NCBI GenBank assembly: GCA_029240245.1
Contig: JARBTJ010000004.1
Location: 1-64,000, forward strand
From: Herbinix sp.
Lineage (GTDB): Bacteria > Bacillota > Clostridia > Lachnospirales > Lachnospiraceae
DNA length: 64,000 bases
Direction: 5' to 3'
In this document: positions 1 to 64,000 of the stretch, one piece after another
How the letters are laid out: every line of letters begins with the position of its first letter
How positions within the stretch are numbered: position 1 is the first letter of the stretch
Program-made: the position numbers and the translations under genes
Notes under the pieces: model-generated
What the model saw: only the letters and a program-made list of their open reading frames with translations
What the model was told of the DNA's origin: nothing
The model's database searches: none

Positions 1-140
1 TTTGCGAAACTTATATTCTGTATTAATTGCGCACACAACATATACTACTCCGGAGCGGAAGTTAAGCCCGAAGGAAACGCTTAAGCGGAGGAATAGTATG
101 TGTTGTGTGCGCAATAGCAAAAACTATATTGTTTCGCAAA
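1..140. repeat. Long imperfect palindromic element (TTTGCGAAAC ... GTTTCGCAAA ends, nested arms)
   Basis: 1-10 tttgcgaaac is the exact reverse complement of 131-140 gtttcgcaaa; 27-51 ttgcgcacacaacatatactactcc pairs with 90-114 at 23/25 positions; inner ttaagc/gcttaa. May continue left of the window edge. Confidence 0.75.
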
Positions 141-557
141 CGCCTTCTCTCCCATAATAATTAGGAGAATTTCCACAGTTATTACCTATTTCAATTCCCT
201 TTTTTATGGGTGAAATCAAAAACCCTACTACCATACCCAGTAAAAATCCAAAAACCCCAATAAATATTTTTTTTGATTTACTCATATATTCAGCTACCTC
301 CCTCTCTCAAAATCACATTATTTCCCTATCATCATATTTTAATAATAATTTTAACATTCCCTATCGCTCTTGTCAAAATATACTATATTTATATACCCTA
401 TACACCCCTCTTTACACAATCTGTTAGTACAAATACACTACCTGGACAATAGTAATAGTGCCCAATTGCTCCGATATATTTTCATGTTTCCTTCTTATTA
501 TAATTATGGTATAATGTTACTTAGTGCTATTTTTAGTCCTAAGATGGAGGAAATAAA

Positions 558-1679
558 ATGAACGAGCCTACACATGATATATTGGAAGAAAAATTCAGAG
601 AATTAATAGTAATCGCCAATCGGCAAAAAGGTATTCTGGACGCAGAAAAAGTTAATACTCTGATTACGGAATTAAATTTAGATAACCATCAGATTGATAA
701 AATATATGAAAAACTCGAAGCTTATAATATTGTCGTCTTAGGTGCTTCGGATGAGGACGAACCAGCCGATGACATTTTTCTTGAACTGGAGGATGAGGTA
801 ATTGATCCCCAGTCCGAGGTGGAGACTTTCTCACAAACATCCTTTTCCATGTCGGACGACCCTGTTCATCTCTATCTAAAAGAAATAGGAAATTATCCGC
901 TTTTATCCATGGCAGAAGAAGTAGTTCTTGCCAAACGGATTGAAAACGGGGAGGAAGCCGCCAGACAGCTATTAGCCGAATCGAATCTGCGGCTTGTGGT
1001 AAGTATCGCAAAGCGCTATGTCGGCCGTGGACTATCCTTTCTGGATCTTATTCAGGAAGGAAATTTGGGACTTATTAAGGCTGTTGAAAAATTCGATTAT
1101 ACTAAGGGCTATAAATTCAGCACTTATGCTACCTGGTGGATTCGCCAGGCTATCACCAGATCCATTGCTGATCAATCCAGAACCATAAGAATTCCGGTAC
1201 ATATGTCTGAGGTTATTAATAAAACCTATCGCATATCCAGAAACCTACTTCAGGATTTGGGAAGAGAACCTACGGAGCAAGAGCTTGCAGAGGCACTTAA
1301 TATTCCTATTGAAAAAGTCCGCGAAATACTAAAGGTATCTGCTGATCCAATATCCCTCGACACACCGATCGGTGAAGAGGATGATAGTCATCTTGGCGAT
1401 TTTATTCGGGATGATACCGTCATGGGACCTGAAGAGGCCGCCTCATATTCTATATTAAAGGACCAGATTACAAGACTCCTTGAAACCCTGACAGACCGCG
1501 AACAGCGGGTTCTGTCCCTGCGCTTCGGTTTAAAGGATGGGAGAAGCAGAACCCTGGAGGAAGTCGGAAAAGAATTTAATGTAACCCGGGAAAGAATCCG
1601 GCAGATAGAAGCAAAAGCTTTGCGCAAATTAAGACATCCCAGCCGGTCGAAAATGTTAAAAGGTTTTGAATTAATTTAA
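558..1679 (+). CDS. rpoD: RNA polymerase sigma factor RpoD/SigA-type (sigma-70)
   Basis: Region 2 ([54 protein letters not shown]) and region 4 ([52 protein letters not shown]). Confidence 0.95.
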
Positions 1680-1736
1680 TAATACATACGAAGGATAACA
1701 CTGAGACACAGGAAATTTCTTGAAGGGAGCGTTATC

Positions 1737-2462
1737 GTGAAACGAATTATATTAATGGCTATCCGCAGTATCTTTCAACTACCCTTTTGGCTTTATCAAA
1801 TATTTAAGCTATGTGATACCGAAAAATACGATGCTACCACTCGTTATGCATATCTTCATAAAATTACACCCATTGTAAACAAGCGGGGCAGAATAAAAAT
1901 ACGTTCCTTCGGTCTTGAGAACCTTCCGAAAGAAACCGGTTATATCATGTTCCCCAACCATCAAGGCCTATTTGATGCTCTTATCTTTTTAGAAACCCAC
2001 GAACGCCCCTTTGTAACCGTTATGAAGAAAGAGGTCAAAGATATTTTCCTATTAAAACAGATTATCAAGCTGTTAAAAGCCGAAATCATAGACCGAGAGG
2101 ATGTCCGTCAGTCTATGCAAGTCATTATGAACATGACGAAGCGGGTTAAGGAAGGTGAAAATTTTGTCATCTTCGCTGAGGGCACCCGTTCAAAGAAGGG
2201 AAATGAATTGCTGGAGTTTAAAGGCGGGAGCTTTAAAAGTGCCATGAATGCACGATGTCCCATCGTTCCCATTGCTTTAATTGACTCATTTCAGGCCTTT
2301 GATACCCATTCTATAAAAAAACTTACTGTACAGATTCATTATTTAAAGCCTCTCTATTACGAAGATTATAAGGACATGAAATCCACAGAAATTGCTGCAT
2401 TTGTGTCCTCTCAGATCACTGATACCATTCGAGCTAATGCATCACAGCAAAGCGGTGAATAA
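1737..2462 (+). CDS. plsC: 1-acyl-sn-glycerol-3-phosphate acyltransferase (PlsC family)
   Basis: NHQGLFD (NHX4D-like) and FAEGTRSKKG motifs. Confidence 0.85.
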   Translation: MKRIILMAIRSIFQLPFWLYQIFKLCDTEKYDATTRYAYLHKITPIVNKRGRIKIRSFGLENLPKETGYIMFPNHQGLFDALIFLETHERPFVTVMKKEVKDIFLLKQIIKLLKAEIIDREDVRQSMQVIMNMTKRVKEGENFVIFAEGTRSKKGNELLEFKGGSFKSAMNARCPIVPIALIDSFQAFDTHSIKKLTVQIHYLKPLYYEDYKDMKSTEIAAFVSSQITDTIRANASQQSGE

Positions 2463-2718
2463 ATTTATCAGAGGAATGAATTCATAGGGAACTGCAAAAA
2501 AGAGACGCAGAGTATAAAATGAACAACAATAGCAGCATGTCCCCACAATTATCCGATTATTGGCCTGTATTTTAACAATTTTTATAACAATTTTAACATT
2601 TTCTTCATATATTTGTAATTTTTATGCTGCCAAGTGCCGAAACAGTTGATTTTTCCTTTTGTTTAAGCTATAATAGAATTTGACATGCTAAATCAAACTG
2701 TTAAAAAGGTGGAAAGAA

Positions 2719-4194
2719 ATGAAAACCAAAAGAACTGTATTGTCTATGATCGTTGTTCTGTCTGTTTTCTATTTATCCGTAATTTTCGATATACGAAGTC
2801 AAAATAATTCTATAGAAGGGACTTCCCTCTTAAAAGAAGACTCCCTTATGACAGAAACGAGCGCTATCACAGAAGAAGCCGATATTACAGCTGAGGATGC
2901 AAACGATACCTCGATACAACGATTTTCATATGAGAACAATTCAAATACCTCTTATTTATCAGCATCGGTTAACGAATACTTATCAGAAAATACCGATGAG
3001 CTCAACAGCAATGCACCTTCCCAAACAATTAGAACCATGAATTCGGATGGAAGTGTTACTGTTATGAATGAAGGCGAAACCGCTTTGAACATGGAAGCGG
3101 AAGCTTCAAGAACAGCGGAGTCGGCGAAAGAAGACACCGAATTTTCAGCATTATCTGATGAGATAGCAACTGCTGATACCACCGATGAAGAAGTTACTCC
3201 GGTTGCCTTGGAAAACGATGCAGAAATCGAATCGGAATTAGTAGTTTTATCTGTTCCTAAGAAAGAAGCAATACCCTCCAAATACGCCAATATCGGAATC
3301 TCAATTGCTGAGAATTATGTAAATATCCGAGATGAGGCATCCACAGAAGGTAAGGTTCTTGGTAAACTTTTCAGAGATTCAGCTGCTGAAATCTTAAAAA
3401 CCGAAGGCGATTGGTATTATGTTGAATCAGGTAGTGTAAAAGGCTATGTAAAATCCGATTATATGAAAACCGGAATACCGGATGATGAAATAATAGAGAA
3501 ATACGGTATTCTAAGTATTATTGTTAAGGTTGACGGATTAAATGTCCGTGAAAAACCGGATACCGAATCTGACAAACTGGATGTCATCTATATGAACGAG
3601 ACCTATCCGGTACTTGACTTGACGGAGGAATGGATCAAAGTCGATATTACCGATGATAAAGAAATAGGCTTTGTCAGAAGAGAATATGCCGAATTAATCG
3701 TGGATTTTAAAGATGCTGTTTCCAGAGAAGAAGAAAAAGAGCTGGAAAGGCTCAAGGAAGAAGAACGTATTAAGAAGGAAACTGAGGTTAAATACAGAGA
3801 TGGTGTTAATTATACGGAAGCAGACTTAAAGCTCCTCGCCTGCCTAGTACACGCAGAGGCTGGTGGTCAAAGCTACGAAGGAAAGCTTGCAGTTGCTAAC
3901 ATCGTTTTAAACAGAGTAAAATCAAAGAATCATCCGAATAGTATTAAAAATGTCATTTATGCACCCGGCCAATTCTCAGTGGCAACAAGCGGTTCACTGG
4001 CAAAACAGTTGGCTAACTATGATGATTATAGCTCCAATGCCCAACGATTAAGTATAAAGGCGGCAAGAGCAGCCTTAGAAGGCGCTAATAATGTTGGGAC
4101 CCGGTTATATTTTCATTCCTATAAATCAGCCGTTAATAAAGGATATGACGATAAAAGGAACTGCGTAAAAATCGACGACCAACTATTCTGGTAA
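2719..4194 (+). CDS. Exported cell wall hydrolase with SH3-like domains and C-terminal SleB/CwlJ-like catalytic domain
   Basis: N-terminal signal/TM, two SH3b-like modules (YVNIRDEAS..GKVLGKL; LNVREKPDTESDKLDVI), C-terminal LLACLVHAEAGGQSYEGKLAVANIVLNRV. Confidence 0.85.
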   Translation: MKTKRTVLSMIVVLSVFYLSVIFDIRSQNNSIEGTSLLKEDSLMTETSAITEEADITAEDANDTSIQRFSYENNSNTSYLSASVNEYLSENTDELNSNAPSQTIRTMNSDGSVTVMNEGETALNMEAEASRTAESAKEDTEFSALSDEIATADTTDEEVTPVALENDAEIESELVVLSVPKKEAIPSKYANIGISIAENYVNIRDEASTEGKVLGKLFRDSAAEILKTEGDWYYVESGSVKGYVKSDYMKTGIPDDEIIEKYGILSIIVKVDGLNVREKPDTESDKLDVIYMNETYPVLDLTEEWIKVDITDDKEIGFVRREYAELIVDFKDAVSREEEKELERLKEEERIKKETEVKYRDGVNYTEADLKLLACLVHAEAGGQSYEGKLAVANIVLNRVKSKNHPNSIKNVIYAPGQFSVATSGSLAKQLANYDDYSSNAQRLSIKAARAALEGANNVGTRLYFHSYKSAVNKGYDDKRNCVKIDDQLFW

Positions 4195-4220
4195 ATGTAA
4201 ATCTATATAATTTTTACATG

Positions 4221-4266
4221 AAAGCGGACTTCCCAAAGCCACGGCCTTTGGGAAATCCGCTTTTTA
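4221..4266 (+). terminator. Rho-independent terminator
   Basis: aaagcggacttcccaaagcc-acgg-cctttgggaaatccgcttttta hairpin plus T-run just after the hydrolase gene. Confidence 0.8.
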
Positions 4267-4376
4267 TTTAATTACTGGTCCGTGTCAAAGTCTATATAGA
4301 GCTATGATAGAAATAAAGGCATATATGAGCATTAATTAGAATTAGTCATACAGACCCGTGATACCGCATGAATAAA

Positions 4377-5597
4377 TCAATATAGACTTATTTGCTTCGG
4401 CAAACCATTTTCAAACTTAATATTGGTCTCACCCTGAATTAACGGCTTCATATATGCGATCAGTTCCTCTGTTACATCATGACCGTCAGGCGTAATATAT
4501 TCTAACGGAACTGTTTTTTCGTGATTTGCTACTTCACTGACCGGTACGGAAATGAATTCAATTCGATACGGGGCATCACTGATTCTTCTTATTGCAGCCA
4601 TTCTTCCTGTTTCTCCGTTCATTGCACAGGTAAAGGCTCTTTGTCCAAGAAGAAGGGATTCGGTGATATCTGTTTCACTTGCAATATGCGCCGCTGCCCT
4701 TTGCATCAGATTAAGTTCTATGGAACGAACCTTGCAGCCGATCTCTGTTCGTAGCAACTGTTCTAAGGTACGGGCAGCACCTGCGATATACTTATGTCCA
4801 AAATTATCTACCGCACCGTTTGATACCCGATCGGATACGTAAGCTCCGTCTTTCTCTTTGATACCTTCGCTCACTGCAATCAAAAGTCCCGGTTTTGTGA
4901 CTAATCTTTCCCTTACATCACCGATAAACCGGTCTACATCAAATTCCATCTCGCACAAATAGATAAAGTCAGGACCGGCACCTCCGTTTAATCTGGCTAA
5001 GGCCGCTGCTGCCGTTAACCATCCTGCATTTCTTCCCATAATCTCAACTATGGTAACTGCAGGTACATCATAGGCACTGATATCTCTTTCCAGCTCAGCA
5101 ATTGTGGTGGCAATATATTTTGCGGCAGAGCCAAATCCCGGACTATGATCGGTCAAGGCTAGATCATTATCAATCGTTTTAGGAGCCCCCATAATGATTG
5201 TGTCATGGTTTTTTAATTTGCAATATTCGGATAATTTATAAACCGTATCCATCGAATCATTTCCACCAATGTAGATAAAATACTTAATCTCATATTTGAG
5301 AAATGTAGCGATGATCCTTTTGTAGGTCTCTTCCTCAGTGTTCCAATCCTTCATCTTATGCCTGCAGGTCCCGAGTGCCGAAGAAGGAGTATAGGTTAAC
5401 GTATCAAGTGATAGTGTGTCCTGCATAATGTCCGTCAAATCAATCAGGTTGTCCTTTATCAGACCATCAATACCATTCTTTGCACCGTAAACCTTATCCA
5501 CTCTACCGCTGGTTCGCACGCCCTGTAATATTCCAGCTAGGGTCGCATTAATTGCGGCGGTTGGCCCACCGGATTGAGCCACTACTAAATTATTCAT
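4377..5597 (-). CDS. pfp: 6-phosphofructokinase, PPi-dependent-like
   Basis: AQSGGPTAAINATLAGI, YIGGNDSMDTVYKL, PKTIDNDL, MGRNAGWL motifs. Confidence 0.85.
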   Translation of the reverse strand: MNNLVVAQSGGPTAAINATLAGILQGVRTSGRVDKVYGAKNGIDGLIKDNLIDLTDIMQDTLSLDTLTYTPSSALGTCRHKMKDWNTEEETYKRIIATFLKYEIKYFIYIGGNDSMDTVYKLSEYCKLKNHDTIIMGAPKTIDNDLALTDHSPGFGSAAKYIATTIAELERDISAYDVPAVTIVEIMGRNAGWLTAAAALARLNGGAGPDFIYLCEMEFDVDRFIGDVRERLVTKPGLLIAVSEGIKEKDGAYVSDRVSNGAVDNFGHKYIAGAARTLEQLLRTEIGCKVRSIELNLMQRAAAHIASETDITESLLLGQRAFTCAMNGETGRMAAIRRISDAPYRIEFISVPVSEVANHEKTVPLEYITPDGHDVTEELIAYMKPLIQGETNIKFENGLPKQISLY

Positions 5598-5759
5598 TTA
5601 TTTCCTCCTTGCCTCGTGATTATTTTTTGAATCTTATACCATTCGACATTCTAACACGCAGCCTCTTCACCGTCAATAAATCGTGTATTTAATCTATTGA
5701 AGAAACTAATTACCATTTTTCCTTAATACTATATCTCATTTCATAAGATTTATGTAAAA

Positions 5760-5845
5760 AAACAGGGCAAATTATGATTTTAACCTGTTAAGAATTTAAG
5801 CTCTTCCGGATTAGTAAATCATATGCCCTGTTATCATGAGTATTA
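5760..5845 (-). terminator. Probable terminator of the ABC transporter operon
   Basis: Minus strand aacagggcatatgattt ... aaatcataatttgccctgttttttta: nested stem followed by a U-run. Confidence 0.6.
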
Positions 5846-5910
5846 TTATTCATTATATAGTAGTTTGTGAAAATTTCAACCTTTAATTTCCACATTCAAT
5901 ACTGACACCT

Positions 5911-6684
5911 TTAATTTCCACATTCAATACTGATCTGGTTAAATTTATCCAGGATATCATCGATGTGGATGGAAGCTTTTTCTTGCCTCGATTTGTCAAT
6001 GATTGTTTCGCCTTGATGCATCATAATCAGACGGTTTCCATATTCCACAGCATAACGGAGATTATGGGTTACCATGATGGTAGTCAGTTTTTTATCCTTT
6101 ACAATTTTATCCGTCAGCTCCATAATTAACTCTGCTGTTTTCGGATCGAGTGCAGCGGTATGTTCATCAAGAATTAAGAATTCGATTGGTGTCATAGTTG
6201 CCATTAACAGTGCCATCGCCTGTCTTTGGCCCCCGGATAGAGAACCCACAGGTATGTTTAACTTATCCTCCAGTCCAAGGTTTAAGGCTTTAAGATTATC
6301 CTTATAATAATCAATTCTTTTCTTATTGGTTCCTTTCAACAGGTTAAAGGTTTTTCCCTTATTATCTGCAAGGGACATATTTTCAAGTATTGTCATATTA
6401 GGGCAGGTGCCCATGGAAGGATTCTGATATACCCTGCCGATACGTCTCTGCCTTTTATATTCCGGCATATTCGTTATATCCGTGTTATTGATTTTTATAC
6501 GGCCTTTATCAATCGGAATGCTTCCGCAGATGATGTTAAGCATGGAGGTTTTACCGGATCCGTTACTGCCCACCACAGAGACAAATTCACCATCCTGAAT
6601 GGACAAATCAAAGTTTCGGAATAAACACATCTCATTTACCGTTCCGGGATTATAGTATTTATGAATACCGCACAGCTCAAGCAT
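5911..6684 (-). CDS. trpZ: ABC transporter ATP-binding protein (TrpXYZ-like, probable tryptophan uptake)
   Basis: Walker A GSNGSGKTS, signature LSGGQRQAMAL, Walker B LILDEH; downstream of permease/SBP; T-box context. The substrate is inferred from the T-box specifier. Confidence 0.8.
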   Translation of the reverse strand: MLELCGIHKYYNPGTVNEMCLFRNFDLSIQDGEFVSVVGSNGSGKTSMLNIICGSIPIDKGRIKINNTDITNMPEYKRQRRIGRVYQNPSMGTCPNMTILENMSLADNKGKTFNLLKGTNKKRIDYYKDNLKALNLGLEDKLNIPVGSLSGGQRQAMALLMATMTPIEFLILDEHTAALDPKTAELIMELTDKIVKDKKLTTIMVTHNLRYAVEYGNRLIMMHQGETIIDKSRQEKASIHIDDILDKFNQISIECGN

Positions 6685-7561
6685 TGGACTTCACCCTCCT
6701 TTTGCGGTCTCCGCTGATAATTAATATAGCGAGGAATAAGATAGCGGTAACCAGCTTCATATCGGAAGTAACCATACCAAAGGATATGGCGATTGCAACA
6801 CAACCTTTGTAGATGATAGAGCCGGCGATAACAGCAGTTGTGGCTTTTATAAAGGAGAATTTCTTAAATAAGTTCGTGCCGATAATAACACTGGCAAGTC
6901 CGATTACAATCGCTCCGGTACCCGTAGAAATCTCAAAAAATCCGCTTTTCTGTACATATACGCTACCTGCCAGAGCGACAAAAGCATTTGCAAGGGCAAG
7001 TCCGACGATTTTGACAGTCCCCTTATCCTTGGCAAGGCTTGTTACAAGAGCATCATTATCGCCTACAGCCCTTAACAGATATCCTGATTTCGTCTTTAAA
7101 TACTGATCTAAAAGGACCTTCATAATGATTATAATGATCAGTAAGATTGTTAAGACCAGGTAGGGCTGGAACACCTCCGGTATTAATATGTCTAAGAATT
7201 TATTTTCAAAGATGGACTCCTTTGAAAAGATCGGAACATTCGCACCTGCAATCCGAAGGTTAATCGAATATAACGCAGTCATCATTATAATTCCGGATAA
7301 TAAATCCCTGACTTTTAGTTTTACATGAATAATACCGGTTAGTATCCCGGCTAATGCTCCGACAATAAAGGAGATAAAGAGTGTCAATATCGGATTTACA
7401 CCGGCAATGATTAGCTCTGCCGTTATAGCCCCTCCAAGTGGAAAGGTACCATCCACCGACAGATCCGGAAAGTCTAGGATTTTATAAGTGATATATACGC
7501 CAAGCGCTAAAATGGCATATACCAGGCCCTCCTCCAATACACCGATTAAAATAGTTAACAT
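6677..7561 (-). CDS. trpY: ABC transporter permease (TrpY-like)
   Basis: Multiple TM segments; SVDGTFPLGGAITAELI and GLANAFVALAGSVYVQKSGFFEISTGTGAIVIGLASVIIG typical of this permease family; overlaps the downstream ATPase. Confidence 0.8.
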   Translation of the reverse strand: MLTILIGVLEEGLVYAILALGVYITYKILDFPDLSVDGTFPLGGAITAELIIAGVNPILTLFISFIVGALAGILTGIIHVKLKVRDLLSGIIMMTALYSINLRIAGANVPIFSKESIFENKFLDILIPEVFQPYLVLTILLIIIIIMKVLLDQYLKTKSGYLLRAVGDNDALVTSLAKDKGTVKIVGLALANAFVALAGSVYVQKSGFFEISTGTGAIVIGLASVIIGTNLFKKFSFIKATTAVIAGSIIYKGCVAIAISFGMVTSDMKLVTAILFLAILIISGDRKRRVKSNA

Positions 7562-7711
7562 ACGTTACCCCCTATAGCTTCATTTAATTATATGGTGCCT
7601 CTTATACTAGAAATTGAATACCTACAAGAAGAAACATTTGCCATTTTGACTTCTACACAAATGATAAATATTTGTATCTACAGAACAAACCGGTCGCTTG
7701 TTACGCTCAAT

Positions 7712-8743
7712 TCATTCTAAAATATTATCAAACATTTCCTTCGCGCTACTTACCAAATCTATGGGTAAAGTAATACCTAACTGAGTTGCTACGGCAGTGT
7801 TTCCATAGAAGGAGGCCCCTTCAATGGTTTCAAAGTTCATCTCACTTGCCTTTTTCTCACCTTTCAGTACTTGGGCAGCCATTTTGCCGGTCTGAACACC
7901 CAGATCATAATAATCGATACCGAAAGCCGCAAGACAACCAATCTTAACCTGCTCTACCTCACTTCCAAATACCGGGATGTTCTTATCCTTTGCTTTCTCC
8001 AGTATCACCGGCAGGGAGCTTACCACTGTGTTATCGGTTAAGTTACTGATGCAGTCCACCTTTTGGAGCAAATTATCAGTTGCAAGAGGAATATCAGCTG
8101 TTGTGGCTATACCACTCTCAACAATTTCAAAATCATATTGCGAAGCGAGTTCTTTATATACTTCAATCGTGGATACGGAATTTGCTTCGCTGGTTGTGTA
8201 TAAAATACCAATTGTTTTAGCTTCAGGTAGAATTGATCTGATCATTTCCAGTTGTTCTTTTACCGGAAGTTTATCACTGGTGCCGGTCACATTTCCCACC
8301 GGTGTATTATCTTCCTTCGCGAGCTCTGCTAGCACCGGATCGGACACAGCGGTGAAAATAACCGGAATATCACTATCTTTCGCTGTTCCATAAGCACTTT
8401 GTGCCATCGGTGTTGCAATTCCACAGATTAAATCTACCTTTTTTGCCATAAAGTTGGTTGCTATCTGGGTTGCATTGCCTCCGTCCGTCTGTGCATTATC
8501 AAATAGTACCTTCAGATTATCGTTTTCTATGTAGCCCTCCTCTGCAAGCCCAGCCAAAAAGCCCTTTCTGCAGTTATCCAATGACGGATGCTCTGCAAAT
8601 TGTCCGATTCCTATCGTTACCTGATCATCTACCTGCCCATTTCCGGTGGTTTCCTTCGTTCCGCAACCGGTCAATATACTTACTGTTAATACTAGAATGA
8701 ATGTAATGGATAATATTTTCTTCATAATGTTTCTCCCTTCCAA
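7712..8743 (-). CDS. trpX: ABC transporter substrate-binding lipoprotein (ABC_sub_bind family, TrpX-like)
   Basis: Lipobox ILTGCG; TIGIGQFAEHPSLDNCRKGFLAGL; GILYTTSEANS. Confidence 0.85.
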   Translation of the reverse strand: MEGRNIMKKILSITFILVLTVSILTGCGTKETTGNGQVDDQVTIGIGQFAEHPSLDNCRKGFLAGLAEEGYIENDNLKVLFDNAQTDGGNATQIATNFMAKKVDLICGIATPMAQSAYGTAKDSDIPVIFTAVSDPVLAELAKEDNTPVGNVTGTSDKLPVKEQLEMIRSILPEAKTIGILYTTSEANSVSTIEVYKELASQYDFEIVESGIATTADIPLATDNLLQKVDCISNLTDNTVVSSLPVILEKAKDKNIPVFGSEVEQVKIGCLAAFGIDYYDLGVQTGKMAAQVLKGEKKASEMNFETIEGASFYGNTAVATQLGITLPIDLVSSAKEMFDNILE

Positions 8744-8880
8744 TTTTCGAGGATTACTCCTCCAAATGATTCATTTATAGGTATCTGTTTGTTTTCGCCA
8801 TTTGTGTTCCTGTATTCAGTGGCATTTTTATTCCCCCTGTGGGTTTTCTGTATCGGAAATATGTCCTTTCCATACAATAA

Positions 8881-9150
8881 AAAAAGCCCCAAGTATAATA
8901 AATACTTGAGACGAATAAAAATCCGCGGTACCACTCAAATTGAACAAGTCCACTCTTTCATATACAAATCATATATGCCATTCTAATAACGGTGATGGTT
9001 TCCGTCAACGCCTACTGTTAGTTCGGGTTGCCCTCAAAAGCCCATTCAGCCAAATACTTCATATCGCATTCCACCAAACTGCGACTCTCTGTAATGAAAT
9101 AATAAAGCTTACTCTTCTTTCTCAACGGTTTCACTTATTGATGAGTAAAT
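8881..9150 (-). promoter_or_regulatory. T-box leader (putative Trp specifier) with terminator
   Basis: Minus strand contains AGAGAG, GGTGGAATGCG distal loop, putative specifier GAA-TGG (TGG at 9042-9044), T-box AGTGGTACCGCGG (8923-8935) and terminator ctcaagtatttattatacttggggcttttttt. Confidence 0.9.
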
Positions 9151-9179
9151 AATAATACGAGTTTTACTATTTGTCAACT
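9146..9179 (-). promoter_or_regulatory. Sigma-A-type promoter of the T-box leader
   Basis: Minus strand TTGACA-17 nt-TATTAT directly upstream of the T-box leader. Confidence 0.75.
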
Positions 9180-9302
9180 AAATTTATTTTGGATTATATA
9201 TTTTTGTTCTGGATGATAAGTTTAATTATTTTGAACTTAACACTATAATTCTTTTGGAATTTATCATGATCCGATAAAATCTCATATCCAAATTTTTATA
9301 AA

Positions 9303-9331
9303 GCCCCAAAGACAATTCCAGTCTCCGGGGC
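9303..9331 (-). terminator. Terminator downstream of the cotJ operon
   Basis: gccccggagac-tggaatt-gtctttggggc then tttataaa on the minus strand. Confidence 0.75.
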
Positions 9332-9375
9332 GAGAAATTTAGATTTTTATTCGTTCATTCTAAACGAAACATCGT

Positions 9376-9978
9376 CTACTGCTTAACATCAAAGGACGGG
9401 TTGAATGCATAGAAGTTTCTGCAATCAAGATCATCCTGAATCATTCTTAAAGCTTCCCCGAATCTCTGGAAATGAACGATTTCCCTTTCACGGAGGAATT
9501 TAATCGGATCACACACTTCCTGATCATGAACCAGACGAAGGATATTATCGTAGGTTGTTCTAGCCTTCTGTTCTGCTGCCATGTCTTCCACAAGATCTGT
9601 AATCGGATCGCCTTTGCTCTGGAAGAAACAGGAATTAAACGGGATGCCGCCGGCTGATTGCGGCCATAAGCCAAGAGTATGATCTACATAGTATTTATCA
9701 AATCCAGATTCAACGATTTCCTGAGGTGATAAATTTTTGGTCAATTGATAAACGATTGCACAAACTATTTCCATATGTGCCATTTCTTCCGTACCGATAT
9801 CGGTAAGTAATCCTTTTACTTTATCATTGCTCATGGTATAACGTTGTGATAAATACCGCTGAGAGGCAGCAAGCTCACCGTCCGGTCCACCGAATTGGCT
9901 CATGATAACCTGTGCCAGCTTCGGATTACACTGAGTAATATTTACCGGGTGTTGTAATCTTTTCTCATAACTCCACAT
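9376..9978 (-). CDS. cotJC: Spore coat protein CotJC (manganese-catalase family)
   Basis: MWSYEKRLQHPVNITQCNPKLAQVIMSQFGGPDGELAASQRYLSQRYTM; follows CotJB and CotJA. Confidence 0.93.
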   Translation of the reverse strand: MWSYEKRLQHPVNITQCNPKLAQVIMSQFGGPDGELAASQRYLSQRYTMSNDKVKGLLTDIGTEEMAHMEIVCAIVYQLTKNLSPQEIVESGFDKYYVDHTLGLWPQSAGGIPFNSCFFQSKGDPITDLVEDMAAEQKARTTYDNILRLVHDQEVCDPIKFLREREIVHFQRFGEALRMIQDDLDCRNFYAFNPSFDVKQ

Positions 9979-9981
9979 ATA

Positions 9982-10260
9982 CTAGCACCTTCCTTCCCAA
10001 GGCCAGGGTCCTTCTGCCCAGGTCCATTTGTCATCATTTTCCACATTATACATTTCAATTGGGCCATAGCATTTGGTGTATTCATGCACCGCTTCATTTC
10101 TTACTCTTTGAATTTTATCCCAGTACTCCAATGCTTCTCTGTCTCTCGGATGAGTATCCAGAAATAATCTAAGTTCATCCATGACAAAGCTGGTAGCTGT
10201 AATACAAGCAAATAATTTTTCTCTATTCATTACATCCATCTTATTTACAGCTCCTTCCAT
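9982..10260 (-). CDS. cotJB: Spore coat protein CotJB
   Basis: Small protein with FVMDELRLFLDTHPRDREALEYW; operon position. Confidence 0.9.
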   Translation of the reverse strand: MEGAVNKMDVMNREKLFACITATSFVMDELRLFLDTHPRDREALEYWDKIQRVRNEAVHEYTKCYGPIEMYNVENDDKWTWAEGPWPWEGRC

Positions 10261-10537
10261 AGAATTCCAGATCCAATTCTTTAAACAGAGTTCCTCGCTC
10301 TAATGCTTTAAATTCATTTTCGTATAAATTACGAAAACGTTGCCACGGCACATAACACATACCAAGGGGAAAACGGTCAAAGTCGCCTTCTACATACGAG
10401 TCTTTGTCATAACAGTCTTCTGGTGAATATCTGTCTACTAGATCACCACAAACAGGATTTTTATATCTGTTCGGGGAAATATTTTTGTTACAAGGTCCAC
10501 AGTTTCCACCGTCTCTACGATACATCCGTCTATCCAT
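10241..10537 (-). CDS. cotJA: Spore coat-associated protein CotJA
   Basis: LGMCYVPWQRFRNLYENEFKALERGTLFKELDLEFYGRSCK; operon position. Confidence 0.88.
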   Translation of the reverse strand: MDRRMYRRDGGNCGPCNKNISPNRYKNPVCGDLVDRYSPEDCYDKDSYVEGDFDRFPLGMCYVPWQRFRNLYENEFKALERGTLFKELDLEFYGRSCK

Positions 10538-10852
10538 TCCTTATTCTCTCCTTTCAACCAATCAGAACAACCTACTTCTGCATTTGTTGTTCTATACATA
10601 TTATGAGTAGAGGACAATTCTGTGCCTGTATCTCATATTGCAAAATCATTAAAACATAAAATTTCATTTTTTTTGTTGAAACTACGGATTAATCGATTGC
10701 AAATCATTGACAATAAAACCTTTATCATATAATATTTAACTAGATACTCGTGGAATTGTCTGACGAATTAGCAGTTTCCGGGAAGATGATTGTAAGTATC
10801 TGCTTGATTCAATCGTATCATAGGTTCATGCATCAAAGGGAGAGAGAGCATC

Positions 10853-11779
10853 ATGTATCATTTCATTATTAACCCCAAATCCAGTTCCGGCAAAGGTATT
10901 AAATATTGGTGGATTGTAAAGAGTGAATTGGACAGACAACAGATAAGCTATACGGCAACATTTACCAGACATGCCGGACATGCTATAGAGATTACCCGGC
11001 AGCTTTGCAATAAGTATACCGGTATTAAGAATATTGTAATATTAGGCGGAGACGGTACCGTTAATGAAGTAATCAACGGCATTGATCATTATAAGGAGGT
11101 ATTGTTAGGATACATCCCTTCCGGCTCAAGCAATGATTTAGCAAGAAGCCTTCGAATTCCTAAGGATCCGATCAAGGCTCTTTCCAATATTTTAAAACCT
11201 ACCCGATTTAAATATTTAGATCATGGTGTGATTACCTTTCTTGATCATGACAAGACACCCAGACGATTTAGCTGTTCCAGCGGTATGGGATATGATGCTA
11301 ATGTTTGTCTGGAGGTACAGGAATCCCCTTTAAAAAGAAGATTAAACCGGTATGGAGCAGGCAAACTGGTATATCTGGCAATAGCTATTAAACAGATTCT
11401 AACGATTATGCCTTCGGATGGTTCTGTCATTATTGACGGGCAAAAAAAGAACACCTATAAGAAAATTCTTTTGGTATCCAGTATGATTCATAAATATGAA
11501 GGCGGAGGTCTATTAATGGCCCCTGATGCAGACCCTGCGGACGGACGTTTGAGCGTCTGTCTGGTTCATGGAATGAGCCGGTTGCAGGTAATCTTTATGC
11601 TGCCAATGTTACTACTTGGTATGCATACTAAATTTAAAGGCGTTGAAGCCTTCCATTGTAAAGAAATTGAAATAATTATGGATAGGAATGTAGCTGTTCA
11701 TACGGATGGTGAGATTCCTGCCGTTTGTTCCCATATTAAGGTAAGTAACCTTGAGGAGCAGGTACGAATGATTTTGTAA
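10853..11779 (+). CDS. Diacylglycerol kinase-family lipid kinase (YegS/DgkB-like)
   Basis: IINPKSSSGKG, GGDGTVNEVINGI, IPSGSSNDLARSL. Confidence 0.9.
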   Translation: MYHFIINPKSSSGKGIKYWWIVKSELDRQQISYTATFTRHAGHAIEITRQLCNKYTGIKNIVILGGDGTVNEVINGIDHYKEVLLGYIPSGSSNDLARSLRIPKDPIKALSNILKPTRFKYLDHGVITFLDHDKTPRRFSCSSGMGYDANVCLEVQESPLKRRLNRYGAGKLVYLAIAIKQILTIMPSDGSVIIDGQKKNTYKKILLVSSMIHKYEGGGLLMAPDADPADGRLSVCLVHGMSRLQVIFMLPMLLLGMHTKFKGVEAFHCKEIEIIMDRNVAVHTDGEIPAVCSHIKVSNLEEQVRMIL

Positions 11780-11788
11780 GGAAAGCAG

Positions 11789-12685
11789 GTGCATTCGATG
11801 CAAAGACGATCGAGTATTCACATATCTTCTTTAATTGTATTTTTAAGTATTTTAACCACCCTGCTGCAATTTGCAGTTTATTATTTCTTTGCATCGTCCT
11901 ATTTGATATTGGGCATATCCTCTTTATTCGTTGCCCTATGCTGCCATATCCTATTAGAACGTTCGTATGATTATGAAGCCTGTTTTATCTATACCGTATT
12001 AAGTGTATTCATTAGTTTGATCGTTACCATTTTAACTTATCTGGGGAAGGATGATTCCTTTTCCATCATCCCTTATACGGAAACCTTAATCGGTATTGTC
12101 GTGGTAAACTGGCTGATACCCAACATCCATTGCTTTATCCGCAACATGTTTGATTATGGAACCAGAATTGAAAATTATACCGAGTTTTATCGGAACAGCA
12201 GCATTATCTTTCTGCTGTTTTACATAGGAATCATCGTTTATGGTTCTTTCTTTGTAAAAGTGTTTCCCTGGGCTTATCCCATGAATACGGATTCAGTTAA
12301 TCTGATCCCCTTTCTGTCTGTGTCCACACAGATTGAGGATTATTTATATGGAGCTCTTCCGCTCAGTGACATTCTACTATATTTAAGCAGCCGGATATTA
12401 ATTTTTATCCCGTATGGATTTTATGTTACCTTAATTTCCCGCAGGGTATCCCGGTTGCTCCGATGTGTGATTTTATTATTCGTTCCTGTGATATTGGAAG
12501 CACTTCAATATTTCCTTTATCCTACCCGTTGTGATATTGACGATGTCATTTATGCGTTCTTTGGAGGTCTCCTCGGCATTTTATGTTTCAGTCTGACCAA
12601 CGCGGTATACAAGCTAATTTCCGGAAGGAATTTTTTGTCTAAGGATCCCACCTACCGATTTACCAACAGCTCCCTCCATTTTTAA
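11789..12685 (+). CDS. VanZ-family membrane protein
   Basis: MNTDSVNLIPFLS..., C-terminal EALQYFLYPTRCDIDDVIYAFFGGLLG. Confidence 0.85.
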   Translation: MHSMQRRSSIHISSLIVFLSILTTLLQFAVYYFFASSYLILGISSLFVALCCHILLERSYDYEACFIYTVLSVFISLIVTILTYLGKDDSFSIIPYTETLIGIVVVNWLIPNIHCFIRNMFDYGTRIENYTEFYRNSSIIFLLFYIGIIVYGSFFVKVFPWAYPMNTDSVNLIPFLSVSTQIEDYLYGALPLSDILLYLSSRILIFIPYGFYVTLISRRVSRLLRCVILLFVPVILEALQYFLYPTRCDIDDVIYAFFGGLLGILCFSLTNAVYKLISGRNFLSKDPTYRFTNSSLHF

Positions 12686-15105
12686 GAATGAACCTCGACC
12701 GCATTCTGCCAGAAATTATCCAGAATGCCTCTCATGGTATCCACATTTACGGAGACATTGGGAAACCATTCCCTCGGAAATAACTCACAGTACTGCTTCT
12801 GCGTGAATCTTTCATCCAGAAGAAGGATTGCACCCCGATCCTCCTTAGTACGGATGACTCTGCCCGCTGACTGTAAAACCTTGTTCATTCCCTGGTAAAG
12901 GTACGAATAATCGAAGCCTTTACCATTTTTTTCGTCAAAATATCCCCGGAACAATTCTCTTTCATTACATACCATAGGCAGGCCTGTACCGACAATAACA
13001 GCACCTATAAGCCGATCGCTCTTTAAATCAATTCCTTCGCTGAAAATTCCTCCCATAACGCAAAAACCGATTCGACTATTTTCCGGATCCTCCACAAATT
13101 CCTGTAAAAAGAGCTCCCGCTCTCCTTCGCTCATACTACTGCTTTGCACAACAACCCCCTTAAGCTCCGGGTAAGCAAGTTCTGCAATTGTCTGAAGCAT
13201 CTGATAGGATGGGAAGAAAACCATATAGTTACCTGTCTTTGCATCGGTAAATTCCTTGATGTAGCGAAGAATCTTCTTATATTCCGTTTCATTGCGTCGT
13301 GTATATTTTGTACTTACATCCTTGCCAATCATGATGATTCTGTTTTCCGGTAAAAAGGAGGAGGGTGCATACACCGCATAATCTTCTTTCCTCCCACCCA
13401 GCTGCTCCATATAGTAATTGATGGGCAGTAAAGTAGCGGAAAAGAGTACAGCGCTACGCCCCCGCTCCATACAGGTTAAAAGATTTTTAGACGGATCCAT
13501 GCATTGAAGTTTTATCCGGAAACTGTCCTCCTCTTCATAATCCGTATATATGGTATATTTCTCATCGTGAATCTCGTATATATTTAAAAAGTGCCTGATA
13601 TCCAGAAATAGACGAAGTACTTCTTCCCCTCCCTCAAGCAGATGATTTTCCTGCAAGAACACTTCATATTCAGCCATCAAACCCATAAGATGAAGGCCGA
13701 AACCATCCACATTATCCAGTACCTCAAATTCGTCACAGTCTCTCCTTAGTTTCAACAGATCATTATTACATTGATCCAGCAGCTTTGTAAATTTAGGGCT
13801 TTTATCCTTAACAAACCGCTTCACCTCTAAAAAGCTGTCCTTATACAAGACGGCACTGTACATTTCTCTGGCGCGGTCAACGAGATTATGTGCCTCGTCG
13901 ATTAAAAATACATAATCTCTCTGTTTTTCATTCTGAAAAAACCGTCTTAGGTAAACATTGGGGTCAAAGGCATAATTATAGTCGCAAATAACCGCATCCG
14001 TCCACAATGTAGCGTCAAGACACATTTCAAACGGGCAGACACAGTGCTGTTCGGCATATGCAATAACCAGATCCCTGTTAATGTCGTTTTCATTCGTAAG
14101 TAAATCATATACGGCATCATTTACCCTGTCATAATACCCCTTTGCACGCTCGCAGGCGACCGGATTACAATCCGGCTTGTCCAGGATACAAATCTTATCC
14201 TTCGCTGTAATGGTGACTACTTTCATGGGTAGGCCACTTTCATTCAGGATATGAAAGGTATCCTCTGCAACGGTTCGGGTGATTGTTTTAGCAGTCAGAT
14301 AGAAAATTTTCTCCACGAGACCTTCGCCCATAGCTTTTACGGAAGGGAAAACCGTAGAAATAGTCTTGCCAACACCGGTTGGAGCTTCAATAAACAACTT
14401 CTTTTTCCGTAAAATTGTTTTATAAACACCAGTAACCAGCTCCTTCTGACCCTCCCTGTATGGAAAGGGAAAGTCGAGTGCTTTAATGGCAGTATTTCTT
14501 TTTTCTGTCCACTTAATCTGCCACTCAGCCCATTTGCAGTATTCATTGACCAGATGGTCAAACCATGCACTTAACTCCTCATTAGTAAAGGTTTCTTCAA
14601 AATACCTAAGGTTTTCGGTTTCAATATTGCAATAGGTAATACGAATTCCAATTTTCTCATGACTGTATTTTGTGGCATAAATATAGGCATAGCACATCGC
14701 CTGTGCACGGTGAACCCCTTCCGGCGCAGTCAGATGTGAGATATCCATATAAACACCTTTGATTTCATCAATCGTAATTTCCGGTGAGTTACTTTCCTCC
14801 TCCTCAAAAATAAGAACAGAAAAGTCTTCTCTGATCACATTATTAACAATAATTCCGTCAGCCCTACCCTCTATGGTCAGTTCAAAGGAGATATCCTCTC
14901 TTGTTATCGGAACTGTGATACTTAACGGCACTTCAGCACTGTAATTAGCACCCATCTGCTTTTGAAGCTTCCGATGCAGACGACTTCCCGCCTGCATCGC
15001 ATCGGCTTCAAACCTTGCCTTTGTATTATCAATATCTCCGGAGCGCAGAATAAATTCCACCAGATTTCGTACCGATATTCGAATATTTACATTAGTTTCC
15101 TGCAT
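12682..15105 (-). CDS. ATP-dependent DNA helicase, DinG/Rad3-like with N-terminal nuclease-like region
   Basis: PYREGQKELVTGVYKTI, IEAPTGVGKTISTVFPSV, four-Cys Fe-S cluster region, DEAHN, QSAGRVIRTKEDRG. Confidence 0.9.
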   Translation of the reverse strand: MQETNVNIRISVRNLVEFILRSGDIDNTKARFEADAMQAGSRLHRKLQKQMGANYSAEVPLSITVPITREDISFELTIEGRADGIIVNNVIREDFSVLIFEEEESNSPEITIDEIKGVYMDISHLTAPEGVHRAQAMCYAYIYATKYSHEKIGIRITYCNIETENLRYFEETFTNEELSAWFDHLVNEYCKWAEWQIKWTEKRNTAIKALDFPFPYREGQKELVTGVYKTILRKKKLFIEAPTGVGKTISTVFPSVKAMGEGLVEKIFYLTAKTITRTVAEDTFHILNESGLPMKVVTITAKDKICILDKPDCNPVACERAKGYYDRVNDAVYDLLTNENDINRDLVIAYAEQHCVCPFEMCLDATLWTDAVICDYNYAFDPNVYLRRFFQNEKQRDYVFLIDEAHNLVDRAREMYSAVLYKDSFLEVKRFVKDKSPKFTKLLDQCNNDLLKLRRDCDEFEVLDNVDGFGLHLMGLMAEYEVFLQENHLLEGGEEVLRLFLDIRHFLNIYEIHDEKYTIYTDYEEEDSFRIKLQCMDPSKNLLTCMERGRSAVLFSATLLPINYYMEQLGGRKEDYAVYAPSSFLPENRIIMIGKDVSTKYTRRNETEYKKILRYIKEFTDAKTGNYMVFFPSYQMLQTIAELAYPELKGVVVQSSSMSEGERELFLQEFVEDPENSRIGFCVMGGIFSEGIDLKSDRLIGAVIVGTGLPMVCNERELFRGYFDEKNGKGFDYSYLYQGMNKVLQSAGRVIRTKEDRGAILLLDERFTQKQYCELFPREWFPNVSVNVDTMRGILDNFWQNAVEVHS

Positions 15106-15520
15106 AACACCCTCCGACTGCCTTGAATGAAAAAAGCACTATAAATATATATCATTTATAATGCTTATCGATTAATTTTATTTTATCATAAATATGCTAA
15201 TATGCCAAGCTTCCGGTAGTTTTTGTTTACTTCCCCTAATACTAAACACCTGCTGTAATCCTCATCCTCATCGAGTATACCAACCTGATATTCCTTGGTT
15301 AAATCATTCCTAGAGTCCCTACTTTGCTTTATCGGTGAGCAAAACATGACTATTAGCTTAATTCCACGTATTCATTTTATGGTATTTGCGTATTAAGTCA
15401 ATATATTTTTATATTAATTAAATAAGTTTTTTACTTGCATTTTTTACCTTAATCTGATACATTCTAGATATATTCCTCTGTTCTTTTATGGAGGTAAATT
15501 ATAAAAAGCGAGGTAATAAT

Positions 15521-15883
15521 ATGAGCAATCACAATCACGATGGCAGCTGTGGCTGCGGACATGATCATGAGTATGAACACGATTCAATTACATTATCATT
15601 AGATGACGGTACTGAGTTAAATTGCATCGTATTGGATATTTTCTCTGTAGATGGCAAAGATTACATTGCACTTCAGCCTGAAGAGGGTGAAAGTGAAGAC
15701 GATAACGTATTCTTATATCGTTATATCCAAGAAGATGACGGTGAACCGCAGCTTTTAAACATTGAAGATGATGAGGAATTCGAGGCTGTTGCTGATGCAT
15801 TCGAGGAATTGTTGGATTCTGAGGAATTTGACGACATGTTTGATGAGGATTATGAAGAAGCAGAAGAGGAAGATGAGGAATAG
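15521..15883 (+). CDS. DUF1292 family protein
   Basis: ITLSLDDGTELNCIVLDIFSVDGKDYIALQPE; acidic C-terminus. Preferred start is the internal Met at 15521 behind gcgaggt. Confidence 0.85.
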   Translation: MSNHNHDGSCGCGHDHEYEHDSITLSLDDGTELNCIVLDIFSVDGKDYIALQPEEGESEDDNVFLYRYIQEDDGEPQLLNIEDDEEFEAVADAFEELLDSEEFDDMFDEDYEEAEEEDEE

Positions 15884-15992
15884 TGAGCAGGTTTGAAGAA
15901 GATCCGCTTTGACTTCGACTAATATAGGCTGCCATTACAGATCAACGATCCGATCACCGGATATTTGAATGCATGGCAGCCTCTTCTTATTC

Positions 15993-17825
15993 TTAAGTTT
16001 TGATAATTTCCCCGATAAATCTGGAGCAATCCATTTCTTTATTGTAACGTTCTTTTGCGCTTAATATATAGAGGTATTCCTTTGCTCGGGTCATTGCTAC
16101 ATAAAAAAGTCTACGCTCCTCTTCAACATCCGCTTCCAAAACGGCTTTCTTATGAGGTGTTATTCCTTCATTGGCATCAACAATATATACGACTTTAAAT
16201 TCCAAACCCTTGGAACTGTGCATCGTTGCTATCGTAATACTGTCTTTGTTATTATTTGCTGCTTCCGAGGCCTGACGCTTCAGTTCCTGTTTATATTCAT
16301 CCATATGATGAAACCACTCTTCATAGGTCTTAAATTCTCTTGCATTTTCCTGCAGCTCATCGAGTATTTCAATCAGTTCTTCGACTTTTATTTTCCGCAT
16401 ATCAGCATATTCCTTTAAATAGCCCTCATACCCTACCCCACGGCGAATATAATTGATGGCTGCATAGGGATTCATACGACCAAGTATCGTAATATCATAA
16501 TCAAATTGATCCAGACGCTCCAGCATCCAGTTCTTGTCATCATAATAGGCCTTCACATCTTCAAAATCTACTTCGGGTGAATCAAAGCATTCTCGGCTGA
16601 TATATCGCTTTGGGCGGTTAATAATCTGTAGATAAAAGCTGCGTTGCGTGCTACCCATAGCAATCCTGATATAGGAAATGAGATCGGTTGTTATCCAATG
16701 GTCATACAGATTCGGCAGACTGTCTCGCATTCGAAAAGGAATATTATATTCCATCAATTTATGTAACAGAGCACCCGAGCCCATATTGGTACGTATCAAT
16801 ATTGCCATCTCCGAAAGAGCAATTCCTGCTTTATTTAACTTCAGTATTTCATCCGCCAACATCTGATTTTCCTTAGCTAGTGTCTCAAAGGCATGAATCT
16901 CAATCTCTCTTCCTACACTCTTAACCGCACTGACCTCCTTCGAAAATCTGTTTTTGTTATGCATAACTAACCGGTTGGCGGCCTTAACGATCGCTTGGGT
17001 TGACCGGTAATTCACATTTAAAAGTACCTGTTTGCATTCAGTGTAATGGTCCGGGAACTTTAACATAATTTCTGGTTTCGCTCCACGGAATCGGTAGATC
17101 GACTGATCATCATCCCCCACGATAAATATATTATTACGGGGTTTTGCAAGCAACTTCATAATCTCGAACTGAACTTTATTAATGTCCTGAAACTCATCAA
17201 TTAATATGTATTGAAATTTTTCCTGCCAAATCGTTAAAATGTCCCCCCGCTTTGTTAGCAACTCATGGCAATAAAGCAGCATATCATCAAAATCGATTAA
17301 TTTAGCCTTTTTTAACCGATTATTATAATCAGTATAGATGGATCGAAAAATCTCCTCCGAGCAATGAACCGAATAGTAATTTGACAATTCCATCTGGTTT
17401 CCCTTAACCAGGCTGATTTCCGAGAACAAATCCTTGATAAATTCCTTCTCATCCTCATATTCCAGCTCATGACGATGTATAATCTCCTTTAAAAACTGAT
17501 ATCGAACTTCCTCTCGTACGATATTAGTTGCATTAAAATGATAGGCATGCTTTAGTATCGTAAAAAAAACTGCATGAAAGGTACCGAAATTAACTTTGGT
17601 ATAACTACTTTTCATTCCTGCAAGGAAACGTTCCTTCATCTCGCCTGCAGCTGCCTTGGTAAATGTAATCACCAGTATATTTTCCTCCGGAATCTGGTGT
17701 TCCTGTATTAAATATTTGGTTCGTTCGGTAATAACCAGAGTTTTACCCGAACCAGGCCCTGCAAGAACAAGCATCGGACCATCCTTATGCCAAACGGCCT
17801 GCTTTTGTGAGGAATTCATCTGCAT
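15993..17825 (-). CDS. UvrD/PcrA-like ATP-dependent DNA helicase
   Basis: QKQAVWHKDGPMLVLAGPGSGKTLVITERT, DEFQDINKVQFEI, GDDDQSIYRFRGA, TMHSSKGLEFKVVYIVD. Confidence 0.93.
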   Translation of the reverse strand: MQMNSSQKQAVWHKDGPMLVLAGPGSGKTLVITERTKYLIQEHQIPEENILVITFTKAAAGEMKERFLAGMKSSYTKVNFGTFHAVFFTILKHAYHFNATNIVREEVRYQFLKEIIHRHELEYEDEKEFIKDLFSEISLVKGNQMELSNYYSVHCSEEIFRSIYTDYNNRLKKAKLIDFDDMLLYCHELLTKRGDILTIWQEKFQYILIDEFQDINKVQFEIMKLLAKPRNNIFIVGDDDQSIYRFRGAKPEIMLKFPDHYTECKQVLLNVNYRSTQAIVKAANRLVMHNKNRFSKEVSAVKSVGREIEIHAFETLAKENQMLADEILKLNKAGIALSEMAILIRTNMGSGALLHKLMEYNIPFRMRDSLPNLYDHWITTDLISYIRIAMGSTQRSFYLQIINRPKRYISRECFDSPEVDFEDVKAYYDDKNWMLERLDQFDYDITILGRMNPYAAINYIRRGVGYEGYLKEYADMRKIKVEELIEILDELQENAREFKTYEEWFHHMDEYKQELKRQASEAANNNKDSITIATMHSSKGLEFKVVYIVDANEGITPHKKAVLEADVEEERRLFYVAMTRAKEYLYILSAKERYNKEMDCSRFIGEIIKT

Positions 17826-17973
17826 TATATTCGCTCCTGACTGTACTGATTTATAATGAATATTTAAAATGGGTTTACTATCGGAAATAAGAATAGGATA
17901 CTACTTCGACTTATTATAACAGATCTATAAAGATTTGCAGGGAAGGAAAGTATGGAAATAAGGGTGTTATATT

Positions 17974-18008
17974 ATCCGTCTTGCCGGAAAAACTCCGGCT
18001 AGACGGAT
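17974..18008. terminator. Stem-loop, possible terminator
   Basis: atccgtcttgccgga-aaaac-tccggctagacggat inverted repeat. Confidence 0.5.
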
Positions 18009-18029
18009 ATTTATTGTTCTTCTCATTAT

Positions 18030-18232
18030 TTATACATTGCTTTTTTCAATGTTTATTCATTACTTTATTCAATGTTTTATTCATTGCGTTATTCAATGTT
18101 TTATTCATTGCGTTATTCATTGTTTTATTCAATGTTTTATTCATTGTTTTATTCAATGCTTATTCATCGCTTTATTCAATGTTTTATTCAATGCTTTATT
18201 CAATGTTTTATTTCATTGTTTTATTCTTTGAT
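18030..18232. repeat. 12-bp tandem repeat array (consensus TTTTATTCAATG / TTTTATTCATTG)
   Basis: About 16-17 direct 12-bp units visible between gltX and the helicase gene. Confidence 0.9.
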
Positions 18233-18236
18233 TCGA

Positions 18237-19721
18237 TTAGCTTAGTTTATCAATTGCTGTCTTGATACGACGAATACTCTCTTCTTTTCCGATGATATTC
18301 ATAATTTCATAAGCACCGCCCGGTGTTGATTGTTTACCGGATACCGCTGTTCTAACCGGCCATAAACCCTGACCGTTTTTCATGCCCTTCTCCTGGATAT
18401 AAGCCATGAGTAGCTGTTCAATACCCGCTTCAGAATAATCCTCAAGCGCTTCAAACTGTGGTAGTAAATCCTTTAACACTGCAAGTGAACTTTCGGAATC
18501 GGTCTTCATTTTCTTATGTGTATACATCATAATATCATAATCCGGCAATGCTTCAAAGAAATCAACCATATCCTTAATATCTACGAAGGTCTCAATTCTT
18601 GTCTTTATCAGCAGAGCAATTTTACGCAGATCAAGTTCCTTGTGAATTACAGTTTTTAAATACGGAAGAGCCATCTGATAAAATCTCTCCTCTTCCATAT
18701 TCTTAATATATTCACCGTTCATCCAACGAAGCTTCACCATATCAAATACAGCCGGTGCTTTATTAATATGCTTATAATCGAATTCGCGGATCAAATCCTC
18801 CAAGGACATGATTTCCGTATTATTCGGCGAACTCCATCCGAGCAGCGCTACAAAATTAACAATCGCCTCCGGTACAAATCCCTGCTCCAATAGATCCTCG
18901 AAGGAGGAATGTCCACTGCGCTTACTTAATTTTTTATGCTCTTCATTCGTAATTAACGGTAAATGTACATATACCGGCTCCTCCCAGCCAAAATCCTGAT
19001 ATAGTCTGGTATATTTCGGTGTAGATGATAAATATTCATTACCCCTCACCACATGTGTGATTTTCATTAAATGGTCATCCACAACATTAGCAAAATTGTA
19101 GGTGGGATATCCATCCGACTTAATTAAAACCATGTCATCCAGCTCATCATTATCAACGGTGATATCTCCGAAAATTACGTCATGGAAGGTTGTAGAGCCT
19201 TGCAACGGATTATTTTGACGGATAACATAGGGAATTCCCTCAGCTAACTTTCCGGCAACCTCCTCCTTGGACAGATGTAGACAATGCTTGTCATATTTGG
19301 TTATCTCTTTAACATCATCATCCTCTTCGTCATCGGTACCCCCAACAATGCTCTTTAAAGAAGCTAACCGCTCCTTCGTACAAAAACAGTAGTATGCTGC
19401 GCCTTTTTCAACCAGCAGCTTGGCATACGCAAAATAAATTCCACTTGCCTGTCTTTCACTTTGAACATAAGGACCAAAACCGCCATCTTTGTCAGGTCCC
19501 TCATCATGAATTAAACCGGTTCCCTTCATAGTACGGTAAATGATATCAAGCGCTCCTTCTACATAACGCTCCTGGTCAGTATCTTCTATTCTTAAGATAA
19601 AGGTTCCCTCTTCATGCTTTGCGATTAAATACTCATATAAAGCCGTTCTTAAATTTCCGACATGCATTCTCCCCGTCGGACTGGGAGCATACCTTGTTCT
19701 AATACCACTCATGTTTAACAT
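18237..19721 (-). CDS. gltX: Glutamyl-tRNA synthetase
   Basis: [25 protein letters not shown] (HIGH region) and HKKLSKRSG (KMSKS-like). Confidence 0.95.
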
Positions 19722-19769
19722 CCTCTCTGTATATTAATCTTTCCTATTCTAAACTCTTATATTATCAAG

Positions 19770-20216
19770 CTATTCTAAGCCTTGTAACAGGCTGTTGTAA
19801 TAATCATTATAATCAAAGGTACCGTTCATAATATCCCGGAGCATCCCGCTGTTCATTATAATTATTAAGTATACAATTAATAAAATTATCATCACTGCTG
19901 TAAAAATCAAATTAACTCTTGCCCAATTTTTCTTGCTGTCCGGGGTATTCTTGGTAAAGGACCAAACAAATAACATCGTCAGAAAAACCAGCCATCCAAC
20001 ATAGGGAATCAGCAATAACGCATATGAACCAAGCCAATTTAAAAAGGTGACTGGCTTTTCCTTAACCATCCCACCCATCACGATTGGTACTTCTATCCGT
20101 TGCTGCGGTAATGTATGATAAGCTGCATTCATATGTTCTTTAAAGGAACTCCCACAGTATTCGCAAAAGTTAGCTTCCTCACTGTGTACTTGCCTTCCAC
20201 ATGTATTGCATACCAT
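19770..20216 (-). CDS. Zinc-ribbon domain membrane protein
   Basis: MVCNTCGRQVHSEEANFCEYCGSSF plus two TM segments. Confidence 0.75.
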   Translation of the reverse strand: MVCNTCGRQVHSEEANFCEYCGSSFKEHMNAAYHTLPQQRIEVPIVMGGMVKEKPVTFLNWLGSYALLLIPYVGWLVFLTMLFVWSFTKNTPDSKKNWARVNLIFTAVMIILLIVYLIIIMNSGMLRDIMNGTFDYNDYYNSLLQGLE

Positions 20217-20501
20217 TTATTTCACCTCTTTTTACATTATTTTTCCCATTATAACATAACATAATAGGCGTGTCAAAAGCACAATATACGGGGATGTGCA
20301 ATAAATCTGTATAAAGAATATCCCTGAAGTTAAATCACCGAATTACAAAATACTTTGCATCGTAAGGTGATTACCTTCAGGGACATTGTGTAATATGAAA
20401 ATATGATAGGATAATAAACGAATTATAAATCTGCCAATGATATTTGTCTGGCAACTTATTTCTATTGATACGCTATGCAAGATGTAGATCAAGCAATAAC
20501 A

Positions 20502-21830
20502 TTAACCCTCTGTCTTCATCGCTTCAATTGCACTAATCTTAGTTGCACGTCTTGCCGGAAAATACCCGGAAAGGAGACCAACCGCAATCGATATTGCAAG
20601 CGAAGCCAGCGGTAAATAAATCGGTATGATGGAAAACTTTGTATTCGTCATATCATACATGTAATTACCGGACATCAAAGCACCGAATAGTGGCTGCCCA
20701 AATTTATTAATTAACCATGAGGATAGATAACCTAAGGATATTCCTATAAATCCTCCAAACAAACCTATCATACCTGCTTCAAACAGGAAGAGTTTTCTTA
20801 TGTCCTTAATAACGCATCCCAGAACCTTCATAATACCGATTTCCTTTGTCCTCTCATAGATAGACATTACCATGGTATTTGCTATACTGATTGCAGAAAC
20901 CAGCATGGCTATGAAACCGAGAGCTCCTAAAACCATCTGAAGGGTATTGGATGCTTCCTTTAAAGGTTGTAAATACTGCATTTGGCTATAGGATTGAAAT
21001 CCCAACTCTTTAATCTTATCCTGAACCTCGATAACATTATTGATATGATCTACATTCAGCTTGATCGACTGATAATTCTGAATTTGTTTCACTGCTTCCT
21101 TTCGGTCTGACAATGCTAAGGTGTTACAATATTTTAAATATATCTTTTTAAAATATTCAATATCCATATAGGTTTGATGATCAAATTCACCATTTGTCTG
21201 TTCCATCTTTGCAATGTTTTTTAACGGAAGATTAAATTCTCTTTTTTTCGGGTCAGCCTGAAACCGATTAAACTTTAATGCAAGTTTATCCTTCTGGACA
21301 TCGATCACCTTAGGTGTATAAAATCTTGAGGTCGGATCATAAAATTCGTAAGGTACATTGGAGCCGAAAATGATCGTTGAATTATCCTCTTCGGTAGGAT
21401 ATTCACCGAACGTCAGCGCAGGAAAATCAAAAGCCTCAAAGACGTCCATATCCATTGCTGTAATGTCACCCCAGCCTTGATACTTACCGGATAACAGTGT
21501 AATATCCATACGCATCATCGGTGAGACTGCTCTTACATGATCAATCTGATTGATTTGTTCAACCAGATTGTCATCCAGTACCTGCTCCTTACTGCCCATC
21601 CAATTACCATTGTCATCATATATTTCGCCATAGGTATTCACAGTAATCGTCGTTAGACCACCTTGTTGCATGATCTGGGTGTCAAAATTATTTTCCATAC
21701 CATATCCGATGGAACGCATAATGATAATAGACAGGGAACCTATGACAACACCTAGAACAGTTAATATGGTTCTTGCCTTTCGCCGGGAAAGATTTCTTAT
21801 TCCCATTTTGAACAAGTCACTAATCCTCAT
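20502..21830 (-). CDS. MacB/FtsX-type ABC transporter permease
   Basis: GIRNLSRRKARTILTVLGVVIGSLSIIIM, C-terminal FPARRATKISAIEAMKTEG; start chosen at the internal MRISDLF, overlapping the upstream gene end. Confidence 0.87.
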   Translation of the reverse strand: MRISDLFKMGIRNLSRRKARTILTVLGVVIGSLSIIIMRSIGYGMENNFDTQIMQQGGLTTITVNTYGEIYDDNGNWMGSKEQVLDDNLVEQINQIDHVRAVSPMMRMDITLLSGKYQGWGDITAMDMDVFEAFDFPALTFGEYPTEEDNSTIIFGSNVPYEFYDPTSRFYTPKVIDVQKDKLALKFNRFQADPKKREFNLPLKNIAKMEQTNGEFDHQTYMDIEYFKKIYLKYCNTLALSDRKEAVKQIQNYQSIKLNVDHINNVIEVQDKIKELGFQSYSQMQYLQPLKEASNTLQMVLGALGFIAMLVSAISIANTMVMSIYERTKEIGIMKVLGCVIKDIRKLFLFEAGMIGLFGGFIGISLGYLSSWLINKFGQPLFGALMSGNYMYDMTNTKFSIIPIYLPLASLAISIAVGLLSGYFPARRATKISAIEAMKTEG

Positions 21831-22368
21831 ACAACTCAATTCCTTTTTTAATTTTTCTTCTTGCCAAGAAAGCTCCCAACGCAACACTAACAAAAAGAAC
21901 TGCTGCCGAAATACCAGCTACAAATATCCAGGAGGACAATAACGGATCCTTTACTACCGTATTTCCCATCGCAGGATCCAATGTTCCCTCCGTATAACCG
22001 GGATCAATAAAACCACCGTCCATGCCCGGCTTAACATATGCTCCGTCTGCCAGCAGAATGTCATCGGATGCAGCTTCCTCGAGATTAACGGAATCACTTA
22101 CCGCCATATCATCAACTAAAACATCACCGGATAAGGCTGCTTCATCAGATGCATCCATTTCATCCGTTACAATCACTTCTTCATCAGCAACGTCCGTATT
22201 ACCCTCGACTGCCAAATCCTCGTTTGCTGTCGATGTATCCACTGCAATGTCCGTATTAACCTTAATGTCTGTAGCTGCCTCCTTTGTTGTATTTGGGGAA
22301 GCCGGTGCGATTCTTACTGAATTTCCCGCTGCTTTATTAATCAAAACCTTTTCCATAATATCCTCCAT
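21820..22368 (-). CDS. Hypothetical acidic protein with one C-terminal TM segment
   Basis: Lies between the CARDB-like and permease genes and overlaps the permease start; Asp/Ala/Val-rich then VAGISAAVLFVSVALGAFLARRKIKK. Confidence 0.65.
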   Translation of the reverse strand: MEDIMEKVLINKAAGNSVRIAPASPNTTKEAATDIKVNTDIAVDTSTANEDLAVEGNTDVADEEVIVTDEMDASDEAALSGDVLVDDMAVSDSVNLEEAASDDILLADGAYVKPGMDGGFIDPGYTEGTLDPAMGNTVVKDPLLSSWIFVAGISAAVLFVSVALGAFLARRKIKKGIELYED

Positions 22369-22383
22369 TCACACAAACAGTCC

Positions 22384-24831
22384 TTAATATTTTACTTCTT
22401 CCTTTTTACGGAGTTTTGATTTATATACGCTGATAATAATCTTTCTGGTAATAGGAATAAATAATATAAATACTACTACCTGGATAATAACAAACAACCA
22501 AATAGGCACGATTTCCTTCTTCGGTTGAAGCACCTCCGGATTGAACACGTCAACTCCACCATCTCCTATACCGGGCTCAAATACCTGAGCTCCCATTACC
22601 GTTGTTTCAAATTCTTTGTCGAATTCGATTACATCACCGTTACTATCTTCAAAGGTAATTTTAACAACACCTTTTGCCATTCCTTCTACATTCGGTATTA
22701 CTTCAAATTCCGCAAAGGAGGAAGAACCGGGTTGAACATTACCAAGCAAATACATACTACCTTCTGATTTCGCAAAATCGCCTTCCACGGTAGCAACTAC
22801 ATTATTTAACGGAGACTTTCCCATATTATAAAATTCAAAGGTTAATGTGGCAGGATTCATTACAATCACTGTGCCATCCCAGGAAGTAACACTAACATAA
22901 TCTACGACCGGTCTTGAATTCTCAATAACCTGTAAGTTTAATTTTAAGGATTTGCTTTCACCATCGATATTACCTGTCTGTGGATTTGGCTTAATTCCAT
23001 CATACTCATATTCAAAATCAAATACCAGTTCACATACCTTCGTGCTTGCATCCGCTTTAACCTTTAGTTCGATGGTTCTCGTTACTGTTTCACCGGCCTC
23101 TATTTTATCAATAAAGAAATTGTTGCTGCCCTGTGTTACGGTAAATATATTCTCTGCCTGCGTCACGGTTACGGTTATATTCTTAGCCGCAACGGAAGCA
23201 TTGGTATTTTGTATATCAAAGGTAAAATTAAAGGTAGCACCTGCTCTTAACTCTTCTACATCCGCCTGATAATCACTTATGATAAGCTTTGGCTTGCTGA
23301 CACTCACAACATCATTCTGAACATCACGAATCGGTATCGTTAACGATTCCTCACCCATAGCTCCCGCATAAGAATATTTGATAATCAGATTATTTAAGCC
23401 CTCCGGAATAGCATCTGATAAAATGAGTGGAATAGTAACTTTTATCTTATCCCCACCGGCAAGCTTTTCAATATACTGATAAGGTTCAGATTCAACCGGA
23501 ATAAAGGTATTACCGGTCAAAGTGTCCAATGAAATCTTCAATTCTGAAACATCCACAGAGCTCTTATTTTCCAGATAGAAAGATACCTCTAGTCTTTCAC
23601 CTGCCACGGGCTGCTTCGGAGATTGATTCACGCCGCTAACGATGAGATTTGGCTTTTCCGTATTGGATACTTCACCGATAACATCCACATATACCGTATT
23701 GGTGGCTGAATAAGCAATTCCCTTTTCGTCGGTATAAGAAATATTGATTTTCAATTCTTTTAAACCGCCTGTCGCATATTTTGAAACAGAAACAGGAATT
23801 TGAACCGTACTCTTACCATCTGCTTTGATGCTTGAAACCGTAATTCCATCGGTAAAATAGTTTTTAAGAATGCCATCTTTACTGATACTGGAGTCATCTA
23901 TGGTAACTAAAATATTTCTTGCTGCTACCTCTCCGTTATTTTTCAAGGTTAATGCAAGAGTAAAGTCATCCTCCGGTTTTAAATCCCCTAAATCCTTCAT
24001 GCTATCAACATAAAGTTTCGGGCTGTTCTTATTCGCTGTGAGGTTAACATAAAATTTAGCGGAATCCGCTAAGGACGATCCATCGGCAGTTTTATATGTA
24101 AATTCAGCATTGATTGTCTTTCTGCCCTCGGTTGCTGCCGTTGTAATCTCGATCGGTAATGTAATTCTTTCGGAGTCACCGGCTGGCAGGTCACCAACCT
24201 TGATACTCTTTGCAGAATAGCCTTCCACGATACCAGTCTCACCAAAATTCAATTTGATATATACATTTTTAGCAAGTATTTCTCCTTCATTCTTTACGGT
24301 AAAGGACAATTCGGATTTACTTCCGATTTCTGATTCACTCTGAGAAATATTGCTAACCGTTATCTGAGGAGGAACCTTTTCCTCGGTTATCTGTAGTGAT
24401 GTGCTTAACGATACCGTCTGACCTTCATTACCAAAAATGTCATCGTATGTAAAATTAATTGTGATCGGATAAACGCCGATTCCGGCAGTTTCCTTTGCCT
24501 TAACGTCAAACTCTAAATGAGTTGTGCCACCGGATGATACCGTCGTTACCGGGGTATCCAACATGGTAAGGGTCGGTGCTGTCAGGGTGAAAGGAGCATC
24601 CGCTTCCTTTACTATTGTAATCACGGGGTTGGGTATATGTGTACCCACCGCTTTAATCGGCAGCTTTATATGTGTTGTTTCTCCCGGTGTTATAATCAAA
24701 TTAACATCATCTTCACTGATGATAACCGAGGAATTTCCTGCTGCATTCGCTGTGATATTTCCACTTCCAATGAAACTTGTTATCAGTAATGCAATGGCCA
24801 TTACTGCAACCATTATTCTTTTCATCCTCAT
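22384..24831 (-). CDS. Exported multi-domain CARDB/COG1361-like surface protein with C-terminal TM anchor
   Basis: Signal peptide, repeated Ig-like modules (LTLKNNGEVAARNILVTIDD, FYLENKSSVDVSELKISL, FDIQNTNASVAAKNITVTV), C-terminal TM. Confidence 0.8.
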   Translation of the reverse strand: MRMKRIMVAVMAIALLITSFIGSGNITANAAGNSSVIISEDDVNLIITPGETTHIKLPIKAVGTHIPNPVITIVKEADAPFTLTAPTLTMLDTPVTTVSSGGTTHLEFDVKAKETAGIGVYPITINFTYDDIFGNEGQTVSLSTSLQITEEKVPPQITVSNISQSESEIGSKSELSFTVKNEGEILAKNVYIKLNFGETGIVEGYSAKSIKVGDLPAGDSERITLPIEITTAATEGRKTINAEFTYKTADGSSLADSAKFYVNLTANKNSPKLYVDSMKDLGDLKPEDDFTLALTLKNNGEVAARNILVTIDDSSISKDGILKNYFTDGITVSSIKADGKSTVQIPVSVSKYATGGLKELKINISYTDEKGIAYSATNTVYVDVIGEVSNTEKPNLIVSGVNQSPKQPVAGERLEVSFYLENKSSVDVSELKISLDTLTGNTFIPVESEPYQYIEKLAGGDKIKVTIPLILSDAIPEGLNNLIIKYSYAGAMGEESLTIPIRDVQNDVVSVSKPKLIISDYQADVEELRAGATFNFTFDIQNTNASVAAKNITVTVTQAENIFTVTQGSNNFFIDKIEAGETVTRTIELKVKADASTKVCELVFDFEYEYDGIKPNPQTGNIDGESKSLKLNLQVIENSRPVVDYVSVTSWDGTVIVMNPATLTFEFYNMGKSPLNNVVATVEGDFAKSEGSMYLLGNVQPGSSSFAEFEVIPNVEGMAKGVVKITFEDSNGDVIEFDKEFETTVMGAQVFEPGIGDGGVDVFNPEVLQPKKEIVPIWLFVIIQVVVFILFIPITRKIIISVYKSKLRKKEEVKY

Positions 24832-25067
24832 TCTAATTCCCTCTGCTTCCTTTTCAAATTAATATTTATTATCTTTTCACCTATTATTTCTGATGGGAAG
24901 GCCTTAAGTAAGCTGTAAGCTATAAGGATTCAGCCGCCTTAAGACTCTTCTGTCTTTTATATAAATCCGGATGTGTATAAAATCTCCATTCTGCCGAAAC
25001 ACCTTGAATATGAGCGTCAGCACAATATTGCAAAGCGAATTAACTAACTCTGCCTTCCTCCGATTGA

Positions 25068-25904
25068 TTATGATACCTCCGGTATTAATTCACCCGCTCC
25101 CACATCCTTCTCGGCACCTTCATTTTCTCCGTTCTCATCGCTTTCCAGATAATCCTGGTTTCCGTTATTTTCCGGAGTTTCCTGTTCTTCGGATGGTTCG
25201 TCGTGCTTTACTACTTCTATTTCTTCAATTTTACCATCAAAGATATGTATGATTTTATCTGCATATTGGGTTAGCCTGATATCATGAGTTACCATTACTA
25301 TGGTCAAATGATTTACTTTTGCCATTTCTTTAATCAGATCCATAACCTCTTTTGATGTCTTTGAGTCAAGGTTACCGGTAGGTTCATCTGCAAAGACAAT
25401 TTCCGGGTTGCTTACAAATGCTCTTGCTATACCTACTCTCTGCTGCTGACCACCGCTCATTTCCTTTGGCCTGTGTTTCAGTCTTGGTCCCAATCCTACC
25501 TTTACTAACATGTCTTTTGCCATCTTCTTTCTCTTCTTGGCTCTCACATGCTTAAATATCAGCGGCAGTTCCACATTCTCTAGAGCAGTCATGGAATTTA
25601 AAAGGTTGTAAGATTGGAAGACAAAGCCCAGATTATTCTGTCTGAATTTCGCCAGTCCCTTTTCTCCCATCTTGTGGATATTCTTTCCCTTAATAATAAT
25701 TTGTCCGGAGGATAGTTTTTCAATTCCGGCCATCAAATTTAGCAAAGTTGACTTTCCGGAACCGGATACACCATACAGACAGCAGAATTCACCCCGTTTA
25801 ATCGTAAAGCTTACATCATCAACAGCGCAAATGCGTTCCTTACCCATCCGGTAAATCTTCTTTACACTTTTTACCTCTATTATGTTTTCAGCATTGTCTT
25901 TCAT
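25068..25904 (-). CDS. LolD/MacB-type ABC transporter ATP-binding protein
   Basis: YGVSGSGKSTLLNLMAGIE, MSGGQQQRVGIARAFV, VFADEPTGNLDSKTS; unusual acidic C-terminal tail. Confidence 0.92.
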   Translation of the reverse strand: MKDNAENIIEVKSVKKIYRMGKERICAVDDVSFTIKRGEFCCLYGVSGSGKSTLLNLMAGIEKLSSGQIIIKGKNIHKMGEKGLAKFRQNNLGFVFQSYNLLNSMTALENVELPLIFKHVRAKKRKKMAKDMLVKVGLGPRLKHRPKEMSGGQQQRVGIARAFVSNPEIVFADEPTGNLDSKTSKEVMDLIKEMAKVNHLTIVMVTHDIRLTQYADKIIHIFDGKIEEIEVVKHDEPSEEQETPENNGNQDYLESDENGENEGAEKDVGAGELIPEVS

Positions 25905-26010
25905 TACACACCTTCCTAACTCAGTCGCATAAAAACACTTACTGCATATTAATGTTACACGATAATTATTAAATAATGCTTACCAAATTTCTTAAGTTTT
26001 TCTTACATTT

Positions 26011-27285
26011 TTATCTTTTACTCCCGTTTCTTTCCTCTTTGTCTTGTACCTGCTTCATTTCTTCTTTGTTTCGTAATCGGTGCTCGATAAAACGGACGAA
26101 TACAAGTTTGCAATAAGCACCTACCGGTACAGCAAGCAGCATTCCAAGAAAACCTCCCAGTGCACTGCCGAAAATTAAAGATATAATGATAATTAGCGGA
26201 TGGATTTTAATCGATCTGCTTAACAGTCTTGGTCCAATGAAATTACCGTCTACTGCCTGAATGACAAACAATGCAATTAACGATATTATCATCTTCTGGT
26301 ATTCACCGTTAATCAAACAGATGGTAACTGTACTGATATAGGCTACTACCGGTCCGAAATAAGGTATCAGGTTACCGATGCCTGCAAAGATGCCGATAAC
26401 GACTGCGAATTTCACTCCGGTAGCCGATAATACCAGACTAATTAAAATCATCATGACAAACGCATCGGTTAACTGCCCGCGGATATACCCGGAAAAAACT
26501 CCATCCAGGTCATGAATTATTCCTTGCATACGTTCATTTATGGATTCGCTAAATAACGCTTTTGATACTTTTTTAATGTAATTAGTAAACATTTTTCCGT
26601 CGATCAGAAAATAAAAGCCAATAATAAAACTGAAAATAACGGTGGTCAAATAGCCCGAAAAATTTGTTACGCTGTTCACTGTTGACTTAGCAAAATTCTC
26701 TAGTACCGTTAGTATCTGGCTGGTCGCCGTGCTTAAATACTCCTCAAAATCGCTGGACTGAAGATTGAGCTCCTTGAGTTTGCTGTCGATAGACTCAAAA
26801 AATGCTGTCAAGCTGTTGATTAACTCCTGTCCCAGCCTTATGATATCATCGAAATTAGCCAGCCTTAACTGGTTAGTGACACTGAAAACCAGCAACGATA
26901 TTAATCCGATAAAAACCAAAAATAAAAGAACTACTGAAATTACGGCAGCCCAGGTTCTAGGCGCTTTGAGCTTTCGAAACAGCTTCTTCTTTTTTAACCT
27001 GATAAGCTTACTCTCGATAAAATTTACCACAGGCTCCATCAAATAGGCAAACGCAAAACCGATAATCACCGGTTGTATTACCTTAATCAGCCAATTTACC
27101 TGATCCATAAACTCGCGGACAATAATCGGCGCATTTTTAGCAACCAGCGAGAGGGAATAAATAATCATTGCGGTGATTATGACATACAGTGAGATCTGCA
27201 TGTATTTCCTGTTATATTTATCTTTCCATTTCATTCGCGTGAACTTAGTCCCCTTTCCCCATACTGCAGATATCTGGCGATACAT
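26011..27285 (-). CDS. AI-2E family transporter (PerM-like)
   Basis: GIFAGIGNLIPYFGPVVAYIST, GNFIGPRLLSRSIKIHPLIIIISLIFGSALGGFLGMLLAVP. Confidence 0.88.
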   Translation of the reverse strand: MYRQISAVWGKGTKFTRMKWKDKYNRKYMQISLYVIITAMIIYSLSLVAKNAPIIVREFMDQVNWLIKVIQPVIIGFAFAYLMEPVVNFIESKLIRLKKKKLFRKLKAPRTWAAVISVVLLFLVFIGLISLLVFSVTNQLRLANFDDIIRLGQELINSLTAFFESIDSKLKELNLQSSDFEEYLSTATSQILTVLENFAKSTVNSVTNFSGYLTTVIFSFIIGFYFLIDGKMFTNYIKKVSKALFSESINERMQGIIHDLDGVFSGYIRGQLTDAFVMMILISLVLSATGVKFAVVIGIFAGIGNLIPYFGPVVAYISTVTICLINGEYQKMIISLIALFVIQAVDGNFIGPRLLSRSIKIHPLIIIISLIFGSALGGFLGMLLAVPVGAYCKLVFVRFIEHRLRNKEEMKQVQDKEERNGSKR

Positions 27286-27866
27286 TCCGCCGTATTTTCC
27301 ATACCGATATAATCACTGCGGAGTGACATATGATAATTTTCTGCTCTTCCCCATTTTTCAGTGGCACGATAATTATAATAATTTGCTCTTCTTTTATCCG
27401 CCTTTATGATCTCATCTTCCGCTTTACTTTCCTCCATCTGATAAAGTGCCGCAATTCTTTTCCTGCGGAATTTCATATCCGCCCAGATAAAAACATTAAC
27501 CACTTGATCATGATCCTTAAGAATATAATCCGCACAACGTCCGACCAGAATGCATGGACCTTCCGAAGCTATTTTACGTATGACATCGGACTGAGCCAGA
27601 TAGATTTGATCATCTATGGACAAATGAGCGATTCCGATGTCGTGGTTTCCATACGCATTCATTCCCATGGCAATGGAATACAAAAGACTATTTGTAGCTT
27701 TCTTTTCTGCATTCTCGAATGCCGCCTCCGCAAAGCCGCTTTCTTTCGCAGCTCTGGTTATTAATTCCTTATCATAAAACGGCAAATGTAATTTTTTAGC
27801 CAGTATGGCACCGATTTCCCTTCCTCCGCTACCATGTTGCCTGCTAATGGTGATAATATTATTCAT
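27231..27866 (-). CDS. Cytidylate kinase-like family protein
   Basis: ITISRQHGSGGREIGAILAKKLHLPFYDKELI; ILVGRCADYIL. Confidence 0.88.
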   Translation of the reverse strand: MNNIITISRQHGSGGREIGAILAKKLHLPFYDKELITRAAKESGFAEAAFENAEKKATNSLLYSIAMGMNAYGNHDIGIAHLSIDDQIYLAQSDVIRKIASEGPCILVGRCADYILKDHDQVVNVFIWADMKFRRKRIAALYQMEESKAEDEIIKADKRRANYYNYRATEKWGRAENYHMSLRSDYIGMENTAECIARYLQYGERGLSSRE

Positions 27867-28045
27867 CGCGGGTTCCCCCCAATCTATTAGAATTTTACGT
27901 CATTTTTTCTACATTATACCATAACCCAATTTAAGTATGAAGTTTTTTCAGTGATTTCTAATGATTAATTAAGATTTGCCCCCGGATTTCCCGTAGGGCA
28001 AAGCAAATAGTTATTGTACTGATGTTGTTATTCTGACGAAGCAAG

Positions 28046-30595
28046 TTATGACATCCTCGTTTTTGCATGTAATCTCTCTGCTATGTTTAATTCCGGATAT
28101 ACTTTGCCAAACAGACCTGCATAAAACTTTTCTACGAAACTAAGTTCTCCTGCGCTGATGACGAAACGTCCGAATCTGGCTTTTCGTATGATTTCCATGC
28201 AGGATTCAAAGTCTTCCTTTTCAATATAAGGACAGTTTTCTTTGATATAAGACTCATTCTCCTCCAGATATCCCATTTTCTTAGGCAGGGCATGGCATAA
28301 AGTTAATAGTTTTTCCATCTTCCCATAGATCAATATTGCCCTCGTGTTCAAACTTATGTCTCGTCGGTCGGATTTTATCAGGTATTGTCTGATGACGATA
28401 CAAGCAGTTAACAGGGCACCGGTAAATATAATTAGTATAATGAACCCTGATGAAGAGTTTTGCTTATTCGCTATTGGTGCAGCTACCTCCGGAAGTTTTA
28501 CATCCTCCTCCACCGGTTCCTCATCGGGTTTCTCACTATGGGGCGGTGAGGTCGGTTCCTTTGGCATCTCCGTAGGAGTAACCTGTGTATCCACAGTTTC
28601 CTCCATATCCTCTCCGGCAGTCCTCATATCCTCTGCCATAGTTGTTGTATCGGCTATTCCTGCTGCCGGAGTAAATTCCATCGGAACCCAGCCGCAGCCA
28701 TCCATATAAACCTCAACCCAGGCATGTGCATTCGAATCTAAAACCATCAGCTCCACCTGCGGTATTTGACGCTCACTGTCCATATCATCGGATATCACAG
28801 ACACTGTCTGTTCTCCGGCATCTTTGTTTTGATCAATATTTAAGGAACTAATGGCATACCCCTCCACATATCTTACGGGCACACCCATGACTCGGAGCAT
28901 CATAGCGGCCGCTGTTGCATAATGGGCACAGTACCCCACCTTGTTTTCATACAGGAAATATTCCACAAAATCCTTTCCCTCCGGGAGCCTGCCGGGAGCA
29001 AGTGAATATCTCGTATTACTGCTTAAATAATTCTTTACATAATCAATTTTTTCCATTACATCTTCGGATTTACTCACCGCTGTAGCTGAAAATTCTTCCT
29101 TCAGCCGCTCCATCCCCCGATCAGGAAGACTTGTATATGCAGAATATACAAAATCACGATATAGCTTTTCATATACGGAATAGTCTGTTACTTTTTGCAT
29201 GATAGAAGGATCTAACATAAAAGGTGAGCCCTTTTCTGACGCAAAACGGTAAAAATAATCAAATTCATAGCTACCTTTTTTCTTTTTCGGAGACGTATAT
29301 AAGTCCTGAAGGTATTCTACACCGTTTAAAATTCCGTAATTGGTATAGTACGGAGCATACATATATTTTTTATTTGCCTTTATATAATCCACTTTGATCT
29401 TAGCCTGATAAAAGGAATACTTATAATCTGCAATCCCCTTGATATCAGAAATAACATCCAGGAAGGTATTGGTCTGGTTTACCGGCAAAAAGCTTTTCTC
29501 CGGCATTTTTTTCATCATCTCATCATATTTTTTATCTATTTCCGATGAGTGGCCTTCCCATTTATCACCCGAGTAGTCACTACCCACATAACCTTTTAAG
29601 TAAATCCCTTCGGCTACTGAGGAAAGTGGAGCCGTAACCCTAAGCTGTTCCGACTTCGTGAAGCTGACTCTGTCCACATTGCCCAGAATTCCGCCGCTTA
29701 ACCCCCCCACCGCTTGACTTTGATTACCGTTATTTGAAGTGAATCTTTTTGTAACATCGTCCATGGTAAAATCAAACAAGAAGGTCTGGAGTTCTGTTTT
29801 TGCATCTTTTATTTTTGTGATTCCGTCATATTGCTCGGGTGATACAAAGAGTTTCGTCAACGTGAATACGAGAAGACAAATCAAACTGAGCCAGATGGCA
29901 GCTCTGCTGTTCACCCGCTGCAATATTTTATTCTGTTCCTGATCCACGGTGTGGTGGTTCGAGTGGTGTGATTTTACCAAATAAAGCATAAACAAAATAT
30001 ACGTTATCAAGTAAGGTTCCGAGGGAATTAACCCGAATGCAAAGCTTACTGATACCGGTATAAACATTAATACACTGCAGATATTCACAAGCTTACTGCG
30101 TACAATTGCCGCTGCGATTACAGTCATAATCGGTATTAAAATCATGATCACCAGAAGTGTTGTGTCTTGTACAGCCGTACTATATTCCGCTTTATAGTGG
30201 AGGGTACGGTAACCGTAATATTCATTCATCCGGTCAATCACCAGGTTTTCCAGAATATAAAAACCATTTTTTAGCATGGGCAACCGGCTGTACCAGAAGA
30301 GACCGTAAAAACCGGCAGCAAATACCACTTTTACAACATCCAGTACAGTAAAATAGAACATGAAAAACAACACAATACCTGCAAACAAAAGTACCAGATA
30401 GATTGTTTTCATGGACACAGGAATTAGAAAGCTTTCAACAAATATGGAAATTATACTACAGCCTCCCGCCACTATCGCAAACAGCTGAAGTAATCTCATG
30501 TAATAGGGAAAGCCTATCTTTCTTTCTTCTTTTATCAGCAATGATTGATCAATGATAATCCCGTCTCTGATTCGTTGTTTCATAAACCCATCCAT
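28046..30595 (-). CDS. Transglutaminase-like (TgpA-type) membrane protein
   Basis: YCAHYATAAAMMLRVMGVPVRYVEGY, HAWVEVYMDGCGWVPMEFTP; N-terminal TM cluster. Confidence 0.87.
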   Translation of the reverse strand: MDGFMKQRIRDGIIIDQSLLIKEERKIGFPYYMRLLQLFAIVAGGCSIISIFVESFLIPVSMKTIYLVLLFAGIVLFFMFYFTVLDVVKVVFAAGFYGLFWYSRLPMLKNGFYILENLVIDRMNEYYGYRTLHYKAEYSTAVQDTTLLVIMILIPIMTVIAAAIVRSKLVNICSVLMFIPVSVSFAFGLIPSEPYLITYILFMLYLVKSHHSNHHTVDQEQNKILQRVNSRAAIWLSLICLLVFTLTKLFVSPEQYDGITKIKDAKTELQTFLFDFTMDDVTKRFTSNNGNQSQAVGGLSGGILGNVDRVSFTKSEQLRVTAPLSSVAEGIYLKGYVGSDYSGDKWEGHSSEIDKKYDEMMKKMPEKSFLPVNQTNTFLDVISDIKGIADYKYSFYQAKIKVDYIKANKKYMYAPYYTNYGILNGVEYLQDLYTSPKKKKGSYEFDYFYRFASEKGSPFMLDPSIMQKVTDYSVYEKLYRDFVYSAYTSLPDRGMERLKEEFSATAVSKSEDVMEKIDYVKNYLSSNTRYSLAPGRLPEGKDFVEYFLYENKVGYCAHYATAAAMMLRVMGVPVRYVEGYAISSLNIDQNKDAGEQTVSVISDDMDSERQIPQVELMVLDSNAHAWVEVYMDGCGWVPMEFTPAAGIADTTTMAEDMRTAGEDMEETVDTQVTPTEMPKEPTSPPHSEKPDEEPVEEDVKLPEVAAPIANKQNSSSGFIILIIFTGALLTACIVIRQYLIKSDRRDISLNTRAILIYGKMEKLLTLCHALPKKMGYLEENESYIKENCPYIEKEDFESCMEIIRKARFGRFVISAGELSFVEKFYAGLFGKVYPELNIAERLHAKTRMS

Positions 30596-30598
30596 TTC

Positions 30599-31834
30599 TT
30601 AGCTTAGTTTTAACTGCTCCATATCATCTTTGACATTTCCGATATCCACCGGAATAAGTCCGATTCCCATTTCGGAGGCAGCATAGAGAATGTCTTTTAA
30701 TTTCAACTTCCTTTTATCGCTGTCATAGGAATCAAATATTTCATGAACATCATGTACATGTATCATTTGTCTTGCATTCGAACGGATCAATGAGATGGAA
30801 TCCAGCTCTTTTCCTGATACATCACCCGTCACAAAATAAAAATCCGTATACTGTCCATTCGGATGCTCCGCAAGATAAGCGGATATTGCATCTGTATGAT
30901 CGGTATATACCGCTGCCTGCAAAAGTCCGTCTACCACTTCAAACAAATCCTTCTCCTGCACAACACGTACCCGCCTGCAGACACCGTGTTTTTCATCAAA
31001 CCAGGCGAAATAATGAATCTGCTTTTGCTGCAGAAAGGAATACGACAGAGAAAGTGCACATTCAAGCAGTGCATCCATGAAAACTAAAAGACCTTCTTCC
31101 TTCGGCACCTTAAGATTTGCAAAAATCAAAACGGAACAATTCATGGGTTCCGAAAAATCCTTAATCATTAGCTGGTCCTGCTTCATACTCAGCTTCCAGT
31201 GTATACGCTGCGGTCTGTCACCCTCCATATACTCTCTAATTGCAAAAACCTCGGAGGGATCATCACCGCTTTTTACCGGTGAATAATAATCACTTTCCAC
31301 CAGACAGTTACTTCTTTTCATAACGCTTAGGTCAAGCATTTCATGAAATTGCGGTAATATGGCTACTTTAATCTCACCCTTAAGTTTTTTCTTAAGTGAA
31401 AATATTCTCATATAATCATAAAGCCGGATGCCCGTGATAGAAATCTCTAGGTTGCCCGAAAATTCTGATTGCAGATTGCAGGTTACAATCGTATTGGTTC
31501 TTCGGTCTATGGATATGGTGATTTCTTTTTTATAATGTTTTGTCGAATATGCATTTTGATAGTTAATATAAATATTCATATTTGATACCGGAAAAATTGT
31601 TGGATTTCTTAATTGTATCGAAATCGGAATCACTTCCCCTTTATTGGCTACGTGTACTGCAGAAACAAGCTCTGCCGTTACATAGCCATAAGTGAAGCTT
31701 AGAAGTGCAAACAGAATAAACGGCATGATTAATATTGTCAGAAAAATAATACCCATGACGTACTGATTATATAAAATAGATAAAAACCCCATAGAGGTGA
31801 GAAGAAGCAAATAGCGTACTTTATTTTGAATCAT
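30599..31834 (-). CDS. DUF58 domain protein
   Basis: IREYMEGDRPQRIHWKLSMKQDQLMIKDF; partner of MoxR and TgpA genes. Confidence 0.88.
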   Translation of the reverse strand: MIQNKVRYLLLLTSMGFLSILYNQYVMGIIFLTILIMPFILFALLSFTYGYVTAELVSAVHVANKGEVIPISIQLRNPTIFPVSNMNIYINYQNAYSTKHYKKEITISIDRRTNTIVTCNLQSEFSGNLEISITGIRLYDYMRIFSLKKKLKGEIKVAILPQFHEMLDLSVMKRSNCLVESDYYSPVKSGDDPSEVFAIREYMEGDRPQRIHWKLSMKQDQLMIKDFSEPMNCSVLIFANLKVPKEEGLLVFMDALLECALSLSYSFLQQKQIHYFAWFDEKHGVCRRVRVVQEKDLFEVVDGLLQAAVYTDHTDAISAYLAEHPNGQYTDFYFVTGDVSGKELDSISLIRSNARQMIHVHDVHEIFDSYDSDKRKLKLKDILYAASEMGIGLIPVDIGNVKDDMEQLKLS

Positions 31835-31867
31835 AAATAACCAAGCCTTTCTAAAACAATCTCTACT

Positions 31868-32821
31868 TTATGATTCCTTAACAATAATTCTCGGCGGCTT
31901 AATCATACGCAGAATATCATCTAAAAGGTTGTCCACGGTAACATTATTAACTCTTGCCTTCGCTTTCAGTATCATGCGGTGAGCAGCAACATCCTTAAAA
32001 ACATACTGAACATCATTTGGTATTACATAGTCCCTACGGCTTAAAAATGCCGTTGCTTTCACCATGTTCATTACAGCAAGTGTTCCTCTCGGACTCACAC
32101 CAAGTTCAATTAAAGGATTGTCCCTCGTTTGTTGAACGAGCATTGTAATATATTCATAAATGGAATCATGAACAAAAACATCGTCTACCAAATTCTGCAT
32201 CATAAGAATCTCTTCTCGTTCCACTACGCGTTCCACATAATCGAGAGGATTATTATTCTGCCTTTCCTTCAGAATTCCGATTTCACTTTTCATATCCGGA
32301 TAACCCATAGAAAGCCTGATCATAAATCGATCGAGCTGCGACTCCGGCAGCATCTGCGTACCAATGGAGCCAATCGGGTTCTGGGTTGCGATGACAACAA
32401 ACGGCTTCGGCACTTCTCTTGTCACACTGTCTACCGTAACCTTTCCCTCCTCCATTACCTCCAAAAGGGCTGACTGGGTCTTCGATGAAGTTCGATTAAT
32501 TTCATCCGCCAGAAAGAGGTTGCACATTATGGCACCCGGTTTGTACTGATAGCTTTCCCCGCCCTTATTCAAGAGATGAAAACCTACAACATCCGTAGGC
32601 AGAACATCTGGGGTAAATTGCAAACGATGGTGCTCTAAGGCCATTGCTTTGGAAAATGCAAGTGCAAGCGTAGTTTTTCCCACACCCGGATGGTCCTCTA
32701 ATAAAATATGTCCCTTAGCGAGAATGGCGGTTAATACCTTACCGATGATAGTCCGTTTACCGATTACTACCTTGTTCACTTCATCCATGATTCGAATTGC
32801 CTTACTGTTATATGGTTCCAT
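31868..32821 (-). CDS. MoxR-family AAA+ ATPase
   Basis: HILLEDHPGVGKTTLALAFS, LADEINRTSSKTQSALLEVMEE, ATQNPIGSIGTQMLPESQLDRFM. Confidence 0.94.
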   Translation of the reverse strand: MEPYNSKAIRIMDEVNKVVIGKRTIIGKVLTAILAKGHILLEDHPGVGKTTLALAFSKAMALEHHRLQFTPDVLPTDVVGFHLLNKGGESYQYKPGAIMCNLFLADEINRTSSKTQSALLEVMEEGKVTVDSVTREVPKPFVVIATQNPIGSIGTQMLPESQLDRFMIRLSMGYPDMKSEIGILKERQNNNPLDYVERVVEREEILMMQNLVDDVFVHDSIYEYITMLVQQTRDNPLIELGVSPRGTLAVMNMVKATAFLSRRDYVIPNDVQYVFKDVAAHRMILKAKARVNNVTVDNLLDDILRMIKPPRIIVKES

Positions 32822-33093
32822 ATGTTACCCCTGCCTCCAGCTTCTTAAATTCTTATCCATTATAACATATATTTACATAATTTCAATTGTATATAGTAGT
32901 AATTATTGTTATAATGTAAAACATAGTCAAATGCAAGTATATTTGTAATCTCAATTAATAAATTCTCCGTTTTACTAAATACAGAGAGGAGCAAAATGAA
33001 TTTAAAGAACATTTTGTGAACTTATCTTTTAATATTGACTTATGTCCAGAAATGTTTAAAATAAATCTAGAGAATACCATGGAGGTAGTAAAA

Positions 33094-34176
33094 ATGAACA
33101 GTGCAAAAAAGGTTATTAAAAAGCCGCAAAAACCCAGTAAATTGCAAAAGGTAGGCAATCCAAAGATATGGATTATAACATCCATCGTTCTGGTCGTACT
33201 TTTAATTGGTGCCTTATCCTTTGACCAGCTTTACAAAAGAACGGTCCTAACCATTAACGACGAGAAATACAGTATGGAAGATCTATCCTATTATTTTTAT
33301 GGAGTAGAAGCTAAGTATGATTTTATGAACCAGATTTACAGCGGCAACTATTATAATATGGTTGAAGAATCTACCGGCCTTACTTACGGTGACTTAGCGC
33401 AGCAGGAAGTTATTTCCAGCGCTCTTATCAGTGAAATTTTATACTTTGATGCAGTTAAGAATAATTACGAACTTACAGAAGAAGAGAAAGATACCATCGC
33501 CTCCGATGTTGACAGCTTTTTCACAGAGGAAGCCAACAAGGAGCTTATTAAACACAATGATTATACCAAGAAATATATAACTCATATCTTAAACAGGACA
33601 ACCCTTGCCGAACGTTATCGTCGTGATATCATTGATTCCCTGAACATTGATGATGAAGCGATTAAAGCGGAGATCAATTTTGAGGATTACAGACAGTATG
33701 ATATCGAATATTTATATGTATCCACCAAAACAATGGATGCGGTAGGTAATTCCATCGATAAGACAGAGGAAGAAAAGAAAACTGCTCTTGATAAAATAAA
33801 TTCTGTATTAGAGGCTGCGAAGACCACCCAGGAATGGTCTACTTTAGTACCGGAAGACGAAGAGGTTTTAGATTACACAGATAGCTCTTTCACAAAGAAG
33901 GACGATTCCTTTTCCGAGGATTTTAAAACAAAGGTTATGGCTATGAAAAATGATGAGGTCAGTGAGATTATTGAAACTGATGGCGAATATTATATTGTTC
34001 GCATGAAAAACAATAACTCTACGGAGTCCTATGATACGGAAGTTAATAGTGCAATATCTACTGCCGAAAATGAAGCTTTTGCTCCAAAATATCAAGAAAT
34101 AGCAAAGAATTACGAATATAAAGTAAATGAAAAGGAACTTAGTAACTACCGCATGGGTCAAATCACACTTCCCTAG
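33094..34176 (+). CDS. SurA/PrsA-like foldase (peptidyl-prolyl isomerase-like), membrane anchored
   Basis: N-terminal TM; SurA_N-like region; DKINSVLEAAKTTQEWSTLVPEDEE...; start taken at 33094 with GGAGG just upstream. Confidence 0.7.
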   Translation: MNSAKKVIKKPQKPSKLQKVGNPKIWIITSIVLVVLLIGALSFDQLYKRTVLTINDEKYSMEDLSYYFYGVEAKYDFMNQIYSGNYYNMVEESTGLTYGDLAQQEVISSALISEILYFDAVKNNYELTEEEKDTIASDVDSFFTEEANKELIKHNDYTKKYITHILNRTTLAERYRRDIIDSLNIDDEAIKAEINFEDYRQYDIEYLYVSTKTMDAVGNSIDKTEEEKKTALDKINSVLEAAKTTQEWSTLVPEDEEVLDYTDSSFTKKDDSFSEDFKTKVMAMKNDEVSEIIETDGEYYIVRMKNNNSTESYDTEVNSAISTAENEAFAPKYQEIAKNYEYKVNEKELSNYRMGQITLP

Positions 34177-34256
34177 TAAGTTATTTCCTTAATCGTTGCA
34201 TACTATTTTCCCTTTCAGTAAATAATAGAGACAGTGAAACTTGAAAGGAGAATATT

Positions 34257-34409
34257 ATGGCAAAGAATAAAAACAATAATTACAAAGCCGGCAGCTCAGC
34301 CAGCAAAAACAGTGCGGGTAATGCAGGCCAAACAAAAGATTCCGTTAAAAATACTCATGCACAGGTTCCGGATAATTCACCAAGACGCAGCGGACCGGGC
34401 GGAGAATAA
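34257..34409 (+). CDS. Small 50-aa Asn/Ser/Gly-rich protein, possible small spore protein
   Basis: MAKNKNNNYKAGSSASKNSAGNAGQTKDSVKNTHAQVPDNSPRRSGPGGE*, RBS gaaaggag upstream, terminator at 34421-34462; not in the supplied ORF track. Confidence 0.6.
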   Translation: MAKNKNNNYKAGSSASKNSAGNAGQTKDSVKNTHAQVPDNSPRRSGPGGE

Positions 34410-34420
34410 TAGACTTTTAG

Positions 34421-34462
34421 CAGCACCGATAGGTATGATTTCATCCAGCCTTATCGGTGCTG
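34421..34462 (+). terminator. Terminator-like hairpin after the 50-aa ORF
   Basis: agcaccgata...tatcggtgct then gtttcatttg. Confidence 0.6.
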
Positions 34463-34578
34463 TTTCATTTGTTGATTGCATTACACAATTTATGTGGTAT
34501 ACTAATCTTTATGATAAAATTGTGTATGGTTTACGCAAATCACCAAATAACAATTATGAAATGGAGTATGTAAACAAA

Positions 34579-35934
34579 ATGAAAATTTTAATCGTTGGCT
34601 GTGGTAAAGTGGGAAGTACACTTACCGAGCAGCTCGACCGTGAAGGACATGACATCGTAATCATAGATAATAAAGCATCCGTTATAAGCAACATTACGGA
34701 TACTCTTGACGTATTAGGGGTTGTCGGTAACGGTGCAAGTTACCATGTTCTTTTGGAAGCTGGGATTGAATCAGCGGATTTAATGATTGCGGTTACAAAT
34801 TCCGATGAGTTAAATCTTTTGTGTTGTATCGTGGCCAAAAAAGCCGGTAACTGCCATACCATAGCGCGGGTTAGAGATCCTCAATACATAAATGAAATAG
34901 AGTTTATTAAGAACGAAATGGGACTTTCGATGATTATAAATCCGGAGCATGAGGTAGCCATGGAAATGGCTAGGCTAATTCGAATACCTTCCGCAATTAA
35001 GATAGATACCTTTGCCAAAGGAAAGATAGAATTATTAAAATTTCAGATCCCCACAAATTCAATACTCGACAATATGAAAATCCTTAACCTGAATTCTCAA
35101 TTGCGTTGCAAGGTGCTGGTCTGTTCCGTGGAACGCGGTAATCAGGTGTTTATTCCTTCAGGTAATTTCGAGCTTCATACAAATGACAAAATATCCTTTA
35201 TTGCAGCTCCCAGAGAAGCGGCCGAATTCTTCCATAAAATCGGATTGATATCAAACCAGATTAGGACCAGTATGCTCATCGGAGGTGGAACGATCGCGGT
35301 TTATCTCGCCAATAAGCTGATTGCTTCTGATGTTAAGGTAACCATCATCGAACAAAACCGGGATCGTTGCGAACAATTAAGCGAAACACTTCCGGGAGCC
35401 TTGATTATACATGCCAATGCCTCCGATCATAATATTTTATTGGAAGAGGGTATTGTTGAAACAGATGCCTTTGCTTCTCTTACCAATTTAGATGAGGAAA
35501 ATATTTTACTCTCCTTGTATGCTCAAAAGAAATCGAGAGCAAAAATATTCACAAAAATAACACGTCTGACTTATGATGAAATCATTAATGATATGCCACT
35601 TGGAATTATCGTCAATCCTAAGTTGATTACCGCAGACCGTATATTACAGCATGTACGCGCAATGATGAATGAAAAGGGAAGCAATGTAGAGACTTTGTAT
35701 AAAATAGTCGGGAATAAAGTTGAGGCTCTTGAGTTCCGTATTAGGGAAAACTCTTTGGTCGCAGGCATCCCTCTACAGAATCTATCAATGAAAACTAATC
35801 TTCTGATTTGTTGCATTTACCGAAAAGGCAAGGTAATTATACCAAACGGTCAGGACTCTATTCAAGTTGGGGATACTGTGATCATTGTAACGACAAATAC
35901 CGGACTTAACGATATCCGTGATATATTAGATTAG
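34579..35934 (+). CDS. trkA: Trk system potassium transporter TrkA
   Basis: MKILIVGCGKVGSTLTEQLDREGHDIVIID, two RCK-N/RCK-C halves; the ORF track start (34234) is upstream and runs over the small ORF. Confidence 0.93.
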   Translation: MKILIVGCGKVGSTLTEQLDREGHDIVIIDNKASVISNITDTLDVLGVVGNGASYHVLLEAGIESADLMIAVTNSDELNLLCCIVAKKAGNCHTIARVRDPQYINEIEFIKNEMGLSMIINPEHEVAMEMARLIRIPSAIKIDTFAKGKIELLKFQIPTNSILDNMKILNLNSQLRCKVLVCSVERGNQVFIPSGNFELHTNDKISFIAAPREAAEFFHKIGLISNQIRTSMLIGGGTIAVYLANKLIASDVKVTIIEQNRDRCEQLSETLPGALIIHANASDHNILLEEGIVETDAFASLTNLDEENILLSLYAQKKSRAKIFTKITRLTYDEIINDMPLGIIVNPKLITADRILQHVRAMMNEKGSNVETLYKIVGNKVEALEFRIRENSLVAGIPLQNLSMKTNLLICCIYRKGKVIIPNGQDSIQVGDTVIIVTTNTGLNDIRDILD

Positions 35935-35942
35935 GAGAAGCG

Positions 35943-37376
35943 ATGAATAAATCAATTATCTTACATATTATCGGATGGATTCTTGTTTTTGAAGCTGTAT
36001 TTATGGCACTGCCCTGTATCGTTGCCTTTATTTACGGGGAAAGCAGCGGCTTTGGCTTTTTAATAACCATGGGAATTTGTCTGTTACTCGGGGTACCTTT
36101 AACCTTTATAAAGAGAAAAAGCCATATTTTTTTCGCAAAGGAAGGCTTTGTTTCGGTAGCCTTGGGCTGGATTGTACTGAGTATTATGGGTGCTCTTCCC
36201 TTTTATATTACCGGGGAAATCCCAAGCTATGTGGATGCACTATTTGAAGTTATCTCCGGATTTACGACTACGGGTTCTAGTATCCTAAAGGATATAGAAA
36301 TCCTTTCCCATTGCATGCTGTTCTGGAGGAGCTTTACCCATTGGATCGGCGGCATGGGTATCCTGGTGTTTATTCTGGCTCTGCTGCCCATGGCAGGGGG
36401 AGAGACCATGCATTTTATGAGAGCCGAGAGTCCCGGACCTTCTGTCGGGAAGTTGGTGCCCAGAATCCGGATTACTGCTATGTTATTATACGTCATTTAT
36501 TTAGGATTGACGATTATCATGATCCTTCTGTTATTACTCGGGGGCACACCGTTATTTGACTCATTCATTATTACCTTTGGTACCGCTGGTACCGGCGGTT
36601 TTGCTATTAAAAATGCAAGTATGGCGGATTATTCCGATTACATTCAGAATATTACCACGATATTTATGCTGCTTTTTGGTGTTAATTTCAGTATTTATTA
36701 TTTGATACTGTTCAAAAAAATCAAATCCGTATTAAAGAGCGAAGAACTTCGGTGGTATCTGATTATTATTGGATCTGCAGTCGCTATGATTGCGTTCAAT
36801 ATCGGAGGCTTAACGGGATTTTTTGCCGCCCTTCATGATTCCGCCTTCCAGGTAGTATCCATTATCACAACAACGGGGTATGCTACGGTCGATTTTAATT
36901 TATGGCCTACTTTTTCCAAAACAATCCTCGTCATTTTAATGTTTGTTGGAGCATGCGCCGGAAGTACCGGTGGCGGTATCAAGGTATCCCGAATTGTTAT
37001 TTTATTTAAGACAATTGGAAAAGAATTATCTTATCTAATCCATAAACGCAGTATTAAAGTTTTAAAGTATGACGGCAAAAAAATCGAACATGAAACCCTT
37101 CGCTCGATTAACGTATATTTTGTATGCAATTTATTAATATTGTTTGGTTCCCTTATACTTATAAGCCTGGATAATTTTGATTTTACCTCTTCCTTTACAG
37201 CTGTTGTCACAACACTGAATAATGTAGGACCCGGACTTGAGCTCGTCGGCCCGGTTAGTAATTTTAGTGAATTCTCCATTCTTTCCAAGTTTGTCCTGAT
37301 GTTTGATATGTTAATTGGCAGATTGGAGATTTTTCCTATATTGCTGCTGTTCGCACCCGGAACCTGGAAAAAATAA
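35943..37376 (+). CDS. trkH: Trk potassium uptake protein TrkH
   Basis: GFTTTGSSIL, HWIGGMGILVF, TAGTGGF, ACAGSTGGGIKVSR selectivity-filter motifs. Confidence 0.94.
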   Translation: MNKSIILHIIGWILVFEAVFMALPCIVAFIYGESSGFGFLITMGICLLLGVPLTFIKRKSHIFFAKEGFVSVALGWIVLSIMGALPFYITGEIPSYVDALFEVISGFTTTGSSILKDIEILSHCMLFWRSFTHWIGGMGILVFILALLPMAGGETMHFMRAESPGPSVGKLVPRIRITAMLLYVIYLGLTIIMILLLLLGGTPLFDSFIITFGTAGTGGFAIKNASMADYSDYIQNITTIFMLLFGVNFSIYYLILFKKIKSVLKSEELRWYLIIIGSAVAMIAFNIGGLTGFFAALHDSAFQVVSIITTTGYATVDFNLWPTFSKTILVILMFVGACAGSTGGGIKVSRIVILFKTIGKELSYLIHKRSIKVLKYDGKKIEHETLRSINVYFVCNLLILFGSLILISLDNFDFTSSFTAVVTTLNNVGPGLELVGPVSNFSEFSILSKFVLMFDMLIGRLEIFPILLLFAPGTWKK

Positions 37377-37380
37377 GCTA

Positions 37381-37455
37381 GGTTCCGATCGAACCGAAGC
37401 AATCCGAACCTAAGCGCAACGCTGGGCAGAGAATCCCGGCGATGTGCTTAGGTTC
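37381..37455. other. Inverted repeats between convergent trkH and DUF3298 genes
   Basis: ggttc-cgatc-gaacc and gaacctaagc(37406-37415)/gcttaggttc(37446-37455) enclosing cgctggg/cccggcg. Confidence 0.65.
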
Positions 37456-37483
37456 AGGTTTCCAATATATATACATTCACGAC

Positions 37484-37622
37484 GATGCGGAGAGTAATAA
37501 CCTCCTCTTCCGAGGTTTTCTGCCAAACTTGTGCCAGTCCATCCTATCTATTTCGATGGATGCCCTCTCAGGCACATGGTCACCCAGAAAAACTATCGAG
37601 GGGTAATATTACTCTCCGCATC
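37484..37622. ncRNA. Candidate structured RNA or palindromic element (nested stems)
   Basis: gatgcggagagtaata (37484-37499)/tattactctccgcatc (37607-37622) perfect 16-bp arms; inside, ttttctg/cagaaaa, tgtgcc/ggcaca, tccatc/gatgga are nested in order. Confidence 0.5.
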
Positions 37623-37675
37623 ATCTTTTGGTATCTTAATTTTACTTCACGCACGATTACTACAGAAGGGGTATC

Positions 37676-38359
37676 TCAGCAGCATGTCGGAGGTATCGGC
37701 CCCATTTGGGAATAGGGAATCAGAAATGTCGGTAGTCCGGAGGAATAAGGGGCAATATCATACTGTTGAAAATAGATCACTACACCTTCCGGTGTAAGAT
37801 AAAAACTGTTAACTTTAAAATTCTCACTTACCAGCTGACTATAATTCTCAAAGTAATAATCTTCGCCTTTTGCGATCTGATTTTGAATCTGCAGGTCTAT
37901 TGTCTCGATGATGTATTCCCGGTAATCTGCTCTGCCCGGAAATAATTCATTCAAATCAATACGTTTACTTTTTTGCAAATTCCAGGTGTCCGAATATCGA
38001 ACGGTTAATCCATGTGCTCCGCCTGCATATTCATATTGATCAAAATACAAACTGACTGCACAGTTTTCATTATAGGTAACAAAAAAATCTGTATAGGCCT
38101 CAAATTGATGGATTGGGAAATTATTCACAACGGAATATTCATACTCAACCATAGCCATTTGATAAAGATTCATAATATTGGATCGCTCATACATCAATGC
38201 CTTCGTTCTGTATAAGGAATTTAGTTTATAAGCAAGTGACTGATACTTTTCGGATATAAATTTAGGATATTTTATGGTATATTTCATTATCATATGATCT
38301 TTATAATACATATCCTGCTGTAAGAGCCTTTCCCTAACAATAATCTGCTCACTCTCCAA
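37676..38359 (-). CDS. DUF3298 (RsiV/PdaC-like C-terminal domain) protein
   Basis: YDQYEYAGGAHGLTVRYSDTWNLQKSKRIDLNELFP; EGVVIYFQQYDIAPYSSGLPTFLIPYSQM. Confidence 0.78.
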   Translation of the reverse strand: MESEQIIVRERLLQQDMYYKDHMIMKYTIKYPKFISEKYQSLAYKLNSLYRTKALMYERSNIMNLYQMAMVEYEYSVVNNFPIHQFEAYTDFFVTYNENCAVSLYFDQYEYAGGAHGLTVRYSDTWNLQKSKRIDLNELFPGRADYREYIIETIDLQIQNQIAKGEDYYFENYSQLVSENFKVNSFYLTPEGVVIYFQQYDIAPYSSGLPTFLIPYSQMGPIPPTCC

Positions 38360-38440
38360 AATTTATGCCCCTCCTTAATAGGTTACCCCTTAGCATATCA
38401 TATGCCCGGATAAAGGAGGATATTCTAGGCGGTGAGTTGA

Positions 38441-40528
38441 TTATCTGATCGGACACACTCCGGCTTCACATTCTTTATCAAGTATTTCAGATTCTGTTGC
38501 ATCCTCCAAATCTGCTAATAGTTCATAATCAATCGGTTTAACCATACTTAATCGTCTCTCATAATCGTCCTTTGTAGTGCATTCATAAGGAAGCAAGGGA
38601 TAGGTTTCCTCCATTAATGGCAGGAATGTGATTCCCACAACAGAATTAAAATTCTCATAAACCCAACGGGCTACCTGATCCCATTCATGATCTCTGACAT
38701 GAACGGTAATAGAGGTATTATGATCTGACCAGTGTTTCATCGACAGTTTATAGAGCTCCAGCTGTTCGATCGCTCCCACCTCATATTTTGTTTTACCTTC
38801 CGGAGCTTTTACCGGGAATTCAATCACCTTAATCCGACAATCCTCATCTAATTGGCCATTTTCATTGAAAATAGGATAGCTGCCTTGCTTAGCAATCATC
38901 TTATATAGAGGGTCCGAAGCCGAAATACGGACTCTTCGAATATAGTAATTCGCATGCGCATAATGGATGCCTGAGCTTACACAGGGAAGTGTAGATAAGC
39001 TACCCTCGGGTTTAATCGTAGTCATAAGCTTCGGTGGTTGTATTCCAAGCTCCTTCGAATAACGTACTCCCTCTTCGTGGACTACCTTTCTTAAATCACT
39101 TAAAAGAACAGCCAATTCCTCATAACTCATGTTGGTTTTGTTCACCATATCCATCATTCCGGTTAATGAGACACCGATAATTCTGTCCTCCTGCATAACC
39201 TTATTCCAATTGGGCAGCTCCACTTCGACCAAAGTCATACGAATGGCAACTCTGGTTGACAGTCGTAATACATCTTTTAAAGCGTCTATATTTAACGAGG
39301 CTCCCTCAGTAAAAGCTAACAGGTTATTTGTTGTGAGATTACAGCACTGCTTGGATTGAAGCAGAATCTCGCCGCAGGGATTGCAACCATCAAAGGATGT
39401 TTTTCTTCTGCTGGCTTCGGTTGCATTAATAAATCCCGGCTCACCATTTATTTTTATGGAATTGATGATCTCCTTAATACGCTCATAAGAAGGGCGATGC
39501 GTATATAATACGGAATTATTACTCATTTTACGGTGGGAAATTTCCGGGTCTTCTTCCCAAATTCCATCCGATACTTTATAAATATTTCTTTTTGCTTGAA
39601 TTACTTCCTCATCCTCTTCATCACAAATGATCATCATGGCACTGCGCCTTACACCACCGGAAACCACGTTTTCACTGATAATGGTGGCAATATCGAGAAG
39701 ATCTATTGTCTTAAGCTGTCCGTCGGTCCTTCGGTTAAATACCTTGTTAATTTTTTCAAACATTCTCATTAAGGAACTGTGTCCGGATGCTCTGCCGCCA
39801 AAGCGCTTCAGTCTTTCTCCCTCCGGCCTTACGTAGCTGTAATCAATTACAAGTGTTTCAAAGCCTTTGTAATCATCGCAGGTTATTATCTTAAAATACG
39901 AATCCAGGGCTTCACACCAGCCCTCCTTGCTGTCACCCACCTTTAAAGTTATTCTAGAGGGGTTCTCAGTATCCGTTAGAATTTTGCTATGTTCCATCTC
40001 ATCCTTGGAAGTATAATTTCGTACCTCACCCTCGTAGATGCTTTCCATCGGTAAATGACGAACCGTCGGAAAATCAGGCAAGTCCTTCCGATCAATCCTT
40101 ACACCAACACCGCTTCCTACCATGAGCAGATAAAATACATCTACAAAATCCCGAAAATTCTCCAGCTTTGTGAAGGCACAATTATAATTCGAAAGTGGAT
40201 ATTCCTTAACTACCTCTGTTCCTCCCATGTACAGGGTTCTGCCCGAGGTAAAGGTTCTCAAATGAAATAAATGGTCAAACAGCTTTTCTGCTTCCTTTCT
40301 TTCAGAAGCCCAATCAATCGGAAGCTGCCGTTTTTGCTTATATGCTATGCCGAGTCTGCTATTGTATTCGGTTGCACGAAGAACTGTTTCGAACCAGGTT
40401 TCTCTTCGTTTTTTTCCCTCCAAATATCTGGAATAGGTCCGCAGATATACAAATTCACCGATATGGCTAAGTGGACTCTGCAGATTTTTATAATGATCCA
40501 AAAATTGTTTCTTGAGTATGCCCTCCAT
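38441..40528 (-). CDS. nrdJ: Adenosylcobalamin-dependent (class II) ribonucleoside-triphosphate reductase
   Basis: TSGRTLYMGGTEVVKEYPLSNYNCAF, GSGVGVRIDR, SGGVRRSAMMIIC, NPCGEILLQSKQCCNL, C-terminal CEAGVC. Confidence 0.9.
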   Translation of the reverse strand: MEGILKKQFLDHYKNLQSPLSHIGEFVYLRTYSRYLEGKKRRETWFETVLRATEYNSRLGIAYKQKRQLPIDWASERKEAEKLFDHLFHLRTFTSGRTLYMGGTEVVKEYPLSNYNCAFTKLENFRDFVDVFYLLMVGSGVGVRIDRKDLPDFPTVRHLPMESIYEGEVRNYTSKDEMEHSKILTDTENPSRITLKVGDSKEGWCEALDSYFKIITCDDYKGFETLVIDYSYVRPEGERLKRFGGRASGHSSLMRMFEKINKVFNRRTDGQLKTIDLLDIATIISENVVSGGVRRSAMMIICDEEDEEVIQAKRNIYKVSDGIWEEDPEISHRKMSNNSVLYTHRPSYERIKEIINSIKINGEPGFINATEASRRKTSFDGCNPCGEILLQSKQCCNLTTNNLLAFTEGASLNIDALKDVLRLSTRVAIRMTLVEVELPNWNKVMQEDRIIGVSLTGMMDMVNKTNMSYEELAVLLSDLRKVVHEEGVRYSKELGIQPPKLMTTIKPEGSLSTLPCVSSGIHYAHANYYIRRVRISASDPLYKMIAKQGSYPIFNENGQLDEDCRIKVIEFPVKAPEGKTKYEVGAIEQLELYKLSMKHWSDHNTSITVHVRDHEWDQVARWVYENFNSVVGITFLPLMEETYPLLPYECTTKDDYERRLSMVKPIDYELLADLEDATESEILDKECEAGVCPIR

Positions 40529-40672
40529 TTAAACCTCCATTCTGCCAAATCACCGCGCATTTGGGTGTCAGCACAAATTTGCCGTTTATATGCTTAGTCA
40601 AATAAGCTATGTACGATAACAAGTATTTCCTGTATCAATAAGGTAAACGGTAATTATATTTATGATTAACTT

Positions 40673-40719
40673 ACTATATATTGTGTTTATATTATATATA
40701 AGTACAATATATATGTCAA
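40673..40719 (-). promoter_or_regulatory. Consensus sigma-A promoter overlapped by two NrdR-box-like palindromes
   Basis: Minus strand TTGACA(40719-40714)-17-TATAAT(40696-40691); actatatattgtgt (40673-40686) and acaatatatatgt (40704-40716), centres about 31 bp apart. Confidence 0.7.
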
Positions 40720-41062
40720 TCTCAAAAACAAGAATAATTATCATTTTTATTATTGTATTAAAACATTGGTTCTAACTATCATCTCCTACTGCTATCATCT
40801 TATTCGTAATTATCATACAGCAAAAAACGCATCGTTAATTTTTCCGGGTCTCTTAAGTACTCACATTCACTAAGGTAAGCTTTCTTTTTAGGAAGCTCTA
40901 CGATAGCCCTCATGTTTGATTCACAGTTTACTTTCGCTCAAATATGAAATTAATCACCATAGGTGTAAATATATATTATATGTGAATACCCGCGGTTATG
41001 TAACCGCATCAATTGACGACGCATATACTTTTATTGAGTAATATGTAAAGGAGTGTCGTATT

Positions 41063-41347
41063 ATGTTGTCTTTAGCATTAACCGATGTCATTATTTTAAT
41101 TGTAATAGCCTTAGCTGATTTTATTTTGGGTCTGTTCCTCGGTATCCTGATAACCCGGCGTTTGCAAAGCAGGCCTGTCCCTCAAAACACCACTGTTACA
41201 GATACAATTACCGAATTTGAACAGAGAATGAATCATCCTACGATAGAAAATCCAGTAACAGCAACACCTAAGAATGAAACTACCGAAGTAAACAATGGCG
41301 GACCAAATAGGCGGTATTCCAGATACGGTTATTACAATAGATATTAA
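41063..41347 (+). CDS. Small hypothetical membrane protein
   Basis: Single N-terminal TM, polar C-terminal tail; followed by a stem-loop. Confidence 0.55.
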   Translation: MLSLALTDVIILIVIALADFILGLFLGILITRRLQSRPVPQNTTVTDTITEFEQRMNHPTIENPVTATPKNETTEVNNGGPNRRYSRYGYYNRY

Positions 41348-41365
41348 AGCCGCCTCCTGATAAAA

Positions 41366-41411
41366 TGCACCTTTACCCACCAGGTATTCGATTGATGGGC
41401 AAAGGTGCATC
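41366..41411. terminator. Stem-loop between convergent genes
   Basis: tgcacctttaccca...tgggcaaaggtgca inverted repeat. Confidence 0.55.
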
Positions 41412-41443
41412 TACTATGTACATATCTATTTCGGAATTGGCTT

Positions 41444-42355
41444 TCAATTGTTATTTCTTGTATTCATTTCTGAACCGGTTTTATAGGGCACTCTTCCGGA
41501 GGGCACCTCTGATGATGCCGGTTTTAAATGGGTATCCTGATCATCAAAGAAAATATGTGCATTAAATGCCTTCAATATCTCCTTTTTTTCTACTCCTCCG
41601 AGAAAAAATGCTTCATCTACCATAACTCCCCATTGTCGGAGTGTTAGGATAACCCTTTTGTGTGCCGGATTATTTCTGGCTGTAACAATTGCAATACGAA
41701 GGATATCCGGATATTGCTCTTTAATCGTGGAAAGAGTACGCAATAGCTTTGCAAACGGGCCGTCCGGTAGTGCTTTTTCTGCATTTGCCCTTTCATGCTC
41801 TAAAAAGGCATCCAGTCCATCCCTTTGATAGATTGCCTCAGCTTCCTCTGAAAAAACCACCGCATCTCCGTCAAACGCGATACGAATTTTATCATCATCC
41901 GGAGTATAACCCTTCGGTACATCATAAATTAGCGCAGCCGCAAATCCTGCATCTATCGCCTCCTGAACATCTTCTTCATTTTTCGATAAAAATAGATCTA
42001 CATCAAAGGCGGATAGATATTTCGTGATTTTTTCACCACCGGTGAATGCTGCCCTGACAATTCCAAGTTCAAGTTTGTCTATCGAGTTAAACACCCGAAG
42101 ACCTGTTTCCGGGCTATTGCGGGACATTACAATTACCTCAACAACCGGTGAATGAAATTTATTGTTGAGATTTAATAAGGCCTTAATCAGTGAGTATGCG
42201 GTGCCTGGTATTAATATTTCATCTTCATGCTCTATTTCATATTTAGCGTATTCAAGCAATCCCTTTTCCATATAAATGCTGTTTTCATACTCAAGATCAA
42301 ATAGTGCTCTCGAGGATATTCCAATGACCAGCTTATTATCCAGTTGATATGGCAT
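41444..42355 (-). CDS. 5'-nucleotidase (cN-I-like family)
   Basis: LVIGISSRALFDLEYEN, RIAFDGDAVVFSEEAE, IAIVTARNNPAHKRVILTLRQWGVMVDEAFFLGGVEKKEIL. Confidence 0.85.
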   Translation of the reverse strand: MPYQLDNKLVIGISSRALFDLEYENSIYMEKGLLEYAKYEIEHEDEILIPGTAYSLIKALLNLNNKFHSPVVEVIVMSRNSPETGLRVFNSIDKLELGIVRAAFTGGEKITKYLSAFDVDLFLSKNEEDVQEAIDAGFAAALIYDVPKGYTPDDDKIRIAFDGDAVVFSEEAEAIYQRDGLDAFLEHERANAEKALPDGPFAKLLRTLSTIKEQYPDILRIAIVTARNNPAHKRVILTLRQWGVMVDEAFFLGGVEKKEILKAFNAHIFFDDQDTHLKPASSEVPSGRVPYKTGSEMNTRNNN

Positions 42356-42585
42356 ACTGCTCTCCTTTCCAAGTATTCTTTCTATGTACGGAATTGTATA
42401 ACAATTATATCAGATCCCTGACATACAATCAAACATTTGTTCTTGGAATATCTTTGCCGTATCATTCTATCATTCTAGGAACGGTTGCAGTTAAAAACCC
42501 AGGCTATCGTCCAACAATTGCGCTCGTGCGAATCATAAGGGTGCATATCGGTCCTGGGCTATTATATTGAATAGGATGATAATAA

Positions 42586-43389
42586 TTATGCTTTTTTTGC
42601 TGTTAATATAAACGTCTTCGGAATTCCCCGGTCATATTGTTCACAGGATAAATTCGGTTCCTCCTCCAAGCTTTCAATGATCAGTCCCGCCTTAGCTGCC
42701 GCGGTAATGATTTCTCCGAGATTCCACTTTCTTAAATATACCTTCTGCGTTTCTACAGCCGGCAGATATTTCGCATAAGAAATTTCGCTTTCCACTAATG
42801 AGGTATCAAAATAATCACCGTCTACTTTATGCTTTCTGATTTTTGCAGTAGTACCCTTGGAGGAAATCAGCTTATTCGATACGGGATGAAAATCACGAAG
42901 AATAAATCTTCCGCCTGATCCAAGCAATTGATAAGCCGTGATAAAAAAGGGAACTAAGTCCGTAAAGTAGTGGATGATTCCTATTTCAGCAAATACTATG
43001 TCATAATCGGCAGACAATTCACTTTCCGGTAGATCCACTATATTCTCTAAAACATAGCGTATTTTCACCTTGGCAATGTCAGCCGCCTCTTCTGCATAAG
43101 TTCTGCTGCCTTTGGAAAAATCAAAAACGGTTACATCAGCACCAAGTACTGCTAGAGCAATTGCTTTTGTTCCATTGGAGCCTAAAAGGTTAGCTATTTT
43201 TTTGCCAGAAACCTGACCAAGTTTATGATTTAATCCGGTTAACGTTTTTTCAGGATTATCCATTATTCTTTTGGCAGCAATCTGAGGTGCTCCGAATTTG
43301 TTGTTCCATGCTTCATAAGCAAGATCATTCCAAGCCCGTTCATTATCTTCCCTACATATCTGTGTTGATGGTTTTAAGTCCGTTTTCAT
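42586..43389 (-). CDS. Class I SAM-dependent methyltransferase
   Basis: KIANLLGSNGTKAIALAVLGADVTVFDFSKGSRTYAEEAA; YDIVFAEIGIIHYF. Confidence 0.85.
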   Translation of the reverse strand: MKTDLKPSTQICREDNERAWNDLAYEAWNNKFGAPQIAAKRIMDNPEKTLTGLNHKLGQVSGKKIANLLGSNGTKAIALAVLGADVTVFDFSKGSRTYAEEAADIAKVKIRYVLENIVDLPESELSADYDIVFAEIGIIHYFTDLVPFFITAYQLLGSGGRFILRDFHPVSNKLISSKGTTAKIRKHKVDGDYFDTSLVESEISYAKYLPAVETQKVYLRKWNLGEIITAAAKAGLIIESLEEEPNLSCEQYDRGIPKTFILTAKKA

Positions 43390-43532
43390 TCAAATTTTCC
43401 TCATATTCATATTTCAATTATTTGGCATCTATGGAACAATATAATTTTTGGATTATGAGATTCACAATTGACTACTTATTGTTATTATTTTTACAACGAA
43501 GAACTTCGCTTATCCCTTTTCACGTTAGTTTC

Positions 43533-45476
43533 TTAATAATAACTATAGGAAAAGTTGGCAGTAGTATCCAGATAGGATAAGTCAGCATCCTGAAGTAATA
43601 CAGCATCTTCGTTAAATTCAAAGGTCCAGGTAATGTAATCATGAGGTGGAATTTCAGCTCCCTCTACGGCTGTAAAGAATCCGTCGGCATAGATATCAAT
43701 CCCGTTACCAATGATTATTTCAAGATCAACAATATTAAAAACGGAGGTATCCTTTCCGTTGTAAATGTACATAACCGCAATCAGTTTACCACCGTCATAA
43801 TAAACTTCCTGCGGTGAAAACATCAGGTCATCCTCCGTCGTCGTATAGTTTTCACTGTAGAAATAATCGGTACCGTAAAAACTGCCCTCGTAGGTATCAT
43901 CATAACTATCCTCATAAGTGCCATGATAAATACTTTCATAGGTACCTTCATTCATATCTTCATAGGCGCCATCATTAATATCTTCATAGGTACCTTCATA
44001 GATTCCTTCATAGACACCATCATAATTATAGGTACCTTCATAGACACCATCATAATTATAGGTACCTTCATAGACACCATCATAATCATAAATATCTTCA
44101 GTAGCTTCATAAACGCCTTCGATGGAATCGGCACCTTCCTCCCACAAATCATCATCAAAATCGGTGATTAACTCATCTGTAGAATCCGTGCTCTGTGCAT
44201 ATTCCGACCCAATCATGTCCTCTTCCATTCCGGAGACATCCATACCCTCTGTGGCCTGGGTCACTGCATCCGTATCCTCCTGTACCAAATAGCTGGATTT
44301 ATCCAAGGTGTCCAACTCATCAATGGCCAGCTTTATCTTCGCAGTTTCCAAAGCAAAGATTCCGTCACTCACCTCAAGAGTATAATTTAAACCATAGTCA
44401 TCCAGGGAAAATACCACGGTATATTGTCCCTGATTTCTGGGTTCTATAGAAGTAAAGAATAAGTCCATTCCGGTTAATTCGGAATTTGCCGCATAAACGG
44501 TACCATCCTCTGCAATCACCTTTAACATGGCGCTGTCAACGATAGCCTCTTCCTTTCCGGAATTTTTGACGGTTATATCAATTGTTAAAAACATCCCCTC
44601 TGTGGTGTACTCGTTATAATCATCAATAATCGTTTTGGATGCTAATGCCGAATCAATCGAATAAGTAATGTTACCAAGCCTGATATCTTCGCCTGTTTGG
44701 TAGAAGGCATCCTTTGAATTATTCATACCGGTTAATAGAAATGAGAACGCTAATACCACTACCGCACCCACAATGCATGCTGGAATCCATAGAAACCATT
44801 TACACTTTTTCGTGCATTGATCCGGTTTATTAAGACTTATGATACCCGCTGTTAAAAGCAATATAAACGGAATGATATAACCGGCATATATGGAGATTAA
44901 TCCGCTGACAGCAGCAATTATCATAAGTAAACCGGCTATCTTACCCTTTTTATGTACCAGTACTGAACCGACAATACCAATGACGGAAAAGATAAGCGCT
45001 GCGATTCCCAGTCCACCCAAACCGTTATCGTTTACTCCGATGACATCTAATATTTCACCAAAAAAAATTACGGCGATGGAGGAGGAAACACCTAAAATAC
45101 CACCGATTAGGCCCAATACAAATTCAGCGGTCCGCTTCATCTTTTTTGGCTTCACAGTATTCATATACAAGGGGGGGTGAACCTGAACAAAAGGCGCTTG
45201 TGCCTGGAGTTGACTATGTAGAGCCTGTACTTGTGCATGATTATATGGCGCATGCGGCTGCTGTTGACTATATGACGCTTGTGCCTGCGGTTGACTTAAT
45301 GGCGCTTGTGCCTGCTGTTGACTTAATGGTGCTTGTGCCTGCTGTTCTCCCGGATTAAACCACAGCAGTGGCTGTCCGGGCTGCATATTAGTTGAATTTG
45401 ATGCCTGACTCCCTCCACATTCCGGGCAGAAATTACCATCCTTTTTTATTTCTTTCCCACAATGAATACAATACAT
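43533..45476 (-). CDS. Zinc-ribbon, Gln/Ala-rich, multi-TM protein with DUF4352-like domain and Tyr/Gly/Glu/Asp repeats
   Basis: MYCIHCGKEIKKDGNFCPECGG; QQAQAPLSQ repeats; YDGVYEGTYN repeats; Ig-like C-terminal region. Confidence 0.72.
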   Translation of the reverse strand: MYCIHCGKEIKKDGNFCPECGGSQASNSTNMQPGQPLLWFNPGEQQAQAPLSQQQAQAPLSQPQAQASYSQQQPHAPYNHAQVQALHSQLQAQAPFVQVHPPLYMNTVKPKKMKRTAEFVLGLIGGILGVSSSIAVIFFGEILDVIGVNDNGLGGLGIAALIFSVIGIVGSVLVHKKGKIAGLLMIIAAVSGLISIYAGYIIPFILLLTAGIISLNKPDQCTKKCKWFLWIPACIVGAVVVLAFSFLLTGMNNSKDAFYQTGEDIRLGNITYSIDSALASKTIIDDYNEYTTEGMFLTIDITVKNSGKEEAIVDSAMLKVIAEDGTVYAANSELTGMDLFFTSIEPRNQGQYTVVFSLDDYGLNYTLEVSDGIFALETAKIKLAIDELDTLDKSSYLVQEDTDAVTQATEGMDVSGMEEDMIGSEYAQSTDSTDELITDFDDDLWEEGADSIEGVYEATEDIYDYDGVYEGTYNYDGVYEGTYNYDGVYEGIYEGTYEDINDGAYEDMNEGTYESIYHGTYEDSYDDTYEGSFYGTDYFYSENYTTTEDDLMFSPQEVYYDGGKLIAVMYIYNGKDTSVFNIVDLEIIIGNGIDIYADGFFTAVEGAEIPPHDYITWTFEFNEDAVLLQDADLSYLDTTANFSYSYY

Positions 45477-45540
45477 TCAATTATCCTCCTCTAGTTAGGG
45501 CTTTTCACTATAACAATCTTCTATGTAATTAAAAATAAAG

Positions 45541-45799
45541 CATTGATAGCATAACAATCTTCTATTAATAAAAATTATAGCATTGATAGTATAACAGTCT
45601 ACTATTTATGAAAAATTATAACATTGATAGTATAACAAACTTCTATTTATGAAAAAATATAGCATTGATAGTATAACCATCTACTATTTATGAAAAATTA
45701 TAGCATTGATAGTATAACCATCCACTATTTATGAAAAATTATAGCATTGATAGTATAACCATCCACTATTTATGAAAAATTATAGCATTGATAGTATAA
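45541..45799. repeat. 41-bp tandem repeat array, about 6.3 copies
   Basis: Unit cattgatagtataaccatccactatttatgaaaaattatag; last full copies identical, first copies diverged. Confidence 0.95.
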
Positions 45800-45947
45800 A
45801 ATAACAATTGACGAATTTTATATAAATGTTAGTATAGTGTTAATATAGTTTCAAAACTTCAATATCTAAGCATTATTTTCTGCTTGCAAAACCTTGAAAA
45901 TAAGTATATAATTTGTAAAAATGAAATCTAAGCAATTGAATATAAAA

Positions 45948-46070
45948 GATTAAAGTATAAAAATCACCTTCGGTGCTATCCGGCTACCATATATATAGTT
46001 ATTGCAAGCTTGCTTGCATATCAATCTATTGTAACTGGAAATGTGCGTGGCACCTTTTGATACTTAAATC
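45948..46070. mobile_element. MITE-like palindromic element, copy 1 (degenerate)
   Basis: Same architecture as copies 2 and 3 (caccttcggtg; gtgcgtggcac; gcaagcttgc centre); flanked by direct repeat atataaaa (45940-45947, 46071-46078). Confidence 0.75.
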
Positions 46071-46085
46071 ATATAAAATGAGCGA

Positions 46086-46300
46086 TGATAAAAGCTGCGA
46101 TTTATAAATTTCTTCAGAGAGCCGATGGTTGGTGTGAATCGGTGAAAGGATAAATCTTTCCACTTTTTGAGCTGTCGGTGATAAACCGAAAGGCCGGTGA
46201 CCTTTATCCTACCAGATCGAGTGGCTGTTTACGAAGCAGCAATTTGGGTGGCAACGCGGATTCCTTCCGTCCCTTATGTTTTAGGGGACAGAAGGAATTT
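46086..46300 (+). promoter_or_regulatory. T-box leader upstream of serS
   Basis: AGAGAGCC, GGTTGGTGTGAATC, T-box GGGTGGCAACGCGG, terminator attccttccgtccctta-tgtt-ttaggggacagaaggaattttttattt. Confidence 0.92.
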
Positions 46301-46315
46301 TTTATTTGCATGTAT

Positions 46316-46436
46316 GGTTAAAGGTGTTAAAAGCACCTTCGGTGCTTTCATGCTACAATATATTGATATGCAAGCTTGCTTCCATATCAGTATATTGTAG
46401 CATGAAAAGTGCGTAGCACCTTTTGACACTTTAACC
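46316..46436. mobile_element. MITE-like palindromic element, copy 2
   Basis: GGTTAAAG ... CTTTAACC ends, near full-length palindrome, 6-bp direct repeat atgtat at 46310-46315 and 46437-46442. Confidence 0.87.
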
Positions 46437-46472
46437 ATGTATCTTATAATTTAATTTAATGGAGGAATTACT

Positions 46473-47750
46473 ATGTTGGATTTAAAGTTTGTCAGAGAAA
46501 ACCCTGAAATCGTAAAACAGAATATTCGCAACAAATTTCAGGATCATAAGCTAAACCTGGTGGATGAAGTAATCGCACTGGATGTGGAAAGCAGAAATGC
46601 AAAGCAGGAGGCCGATACCTTAAGATCTGAACGGAATAAGATTTCTAAGCAGATCGGCGGATTTATGGCACAGGGAAAAAAAGAAGAAGCGGAAGAAATG
46701 AAGAAGAAAGTTTCCGAGGAATCTGAACGTTTGACAATACTGGAAGCAAAGGAATCAGAACTGGAAGAAAAAATCAAAAAGATTATGATGACACTTCCAA
46801 ACATCATTGATCCCAGCGTACCCATCGGCAAGGATGACAGCGAGAATGTGGAAGTACAGCGTTACGGCGATCCGTTTGTTCCGGATTTCGAGATTCCCTA
46901 CCATACAGAAATCATGGAAAAGTTTAACGGAATTGACTTAGATAGTGCCAGAAAAGTCGCAGGTAATGGTTTTTATTATCTGATGGGAGATATCGCAAGA
47001 CTTCACTCTGCTGTGATATCCTATGCAAGAGATTTTATGATTAACCGAGGCTTTACGTATTGCATACCTCCCTTCATGATCCGCAGTGACGTTGTTACCG
47101 GTGTTATGAGCTTTGCAGAAATGGAAGCTATGATGTATAAAATCGAAGGGGAAGATCTATTTTTAATCGGAACCAGCGAACATTCCATGATTGGTAAATA
47201 CATTGATACCATTTTACAGGAGACCTCCCTGCCCCAGACTTTGACCAGTTATTCTCCTTGCTTTCGAAAGGAAAAAGGTGCACATGGTCTTGAGGAAAGA
47301 GGTGTGTACCGAATTCATCAGTTTGAAAAACAGGAAATGATTGTTGTATGTAAGCCGGAAGACAGCATGATGTGGTTTGATAAGCTTTGGCAAAACACCG
47401 TTGATTTATTCTGTTCCTTAGATATTCCGGTTAGAACTTTAGAATGCTGTTCTGGCGATTTAGCCGACTTAAAGGTAAAATCCATAGATGTGGAAGCATG
47501 GTCCCCGAGACAGAAGAAATATTTTGAGGTAGGAAGCTGCTCTAACTTAGGCGATGCTCAGGCAAGACGTTTAAAGATCCGTGTTGTCGGAGAAGGTGGT
47601 AAATATTTCGCCCATACGTTAAACAATACGGTGGTAGCACCTCCGAGAATGTTGATTGCTTTCCTGGAGAACAATTTAAATGCAGACGGTTCGGTTAATA
47701 TTCCTGTAGCACTTCAACCTTATATGGGCGGTATGACAGTTATTAAATAA
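46473..47750 (+). CDS. serS: Seryl-tRNA synthetase
   Basis: MLDLKFVRENPEIVKQNI; LIGTSEHSMIGKY; CFRKEKGAHGLEERGVYRIHQFEKQEM. Confidence 0.97.
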   Translation: MLDLKFVRENPEIVKQNIRNKFQDHKLNLVDEVIALDVESRNAKQEADTLRSERNKISKQIGGFMAQGKKEEAEEMKKKVSEESERLTILEAKESELEEKIKKIMMTLPNIIDPSVPIGKDDSENVEVQRYGDPFVPDFEIPYHTEIMEKFNGIDLDSARKVAGNGFYYLMGDIARLHSAVISYARDFMINRGFTYCIPPFMIRSDVVTGVMSFAEMEAMMYKIEGEDLFLIGTSEHSMIGKYIDTILQETSLPQTLTSYSPCFRKEKGAHGLEERGVYRIHQFEKQEMIVVCKPEDSMMWFDKLWQNTVDLFCSLDIPVRTLECCSGDLADLKVKSIDVEAWSPRQKKYFEVGSCSNLGDAQARRLKIRVVGEGGKYFAHTLNNTVVAPPRMLIAFLENNLNADGSVNIPVALQPYMGGMTVIK

Positions 47751-47813
47751 ATCACCTGTTATTATATTAAGTTTGGTATTTTAACTAATTTAAATCAATA
47801 CGATCACTAAATA

Positions 47814-47849
47814 GGCTGTCACTTAGTCAGAATCTAATAAGTGACAGCC
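47814..47849. terminator. Bidirectional terminator-like hairpin
   Basis: ggctgtcactta / taagtgacagcc perfect 12-bp arms between convergent serS and MCP genes. Confidence 0.75.
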
Positions 47850-47855
47850 CTTTCG

Positions 47856-49388
47856 TTACATTTTGCTTTTATGAACCACATTCAGAAGTTCATCGGAAGT
47901 GGTACTAATGGATTCCACTGAAGCTGCCACCTCATTCATAGCAGCTAGCTGTTGTTCGGAAGCAGTTAAAATGGTTTTCAGTTCGCCCATACTGTTATAG
48001 GTAAGCCTGCTGATCCCATCCACCGCTCCGGCGATTCGATCGCCATTTTGTGCTACGGTCGTAGACAGATCCGCTATTTTCTGAGCCATTTCATTCATCC
48101 GATCAATGGACCTTGTGACTTCCTGCGAGGATTGATCTGCTTTATCAATTACTGCAATTCCATTTTCAACGATTTGTGCGTTTAAATCAATGGATTCTAC
48201 TGCTCTCTGGGTATCTTCAAGGACAGTTAAAATTAATTTTGAAATATTATTTGCGGCCTTTTGTGACTGTTCCGCTAATGCTCTGATTTCAGAGGCAACA
48301 ACAGCAAAGCCCTTGCCCTGCTCGCCGGCCCTGGCAGATTCTATGGAAGCATTTAAAGCCAGTAGATTAGTTCTGTTGGTTATGCCTTTGATTACCTCAA
48401 CAATGTTTGATATTTCATTGGACTTTTCTCCAAGCCTTGTAATAATTGTACGGCTTTCCTTGGTGGCAAGGTCGATTTGCCTCATTTCTTCCGCAGCATC
48501 CCTCATGATTACCGTATTGTGTTCTGTTAATGCTTTAGCTTCCTGTGAAACCTCAGCGATCATATGATTTTCGTTGGCAATCTCATTTAATTTTGATGAA
48601 ACGCTGATAACAACTGAACCTGCTTCATCTACGTATTTCATGGTTTGCTGTGATCCATCTACGATATTACCTGTCTTTTTTGTTATTTCTTCGTTTGCCC
48701 TGATTGTGTTTTCAGTAACCTCTGAGAGACTTTTCACCGACTGCGAAAGCACATTGGAAACCTCGTAGGATTTATCGGTCAAGGTAATAATTTTATCTAA
48801 TGTATCTTTTTGTTCTTCTGCTCCTACTACGTTCTGTAACAGCTTTTTTGTTCTTCCCGATAAAGTAATAAAAATAGCAGATAGCGCAACTAATTCAATA
48901 CTCCTGGGCAATACTCCATATAAAATCATTTCAAAGGGATTTTGTAAATTTAAATCCTTAACAGCATTTATATAGAGGGAAGAATACTGACTTACTGTAA
49001 ATAATACCAAGGATACTATCACTGCAAACCAGCTTAACTTTCTAGAAAAGAACAGGCTCGAAATAGCTACCGGATAAATAAACAATACTATGACATGCCA
49101 GGATAACAGCAGATTCATAACTGCTACCATTAATATGCAAACAGTTACAATCGTGTATTTCACCCATTTACCCTGAAGTTTAAGGCCATATACAAAAAAG
49201 GGAGGTATCAGCATCAAGATTGTCGAAAGACTCATTGCAATTGTCATCGGCCCTTTCGGTGCTATAAATATGCCTATTACATTTAAAACATAAACTAATG
49301 CAATGAATAAAACGGTGATGAGAGTAATTTTGGCGGCAAGTTTGTTCGCCTCCTGCTCATTTTTCGATAAAATATGATTCTTATCCAT
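47856..49388 (-). CDS. Methyl-accepting chemotaxis protein
   Basis: IVEVIKGITNRTNLLALNASIESARAGEQGKGFAVVASEIRALAEQSQKAANNI hairpin tip; N-terminal TM cluster. Confidence 0.94.
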   Translation of the reverse strand: MDKNHILSKNEQEANKLAAKITLITVLFIALVYVLNVIGIFIAPKGPMTIAMSLSTILMLIPPFFVYGLKLQGKWVKYTIVTVCILMVAVMNLLLSWHVIVLFIYPVAISSLFFSRKLSWFAVIVSLVLFTVSQYSSLYINAVKDLNLQNPFEMILYGVLPRSIELVALSAIFITLSGRTKKLLQNVVGAEEQKDTLDKIITLTDKSYEVSNVLSQSVKSLSEVTENTIRANEEITKKTGNIVDGSQQTMKYVDEAGSVVISVSSKLNEIANENHMIAEVSQEAKALTEHNTVIMRDAAEEMRQIDLATKESRTIITRLGEKSNEISNIVEVIKGITNRTNLLALNASIESARAGEQGKGFAVVASEIRALAEQSQKAANNISKLILTVLEDTQRAVESIDLNAQIVENGIAVIDKADQSSQEVTRSIDRMNEMAQKIADLSTTVAQNGDRIAGAVDGISRLTYNSMGELKTILTASEQQLAAMNEVAASVESISTTSDELLNVVHKSKM

Positions 49389-49559
49389 AATACCTCCTGG
49401 TATATTTTGTTTAATGTAGCAATATTATATATAATTATGGCATAAAATTCAATTGCAAAATAAATATCCCATATACTAATAGTCGATTTAATACCTTTTC
49501 CGCTTCATATCACTTATTTGATACCGCGCATATAATGGATTGACTGCTAAATAAAGAAG

Positions 49560-50738
49560 ATGATAGGAATGTTTCAACGGCCGCAGGATGTTAACCGGAT
49601 TCTGGCCCCCTATAACAGGGATTTAGGCGAATATTACAGAGAACTTCAGGGCTATGGAATTCAAAGGTTTATAGCAAGGCGTATTTTTGCAGGCATTGTT
49701 ACTTATGTATTACAAAACGAGGAAGACTATTCTGGTAATATGGAACAGCGGACGAGCCGACTTTTGGAAGCTTATTTAAGGGATAATAATGTTGTTCTTT
49801 TGACCTTAAGAGGAGTCGGCATCCCGAACAATCGGATTAACCGGATGATCCAGGACATAATTCGTATGGTACTGAGAAATATTGGTGAGGAAGAACCAGG
49901 TCCCGCTCCAGGTCCCGCTCCCGGCCCAGGCTGGAGCAATTGGGAGGACTTAGGTGGAATATTAACTTCTGCACCCGCAGTATCCTCCTGGCAGCCTAAC
50001 CGCCTGGATGTATTTGCAAGAGGACAGAATCAGGCTCTTTGGCATATTTACTGGGATGGCTCCAGATGGAGCAACTGGCAGGACTTAGGTGGTTCATTAA
50101 CCTCCGCTCCGGCAGCCGTTTCGTGGGGACGGAATCGGATTGATGTCTTCGGTGTCGGACAAAATCAAGCTCTTTGGCATAAATACTGGGATAATAATCG
50201 CTGGAGCGACTGGGAAGATCTTGGCGGTGCTTTAATTTCCGGACCTGCGGTTGCATCCTGGCAAAGTAATCGGCTTGATGTATTCGGCGTTGGACAAAAT
50301 CAAGCCTTATGGCATATTTACTGGAACGGAACAAGATGGAGTGATTGGCAGAACTTAGGCGGTGTTTTAACCTCCACCCCGGCGGCCGTTTCCTGGGGCC
50401 CTGACCGGATAGATGTGTTCGGAAGAGGCCAAAACCAGAGTTTATGGCATATATGGTGGGATGGCAGACAATGGAGTGCATGGGAAGATCTTGGTGGCGG
50501 TATTATTACATCCGGACCGGCAGCTGCCTCTACCGGTGCAAACCGTTTGGAAATCTTCGCACGTGGCCAACAAAACCAGTTAGTTTTAAGAACCTGGAAC
50601 GGTTCTAGATGGAGCGGATGGGAAAGTCTCGGAGGTGTAATTACCACAGAGCCTGCTGCAGTCTCCTGGGGAGGAAACCGTCTGGATGTATTTGCTCGAG
50701 GCCAAAACAATCATCTTTGGCATATCTGGAGACCATAG
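49560..50738 (+). CDS. PLL/DUF346-like beta-propeller lectin with novel N-terminal domain
   Basis: About six ~45-aa repeats of the form WS.WEDLGG.LTS.PAV.SW...RLDVF.RGQNQALWHIYWDG; PGPAPGPAPGPG linker. Confidence 0.8.
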   Translation: MIGMFQRPQDVNRILAPYNRDLGEYYRELQGYGIQRFIARRIFAGIVTYVLQNEEDYSGNMEQRTSRLLEAYLRDNNVVLLTLRGVGIPNNRINRMIQDIIRMVLRNIGEEEPGPAPGPAPGPGWSNWEDLGGILTSAPAVSSWQPNRLDVFARGQNQALWHIYWDGSRWSNWQDLGGSLTSAPAAVSWGRNRIDVFGVGQNQALWHKYWDNNRWSDWEDLGGALISGPAVASWQSNRLDVFGVGQNQALWHIYWNGTRWSDWQNLGGVLTSTPAAVSWGPDRIDVFGRGQNQSLWHIWWDGRQWSAWEDLGGGIITSGPAAASTGANRLEIFARGQQNQLVLRTWNGSRWSGWESLGGVITTEPAAVSWGGNRLDVFARGQNNHLWHIWRP

Positions 50739-50783
50739 ACAACTAATCTCGTGAAATTAAAGAAATAATTTTCTATAACAAAA

Positions 50784-50830
50784 AATATCTGCTACAAAAT
50801 TATCCTTTGATAAATTTTGTAACAGATATT
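50784..50830. terminator. Bidirectional terminator
   Basis: aatatctgctacaaaatta...taaattttgtaacagatatt flanked by A-run and T-run. Confidence 0.75.
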
Positions 50831-50905
50831 TTTAATATTTTGAATGCTAGGTGCTTAACTGCTTTATAATCACTTACTTCCAGCCTATGTTTCTTTCGCC
50901 TATAA

Positions 50906-51058
50906 TTATTTCTCAGTTTTATTCGTCGGTGAATTAAATTCACGATAATTAATTTTATCCTGGCTCTGTTCCTTTGGATTTACATTCGAGGCGCTGTTAC
51001 CTGCAACATTCTTTTTCTCCATCTCTTTCCGGTATCTTTGATTTGACTGTTTGCTCAA
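50906..51058 (-). CDS. Small 50-aa Asn/Lys/Ser/Gln-rich protein (TTG start), possible small spore protein
   Basis: (M)SKQSNQRYRKEMEKKNVAGNSASNVNPKEQSQDKINYREFNSPTNKTEK*; AAGGATGTG upstream, terminator downstream; not in the supplied track. Confidence 0.5.
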   Translation of the reverse strand: MSKQSNQRYRKEMEKKNVAGNSASNVNPKEQSQDKINYREFNSPTNKTEK

Positions 51059-51134
51059 GCTATCACATCCTTTTATTATCATAAAAGTATTATCTCTCTA
51101 ATTAATAATCATATGCAAATAGGCTTAAAAACTT

Positions 51135-53234
51135 CTACCTGCCCAATAATGTTTTACTTTTTACGATATATCCGTCTCTGCCGCTGTATCTGATCTGAAG
51201 CCAATTACCTAAATCTGATATGATGGTGATCTTCGTCCCTAACGATATGGTAGTTATCGCATTTTTACTATCCACTTCCGGTTTACTTCGAAAAACTACA
51301 CTCTTCGTAACCACAGTTGTCTGATAGGAGGAAAGTTTGGCCATTAACAGACTGCTGTTTTTTACATATCCAATTTTTCCGTTATATAAAACTTTTGACC
51401 ATCCGGTATAGGTATCGGCAATCCATTCAACCTCCATATTAGTCTTCAACTTAGTGTGGATACCATCAACAATATTATCCTTCTTATACAGATTACAATC
51501 AGATTTAATCTTTACCATATTCCAGTTAACCATAGACTGTCCCATGGCAAACGTAGTTTTTCCTGTAACCGGTTTTCCCTGTCCAAGCGATGCAGAATTG
51601 ATGGATAACAAACGGAGATCTTCGTATTTAATGTCCAATACCAGCATTCCACCACTGTTCATTACTCCTGATTTCCCCTGCTTCGTTACTACAAATAGCT
51701 CTAAATTATTGTCGTAGGTAATATTATCATATTGCACAGGAATCACATTATTTCCGTAAATGTTCACAGTACCGAATTTTTTATCCTTCTGGACGATAAA
51801 TAAACCTTCATAGGAGACCTCCGATATCATATCATACTCTGCCTTAAGAATTAATAAGCCACGGTGGTCAATCATACCATACTTACCGTTATTTTTAATG
51901 ATATATCCCCCAGTAACATCCTTCACAAGTTCATCATAGGTAAATGCTATATCTACGTTCCCGGCCAGATCTATCTTTCCTTGTTTTCCATTTTTCCATG
52001 CGTAGAAACCGTCTTTCAAATATTGTAATCCATCGAATGCTATCGGAATGATCTCTTTTGCATCATTGCCGATGACACCGGTTTTCCCATCCAGGGTGAC
52101 AATATAATAATTAAAGGTGGATAACCAGCTGATATTACCGTATTCCAGTGGAAGGATTACATTTTCACGACGGTCATACATACCATATAATCCATCCTTA
52201 TATACAACATATAGATTTCCGTTATCTATCACATTAATTTCATCATAGGCCACCGGCACAATCACCCAGCCACCTTCATCCACGATACCGCATTTGGTTC
52301 CAAGCATAACCTTGTAGTTACCGAACGGTAATAGTTCAACGTAATCATATATGATAGGTAGCACTTCATTTTGAGCCGTTGTAATGACCCCATGCTTATT
52401 CTTTTTTTCCACCATATAATAACCATGATCCAGTAAAGAGATCGAATCATATTCCACCGGCAGGATCTGCTTTCCTTCCCGGCTGATTACTCCGTAATAG
52501 CTTCCCTTCTGCACCAAAATTGCTTTTCCCGGAGCAAGCTCACGAAAGCTGTCATATCTTTCATTAACCATTAACATTTTATTTCCTTTTCCATCAATGA
52601 TTCCGTAAAATCCGTCCTGTTTCATGATATACAAGCTATCGGAAATCGGTGTTATCCAATCATACAAATGCCCTATGATTAGCATTCCCTTTCCGTTCAT
52701 TATCCCATGCTTTCCGTTTAAATCAACATCAAAGCTACCCTCCGCTGTGATCCGGATTGAGTCATACTTTATCGGAATCCTTACTTCACCCGACCCGTCA
52801 ATGACTCCATACTTATCCCTGATTTGTACTATATAGCGTCCCTCTGATAGTTTTTGGATCGAATCATATTGAATTGGAACCAGAATATGCTCATAAAAGT
52901 CAATAACCCCAAATTTACCGTCTTTCTTAACAAACAGCCTTTGCTCCTCATAATTATCCTCATAAATATCCTCATAGCGTTCCGATATCACTTGAAGTTC
53001 CTTATTTAATAAAAAGTATTCATTGTTCTTTTTTCCAAGTAGTTTTCCATTTGGAAGTAACTGAAATACTGAGTCAACGATATTGTTATCATTTTGTACC
53101 GTAATGTAAGTATCTTGATAGGTAACTGCCGATGCATCAGGAACATCTGATAACATCAAGATACTGCATAGGAATATTACTGCTATCCTTCTTCTGATTT
53201 GTAAACGCTTATTCATTAGATGAGCCCCCTTCAT
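51135..53234 (-). CDS. Exported WG-repeat protein with C-terminal SH3-like domains
   Basis: Many KxGVID..G..V.PI.YDSI units; C-terminal VVFRSKPEVDSKNAITTISLGTKITIISDLGNWLQIRYSGRDGYI. Confidence 0.88.
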   Translation of the reverse strand: MKGAHLMNKRLQIRRRIAVIFLCSILMLSDVPDASAVTYQDTYITVQNDNNIVDSVFQLLPNGKLLGKKNNEYFLLNKELQVISERYEDIYEDNYEEQRLFVKKDGKFGVIDFYEHILVPIQYDSIQKLSEGRYIVQIRDKYGVIDGSGEVRIPIKYDSIRITAEGSFDVDLNGKHGIMNGKGMLIIGHLYDWITPISDSLYIMKQDGFYGIIDGKGNKMLMVNERYDSFRELAPGKAILVQKGSYYGVISREGKQILPVEYDSISLLDHGYYMVEKKNKHGVITTAQNEVLPIIYDYVELLPFGNYKVMLGTKCGIVDEGGWVIVPVAYDEINVIDNGNLYVVYKDGLYGMYDRRENVILPLEYGNISWLSTFNYYIVTLDGKTGVIGNDAKEIIPIAFDGLQYLKDGFYAWKNGKQGKIDLAGNVDIAFTYDELVKDVTGGYIIKNNGKYGMIDHRGLLILKAEYDMISEVSYEGLFIVQKDKKFGTVNIYGNNVIPVQYDNITYDNNLELFVVTKQGKSGVMNSGGMLVLDIKYEDLRLLSINSASLGQGKPVTGKTTFAMGQSMVNWNMVKIKSDCNLYKKDNIVDGIHTKLKTNMEVEWIADTYTGWSKVLYNGKIGYVKNSSLLMAKLSSYQTTVVTKSVVFRSKPEVDSKNAITTISLGTKITIISDLGNWLQIRYSGRDGYIVKSKTLLGR

Positions 53235-53466
53235 TGTAAATAATAATTCTCTTTATCAGCTTATAACATGTATTCAATATATATGATACACATTTATTTC
53301 CAATAATGCTAGTGTTAAGTAAAAATCTTACTATTTTACAAATTGTACCGAACCAGAACGAATGCTTTCATGAAGTGATAATTTCTTTGCGCGTGAGGGA
53401 GTCTCCTAGGCGAACCAAAGCTTTACGGAGTGTATTTATCAGATTAGGCTGAATTTATTATGAAAA

Positions 53467-53500
53467 CAAAAACAGCTGATGAATTCATCAGCTGTTTTTG
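53467..53500. terminator. Perfect 34-bp palindrome, terminator-like
   Basis: caaaaacagctgatgaattcatcagctgtttttg, just beyond the SulP stop. Confidence 0.8.
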
Positions 53501-53519
53501 TATGATCTTTTTAATTTGA

Positions 53520-55196
53520 TTAACTGGCCTGCTGGGCCATGGATTTTTGTAAATCATGTGCTCTTTGCAATGCTGCATCGATATTTTCACAGAAATTTGA
53601 TTTTCCCAACTGCTTGTCAAAGCCAGCCTTCTGCATCATTTTAAGAGGCTGCTCCTGAACATGGGACAATAAAACGGTAATATTTTTCTTCTCGCATGCC
53701 TTCAACACATTATGCAAAGAATGCAGCGCATTTACGTCCATTGCCGGTACGCTTCTCATACGAAGAATTACTATTTTAACATGGGAATCCAATGAAATAT
53801 TCATGAATTTATCTGCAGCTCCAAAGAACATAGGTCCGTTGATTTCATATACCAGTGTATTCGTCGGAACTCTCTTTAAACGGATATGTTCGGAATCATT
53901 CATATCCTCATCTTTCGTATCATTGTCTATGTATTTCCAGCTTTGGACATCTGCCACATCTGCCATTCGCTTCATAAACAGAACAGCAGCCATTAAAATT
54001 CCTACTTCAATTGCGATTACCAAGTCAAATACCACTGTGAGTACAAAGGTTGATACCAGCACTAAGGTATCGCTCTTTGGTGAGGTTTTCACCAGTGCGA
54101 CAAACTCTTTCCATTCACTCATATTATAAGCTACCATGAACAATATCGCTGCAATCGTTGGCATCGGGATGAGTGCTGCATAGGGCATCAGTACCACAAG
54201 TATTAAAAATAGCATAACTGCATGTACCATCCCGGCGATCGGAGTCCGTCCGCCATTCTTTACATTGGCAGCGGTTCTTGCTATAGCACCGGTTGCAGGT
54301 ATTCCTCCAAATAAACTGGAACATATATTACCGGCTCCCTGTGCAATCAGTTCCATATTAGAACGATGTTTGCTACCGACCATACCATCCGCCACCACAC
54401 AGGATAGAAGTGATTCAACTCCGGCAAGAACTGCAATTGTAAATGCATCCGGCATCAGTGACCGGATCGCACTCAGACTAAATTGCGGCATTTGGGGAAG
54501 CGGCGGTTTTGATGAGATTTCGTATAAACTTCCGATAGTATTAACATCCATTTCAAGCAGCTTAACCATCGCCGCTGCGGCAACTACAGCAATTAAGGAA
54601 CCCGGAATTTTATTATTTATTTTAGGCCATATGATCAATATCGCCAAAGAAACAACCCCGATGATAAACGCTTGAAAATTAATTGTCGTTATGCCTTCAA
54701 TGCATGCCTCCAGTTTTTCCATGGTTTCAATCGGCTTAGTCTCAAAAGTTAAACCGAAGAAATCTTTGATCTGTCCGATCAATATCGTAACTGCAATACC
54801 GAAGGTAAATCCAGTGGTGATCGTATAAGGGATAAAGCGCAACAGTCTTCCGAACTTAAGCAAACCCATAACAATTAGCAGGACACCTGCCATGATGGTT
54901 GCGATAGCCAGTCCTTCCATACCATTTCTTGCTACAATACCGGCGACAATTGTTGCAAATGCAGCTGTTGGCCCTGCTATCTGAACTCTGCTACCACCCA
55001 GGAAAGATATAATAAATCCAGCTACAATCGCCGTATATAAGCCTCTTTCCGGTGTTACTCCTGATGCCAGTGCAAGTGCAATGGATAGCGGCAGTGCAAT
55101 AATCGCAACAATAATTCCCGCAACAATATCCTTTACAAATTGTTCTTTCGTGTATGTTTTCATAACAGAAAACAACTTTGGCTTTAACTTATCCAT
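53520..55196 (-). CDS. SulP-family inorganic anion transporter with STAS domain
   Basis: GLYTAIVAGFIISFLGGSRVQIAGPTAAFATIVAGIV; C-terminal STAS RMRSVPAMDVNALHSLHNVL. Confidence 0.93.
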   Translation of the reverse strand: MDKLKPKLFSVMKTYTKEQFVKDIVAGIIVAIIALPLSIALALASGVTPERGLYTAIVAGFIISFLGGSRVQIAGPTAAFATIVAGIVARNGMEGLAIATIMAGVLLIVMGLLKFGRLLRFIPYTITTGFTFGIAVTILIGQIKDFFGLTFETKPIETMEKLEACIEGITTINFQAFIIGVVSLAILIIWPKINNKIPGSLIAVVAAAAMVKLLEMDVNTIGSLYEISSKPPLPQMPQFSLSAIRSLMPDAFTIAVLAGVESLLSCVVADGMVGSKHRSNMELIAQGAGNICSSLFGGIPATGAIARTAANVKNGGRTPIAGMVHAVMLFLILVVLMPYAALIPMPTIAAILFMVAYNMSEWKEFVALVKTSPKSDTLVLVSTFVLTVVFDLVIAIEVGILMAAVLFMKRMADVADVQSWKYIDNDTKDEDMNDSEHIRLKRVPTNTLVYEINGPMFFGAADKFMNISLDSHVKIVILRMRSVPAMDVNALHSLHNVLKACEKKNITVLLSHVQEQPLKMMQKAGFDKQLGKSNFCENIDAALQRAHDLQKSMAQQAS

Positions 55197-55464
55197 TTTC
55201 TCATTTGCCTCCCATTTTGAAGGTTCCCCCTTCGCGTCTTACAGTACACAATATTAAACTTAAAGATAACAATTTTCAAGTATAATTATAAAATATTTAT
55301 AAACAACGCTCCTGCCAAGTTAGTCGTAGTTTATCATCGATATATAAAAAAGCAGATTGGGGTAGTCTCAATCGTATTTATCAGTCATATGTCATACCTA
55401 CAGTAAAATAATAGTGAAGATACTATCTGAATTTTTGTTGATGAATCTACAATAATTAATTAGA

Positions 55465-57000
55465 ATGTCCTACAGGCATATACCAATGAGTTTTTGGGAA
55501 AATATCAAAGGAAGAAGCTTTTTTATTGGTGAAATATTCAGCATAACAGAAACGAAAGAAACGGATGGCAAAAGCATGAAACAAACCAGTGATAAAATAT
55601 ATAAAAACAGAATGATTATTTTAATTAATATAGTACTAATGACCTTTATGGCAACCCTCGACAGCAGTATCGTAAATGTTGCACTTCCAACCATATCAGA
55701 AGACCTTTCGGTAAGCACCGAAGCTATCGCTTGGGTGGTTTCCTCCTACTTACTTGTAATTGTAGGAACCATTTTGATCTTTGGCCGATTAGGAGATATA
55801 AAGGGTAAAACTAATATTTTTATGTACGGTATCGTTATTTTTACATTTGGCTCCCTGTTGTGTGGTCTGGCAGATAACTTTCTGTTTTTAATCGTTGCCA
55901 GAGTCGTTCAGGCCATTGGTGCCTCTGCAGCTATGGCAACCAATCAGGGAATTATAACACAAGTATTTCCGAGCAACGAAAGAGGAAAGGCCCTTGGAAT
56001 ATCAAGTACCTTTGTAGCCTTAGGTTCCATGGCGGGCCCCCCAATCGGTGGTCTGATGATTGCCTCCTTCCACTGGAAATATATCTTTCTGATCAATGTT
56101 CCTATCGGTATTCTTGTATTTGTCTTGGGACTCAAAACACTGCCAAAAGCAAAGGTGAGTACGGAGGAAAGGCTTGATAAACCGGGGTCTGTTTTATTTG
56201 GAGTCTTCATTGCTTCCTTGTTTGGTACATTAATAATGGGAGAGGAAAACGGTTATGGCAGCCCAGCCATCCTAACCGGCTTTCTCATCTCCTTATTATC
56301 CTTTATCCTATTTATTGTGGTGGAAAAGAAAACAGAAGTTCCGCTTCTTCAATTGAAACTTTTTGAAAACAGATTATTCTCATTAAGCCTCTTCTGTGCC
56401 TTTATATCCTACCTGGCGATCAGCAGTACAACCATTATTCAACCCTTTTATCTTCAGAATACCTTAAAATATTCGCCCGCCATCACCGGAATCATCATGA
56501 TGGTCTATCCGCTGGTAATGTCCATCATAGCTCCGATCAGCGGTTACGTATCGGATAGAATCGGTTCTGAGTTATTAACCTTTCTAGGGCTTGTACTTGA
56601 CAGTATCGGTCTGTTACTCATGTCCACTCTGAATGAATTCTCACCGCTATATCTGTTAATTATTTATGTGAGCATCATGTCGGTTGGAAATGGATTGTTT
56701 CAGTCACCGAATACCTCTTTGATCATGTCAAATGCACCGCGGAATATGCTTGGCATCTCCGGCAGTGTAAATGCCTTAATCAGAAATTTAGGTATGATAT
56801 CCGGAATTTCTCTTTCCGTACTCATTTTATATAACCGCATGAGCCGTAAAATCGGAGGGAACGTATCCAATTATGTGGAGGGCCGGGACGATGTATTTGT
56901 CTATGGGATGAGAGGTGCTTATATGGCAGCAGCCGCTATCTGCGCCGTAGGTGCTTTATTAACAGCCTTTCGCCTTTATCACAAAAGAAAGCGAAGCTAG
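55465..57000 (+). CDS. MFS transporter, DHA2/EmrB-like
   Basis: LMTFMATLDSSIVNVALPTIS, RVVQAIGASAAMATNQGII, GPPIGGLM; likely start at 55576. Confidence 0.9.
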   Translation: MSYRHIPMSFWENIKGRSFFIGEIFSITETKETDGKSMKQTSDKIYKNRMIILINIVLMTFMATLDSSIVNVALPTISEDLSVSTEAIAWVVSSYLLVIVGTILIFGRLGDIKGKTNIFMYGIVIFTFGSLLCGLADNFLFLIVARVVQAIGASAAMATNQGIITQVFPSNERGKALGISSTFVALGSMAGPPIGGLMIASFHWKYIFLINVPIGILVFVLGLKTLPKAKVSTEERLDKPGSVLFGVFIASLFGTLIMGEENGYGSPAILTGFLISLLSFILFIVVEKKTEVPLLQLKLFENRLFSLSLFCAFISYLAISSTTIIQPFYLQNTLKYSPAITGIIMMVYPLVMSIIAPISGYVSDRIGSELLTFLGLVLDSIGLLLMSTLNEFSPLYLLIIYVSIMSVGNGLFQSPNTSLIMSNAPRNMLGISGSVNALIRNLGMISGISLSVLILYNRMSRKIGGNVSNYVEGRDDVFVYGMRGAYMAAAAICAVGALLTAFRLYHKRKRS

Positions 57001-57155
57001 GTTTTGGAACTTTAGTTAAATATTACAATTTGTACTTGCAATTTATTTATGGATAGGTTATAATTAGTAATAGTTACTGTTATCAATAAATTCATTAGAG
57101 GTAGAAACTGCTCTTAAGTAATATTTTTCAATTTTATCCGTAGACTATAATTATT

Positions 57156-57275
57156 GGTTAAAGTGTCAAAAGGTGCTACGCACTTTTCATGCTACAATAT
57201 AATGATATGAAAGCTAGCTTGCATATCATTATATTGTAGCACAAAAGCACCGAAGGTGCTTTTGACACTTTAACC
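57156..57275. mobile_element. MITE-like palindromic element, copy 3 (inverted relative to copy 2)
   Basis: GGTTAAAGTGTCAAAAGGTGCTACGCAC...GCACCGAAGGTGCTTTTGACACTTTAACC; 6-bp direct repeat attatt at 57150-57155 and 57276-57281. Confidence 0.87.
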
Positions 57276-57301
57276 ATTATTTAAAATAACGAAAAGGAGA
57301 A

Positions 57302-57688
57302 ATGAATATGTCAGATGTAATTTTTTATCGTTGTGAAACCTGTGGTAATATGGTTGTTAAAATTAAAGATGGTGGTGGCACACTTGTCTGTTGCGGTGAG
57401 CCCATGACTGCTTTAGCGGCCAATACAACCGATGCTGCTCACGAAAAACACGTACCGGTGGTAACAAGTGAACCCGGTGTTATCAAGGTAACGGTTGGTT
57501 CCGTTCTTCATCCATCACTTCCGGAGCATTATATCGAATGGATCGCTCTGGTTACCGAGGACTCAATTCAAATTACTTATCTTCAACCCGGAATGGAACC
57601 GAAGGCAGAATTTGGCGGCGTGAAATCAGGCTCCGTATACGAATACTGCAACCTGCACGGATTATGGAGAGCAGATTTCGAATTCTAG
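57302..57688 (+). CDS. dfx: Desulfoferrodoxin / superoxide reductase
   Basis: FYRCETCGNMVVKIKDGGGTLVCCGEPM; HEKHVPVV; HPSLPEHYIEWI; YCNLHGLW. Confidence 0.95.
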   Translation: MNMSDVIFYRCETCGNMVVKIKDGGGTLVCCGEPMTALAANTTDAAHEKHVPVVTSEPGVIKVTVGSVLHPSLPEHYIEWIALVTEDSIQITYLQPGMEPKAEFGGVKSGSVYEYCNLHGLWRADFEF

Positions 57689-57763
57689 GAATTCATGCTT
57701 TGAATTAAATTAAGTCTTTAACAACATATTTCAAGCTTCACAATTAACTATGTTGACATGAAG

Positions 57764-57802
57764 TACAGCCCGTTTCATGGTATGAACCGTGAACGGGCTG
57801 TA
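57764..57802 (+). terminator. Terminator after dfx
   Basis: tacagcccgtttcatgg-tatga-accgtgaacgggctgta then ttatttct. Confidence 0.75.
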
Positions 57803-57897
57803 TTATTTCTCTAATTGTTTCTTTATTATCTTATATCATTCTTGTTGCTATTGTTATTGTTATAGTCGTTATTGTTTTGTCGTTATTGCTTTCCTAA

Positions 57898-60450
57898 TCA
57901 TTCTTTATATTTACTGATTTCGTAAAAACGCATGGTACTTAAGTCCCTTCGAAATGGATTGTCATCACCGATGTCCGGTATCTTAACCTCATCCACCACA
58001 ATTCCTTTTCTGATAAGGTATAAAGTTTCACCGGTTTTTAAGTTAAAATCCGCCTTTGGTAATCTGTCCGGTGAGGAGGAAGGATTATCCTTACACATAA
58101 TGGTTAAGCTTTCTCCAGGCTTCATTTGATTGAAGGGCAGAGGATATTCCGTTGGTTTCGTAATGTCATCGGTTAGAAAATAACCGGAAGCCGATACCTT
58201 TTCCTTATTGGGATTATACAAAATGATATAATCTCCATCACCATCCGAAGATAGTTCACTGATGATAATGTGCGGGTCCTTCGGCTTTTCCTTATAGACA
58301 CTGATAACCTCCACCTTGCCATTTTTTATCCGGTCCGCTGTAATAACCAGTTCTTTCCCGTATACCTTATTCCCATTTACAAGCCAGTAATCAAATTCTT
58401 TGCCGGCCGGTGAGACTGTGGTTATCACTGTATCGATATCCGTATAGTAGGTTCCTTCAAAATATGCATCCGTAACATAAGAATTGATTTTAAGTTCACA
58501 GCCTTTACCGGAACGAACCATAAGCTCATAGGTTCCACTTAGGTTAAAAAAGCTTCGATAATTTGATATAATGAATTCTGACCGCTGCTTACCGAACGTG
58601 CGCATCCCCGTTAGTCTCCCTGCCAGCTGCATCGGATTCCCACCGGTGAAAGCAGCTAGTTCACGAACACTGGACGCATTCATATCATCCAGTACCTCAT
58701 TAACATTATCCGCCGAAAATGCACCGTTCGCTAAATCCAGTGATTTTTTAATGAACATTTCCCTGCATTCCTGTCTTTGCAATAATTTACCAAACAGAGG
58801 GCAGGCTGACCTGGAATCGCCATTCTTTCTTACATAATTTTCAATATTGCTGGAATAAGGACTAAAACCGTAAATGCCAAAGCCAAAATCCGTGTCATGC
58901 AACAGATAACGCCATTTTCCATCAAAGGGTGCCTCGCGGTAAACTTCCCCTTCAGCTGCAAAATAACGATAGGTTTTATAATTATTGTGAGGCCAGTCAT
59001 CATTACCTATGTAAATATTAAAAGCATAATAGGAAAGATAATTCTCCACATCAATCAATTCACAAAGATTATCATAGATATAGTCATTGGTGAGATCCAT
59101 GCTGGCATACTTATACATTGCCTCATAATCCTGAATTATCTGGGCGTTCTCACTATCTTCGTCCGAATTTTTGAATAATTCGCCACCTTCTAGGACCTCA
59201 AAGCTTCCGGTATAATCACCGTAATGATCTTCAAAATATTCATCCCCATAAACCTCATGGATCCAGTAGAAACCCTGGTATTGACCGTTAATAAACAGCG
59301 CTGCCGGACGAACCGCTTCATAATCAAGATAGCCCGCCTGACCTGCGATGGTTTGAAAGAATTCATCTCTGATATATGCATTTCCGTTGTCATTGCCGCT
59401 ATTTCGAAGTACCAGCTCTTTAAAGGAATCCAATACCGTCCCGTCACCGCCTACTGCTGTTTTGGTCGGAAAAAATTCATATTCCAGCTTATTCTTTTTA
59501 AGGTCATATTCTTTTCTGGCAAATATTTTAATGGATTTCTGATTATTTGCTCTGGACCAGCCTCCGTAGGTTCTAATACCTGCCTTCTGACCAGCAACCT
59601 GTGTTCCGTCCGGTTCAACAATTTCAAGATACACCGGTCGTTCACTTTCCCTGCCGCGCATATTGTAATTGGCAGGATCATTTGGCTGTATCCCGTCTGC
59701 CGGGTTCGTTTTCTTATAATCATCCCGAAGCTTTCCCTCCACAAAAATACCATACTCATAATCATAAAGATTGTACGGGTCCGTTGTTACGGAAAATACT
59801 AAAGTGTTAAAACGGGAATCGAGATTCTTACCCAAAAAATAGGTATGTACGATCGTTTCCGACTCTGTCCCATCCTCATAAAACGCCTTCGCTTTTACGC
59901 TATAAGCCTTAAGACTGTCACTTATGGTAAGCGCAATCGCATCCTGATATAAATTCTTATCTTCCCCCGGCTCAGTTCCGTCGGTTGTATAATAAATTTT
60001 ACATGGCTTGTCACTCATAATATTGACATCCATACTGTCGGTATAAAAGTAATCTGTCTGGGTAAAAGAGAGATTATTTACACCAAGCGTTTCACCATTC
60101 ACTTCTATGCTACTTTCATCCTCGTCTTGTGAGTCATTGTCATTAGCATCATTATCATCCGCATCCTTGTCATCAGCATCATTGTTATCAGCATCATTGT
60201 TATTAGCATCATTGTTATCCGTATCCTTATCATTATCCTCCGACGCTTTATCATCTGTCTCATGATCATCTTTGTCTTCTGCAGCAGCCCCATCTGCCGC
60301 AGTATCCTCATGATCAGATGTACCTTCCATCGAAGAAGCCTCTAAGGCGTCCTTATCACCTGCGGATTTACCTCCTTCCCCACTGCAGCCTGCAAAACCG
60401 GTAACAGTCAGTATTAACAGCAGTATGCTTAAGTAATATTTTGTTTTCAT
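57898..60450 (-). CDS. CotH-kinase family lipoprotein with chitobiase-like and lamin-tail-like domains
   Basis: Lipobox TGFAGCSG; FFYTDSMDVNIMSDKPCKIYYTTDGTEPG; LRNSGNDNGNAYIRDEFFQTIAG; YLLHDTDFGFGIYG; C-terminal HIIISELSSDGDGDYIILYNPNKEKVSASGYFLTDD. Confidence 0.88.
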   Translation of the reverse strand: MKTKYYLSILLLILTVTGFAGCSGEGGKSAGDKDALEASSMEGTSDHEDTAADGAAAEDKDDHETDDKASEDNDKDTDNNDANNNDADNNDADDKDADDNDANDNDSQDEDESSIEVNGETLGVNNLSFTQTDYFYTDSMDVNIMSDKPCKIYYTTDGTEPGEDKNLYQDAIALTISDSLKAYSVKAKAFYEDGTESETIVHTYFLGKNLDSRFNTLVFSVTTDPYNLYDYEYGIFVEGKLRDDYKKTNPADGIQPNDPANYNMRGRESERPVYLEIVEPDGTQVAGQKAGIRTYGGWSRANNQKSIKIFARKEYDLKKNKLEYEFFPTKTAVGGDGTVLDSFKELVLRNSGNDNGNAYIRDEFFQTIAGQAGYLDYEAVRPAALFINGQYQGFYWIHEVYGDEYFEDHYGDYTGSFEVLEGGELFKNSDEDSENAQIIQDYEAMYKYASMDLTNDYIYDNLCELIDVENYLSYYAFNIYIGNDDWPHNNYKTYRYFAAEGEVYREAPFDGKWRYLLHDTDFGFGIYGFSPYSSNIENYVRKNGDSRSACPLFGKLLQRQECREMFIKKSLDLANGAFSADNVNEVLDDMNASSVRELAAFTGGNPMQLAGRLTGMRTFGKQRSEFIISNYRSFFNLSGTYELMVRSGKGCELKINSYVTDAYFEGTYYTDIDTVITTVSPAGKEFDYWLVNGNKVYGKELVITADRIKNGKVEVISVYKEKPKDPHIIISELSSDGDGDYIILYNPNKEKVSASGYFLTDDITKPTEYPLPFNQMKPGESLTIMCKDNPSSSPDRLPKADFNLKTGETLYLIRKGIVVDEVKIPDIGDDNPFRRDLSTMRFYEISKYKE
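60140..60240. repeat. 15-bp coding tandem repeats in the cotH-like gene
   Basis: gcatcattgttatca-type units encoding NNDAD-like linker. Confidence 0.8.
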
Positions 60451-60574
60451 GATGGTATATCTCCTTCTCCTGTCGTATTTTAAAATACGTCCTATGATGG
60501 TGCTATAGATAGTTCATTTAATCAACATTATATAATACTTTAGTATAATTTGGTATCTATTTTGAAGAAAATAG

Positions 60575-61477
60575 TTATTTTCTCATCCACCAGGAAGAAG
60601 TTGCATAAGGCCGAAAACCTATGCTGTAATAGAATTGTTGTGATGAGCCGACAAAGGCGCGTTTTGCCCCCAAGGCACCGCAGCGCCGGATACCCTCCAA
60701 TACCGCTGCCTTTCCCAGACCTAATTTCCGATAGGCCGGGTCGGTTGCTACCGGTTCCACCAAAGCAAAATCGGAATCCGAATCAAACCACATACCACAA
60801 TAGGATACAAAGTCACCGTTCGGTGCTACTACTGCTATCTTTAAATCCAAGTTAACATTCGGTCGAATCATTTCTTTGAAGAATACCTGTTCCTTTTCAC
60901 TGGAAAATGTGTAGGCCCCTTCCCCATCTATCTCATGATTAAAGCCTTTCCATAATACCTGTCCGTATTGATATAGATCAAAAGTATCTTTTAGACTTGT
61001 AATATGAAAGCCCTCCGGCAGATTATAATGAATCTTTGCTAAATCAATCAGATAAACGCCGTCACTGTCTTTTTCTGATAGTGCGATGAATCCTGACTGT
61101 GCAGCTATTTCTTGAAAATAGGTATCCGTATCATTTATCATGATTTTAAATTGCCCGTTCTTACCCAAATTAGATTCTGCATATTCAAGCAGTTCTTTTT
61201 TTAGATAAGCGTATTCCTCGAACGCATAACAGAAGGCACCACCGAGTGTAGTATCAAATAATGCAGCTGCAATTATCTCAGCATCATCCTCCCATAAACC
61301 AATCCTTCCCAAAGAATTTTTCTCAAGATAGCTGTGCGTAACCATCCAATCCCATCTGCCGAAGGAAAATCCGGGGTAGTTTAATTTTAGTAAAAAGGTA
61401 CGTACCTTTTTATAGTCGTCTCCAAATTCTTCATCCCTGTAATTTCTGAACCGTATTGTCATAAATAATCTCTCCAT
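60575..61477 (-). CDS. GNAT-family N-acetyltransferase
   Basis: GMWFDSDSDFALVEPVATDPAYRKLGLGKAAVLEGIRRCGALGAKRAFVGSSQQFYYSIGFRPY. Confidence 0.9.
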   Translation of the reverse strand: MERLFMTIRFRNYRDEEFGDDYKKVRTFLLKLNYPGFSFGRWDWMVTHSYLEKNSLGRIGLWEDDAEIIAAALFDTTLGGAFCYAFEEYAYLKKELLEYAESNLGKNGQFKIMINDTDTYFQEIAAQSGFIALSEKDSDGVYLIDLAKIHYNLPEGFHITSLKDTFDLYQYGQVLWKGFNHEIDGEGAYTFSSEKEQVFFKEMIRPNVNLDLKIAVVAPNGDFVSYCGMWFDSDSDFALVEPVATDPAYRKLGLGKAAVLEGIRRCGALGAKRAFVGSSQQFYYSIGFRPYATSSWWMRK

Positions 61478-61550
61478 TCATCCATAATAATCTGACAAGC
61501 CTATTTACTTGTCAAACCAACAATTTAAGCTTCGCAAGAAACATAAAAAA

Positions 61551-61825
61551 AATCATTGTTTTTTGCCAAACAATGATTATACGTGTGCACATATAGGCAG
61601 AGCATTGTCATGCCCCGCCATCTATCCTTATCTGCATAATGAATCTATAATCTATATTTTGGCAATAAAAACAAAGCCCAACTACCAGGCATTTCATCGT
61701 TGTCCATAAATATAAATTACCGAATCATTTCTGCACCTCTTCCATATTTATTGTTACCTACCCTATTTCAGTAAAAGCGGACGGGACCTTCCATGCATCC
61801 TGAGTCTTTATTTACTGAAATAACC
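61551..61825 (-). ncRNA. Candidate orphan structured RNA with own promoter and terminator
   Basis: Minus strand TTGAAA-17-TATGGT promoter-like sequence upstream; stem tatttcagtaaa/tttactgaaata; stem ggcggggcat-gaca-atgctctgcc with two G-U pairs on the minus strand; terminator aatcattgtttggcaaaaaacaatgatttttttt. Confidence 0.55.
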
Positions 61826-61997
61826 ATATCATACAATATTTGTATTTTCAATAGCATATTTTATGCTAGATATAAATTAAAGCAAATCTCATGAAAGGTA
61901 AAAACACAATTTGATACGAATAGACTTATTCATGATGTGCCCTGTATCCCATGATGTTCAATATTTATACTAAAGAGACGACTGTAATCAACATAAA

Positions 61998-62034
61998 AAA
62001 GAACAAAATCAACCCAAGTAAGATTCTGTTCTTT
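61998..62034 (-). terminator. Terminator of the PHP gene
   Basis: Minus strand aaagaacagaatc...gattttgttcttttt. Confidence 0.7.
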
Positions 62035-62088
62035 CTTAATAAAATAAATTCAATTATTCTGTTAATAGATAACCCTTATCCGACATGA

Positions 62089-62760
62089 TCATTTCGCAGC
62101 CACAAATTCCTTCTTCTCACTGCCTTTCAGTGCCTGGAGGAAATCGTGATTCGTCCTAATCTCCTGTGTAAAGATAATTCCACCTCTGGATAAGTCCTCT
62201 GTCTCGTGAAAATCCGAGCCCGAACTCATCAAAAGTCCGTTTTCCCTTGCAAATGCTAAGGCTTTGTCGTTATGGGAGTTATGTCTTGCATTTCCGTTAT
62301 ATATTTCAACTCCATCCAACTCCTTCGGATCAGCAACCACCATGCCGGATCGGAACGGATGTGCCTGGAATAAGAGCATATCTTCCTCATCAATTAATTT
62401 CTTAAAATCTTTCAGCCCCAAAGTATAACCTTCGGGATTAGCCAGTAAGAATTCCTCCGTCATACCAAACACCAGATAATCATTTGGATTTTCCGTAAAT
62501 CTGATTTCAATTCCCAGTAAAACGGTAAGACCAAGGTTGATACCTTCCGCTAAGGCTTTCTTATACCCTTGAAGATACTGCTCTATTTTCTCTTCCCAGG
62601 TCATGTCCGGAAGCTTTTGAAAAAATCCACTGTAATAATGATCCGTTATGACAATTCCGCTATAGCCTGCCTCTTTGTATAATCTGACTCCATCCTGTGC
62701 CTTAATATTGCCGCATTGGCTGACCTCACTTGTATGTACATGAGTGTCCCATCGATACAT
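62089..62760 (-). CDS. PHP-domain phosphoesterase-like protein
   Basis: WDTHVHTSEVSQCGN, VITDHYYSGF, GSDFHE. Confidence 0.88.
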   Translation of the reverse strand: MYRWDTHVHTSEVSQCGNIKAQDGVRLYKEAGYSGIVITDHYYSGFFQKLPDMTWEEKIEQYLQGYKKALAEGINLGLTVLLGIEIRFTENPNDYLVFGMTEEFLLANPEGYTLGLKDFKKLIDEEDMLLFQAHPFRSGMVVADPKELDGVEIYNGNARHNSHNDKALAFARENGLLMSSGSDFHETEDLSRGGIIFTQEIRTNHDFLQALKGSEKKEFVAAK

Positions 62761-62822
62761 AAAGCATCACACCCTTTCTAAGCTTAAATACAAAGCCTAT
62801 TGTACCACGATATAAGGAAAAA

Positions 62823-63953
62823 TCAACTTATCTTTGGTACCAGACGCAGAATTCTGTCATCATTTGCTGCAGGCCCACCCCTGCCGTCTCTGTTACTCGT
62901 AGCAAGATAAATCGATCCGTCCTCCGCCTGATAAACCTCCCGCAAACGTCCAAATTCATCCGTAAGCCAAGGTTCTACCTGAACCACGCCGGTCCCCTCA
63001 TCGTTAAATGTCATAACCAACAGTTGTTCACCATATAGATTGGTTACAAGTAGTTTTCCCTGCCACGGACCCTGATTTACAAATGTAATTCCGGCAGGAG
63101 CCCAAGTAACATCACCGCTTTCTACGATAGGTCCCATAAACCCGCTTTCCTCCGAAGCTTCCTCCCCTTCCACGACCGGCCAGCCGTAATTAGCCCCTGG
63201 CACTATCCGGTTTATCTCATCATGCGCCGTTTGCCCGTGTTCGGATTCATACAGAATATGATCCTCACTCCAAGCTAATCCTTGTCCGTTTCGATGTCCA
63301 TAGCTATAAATTGGTGAATTCGCAATGGGATTATCCTCAGGAATCGTCCCGTCCAGATTAATTCTGAGTATTTTACCGGCCAGACTGTTAATATCCTGTG
63401 CCAACCTTGCATTACCAGCATCTCCCGTAGTGATATATAATTTCCGGTCGGGTCCTATTTTAATCCTGCCTCCGTCATGAGATAGCCCCCCGGGAATCTC
63501 ATCGATTAGAACCCTGTCAATAGAGGCGCGGTCATTTAGTTCCACCAGTCGTACCACACGGTTGTAAACCTTTCCCCCTGAGGTATATGTGTGCATAACA
63601 TAGATATAATGATTTTCCGAAAAATCCGGATCTATTGCCATACCTAGCAGTCCTCCTTCGCCTCGGCTCACAAAAGGTGAAGTAAAGGTGATTAAGGGCT
63701 CCGGAAGAAGCACTCCGTTTTCAATGATTTTGATGTTTCCTGAGCGTTCTGTAAAATATAATTTTCCTTCCTGACTCATCTCCATTGCCCATGGCACTCT
63801 TAAATTTTCCGCAACTACTTCAATATTGTAAGGAAATTCCTCCGGTGTAAGTAGGAAAGCTCTTACCCGATCCTTTTGCGTAAGATTCTTTATCCGATTC
63901 GTCAAAGCATGGTTATCGGTTCCTTTCATACCACTAACCTCCAAACAGATCAC
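62823..63953 (-). CDS. PQQ-dependent sugar dehydrogenase-like (glucose/sorbosone dehydrogenase) protein
   Basis: LRVPWAMEMSQEGKLYFTERSGNIKII, GEGGLLGMAIDPDF, YSYGHRNGQGLAWSED, NYGWPVVEGEE. Confidence 0.9.
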   Translation of the reverse strand: MICLEVSGMKGTDNHALTNRIKNLTQKDRVRAFLLTPEEFPYNIEVVAENLRVPWAMEMSQEGKLYFTERSGNIKIIENGVLLPEPLITFTSPFVSRGEGGLLGMAIDPDFSENHYIYVMHTYTSGGKVYNRVVRLVELNDRASIDRVLIDEIPGGLSHDGGRIKIGPDRKLYITTGDAGNARLAQDINSLAGKILRINLDGTIPEDNPIANSPIYSYGHRNGQGLAWSEDHILYESEHGQTAHDEINRIVPGANYGWPVVEGEEASEESGFMGPIVESGDVTWAPAGITFVNQGPWQGKLLVTNLYGEQLLVMTFNDEGTGVVQVEPWLTDEFGRLREVYQAEDGSIYLATSNRDGRGGPAANDDRILRLVPKIS

Positions 63954-64000
63954 TAAACCATCATTATATATTATGTTTTAATTGCTTGATTGCTCCGATA

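What the first reader, a model, noticed from the sequence alone, without database searches (positions are those of the whole stretch)
46259..46472. MITE-like insertion between the T-box terminator and serS
Copy 2 sits ~15 nt after the T-box terminator U-run and ~36 nt before the serS ATG, so every read-through serS transcript would carry a ~120-nt hairpin next to the RBS. This could act as a second attenuator, an RNase site or a translation modulator added to an existing riboswitch.
Basis: partly seen in the sequence, partly recalled or inferred. Interest (0 to 1): 0.7.

Follow-up and report, generated by a model that had tools for sequence, protein, structure and literature searches.

The report
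MITE between T-box and serS
A 121-bp non-coding mobile element, one of about 74 copies in this Firmicutes genome, has landed between the tRNA-sensing T-box switch and the serine-tRNA synthetase gene; its end supplies half of a perfect promoter, so serS may now be partly transcribed without consulting the switch.

Summary
A 121-bp element (46316-46436) flanked by a 6-bp duplication (ATGTAT) sits between the terminator of a T-box (Rfam, 46076-46277) and the serS ATG (46473). It belongs to a MITE family of ~74 copies in the genome (63 of ~120 bp, 11 of ~37 bp). 33 of 50 well-bounded copies show exact 6-8 bp target duplications, against 1.4 expected. A second, older copy (45948-46070) sits between the conserved native promoter and the T-box. 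T-box-serS leaders of 28 related genomes lack the element.

Best reading: a MITE insertion that created a fusion promoter letting part of serS transcription bypass the T-box. The insertion is near-certain; the promoter is unproven and not a family-wide property. Fusion promoters and MITE-interrupted T-box leaders are both known.

The parts
45884..45912 (+). Native serS leader promoter TTGCAA-N17-TATAAT
   Evidence: Promoter scan; the same CTTGCAA...TATAAT layout sits before the T-box in most of the related leaders read
45948..46070 (+). Older MITE copy (83% identical to consensus) inserted in the 5' UTR between native promoter and T-box; 8-bp repeats ATATAAAA at 45940-45947 and 46071-46078
46076..46277 (+). 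T-box leader of serS (RF00230)
   Evidence: T-box motif and terminator found before serS in 28 related genomes
46310..46315 (.). Target-site duplication, left copy ATGTAT
46316..46436 (+). MITE copy of the finding, 121 bp, 95.8% identical to the family consensus; inverted repeats GGTTAAAGGTGTTAAAAG and CTTTTGACACTTTAACC
46423..46428 (+). Outward -35 hexamer TTGACA inside the right inverted repeat
46437..46442 (.). Target-site duplication, right copy ATGTAT
46445..46450 (+). -10 hexamer TATAAT in host DNA, 16 bp from the TTGACA; predicted start ~46458 (inferred)
   Evidence: 12 of 12 consensus match
46461..46465 (+). Ribosome binding site GGAGG of serS
   Evidence: Sequence
46473..47750 (+). 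serS, seryl-tRNA synthetase
   Evidence: named by the T-box context and SerS-like sequence of the 425-aa ORF
57155..57277 (-). Third MITE copy of the window, just upstream of the ORF at 57302

Best explanation
The feature is a recent insertion of a non-autonomous DNA transposon (MITE) into the AT-rich gap between the T-box terminator and serS. This step is shown by inverted repeats, target duplications, many copies and empty sites in relatives. Its long hairpin follows from the palindromic transposon DNA and is most likely a passenger on read-through RNA. Its main likely effect is at the DNA level. The outward TTGACA in its right inverted repeat lies 16 bp from a TATAAT already present in the host flank, making a fusion sigma-A promoter (inferred). 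Its transcript would start at about 46458, after the terminator and the hairpin and just before GGAGG. SerS would then have two inputs: the T-box-controlled native promoter at 45884-45912, and a T-box-independent basal promoter.
For: MITE: ~74 copies; exact 6-8 bp duplications in 33 of 50 well-bounded copies against a shuffled mean of 1.4 and maximum of 6; nearly all in intergenic context; 28 related T-box-serS leaders without it, whose T-box-to-ATG gap of 71-204 nt brackets the 86 nt left when the insert is taken out. Promoter: the only 12/12 match in 45450-46800. The three other perfect TTGACA/TATAAT pairs at 15-19 bp spacing in the window each run into an RBS and ATG. By the count of perfect -10 boxes at other distances, an element end gets one at 16-18 bp about 1% of the time. 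Fusion promoters from a -35 in a terminal repeat are established (PMC9330008).
Against: No transcription data. The 16-bp spacing is below the 17-bp optimum. Gene-facing ends of other copies show no excess of -10 boxes at 16-18 bp (2 of 45 against 3.5 at control distances), so promoter creation is not a family property and this case may be chance. The promoter was noticed after looking, not predicted beforehand.
Confidence: 0.5

Rival explanations
1. Neutral passenger. The MITE landed in a permissive AT-rich spacer; the T-box still controls serS, and neither the hairpin nor the promoter-like match matters.
For: The spacer length varies widely among relatives (71-204 nt). About 18 of 74 copies lie within about 50 nt of an ORF start, so this position is ordinary. 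Pairing decays without strand preference. In the pneumococcal trp leader a BOX element between two T-boxes is co-transcribed and the T-boxes still appear to work (PMC3049150).
Against: A perfect 12/12 promoter at the element-host junction, correctly placed for the serS RBS, has roughly a 1% chance per element end (derived).
Confidence: 0.36
2. First reader's model. The co-transcribed hairpin acts on serS mRNA as a second attenuator, an RNase III or other processing site, or a translation modulator.
For: Very stable hairpin on all read-through RNA. RNase III cuts transcripts within Correia elements (PMC10969869).
Against: No U-tract after the stems. Predicted SD pairing in the full leader unchanged. 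No RNA-strand constraint in 63 copies: G.U 137, A.C 130. About 24 nt separate the hairpin base from the RBS.
Confidence: 0.12
3. The two copies either side of the T-box form a composite unit that moves or recombines the T-box cassette.
For: Two copies in the same orientation flank the T-box within about 370 bp.
Against: The copies differ in age (96% and 83% of consensus), each has its own target duplication, and the T-box is in its ancestral place before serS as in relatives.
Confidence: 0.02

Closest known systems
BOX element between the two T-boxes of the pneumococcal trp leader (PMC3049150)
   Same: A MITE-like repeat inside a T-box-regulated 5' leader
   Different: BOX lies between two T-boxes and is reported as co-transcribed with T-box control apparently intact. 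Here the element lies after the terminator and completes a promoter match.
Correia elements of Neisseria (reviewed in PMC10969869)
   Same: Short palindromic MITE near gene starts; some carry promoters; their transcripts can be cut by RNase III
   Different: Different host phylum. Here only the -35 is in the element, and -10 boxes are not enriched near other copies. Correia sequences were not aligned here.
IS-derived fusion (hybrid) promoters, e.g. IS257, IS256, IS2 (PMC9330008)
   Same: Outward -35 in a terminal inverted repeat joined to a resident -10
   Different: Here a MITE rather than an IS, and a housekeeping gene behind a T-box terminator rather than a resistance gene
RUP of Streptococcus pneumoniae (PMC3049150)
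   Same: ~107-bp palindromic non-autonomous repeat in a Firmicute, ~110 copies
   Different: RUP shares its ends with IS630-Spn1. Here target duplications are 6-8 bp and no autonomous partner was found.

Membership tests
MITE | Short, non-coding, no transposase | tested here: met
   121 bp; consensus about 120 bp
MITE | Terminal inverted repeats shared by copies | tested here: met
   GGTTAAAGTGTCAAAAG at both ends
MITE | Target-site duplication | tested here: met
   6-8 bp in 33 of 50 copies; shuffled mean 1.4, maximum 6
MITE | Many dispersed copies and empty sites in relatives | tested here: met
   ~74 copies; 28 relatives with T-box-serS leaders lack it
MITE | Autonomous element with the same ends | tested here: inconclusive
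   No transposase between matching ends in any locus read here; the genome is 77% complete
Fusion promoter | -35 in the repeat, facing outward, with a host -10 at 16-18 bp | tested here: met
   TTGACA-N16-TATAAT
Fusion promoter | Mapped transcription start | not testable with these tools
   No transcription data
Fusion promoter | Same arrangement recurs at other gene-facing copies (not strictly defining) | tested here: not met
   2 of 45 against 3.5 at control distances
T-box riboswitch | Covariance-model match and terminator before an aminoacyl-tRNA synthetase gene | tested here: met
   97.5 bits against a gathering score of 93; conserved before serS in relatives
Structured regulatory RNA | Pairing kept on one transcribed strand (G.U in excess of A.C, compensatory change) | tested here: not met
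   G.U 137, A.C 130; two-sided changes 46 of 2987 cells; pairing falls with age
Correia, RUP, BOX families | Sequence of the family's terminal repeats | not tested
   Not aligned here

The most novel reading that the evidence does not exclude
A MITE has naturally converted a riboswitch-controlled essential gene into a dual-input gene. A fusion promoter placed downstream of the T-box terminator gives serS a T-box-independent floor of transcription, and this was kept because it helps, not merely because it was tolerated.
Probability: 0.2. Interest if true: 0.55.

Novelty: new member of a known kind. Interest (0 to 1): 0.36.

Why it matters
If the promoter works, it is a natural example of a mobile element bypassing a tRNA-sensing switch on an essential gene, with an easy test (one 5'-end map or a short reporter). 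The family also offers a catalogue of ~74 insertions of different ages for asking when MITEs alter neighbouring genes and when they are tolerated. If the promoter is silent, it is an ordinary tolerated insertion.

Tried and rejected
(1) RNA-level role: tested by pairing decay and G.U/A.C balance over 63 copies and by SD/AUG accessibility; not supported. (2) Intrinsic terminator in the element: the scan found none there. (3) Family-wide mobile promoter: no enrichment of -10 boxes at 16-18 bp. (4) Preference for riboswitch leaders: Rfam scans of the loci around the other G000 copies, plus eight loci from relatives, found two further T-boxes, only one of them next to an element. (5) Autonomous transposase with the same ends: not found in the lone-end contigs, GTDB and viral contig hits, or relatives' loci. 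(6) Composite transposon carrying the T-box: rejected by separate duplications and ages. (8) The primary paper on Correia promoters is not held.

Full report
WHAT IS THERE. The window is part of an unnamed 3.78-Mb, 77%-complete genome (G000). In the window a T-box leader (46076-46277) precedes serS (46473-47750). Between the T-box terminator and the ATG lies a 121-bp palindromic element, 46316-46436, flanked by ATGTAT on both sides (46310-46315, 46437-46442).

A MITE FAMILY. A DNA search found about 40 copies, and a covariance model built from 24 of them extended this to 63 full-length copies. Another 11 are 36-45 bp elements that keep only the outer repeats. Ends are GGTTAAAGTGTCAAAAG / CTTTTGACACTTTAACC. 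Of 50 copies with two good ends and enough flank, 33 have an exact 6, 7 or 8 bp duplication flush with the ends; random pairing of flanks gives 1.4 on average and never more than 6 in 1000 trials. The commonest length is 6, with A first and T last. By a simple ORF heuristic nearly all copies lie between genes, and about 18 lie within about 50 nt of an ORF start, so the serS position is not special. Elements with the same ends and ~120 bp, some with an exact 6-7 bp duplication, occur in Fusibacter, Petrocella and a MAG labelled Anaerolineaceae. Congeners hold many more matches to the ends, including ~300-bp forms. No transposase with these ends was found.

TWO HITS IN ONE LEADER. Reading related leaders by eye shows a conserved native promoter, CTTGCAA-N17-TATAAT or close to it, a few tens of bases before the T-box in most of them. 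The window keeps it at 45884-45912. An older copy of the element (45948-46070, 83% of consensus) is inserted between that promoter and the T-box, flanked by ATATAAAA. Joining its flanks restores the layout of the relatives. The serS-proximal copy is young (95.8% of consensus). Of 29 related serS loci examined, 28 have a T-box motif before serS and none has the element; their T-box-to-ATG gaps are 71-204 nt, against 213 nt here and 86 nt with the insert taken out.

IS THE HAIRPIN AN RNA REGULATOR? The fold is strong (z -8.75), but a transposon palindrome gives that without selection on RNA. If one RNA strand were selected, G.U changes should exceed A.C changes. Over 63 copies they are 137 and 130, and pairing drops in step with identity to consensus, from ~98% in young copies to ~50-60% in the oldest. 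In the full leader the SD is equally open with and without the element (mean unpaired 0.45 and 0.47). The hairpin is not followed by a U-tract. An RNase effect is not excluded.

THE DNA-LEVEL EFFECT. The right repeat carries TTGACA facing outward (46423-46428). Sixteen bases further, in host DNA, is TATAAT (46445-46450). It is the only 12/12 match in the scanned region. The predicted start, ~46458, leaves a 15-nt leader with GGAGG at 46461-46465. The three other perfect TTGACA/TATAAT pairs (spacing 15-19) in the 64-kb window each run into an RBS and ATG (read from sequence), so such pairs tend to be real promoters here. Against this, the ends of other copies that face genes show no excess of -10 boxes at 16-18 bp (2 of 45; control mean 3.5). 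The serS case is therefore a single-locus event, with roughly a 1% chance per end by the background count.

A SECOND T-BOX CASE. Of the other copies, one (C94:67404-67533, L131) also sits just after a T-box terminator, before a predicted methyltransferase gene (gene name from its motifs, untested). It is old (70% of consensus) and its right end no longer reads TTGACA. This shows that the position is tolerated and that bypass is not a general outcome.

KNOWN PRECEDENTS. Fusion promoters made from a -35 in a terminal repeat are well described (PMC9330008). Correia elements carry promoters and RNase III sites (PMC10969869). A BOX element lies between two T-boxes of the pneumococcal trp leader, is co-transcribed, and the T-boxes appear still to work (PMC3049150). 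Targeted searches of the held library for T-box, MITE or insertion-sequence bypass found no other case; the library is partial.

VERDICT. A real, young MITE insertion in a T-box leader. The RNA-regulator reading is weak, a fusion promoter that bypasses the T-box is the most likely effect (about 0.5), and a neutral passenger is the main rival (about 0.36). Shown: insertion, family, copies, empty relatives, 12/12 match. Inferred: promoter activity, bypass, any benefit.

Noticed in passing
45948-46070: An older copy of the same element lies between the native serS promoter and the T-box, so this leader was hit twice.
   Followed up: yes
L131 1501-1630 (G000:C94:67404-67533): A second T-box, then element, then gene arrangement, before a predicted methyltransferase gene; the copy is decayed and has lost TTGACA.
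   Followed up: partly
G000:C27:2822-2861, C94:65758-65797, C103:3984-4023, C119:275-314 and others: Mini elements of ~37 bp that are just the two outer repeats with 2-3 bp between them, some with exact 6-7 bp duplications: possibly the smallest mobile form of the family.
   Followed up: partly
G009 and G012, e.g. L227, L228: Congeners carry further MITE subfamilies (~270-300 bp) with related ends (GATTTGAGTGTCAAAAG, GGTTAGGGTGTCAAAAG), pointing to a shared, unidentified transposase.
   Followed up: partly
45524-45840: About six tandem copies of a 41-bp AT-rich unit directly upstream of the serS leader region.
   Followed up: no
57155-57277: The third window copy ends about 25 nt before the ORF at 57302, which looks like desulfoferrodoxin (by eye, untested).
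   Followed up: no
43533-45476 (-): ORF with an N-terminal zinc-ribbon-like motif and a run of YDGVYEGTYN-type repeats, encoded by 30-bp DNA repeats.
   Followed up: no
8904-9134 (-): A second T-box in the window (128.8 bits).
   Followed up: no
49560-50738: ORF made largely of tandem 45-aa W-rich repeats (135-bp DNA period).
   Followed up: no

Follow-up and report, generated by a model that had tools for sequence, protein, structure and literature searches.

A conserved leader RNA with a three-codon uORF precedes a tandem GNAT acetyltransferase gene of Herbinix sp. and is a candidate ribosome-sensing transcription attenuator

The locus comprises a tandem GNAT gene and a long upstream leader

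The window, i.e. the 64-kb stretch of Herbinix sp. DNA that was analyzed, carries on its minus strand a gene for a tandem GNAT acetyltransferase (60575..61462), whose ATG at 61462 is located behind GGAGAG; an alternative ATG is found at 61477. The gene is supported by a match to Pfam PF00583, by the starts of its orthologs and by a structure model with a pLDDT of 92. In a fold search the tandem GNAT MAB_4324 and mycothiol synthase were nearest (14-16% identity), and the tandem GNATs Eis and PamZ were ranked lower; these model-based matches name no substrate for the enzyme.

On the minus strand, a promoter-like site, a structured leader, a terminator and the GNAT gene follow one another. The promoter-like sequence TTGAAA-N17-TATGGT, which the original prediction had pointed out, is present at 61823..61851 with an extended -10 element (TG). 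It is a consensus match only, from which a transcription start near 61816 is predicted; a scan returned 18 such sites in 4 kb versus 12 expected, and alone the site is weak evidence. Folding and an inverted-repeat search place a 5' hairpin at 61763..61823, and the 12-bp stem formerly proposed here is an exact inverted repeat (TATTTCAGTAAA/TTTACTGAAATA, 61764-61775 with 61811-61822). This hairpin is absent from the leaders of relatives and is probably accessory.

Downstream of it lies a three-codon uORF, ATG-ATT-CGG-TAA (Met-Ile-Arg, 61717..61728), which was assigned from its Shine-Dalgarno (SD) sequence (61734..61740, in the context AAGAGGTG, kept in relatives) and from a conserved pattern. 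The combination of SD and three-codon uORF occurs once in the whole window. A long hairpin, SL1 (61633..61735), holds the uORF in its 5' arm; SL1 was defined by folding, by the covariance models R2 and R3 and by covariation and is the proposed anti-antiterminator. The 3' side of SL1 harbors the putative antiterminator strand (61648..61675, core UUGCCAAA at 61658-61665), assigned from duplex and switch energies. A long-range pair suggested earlier (ggtaacaataaa/tttattgcc) would use the UUUAUUGCC strand, which is the proposed antiterminator element. The 10-bp hairpin GGCGGGGCAU/AUGCUCUGCC, also part of the original prediction, was recovered by folding at 61596..61619; its sequence is not conserved in relatives, and according to the folding model it would occupy the apex of the antiterminator.

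The leader ends in an intrinsic terminator (61545..61578) that is kept in relatives and that shows complementarity, through its 5' half and loop (UUUGGCAA), to SL1 on the 3' side of that hairpin. It had been described as near-ideal and as having no ORF to serve. A terminator is indeed present, but the first description was overstated, as its A+T-rich stem contains just two G-C pairs (own energy -10.3 kcal/mol), and it escapes a terminator scan in which three or more G-C pairs are required. The second does not hold, since the codirectional GNAT gene begins about 70-85 nt downstream of this terminator. The PHP gene, as anticipated, has a terminator-like hairpin of its own at about 61996-62036. 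Between the leader terminator and the GNAT gene, a second promoter-like sequence, TTGACA-N17-GATTAT (61487..61515, consensus match only), overlaps an inverted repeat and may also serve GNAT. This repeat, TGACAAG...CTTGTCA at 61487-61515, is a possible repressor operator. From this arrangement, and from the relatives described below, the structured minus-strand RNA is the long 5' leader of the downstream tandem GNAT gene and not an orphan RNA.

Fold strength and comparison with known RNA families

The minus strand of the leader folds with -81.2 kcal/mol (z -4.94), and none of 200 shuffled sequences was equally stable, while the plus strand reached z -3.67. The strand asymmetry that had been taken to favor a minus-strand RNA is therefore real but modest. 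In a fold scan of the 64-kb window, windows over the leader ranked among roughly the best 2% of 638 and were surpassed in fold strength by several other intergenic stretches. Fold strength by itself is suggestive, not decisive; it is conservation that raises the leader above chance.

Other structures were observed elsewhere in the window. An intergenic stretch at 37481-37625 has a 19-nt closing stem that is 95% complementary (GACGATGCGGAGAGTAATA/TATTACTCTCCGCATCATC, 107 nt apart) and no relevant Rfam match, and the window 37401-37640 folds very strongly (z -12.9); it is a candidate structured RNA, by fold stronger than the GNAT leader. Just before it, a 26-nt hairpin (37401-37460, 81% complementary) is possibly a terminator or a part of the same structure. 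A long intergenic palindrome with 68-nt arms (81% complementary, spacer 0) is found at 57148-57283, and an inverted repeat with 26-nt arms (92% complementary, 38 nt between the arms) at 26-115. Two T-box leaders scored above the Rfam gathering score, at 8904-9134 (-) and 46076-46277 (+).

The original prediction had called for an Rfam scan. When the leader region was compared with 4227 models, including T-box RF00230, it matched no family at the gathering cut-off; the leaders of relatives likewise had no Rfam match. A ligand-binding riboswitch or a T-box with a terminator would account for a long structured leader that ends in a terminator, and T-boxes do occur twice elsewhere in the window, but no Rfam match was obtained at any relevant score and conservation resides in the SD, the uORF and the helix instead of in unpaired, aptamer-like stretches. 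We consider this reading extremely improbable.

Homologous leaders are found in other Lachnospiraceae

BLASTN searches of 99 relatives, 34 same-genus and 397 family genomes, phages and plasmids returned only short A+T-rich matches and no relatives of the leader. The promoter stretch TTGAAAATACAAATATTGTATGATAT was matched repeatedly, in unrelated contexts that include coding sequence, and these matches were dismissed as chance. In a synteny check, the GNAT and PHP orthologs in the genus were not adjacent; therefore, the junction of the two genes in the window is local. The first leader relative was reached through the GNAT ortholog (67% identity) of a Herbinix MAG (locus L102), where the order of the operon is leader, GNAT2 and GNAT. 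Its leader is collinear with the RNA of the window, with 71% identity over 103 nt and 82% in the terminator. The L102 locus appears to be carried by genome G002, which is counted in the same genus as that of the window. The best conserved block, AAAGAGGTGC(A/T)GAAATGATT(CGG/AGA)TAATT, consists of the SD and Met-Ile-Arg-stop, and the third codon is CGG in the window and AGA in L102, i.e. synonymous Arg codons.

By scanning upstream of other GNAT loci, two leaders from other genera were found, L035 (uORF peptide MIR) and L039 (MIP), in which a mini-ORF is followed by a terminator-like hairpin and then GNAT. At a further GNAT relative, L040 (genome C78, about 1415-1460), an SD and an eight-codon ORF (MIILNYIR) are located ~80 nt upstream of the gene, followed by a hairpin without a U-run; this is possibly a related leader acting on translation.

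Covariance models were subsequently used. Model R1, based on a single sequence, found only a coding-region match and was discarded. Model R2, built from the window and L039, matched L102 (E 5.5e-5 in 247 kb) and, weakly, L124 in genome G057, which was upheld by inspection as a leader with the uORF MSK, a terminator and a DJ-1/PfpI gene. Model R3, built from the window, L039 and L124, was run on 226 genomes. It recovered the G002/L102 leader, which is outside the model, at 50 bits and L035, also outside the model, at 26.5 bits (E 0.042), and it revealed four new leaders, L135, L136, L137 and L138 (E per genome from 4e-4 to 0.015). Each of them combines an SD with a three-codon uORF and a UUUGGCA-containing hairpin. 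In L136 this hairpin has no U-run, and that leader may act on translation. The genome sample was limited, the first stage of the genome search can miss relatives and the E-values of the models are rough. Weak R2/R3 matches (L123, L125, L127-L129, L139-L143, L145, L146, L149) were rejected because they were without SD and three-codon uORF, two viral pattern matches (L130, L131) were regarded as chance, and no match was obtained when plasmids were searched for the L138 leader.

In total, eight relatives were collected, all from Lachnospiraceae, so that the conservation called for together with the Rfam scan was found, with covariation in SL1. Every one of them has the SD, a three-codon uORF and the SL1 hairpin, and seven of the eight have the complementary terminator; L035 is without the UUGCCAAA/UUUGGCA motif. 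With the window included, the SD and the very short uORF expected of an attenuator leader are thus found in nine of nine leaders. The peptides are MIR in the window, L102 and L035, MIP in L039, MSK in L124, MRK in L135 and L137, MSR in L136 and MRR in L138. The genes downstream of the nine leaders are four GNATs, three Lsa-type ABC-F genes, one DJ-1/PfpI gene and, in L137, an ambiguous gene. L137 (1501-1730) is a typical leader with a terminator, and a phosphoesterase is encoded 242 nt downstream. L135, L136 and L138 stand directly before Lsa-type ABC-F ribosomal-protection genes. Their proteins, which are clipped by the locus ends, have NCBIfam NF000167 as best match with 481-560 bits, below its cut-off of 750; that of L136 passes NF000355. 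Leaders homologous to that of a tandem GNAT gene in the window thus precede Lsa-family ABC-F genes.

These placements bear on the proposed orphan RNA, a trans-acting sRNA of about 270 nt, in which case GNAT would depend solely on a promoter of its own (61515-61487). The RNA does have promoter-like and terminator sequences of its own, a second promoter-like site is available for GNAT, and a terminated RNA would accumulate under either model. An RNA without a link to a downstream gene would, however, hardly be expected 70-85 nt from a codirectional gene with the same placement in relatives. The relatives stay upstream of GNAT or ABC-F genes with no sign of independent movement, and the conserved core comprises SD, uORF and antiterminator, which a trans-acting RNA does not need. 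Of the original prediction, the conserved, structured RNA running from promoter to terminator therefore stands, and a transcript of ~270 nt may exist; its orphan status is abandoned, as the RNA lies upstream of GNAT with a conserved SD and uORF and its relatives hold the same place before GNAT and Lsa ABC-F genes. We regard a purely trans-acting RNA as very unlikely, although the leader may have a dual role as attenuator and trans-acting RNA.

SL1 covaries and is complementary to the terminator

RNAalifold yielded no predicted pairs for a MAFFT alignment (A4) of the four initial leaders, and the helix register was fixed by hand and by the covariance model. Covariation was analyzed in an alignment of nine leaders that was fitted to R3 and is thus biased toward the model. 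In this model-fitted alignment, 11 of the 17 pairs of SL1 showed double changes compared to 4.3 in shuffles, and the covariation score was reached by none of 500 shuffles. Pairing was possible in 94.3% of cells, compared with 40-48% when the partners were slid. The SL1 covariation and the model matches indicate that the uORF is buried in the anti-antiterminator hairpin.

Because UUGCCAAA in the 3' strand of SL1 is complementary to UUUGGCA in the 5' half and loop of the terminator, it is proposed to be an antiterminator. A terminator before the gene and an antiterminator overlapping it are thus indicated by sequence and folding only. The best SL1-terminator duplex was in the UUGCCAAA/UUUGGCA register in eight of the nine leaders. 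For the window it amounts to -16.5 kcal/mol, and no duplex as good was obtained in 300 shuffles. The duplexes of L124 (p 0.003), L138 (p 0.013) and L039 (p 0.04) were also individually unusual, whereas those of L102, L135, L136, L137 and L035, taken singly, were not unusual compared to shuffles. In L124, a compensatory change from G-C to A-U keeps the pairing (UUACCAAA/UUUGGUGA).

Folding predicts that this complementarity could act as a ribosome-dependent switch. In the leader of the window, forming the antiterminator was calculated to cost 11.9 kcal/mol with the uORF free and 0.0 when a 32-nt ribosome footprint covered the SD and the uORF. When the footprint was set to 30 or 34 nt, the antiterminator was the minimum-energy fold of the nascent RNA even without being imposed. 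The footprint lowered the cost in seven of the eight leaders tested, i.e. the window and six others; L124 showed no antitermination barrier in either state. After full transcription the two states are almost tied in energy according to the calculation, and the switch would therefore be decided during transcription by RNA polymerase.

The leader occurs in one copy in the genome, its distribution is patchy and its A+T-rich terminator is weak, as could be expected if it were homologous to working attenuators and had lost its function in the species of the window. The uORF, SD, SL1, antiterminator and terminator are all intact, however, and the duplex and folding switch of the window are among the clearest of the set, which makes decay very unlikely.

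Proposed mechanism and its signal

Taken together, we propose, with a probability of roughly 0.78, that the leader is a ribosome-sensing transcription attenuator of the GNAT gene, in the proposed form responsive to a drug. We infer that the leader is transcribed and its uORF translated, and the stalling signal and the GNAT substrate are proposed on the same footing. In unstressed cells a ribosome would stay only briefly on the three-codon uORF, SL1 would fold and hide UUGCCAAA, the terminator would form and transcription would end near 61545; even in this uninduced state, a short RNA of about 270 nt, ending at the terminator, would be produced. If a ribosome stalled where the uORF begins, most likely under a drug acting on the peptidyl-transferase centre (lincosamide, pleuromutilin, streptogramin A or nucleoside antibiotic), it would block the 5' arm of SL1 and thereby release the 3' strand for pairing with the 5' half of the terminator. 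RNA polymerase would then read through, and the GNAT so produced would either acetylate the drug or mitigate the damage.

A drug that arrests ribosomes at initiation or at the first peptide bond is the most likely signal, because only two codons follow the start, these codons vary and relatives serve Lsa-type genes. The same attenuator could instead sense the supply of isoleucine or arginine, given the Ile and Arg codons in the uORFs of the window, L102 and L035 and a third codon for Arg or Lys in eight of the nine leaders. An amino-acid signal is nevertheless highly improbable, as the codons vary among relatives (MIR, MIP, MSK, MRK, MSR, MRR), the uORF is without a run of one codon and the downstream genes are not those of amino-acid biosynthesis but include Lsa-type ribosomal protection.

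More tentatively, and with somewhat less than even odds, the attenuator may be a portable homologous cassette of Lachnospiraceae that has come to stand before unrelated genes (Lsa ABC-F, GNAT and DJ-1/PfpI) as a shared ribosome-stress regulon, in which the tandem GNAT would be an unrecognized anti-ribosomal-antibiotic enzyme. If true, the leader before GNATs and the DJ-1 protein would mark genes of anaerobic Lachnospiraceae as new candidates for drug inactivation or a role in stress, recognizable by the leader alone, and its signature (SD, M-x-[R/K] uORF, UUGCCAAA...UUUGGCA) could be used to list such genes genome-wide.

Comparison with known ribosome-sensing leaders

Antibiotic-responsive three-codon leaders have been described for ABC-F resistance genes (PMC9226507, PMC10201436). 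The vmlR leader of Bacillus subtilis has the uORF Met-Ile-Asn in SL-1, the anti-antiterminator, and an antiterminator with an apex hairpin (PMC9226507). It shares with the leader of the window a three-codon uORF in the first hairpin, an antiterminator that overlaps an intrinsic terminator and bears an apex hairpin, and a gene directly downstream. This likeness is one of architecture; unlike the leader studied here, that of vmlR controls an ABC-F protein and not a GNAT, and it additionally masks the main gene's SD. Its natural uORF variants MDN and MDK work and MRK works less well (PMC9226507), which fits the tolerant uORF proposed here.

The cplR leader of Clostridioides difficile, with the uORF MR[I/M] (Met-Arg-Ile), is induced by retapamulin and lincomycin (PMC10201436). 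Here, too, a three-codon uORF is hidden in a 5' hairpin and followed by a terminator, but the cplR terminator hairpin sequesters the cplR SD and the target is the ABC-F protein CplR, whereas the terminator of the window ends about 85 nt before the gene. In this respect L035 and L136 are closer to cplR. The Lsa-type leaders L135, L136 and L138 of Lachnospiraceae share with the window the SD, the three-codon uORF, SL1 with UUGCCAAA and the UUUGGCA hairpin (model R3), and differ in their uORFs (MRK, MSR, MRR) and in the downstream ABC-F gene. The uORF of LsaA from another lineage is MAGN (PMC10201436).

The rli80/hflXr leader of Listeria monocytogenes was, similarly, listed as a small RNA before it was recognized as a drug-responsive leader that carries a uORF and a terminator (PMC6310831); it differs in its 14-residue uORF with an RLR motif and in controlling an HflX-type GTPase (PMC6310831). 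In the open-access papers that were searched, no report of a three-codon-uORF attenuator before GNAT genes was found. Thus, the three-codon-uORF attenuator is an already known type, and what is new here are its gene targets and the leader family.
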